Assembly (NCBI GenBank): GCA_014534155.1 | Contig: JACVSB010000141.1 | Span: forward strand, 1-5,178 | Direction: 5' to 3' | Length of the DNA: 5,178 nt | From: Thermoleophilia bacterium | GTDB lineage: Bacteria > Actinomycetota > Thermoleophilia > Gaiellales > Gaiellaceae | Shown: piece after piece, positions 1 to 5,178 of the stretch | Position numbering within the stretch: the stretch's first letter is position 1 | Layout: every line of letters begins with the position of its first letter | Translations under genes and position numbers: made by a program | Notes under the pieces: model-generated | What the model saw: only the letters and a program-made list of their open reading frames with translations | Databases searched by the model: none | Told to the model about the DNA's origin: nothing

Positions 1-112
1 CTGCTCGACGAGCACGCGGCGGGTGAACGGCGACCGCGCGCTCACCGGCTACTGCTACCGGGGCAGGCGCGTCTTCTGCGTCATGTACTACGACACGGGG
101 CTTCCGTGCTGA
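1..112 (+). CDS. C-terminal end of a small cysteine-rich, probably exported protein (partial)
   Basis: The 5' end lies outside the window. The frame begins at base 2 and ends at TGA 110-112, giving 36 residues. They contain four cysteines, at visible residues 1, 18, 26 and 36 (the last residue), and several tyrosines (GYCYRG, FCVMYYDTGLPC). This pattern is typical of a secreted disulfide-bonded protein, but I recognise no family. The frame after the stop turns into low-complexity Ser/Arg/Pro sequence, so the stop looks real. The end overlaps the GTG at 106 of the next gene (GTGCTGA), which suggests translational coupling in one operon. A cysteine-rich exported protein beside a thiol-disulfide membrane protein makes functional sense, as a possible substrate or partner, but that link is inference. 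The alternative is a chance open frame, which I consider less likely given the composition. Confidence 0.55.
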   Translation, partial: CSTSTRRVNGDRALTGYCYRGRRVFCVMYYDTGLPC

Positions 113-1491
113 TCGAGGTCGTCGTCGCCTCGACGGGGCTCATCGCCGGCGTCTCGGGCGCCTGGTCACCCTGAGGGCTGTCCATGATCGAGACGATCTC
201 CCCCGCCGTGTGCGGGGGCCGGAAGAGGTACCGCAGCGCGCTCGCCGCCTTCGCCCTCGCCGCGCTTGCCGCGGCGGCCGCGAGCGGGGCCGCGCTCGGG
301 CTCGTCGGATCGCTCCTCGCTCGCACCGAGGCGTGCCTCGCCGCGGCGCTTCTCGCCGCGCTCGCGGCGCTTCGCGAGCTCGGCGTCTCTCGGATCCGGT
401 TTCCGGAGCCGCGCCGCCAGGTCCCCGAGCGTTGGCACGCGACGCTGCCCCTTCCCGCCTGGACGACGCTCTACGGCGGGGCGTTGGGCCTCGGCTTCCT
501 CACGTACCAGCCTGTCTCGACGTTCTGGGTTGCGGGGGCGGCCGCCCTCGCGCTCGGACGGCCGGGGGCCGGCGCTGCGTGCTTTGCGCTGTACGGAGCG
601 GGCCGGGCCGCGATGATCATCGTGCCCGCGAGCCGCTCGCCGTGCCCGACCGCCGCCGTCGATCGCCTCGCTCCCATGCGCGCCCGCGTGGTGCGCGGGA
701 ACGCCGTGGCGCTCGCCGGCGCCGCGGTGGCGCTCGCCCTCGCTCCGGCCGCGGCGGGCGAGCCGATCGAGCTCGGCGCCGGAAGCCAGCTCGATCCCTC
801 GTTCTCGCGCGGCGCCCTTGCCTATACCCAGTGGGAGGACGGCGTCGCGCGGGTCGTCGTCCGTTCTGGCGGGCTCGAGCAGGCATCGTTCTCCGGCCGG
901 TCTCCGTCGCTCGACGGGCAGCTCCTTGCGTACGCCGACGAGGTGGCGGTCCGGGTCGTGCGCTGGAGCGACGGCGCCGAGCTCGTCCGCATCCCCGGCG
1001 GCAGGCAGCCGGCGCTCTCCTGGCCGCGGGTCGTCTACCGGGTCGACCTGCGGGACGGCGTCACGGAGCTTCGCCTCCGCGACCTCGTCTCGGGTGCCGT
1101 GGACCGCCTCGCTCGCGTCGGGGCCGAGCGCGACGTCGGCCGTCCGGCTGCGAGCGGGACGCGGATCGCCTGGACGGTCACCGGCTCCCGCTTCTCTCGC
1201 GTCGTCCTCTTCGACGCGCTCACGGGGGCGAGGGTGTTCGCGGCAAGGACGAGGATCGGAAACCTGCTCGCACCGGCCCTGAGCGGCGAGCGGGTCGCGT
1301 GGGTGGACCAGCGCCAGCGAACCTCGTACCTTCGCGTGCGGGTGCTCGGCGCGCCACGCGTCGCCACGATTGCCCGCACGCGCAGGAGAGCGGAGGCCTT
1401 CTGGACGACCGCGCTGGCGGGACGCACGGCGTACGTGACCCGCTGGCGACTCCTCGCGCGCGAGACCCACCTGGAACGGGTTCGCTTCTAG
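106..1491 (+). CDS. CcdA/DsbD-like thiol-disulfide membrane protein fused to a beta-propeller-like domain; in-frame TGA, candidate selenoprotein
   Basis: A conventional start is ATG 184 (435 residues), but the same frame runs upstream through one TGA (172-174) to GTG 106, giving 461 residues with the TGA as residue 23. The added segment is a hydrophobic helix ending AWSP-TGA-GLSM. It matches the first helix of the CcdA/DsbD family, whose redox cysteine sits in 'SPC'. Full-length numbering: hydrophobic helices near 3-25, 45-67, 73-91, 118-136, 138-152 and 155-173 form a six-helix module. A further helix at 196-217 looks like an internal signal anchor (ends APAAAGEP). Residues 230-461 carry six P-x-L-S-G-x-x-V-A-Y/W repeats, a TolB/WD40-like propeller probably outside the membrane. 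CcdA-type proteins pass electrons across the membrane to exported thiol proteins. Remaining cysteines are 36, 77, 159 and 180; no second family-type helix-4 cysteine is obvious. GGGG at 97-100 could serve GTG 106, and GAGG at 173-176 could serve ATG 184. Starting at 184 loses the catalytic helix. Alternatives are TGC mutated or misread as TGA. The family is likely; selenocysteine is inferred. Confidence 0.7.
172..174 (+). other. In-frame TGA at the redox cysteine position: candidate selenocysteine codon
   Basis: The codon series around the TGA reads Gly-Ala-Trp-Ser-Pro-TGA-Gly-Leu-Ser-Met. The frame is open and protein-like on both sides, and the TGA replaces the cysteine of the CcdA-family SPC motif. 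One base change (C to A) separates TGC from TGA. Selenocysteine commonly replaces catalytic cysteine in redox proteins, so the position is what a selenoprotein would show. No selenocysteine machinery (selA, selB, selC, selD) is in the window. A sequencing error or true nonsense mutation remains possible. Confidence 0.55.
186..198 (+). promoter_or_regulatory. Hairpin after the TGA, candidate SECIS element (proximal)
   Basis: GATCG (186-190) pairs with CGATC (194-198) around an AGA loop, a 5-bp perfect stem. Sixteen bases separate the TGA from the loop, and the loop's second base is G. As I recall the bacterial SECIS model, it needs about 16-37 bases from UGA to the loop, a short loop with a G in its first two positions and a stem of at least four base pairs. 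This hairpin just meets it. The stem is short, so it could be chance. Confidence 0.3.
200..218 (+). promoter_or_regulatory. Strong GC hairpin after the TGA, candidate SECIS element (distal)
   Basis: CCCCCGC (200-206) pairs perfectly with GCGGGGG (212-218) around the loop CGTGT (207-211). The loop starts 32 bases after the TGA and has G as its second base, inside the range I recall for bacterial SECIS elements. It does not overlap the 186-198 hairpin, so both can form. In sequence this rich in GC, a 7-bp stem can occur by chance. Confidence 0.35.
793..1443 (+). repeat. Six tandem beta-propeller-type repeats within the membrane protein
   Basis: The C-terminal half of the protein repeats a pattern close to P-x-L-S-G-x-x-V-A-Y/W six times: FSRGALAY, SLDGQLLAY, ALSWPRVVY, AASGTRIAW, ALSGERVAW and ALAGRTAYV. 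They are spaced about 35, 35, 45, 43 and 45 residues apart. Each is followed by strand-forming stretches such as VRVVRWSDGAEL and RVVLFDALTGARV. This is the layout of a WD40-like or TolB-like propeller with about six blades. The repeats are at protein level and have diverged in DNA. Confidence 0.65.
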
Positions 1492-1543
1492 CGTCGCCCA
1501 GCGGCCGAGCCGACGCGGATTCGCGCCGAGCGCCCAGGGATGG

Positions 1544-1572
1544 TTGCGGCGCGGGGCGCGATGTTCTACCTT
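1544..1572 (+). promoter_or_regulatory. Sigma-70-type promoter for the coiled-coil gene, leaderless
   Basis: TTGCGG (1544-1549) and TACCTT (1567-1572) are separated by exactly 17 bases, a good match to a housekeeping -35/-10 pair. The ATG at 1579 follows after six bases, so transcription should begin on or next to the start codon. This makes ATG 1579 the likely start and argues against the in-frame upstream ATGs at 1540 and 1561. Confidence 0.6.
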
Positions 1573-1578
1573 CGCGCG

Positions 1579-2130
1579 ATGCAGGACGAGGGTGCGCTCG
1601 AGGCCGCCGGCGACCGCGACTACGGCCGCCTCGGCGAGCGGATTGCGGGAATTCTGAAGGCCGCCGAGGATGCGGCGGCCGGGATCAGCGGCGACGCCGC
1701 GCGGGAGGCGGCCGAGCTGCGGCGGAGAGCGCAGGCGGAGGCCGAGGCGCTCGTCTTCGAACGCCGACGGGAGGCGGAGGCTGACGCCGAGCGGCTGCTG
1801 AGCCAGGCGGCCTCCGACGCGGCCGCGATCCGCGACGCTGTCTACGCGGCCGCCGAGCGGATCGGCGACGAGGGGCACCGGACGCTCGAGCAGCTCCGCC
1901 TGGAAGCGCGCGCGCTCGAGGAGCGCTTCGAGGCGGCCGTCGACGGCCTGAGAGAGCTCGTCGCGCAGCTCGAGGACGTCGTACTCGCAGCCGCGCGACA
2001 GGCGCCCTCGCCGTCTTCCGACGCCGATGGGCGCGGCGAAGTGGACGAGCGCGGGCCGTCCACGCCGGCCGAGCCGCGCCTCGAGCAAGACCTCACCGCG
2101 CGCGCGGCCCGCGACAGCTCGTTTCCGTAG
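1579..2130 (+). CDS. Alanine/glutamate-rich coiled-coil protein of unknown function
   Basis: The start at ATG 1579 gives 183 residues and is chosen because a -35/-10 promoter ends six bases before it. Starting at 1540 would add 13 residues and place the promoter inside the gene. Residues about 12-138 are almost wholly Ala, Glu, Arg and Leu in heptad-like order (AELRRRAQAEAEAL, EQLRLEARALEERFEAA), predicting a long helical coiled coil. Residues about 141-183 are Pro/Ser/Asp-rich and look disordered. There is no signal peptide, membrane segment or cysteine. It resembles DivIVA/Wag31-like or ATP-synthase-b-like coiled coils only in composition; the N-terminal DivIVA membrane-binding motif is not visible. 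It has its own promoter and sits 35 bases before the methionine/folate gene. That a protein is made is fairly likely; its function is unknown. Confidence 0.65.
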   Translation: MQDEGALEAAGDRDYGRLGERIAGILKAAEDAAAGISGDAAREAAELRRRAQAEAEALVFERRREAEADAERLLSQAASDAAAIRDAVYAAAERIGDEGHRTLEQLRLEARALEERFEAAVDGLRELVAQLEDVVLAAARQAPSPSSDADGRGEVDERGPSTPAEPRLEQDLTARAARDSSFP

Positions 2131-2153
2131 CGAACGACGCACCCGGCACGGCC

Positions 2154-2159
2154 TAGACT
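2154..2159 (+). promoter_or_regulatory. -10 box (TAGACT) for the homocysteine methyltransferase/MTHFR gene
   Basis: TAGACT fits the actinobacterial TANNNT -10 element. Exactly six bases separate it from the GTG at 2166, as in the two other genes here that have such a box, so the transcript is probably leaderless. No convincing -35 box is seen 16-18 bases upstream, and no Shine-Dalgarno sequence precedes the GTG. Confidence 0.55.
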
Positions 2160-2165
2160 GGCGGC

Positions 2166-3989
2166 GTGAGCCGGTTCGCCGAGCGGCTCCGCTCGGGTCC
2201 AGTCATCGTCGCCGACGGCGGCACCGGCGCGCTCCTCTCCGCGCGCGTGCCGCGTCTGCGAGCGCCGGAGGAGGCGAACATCGCGGCTCCGGAGGCCGTC
2301 ATCGCCGTGCACGCCGCGTTCATCCGGGCCGGCGCCGAGCTGATCGAGACGAACACGTTCGGGGCGAACCGACGGAAGCTTTCGGCGCTCCTCCTGGACG
2401 ATCGCCTCGAGGAGATCGTCGAGCGCGGCGTCAAGCTCGCGCGGGAAGCGCGGGAGATCACCGGCCAGCAAGTCTTCGTGGGCGGCGCGATCGGCCCGCT
2501 GGGGGACGCCGAGGGCGGACGGGACGCGGGCGACGAGTACGACGTCCTGCTCGAGCAGGCGCGCCTCTTGGAGGGCCGGGGCGTCGACCTCTTCATGGTC
2601 GAGACGTTCTTTGCGCTGGACGAGCTCCTGCTCGCGATCGACGCCGTGCGAGCCGTTTCGTCGCTGCCCGTCGTCGCGCAGCTCACCTTCGACGAGGACG
2701 CCGAGACCCTGGGGGGCGTCACGGCTGCGGAGGCCGCCGCGCGCCTGCGCGAGGCGGGGGTCGCCGCCGTGGGAGCCAACTGCGGCCTCGGGCCGCAGGC
2801 GGCGCTCGCCGCCCTCTCCGAGATGGCGCCGGCTTCCGACGGGACGCCCCTCTCCGCCCAGCCGAACGTGGGGCTCCCGTCGCGCTCGGGCGGTCGGCTC
2901 ATCTACCCGAACGCGACCCCGGACTACTTCGCCGAGTTCGCCGCCCAGGCGAGCAGCCTGGGAGCGCGGATCCTCGGCGGCTGCTGCGGGACGGCGCCTC
3001 CGCAGATCGCAGCGATCCGCGCGGCAGTCGAGGAAGCGCGGGAGCCGCGGCACCCGCTCGTCGTCGTCGAGCGAGAGCTCGCCGAGGCGGCCGTGAGCCA
3101 CGAAGCCCCCCGGTCGACGGAGCTCCAGCGCAAGCTCGAGGCGGGTGAGTGGGTCGTGTCGGTCGAGCTCGACCCGCCCAAGGGAACGAACATCGGGAGC
3201 ATGCTCGAGGTCGCCGCGGCGCTGAAAGAGTCGGGGCTCGTCTCCGCCGTCGACCTGAACGACAACCCGATGGCACGGGCGCGGCTCTCGGCCCTGGTCG
3301 CGGCAGCGGCGATCGAACGGCGCGTCGGGATCGAGACCATCCCGCACGTGACGCCGCGCGACGCGTCGGTAATGGGACTCCAGTCGCAGCTTCTCGGGGC
3401 GTACGCCGAGGGCATCCGCAACGTCCTCGCGGTGACCGGCGATCCGCCGCACGTCGGCGACTATCCCGGGTCGAACGGCGTGTACGAGATCGACTCCATC
3501 GGGCTCACGCAGCTCCTCGCCCACCTGAACCGCGGCGAGGACTACTCCGGGAAGGCGATCGACGCGCCGACCTCCTTCTACGTCGGCGTCGCTGTCAACC
3601 CGTCCGCGGACGACCTCGATCGCGAGCTCGAGCGCTTCCGCTTCAAGGTCGAGGCCGGCGCCAGGTTCGCGATGACCCAGGCGCTCTTCGACATCGGCTA
3701 CCTCGACCGCTTCCTCGAGCGGATCGGTGGTGCCTCGCCGATTCCGCTCCTCGTCGGCGTCTGGCCTGTGCGCAGCTTCCAGCTGGCCTTCCGGCTCCAC
3801 AACGAAGTCCCCGGCATCGTGATCCCCGCAGCCGTTCAGGAGCGCCTTGCCGGCGCGGGGCCGGACGCCGCTCGCGTCGGCCTCGAGCTGGCCCGTGAGC
3901 TCGCGGAGGCCGCGCGCGAGCGCGCAGCGGGGATCTACGTGATCCCCCCGTTCAAGGAGCCGCACGCGGCCCTCGACGTCCTCCAGTAG
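2166..3989 (+). CDS. Bifunctional homocysteine S-methyltransferase / 5,10-methylenetetrahydrofolate reductase (YitJ type)
   Basis: This 607-residue cytoplasmic enzyme has two domains. Residues about 9-292 are a homocysteine S-methyltransferase barrel: VADGGTGA near 15-22, ETNTFGANR at 61-69, then GANCG (Cys206) and GGCCG (Cys273, Cys274), the three zinc-binding cysteines that activate homocysteine. A charged linker follows. Residues about 328-595 are the FAD-dependent reductase MetF fold: VELDPPKG at 333-340 carries the conserved glutamate, VTGDPP at 423-428 the flavin/folate-site aspartate, and FAMTQALFD at 501-509 is a family hallmark. The reductase makes 5-methyltetrahydrofolate; the other domain methylates homocysteine to methionine. 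The order and length match Bacillus YitJ. The cobalamin and folate-binding domains of MetH are absent, so the methyl donor used by the first domain is uncertain. The start GTG 2166 is set by the TAGACT box six bases before it. It ends with TAG, 68 bases before pdxS. The assignment is firm; the pairing of activities in vivo is inferred from the family. Confidence 0.93.
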
Positions 3990-4045
3990 TCCGAGGCGTC
4001 CGCCGGGGGAGCGGGGGAGAGGAGCCGCGCGTGCTGCGTCGTGGA

Positions 4046-4051
4046 TACACT
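4046..4051 (+). promoter_or_regulatory. -10 box (TACACT) for pdxS, fixing a GTG start
   Basis: TACACT fits TANNNT and is followed by exactly six bases and GTG 4058. It lies inside the longer open frame that begins at GTG 4031, so that upstream start would sit ahead of the transcript. The 4058 start also makes PdxS residue numbering agree with the family. No clear -35 box is visible. Confidence 0.6.
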
Positions 4052-4057
4052 TCTGCC

Positions 4058-4942
4058 GTGGCCGAGCTCGGGACGATGCGCGTGAAGTCCGGCCTTGCCG
4101 AGATGCTGAAGGGCGGGGTGATCATGGACGTGACGACGGCCGAGCAGGCGCGGATCGCCGAGGACGCAGGCGCCGTGGCCGTCATGGCTCTCGAGCGCGT
4201 CCCCGCTGACATCCGCGCCGAGGGAGGCGTGGCGCGTATGGCGGACCCGGAGAAGATCAGCGAGATCCAGGAGGCCGTGACGATCCCCGTCATGGCGAAG
4301 GCGCGGATCGGCCACTTCGTCGAGGCGCAGGTTCTCGAGGCGCTGGAGGTCGACTACATCGACGAGAGCGAGGTCCTGACGCCGGCGGACGAGCAGAACC
4401 ACATCGACAAGTGGAAGTTCCGCGTGCCCTTCGTATGCGGCTGCCGGGATCTCGGCGAGGCGCTGCGCCGGATCTCGGAAGGCGCGGCCATGATCCGGAC
4501 GAAGGGGGAGGCGGGAACCGGCGACATCGTGAACGCCGTGCGGCACATGCGGGCGGTCTTCGGCGGGATCCGCCGCCTCGGGTGTCTCTCGGGGGACGAG
4601 CTCTACACGGAGGCGAAGACGCTTGCGGCGCCCCTCGAGCTCGTCCGCTGGGTCACCGAGAACGGACGTCTTCCGGTCGTCACGTTCACCGCGGGCGGAA
4701 TCGCGACGCCTGCCGATGCGGCGCTCTGCATGCAGCTGGGCGCGGACGGCGTCTTCGTGGGCTCCGGGATCTTCAAGAGCGCCGACCCGGGCGTGCGGGC
4801 GCGGGCGATCGTCGAGGCGACGACGCACTTCTCGGACCCCGCCGTCGTCGCCCGCGTGTCGGGGGGGCTCGGCGAGCCCATGCGCGGCCTCTCGGCCGCC
4901 GCCCTCGCGCCGGAAGAGCTTCTCGAAACGGGCGGCTGGTAG
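4058..4942 (+). CDS. pdxS: Pyridoxal 5'-phosphate synthase, synthase subunit PdxS
   Basis: PdxS condenses ribose 5-phosphate, glyceraldehyde 3-phosphate and ammonia into pyridoxal 5'-phosphate, the active form of vitamin B6; PdxT supplies the ammonia from glutamine. The 294 residues fit the usual length of about 290-300. With the GTG at 4058 as residue 1, the key residues fall at Asp24 (VIMD), Lys81 ([10 protein letters not shown]) and Lys149 (RTKGEAGTG), the same numbers as in the Bacillus subtilis enzyme. Other family marks are [10 protein letters not shown] at 44-53, [14 protein letters not shown] at 99-112 and the phosphate-binding [12 protein letters not shown] and [11 protein letters not shown] near 210-241. 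The frame could extend to GTG 4031, but a TACACT -10 box lies in that extension. pdxT does not follow; the next gene is convergent. Barrel and catalytic residues look intact, so the enzyme should be active if PdxT is encoded elsewhere. Confidence 0.97.
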
Positions 4943-4966
4943 TCGCCTCAGTCGGCCGCCGCCCGT
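4928..4966. terminator. Inverted repeat over the pdxS stop codon, possible bidirectional terminator
   Basis: ACGGGCGGC (4928-4936) and GCCGCCCGT (4958-4966) are perfect 9-base inverted repeats with a 21-base loop that holds the pdxS TAG. It lies between two convergent genes, where a shared terminator is expected. No T-run follows on the + strand; on the - strand only a short TTTC follows. It is therefore at best a weak or U-poor intrinsic terminator. Confidence 0.4.
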
Positions 4967-5010
4967 GCGTGGGGGCGTCGCCGGCTCGCCGCACCCTCGC
5001 GTCGTTTCCG

Positions 5011-5178
5011 TTAGGCGCCGCCGCCTTTTGCGGCTTCCACGAGGTCGGGTTCTGGGGTGACGACTTCTTTGGTGCCGAAGCTTTGCTTGGCTTCGTACAC
5101 GGTTACGGGGCCCACGGTGGGGTCGCCGTTTTCGTTGATCTCGAACTCGGGGGCGATGATCCCGTCCTGGGTGGAGTA
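5011..5178 (-). CDS. C-terminal end of a branched-chain-amino-acid-type ABC transporter substrate-binding protein (partial)
   Basis: Read on the - strand from the window edge, the frame gives 55 residues ending at TAA (5011-5013). It includes the segment APEFEINENGDPTVGPVTVY. An 'xFDENGDPxxGPVTxY'-like strand pair near the C-terminus is typical of the LivJ/LivK-type periplasmic binding family (Peripla_BP_6), exported lipoproteins that deliver amino acids or related small molecules to an ABC importer. The ligand cannot be told from this end. The tail is Lys/Gly/Ala-rich. Its codons differ from its neighbours: 11 of 55 end in A (five GAA, two AAA, one CAA), whereas the + strand genes use GAG and AAG almost throughout. 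This could reflect high expression or a different origin. The gene converges on pdxS, and the N-terminus and rest of the operon are outside the window. Confidence 0.7.
   Translation of the reverse strand, partial: YSTQDGIIAPEFEINENGDPTVGPVTVYEAKQSFGTKEVVTPEPDLVEAAKGGGA

What the first reader, a model, noticed from the sequence alone, without database searches (positions are those of the whole stretch)
106..218. In-frame TGA exactly at the CcdA-family redox cysteine: a candidate selenoprotein hidden by a truncated start
Seen: one frame, open from 106 to 1491 except for TGA 172-174, encodes a hydrophobic helix before the TGA and the rest of a membrane protein after it. The junction reads AWSP-TGA-GLSM. 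Known: CcdA/DsbD proteins carry a redox-active cysteine in an SPC motif at the end of helix 1, and selenocysteine (UGA) replaces catalytic cysteine in many redox proteins. Inferred: the TGA is decoded as selenocysteine and gene callers would wrongly begin at ATG 184. A random nonsense change would have to hit this one codon among about 460.
Basis: partly seen in the sequence, partly recalled or inferred. Interest (0 to 1): 0.88.

Follow-up and report, generated by a model that had tools for sequence, protein, structure and literature searches.

The report
Unrecognised selenoprotein family in actinobacterial membranes
A stop-like TGA codon inside this gene is very probably read as the rare amino acid selenocysteine, as it is in many related genes whose beginnings have been mis-annotated, so a family of selenium-containing membrane proteins seems to have been overlooked.

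Summary
The in-frame TGA (172-174) is real, and the selenocysteine reading holds up beyond this contig. I read the aligned codon in every match of two genome draws that spans it: TGA in 87, TGC/TGT in 24 family members and in 9 weak, CcdA-like matches, and nothing else. A hairpin after the TGA fits the published bacterial SECIS model in 77 of 86 TGA copies tested, against 2 of 20 Cys copies. In 25 TGA sequences it pairs in 92% of cells, with 32 double changes (0 of 500 shuffles); 20 Cys copies pair at chance. In the phylum draw, selA is in 51 of 54 TGA genomes against 183 of 342 others. UGA still ends 18 of 28 of these same genes. All 120 listed database proteins begin at Met27, after the TGA. 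No NCBIfam model and no entry of a 2026 list of 119 families fits. The protein is a distant CcdA/DsbD-like membrane domain with one invariant Sec/Cys, fused to a TolB-like propeller, directly behind a Tat-type Cys-rich protein gene. Its redox role is inferred. The window's own genome is not held.

The parts
2..112 (+). 3' end of the upstream gene: Cys-rich protein with a Tat-type signal (RRxFL) in its full-length relatives; ends ...RRVFCVMYYDTGLPC, stop TGA 110-112
   Evidence: a profile of full-length relatives finds the gene directly upstream in 19 of 19 long TGA loci and 12 of 13 long Cys loci; no Pfam or PDB relative found
106..108 (+). GTG, inferred start codon, overlapping the upstream stop
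   Evidence: inferred, since the frame is open to base 1
106..1491 (+). Selenoprotein gene, 461 residues with Sec at residue 23; about residues 1-215 membrane domain, about 215-461 beta-propeller
172..174 (+). TGA read as selenocysteine (residue 23, motif AWSP-U-GLSM)
184..186 (+). ATG (Met27) where gene callers start the protein; preceded by GAGGG, part of TGA-GGG, which looks like a ribosome-binding site
   Evidence: Met27 is also conserved in Cys copies (18 of 20) and is missing in 3 of 30 TGA copies
200..218 (+). SECIS-type hairpin CCCCCGC-CGUGU-GCGGGGG, apical loop 207-211, 32 nt after the TGA
   Evidence: -14.1 kcal/mol; covariation in relatives; this sequence alone is only marginal against synonymous shuffles (p 0.066)

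Best explanation
The gene encodes a polytopic membrane selenoprotein. Translation starts at about GTG 106, coupled to the end of the upstream gene. The UGA at 172-174 is decoded as selenocysteine by SelB and tRNA-Sec(UCA), directed by the hairpin at 200-218 (strongly supported by comparison; no selenium was measured). Sec23 lies at the end of transmembrane helix 1, at the position of the first redox cysteine of CcdA/DsbD; it is the only invariant redox residue of the family. Inferred function: a one-Sec transmembrane thiol/selenol relay that, with the neighbouring MauE-type membrane protein and thioredoxin domain, sets the disulfides of the Tat-exported Cys-rich protein encoded just upstream; the TolB-like propeller would be its extracytoplasmic docking domain. 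About 0.95 for Sec decoding of the family, 0.9 for this gene, about 0.4 for the functional part.
For: TGA or Cys at the aligned codon with no third codon: 87 TGA and 33 Cys copies besides the window. bSECIS criteria met by 77 of 86 TGA copies against 2 of 20 Cys. Covariation in 25 TGA sequences: 92% of cells paired, 32 cells with changes on both sides, score 0.508 against 0.198, 0 of 500 shuffles; in 20 Cys sequences 37% paired, shuffles 37%. selA in 51 of 54 TGA genomes against 183 of 342 others, p about 5e-10; in the class draw 24 of 30 against 125 of 269. selA, selB, MauE-thioredoxin, Cys-rich gene and this gene in one run in G135 and G158. tRNA-Sec with anticodon TCA in 19 of 19 tRNA loci checked. 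Independent Sec-type formate dehydrogenase TGA sites in 14 of 14 loci examined, including G210 and G061. UGA is the normal stop of 18 of 28 of the TGA genes. Third-position divergence exceeds first and second before the TGA as after it. CcdA profile comparison: probability 92.9, Cys on Cys; nine weak matches of the family model are CcdA-like proteins with Cys at this place. Propeller.
Against: No genome is held for the window, so its own sel genes are untested. Six of 30 class-draw TGA genomes lack selA over the cut-off, and four of those (G142, G129, G180, G265) showed no other Sec sign. selB over its cut-off was found in only 28 of 50 genomes, and tRNA-Sec at 58 bits or more in 18 of the 30 TGA genomes. 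Nine of 86 TGA copies fail the hairpin criteria. Only 11 of 31 pass p 0.05 against synonymous shuffles one by one, and the fold of 160-240 is not unusual. Rfam gave nothing. Two of the five shuffle measures were not significant (139 and 54 of 500). The function rests on gene order and distant homology.
Confidence: 0.9

Rival explanations
1. The UGA is read through as cysteine or another amino acid by a suppressor-type tRNA, not as selenocysteine.
For: Cys occupies the position in the other relatives; four class-draw TGA genomes showed no Sec sign. I did not scan genomes for Cys or Trp tRNAs with anticodon UCA.
Against: SECIS-type hairpin with compensatory changes only in the TGA copies; selA in 51 of 54 TGA genomes of the phylum draw; 19 of 19 tRNA-Sec loci carry TCA; UGA is the terminator of 18 of 28 of the same genes.
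Confidence: 0.05
2. Translation starts at ATG 184; the upstream helix is a separate short ORF or a leader, and the TGA is an ordinary stop.
For: All 120 listed database proteins begin exactly at Met27; TGA-GGG gives a ribosome-binding-like GAGGG before the ATG; Met27 is conserved.
Against: Cys copies read through without a stop and keep the same upstream helix and SPC motif. Three of 30 TGA copies have no Met at that place. Codons before the TGA evolve like coding codons. The protein would lose its first helix and its one redox residue.
Confidence: 0.04
3. Sequencing or assembly error, or a recent nonsense mutation in a dying gene.
For: Most sequences are metagenomic; the window is one 5178-base contig.
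Against: The same TGA in 87 other gene copies, also on multi-megabase contigs such as those of G507, G348, G379 and G409; the rest of the frame is open and conserved.
Confidence: 0.01

Closest known systems
CcdA / DsbD transmembrane domain (PF02683, PF13386)
   Same: Hydrophobic helical domain with an SPC-type motif at the end of helix 1; profile comparison with 11 CcdA proteins aligns 203 columns and puts Sec23 on the first CcdA cysteine; 9 of 39 family members match PF13386, best E 2e-5.
   Different: The window protein itself matches neither Pfam model. Only one redox residue is invariant; the second CcdA cysteine has no counterpart. Sec instead of Cys, and a fused propeller.
Known bacterial selenoprotein families (Table 1 of PMC13188914, 119 families/subfamilies)
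   Same: UGA at a redox Cys position, SECIS-type hairpin, sel genes.
   Different: No listed family is a CcdA-like protein with an SPU motif; the nearest by name, TsoB, is a rhodanese/DsbD fusion-like protein with UxxxxU.
MauE/MauD maturation genes of methylamine dehydrogenase (MauE PF07291; the role of MauD/MauE is recalled)
   Same: Near neighbours: MauE-type proteins (PF07291, E 1e-14 to 1e-18), in two tested cases fused to a thioredoxin-like domain, and a Cys-rich Tat-type protein.
   Different: The Sec protein is not MauE, and the Cys-rich protein shows no relation to the dehydrogenase light chain by Pfam, PDB sequence or fold.
TolB-type six-bladed propeller
   Different: Fused to a membrane domain; a common fold that by itself shows no function.

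Membership tests
Bacterial selenoproteins | In-frame UGA at a position where homologs have Cys, with conserved sequence on both sides | tested here: met
Bacterial selenoproteins | SECIS hairpin after the UGA (loop 3-9 nt, stem 4-16 bp, G in the first two loop positions, spacing 16-37 nt, energy at most -7.5; model from PMC13188914) | tested here: met
   Window: loop 5, stem 7, spacing 32, -14.1 kcal/mol; 77 of 86 TGA copies pass; covariation
Bacterial selenoproteins | Sec machinery in the same genome | tested here: inconclusive
   The window's genome is not held. Relatives: selA in 51 of 54 (phylum draw) and 24 of 30 (class draw) TGA genomes
Bacterial selenoproteins | Selenium physically present in the protein | not testable with these tools
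   needs mass spectrometry or 75Se labelling
CcdA/DsbD transmembrane family | Match to the family's Pfam models | tested here: not met
   Window protein: no match at E up to 1 or 10; 9 of 39 relatives match PF13386, best 2e-5
CcdA/DsbD transmembrane family | Two redox cysteines, in helices 1 and 4 (recalled; both invariant in the 11 CcdA sequences) | tested here: not met
   Only residue 23 is an invariant Cys/Sec in 39 members
CcdA/DsbD transmembrane family | Common fold and descent | tested here: inconclusive
   Profile comparison 92.9%; weak matches of the family model are CcdA-like proteins; the membrane domain alone was not folded and searched
NCBIfam named selenoprotein families | Match above a curated cut-off | tested here: not met
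   window protein; 39 members, best DsbD PRK00293 E 0.0016
Methylamine dehydrogenase light chain (for the upstream Cys-rich protein) | Sequence or fold match | tested here: inconclusive
   No match; fold search without a hit, on a model of mean pLDDT 67

The most novel reading that the evidence does not exclude
This is a phylum-wide, previously unlisted superfamily of membrane selenoproteins in Actinomycetota: CcdA-derived one-Sec transmembrane relays. Sec is the common state, and at least three Sec-Cys switches are forced on the tree. With MauE/thioredoxin partners it forms a selenium-dependent pathway that matures a secreted Cys-rich protein, and it helps to keep the Sec machinery in these bacteria.
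Probability: 0.45. Interest if true: 0.87.

Novelty: new variant of a known kind. Interest (0 to 1): 0.82.

Why it matters
In a sample of 396 genomes of the phylum, at least 54 carry a TGA copy, so hundreds of database proteins of this family probably lack their first helix and their active residue. It would add a common selenoprotein family, place Sec inside a transmembrane redox carrier, give a reason for sel genes in many soil actinobacteria, and offer natural Sec/Cys pairs for testing why Sec is kept.

Tried and rejected
Pseudogene or sequencing error: dropped once the TGA recurred in relatives. Global UGA reassignment: dropped, since UGA ends many of the same genes. Upstream protein as a methylamine dehydrogenase light chain (my first thought from its W..CC and DCC motifs): not supported by Pfam, PDB sequence or fold. 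Rfam for SECIS: no match. Viral contigs: no relative. Fold search of the full model lists propellers only, so the membrane domain is barely tested. tRNA-Sec by the Rfam cut-off alone was not discriminating: 14 of 14 control genomes rang at E 0.001 and 5 were over the cut-off, so I used 58 bits, a threshold of my own. One search printed nothing because the motif was too strict; redone. The pattern for the upstream gene was wrong and its counts are discarded; one search replaces them. My for the minus-strand ORF used wrong frames in part; one search has the right one.

Rows dropped before counts: six TGA sequences (G095, G212, G249, G289, G285, G200) were left out of the covariation alignment because their hairpin lies elsewhere or was not found, a choice made after seeing the folds. 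G289 was left out of the tree as truncated. Three of 14 CcdA loci (L213, L219, L224) were left out of the CcdA alignment. G181, G511, G581 and nine weak matches were read last, after the tree, hairpin and selA counts; they are in none of those, but selA is present in G181 and in G511 and G581. G005 (Cys) came from the pattern search, not from a draw. The 55 loci all have Cys, but one search pattern was WSPCGLSM, so they are no unbiased count and are not in the totals (except G001-G005).

Full report
What is there. The frame 106-1491 has one internal stop, TGA 172-174, in AWSP-TGA-GLSM. It is open to base 1, so the start at GTG 106 is inferred from its overlap with the stop of the gene before it. 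Downstream in the window lie a coiled-coil ORF, a bifunctional homocysteine methyltransferase/MTHFR gene and pdxS. No whole genome is held for the window.

Database relatives all miss the residue. A search with the read-through protein gave 225 proteins; 120 are listed, of 412-446 residues. All 120 (the window's own annotated form included) align from query residue 27 on, and none reaches residue 23. That could mean that the protein truly starts there, or that gene callers stop at the same TGA.

DNA of relatives decides between these. In a class-level draw of 299 genomes 72 matched, many of them with exactly one TGA inside. I read the aligned codon in all 50 genomes whose match spans it: 30 TGA, 20 TGC/TGT (49 of them, G181; one search also read G005, Cys, from a pattern-biased search). 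In a phylum-level draw of 396 genomes 81 matched. Of the 30 loci returned, 6 were Cys genes already read and 24 new ones all had TGA. Thirty-four further places had 31 TGA and 3 TGC. The rest that span the codon are G511 (TGA, in two contig pieces), G581 (TGA, a weak match) and nine weak matches that look like CcdA-type proteins with TGC/TGT. Beside the window this makes 87 TGA and 33 Cys copies, and no other codon. Relatives with Cys read through the place with the same helix before it. Three of 30 class-draw TGA copies have no Met at residue 27.

SECIS. The published bacterial model (PMC13188914, section 5) asks for a loop of 3-9 nt, a stem of 4-16 bp, G in the first two loop positions, spacing 16-37 nt and at most -7.5 kcal/mol. 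It is met by 28 of 31 TGA sequences (window included) and by 2 of 20 Cys sequences, by 21 of 24 and 28 of 31: 77 of 86. G511 and G581 were not tested. The window's hairpin is 200-218, CCCCCGC-CGUGU-GCGGGGG. On 25 TGA sequences (six left out, see Tried and rejected) the helix is paired in 92% of cells against 74.6% in shuffles; five of seven pairs have changes on both sides, 32 cells in all against 10.6, and the covariation score is 0.508 against 0.198, with 0 of 500 shuffles as high for those three measures. Two coarser measures were not exceptional (139 and 54 of 500), and sliding the partner destroys the signal. On 20 Cys sequences the same columns pair in 37.1% of cells, the shuffles in 37.1%. 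Against synonymous-codon shuffles the TGA group is shifted (median z -1.29 against +0.06, p 7e-6), but one by one only 11 of 31 reach 0.05 and the window has p 0.066. The fold of window 160-240 as a whole is not unusual, and Rfam found nothing.

Machinery. selA over its cut-off: 34 of 50 genomes; in the class draw 149 of 299, split as 24 of 30 TGA genomes, 125 of 269 others, and 9 of 19 Cys genomes (p 4e-4 and 0.02). In the phylum draw 235 of 396 have a selA match, split as 51 of 54 TGA genomes and 183 of 342 others, p about 5e-10 (the weak match of G483 is counted as absent). selB over its cut-off: 28 of 50. tRNA-Sec at 58 bits or more: 29 of 50, of which 18 of 30 TGA genomes and 10 of 19 Cys genomes. 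ARAGORN gives anticodon TCA at 19 of 19 such loci examined. Fourteen FdhA loci chosen for one internal TGA all have it at a U-H site with hairpins nearby; among them are G210, which lacks selA, and G061. Four TGA genomes (G142, G129, G180, G265) showed no Sec sign. These are draft-sized genomes and the sel genes often sit together on one contig, so absence may be incompleteness; that is inference.

Gene neighbourhood. In G135 and G158 one run holds selA, selB, a MauE-thioredoxin fusion, the Cys-rich gene, the Sec gene and a CAP-domain gene; G135 also has a selD-like gene before selA. A profile of the Cys-rich protein finds it directly upstream in 19 of 19 long TGA loci, 12 of 13 long Cys loci, 2 of 11 short TGA and 2 of 7 short Cys loci (one further Cys hit lies 4.3 kb off and is included in the 12). 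A MauE profile finds a gene in 12 of 19, 5 of 13, 4 of 11 and 0 of 7 (17 loci held under 2.5 kb of upstream sequence). Short forms without the propeller have TGA too, for example G285, where the order is MauE, a Cys-rich protein, a Trx-like protein and the Sec gene.

Evolution. A tree of 74 sequences (54 TGA, 20 Cys) needs five label changes, three forced by well-supported branches, against 17.9 in shuffles: Sec and Cys have switched several times, and the direction is not shown.

Known or new. The window protein and 39 members have no NCBIfam match above a cut-off. Table 1 of the 2026 review PMC13188914 (read: abstract, section 5, section 7 parts 1 and 2 of 3, found passages) lists 119 families; none is this one, CcdA does not occur in the text, and the nearest is TsoB (rhodanese/DsbD fusion-like, UxxxxU). 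Nine other full-text searches and the one that gave this review listed no paper with such a protein; I saw listings only, and subscription papers and preprints are not held. So it is not in the sources I could search; it may be in print elsewhere.

Mechanism. Shown by comparison: TGA/Cys alternation, the hairpin, the link with selA. Inferred: selenium in the protein, topology, and the role as a one-Sec relay serving the Cys-rich partner.

Noticed in passing
window 2166-3989 and 4031-4942: Bifunctional homocysteine S-methyltransferase/methylenetetrahydrofolate reductase (NF006396, 599.6 bits) and pdxS (NF003215, 504 bits), both over their cut-offs.
   Followed up: partly
window 5011-5178, minus strand: C-terminal 55 residues of another gene, ending ...VTVYEAKQSFGTKEVVTPEPDLVEAAKGGGA* and running off the window.
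   Followed up: no
window 1540-2130: Ala/Glu-rich coiled-coil ORF with only weak, sub-threshold DivIVA- or Scy-like matches.
   Followed up: no
L254 (G015), L256 (G338), L257 (G537), L258 (G444), L272 (G581): Divergent paralogs with TGA in other motifs (STG-U-GTSMNDVF, SSG-U-GLSMNRVF, TLP-U-GPNAVYG, DSG-U-GHSLGHVL, ASP-U-SLNGADAL); three of the four tested for a hairpin pass. They may be further Sec families.
   Followed up: partly
L120 and L119 (G135, G158), after the Sec gene; also L120 5193-6158: CAP-domain (PF00188) proteins flank the sel/Sec gene run.
   Followed up: no
L135 and L136 (G126, G011): Short Cys forms lie just after a rhodanese-like ORF (named by eye) instead of the Cys-rich gene.
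   Followed up: no
G153 C61 and C74; G181 C1 and C55: Two selA copies in one genome.
   Followed up: no
L130, L134, L137, L150 (G095, G212, G249, G289): SECIS-type hairpin lies about 11-12 nt closer to the TGA, loop CGUGC or GUG, at a different place in the coding sequence.
   Followed up: partly
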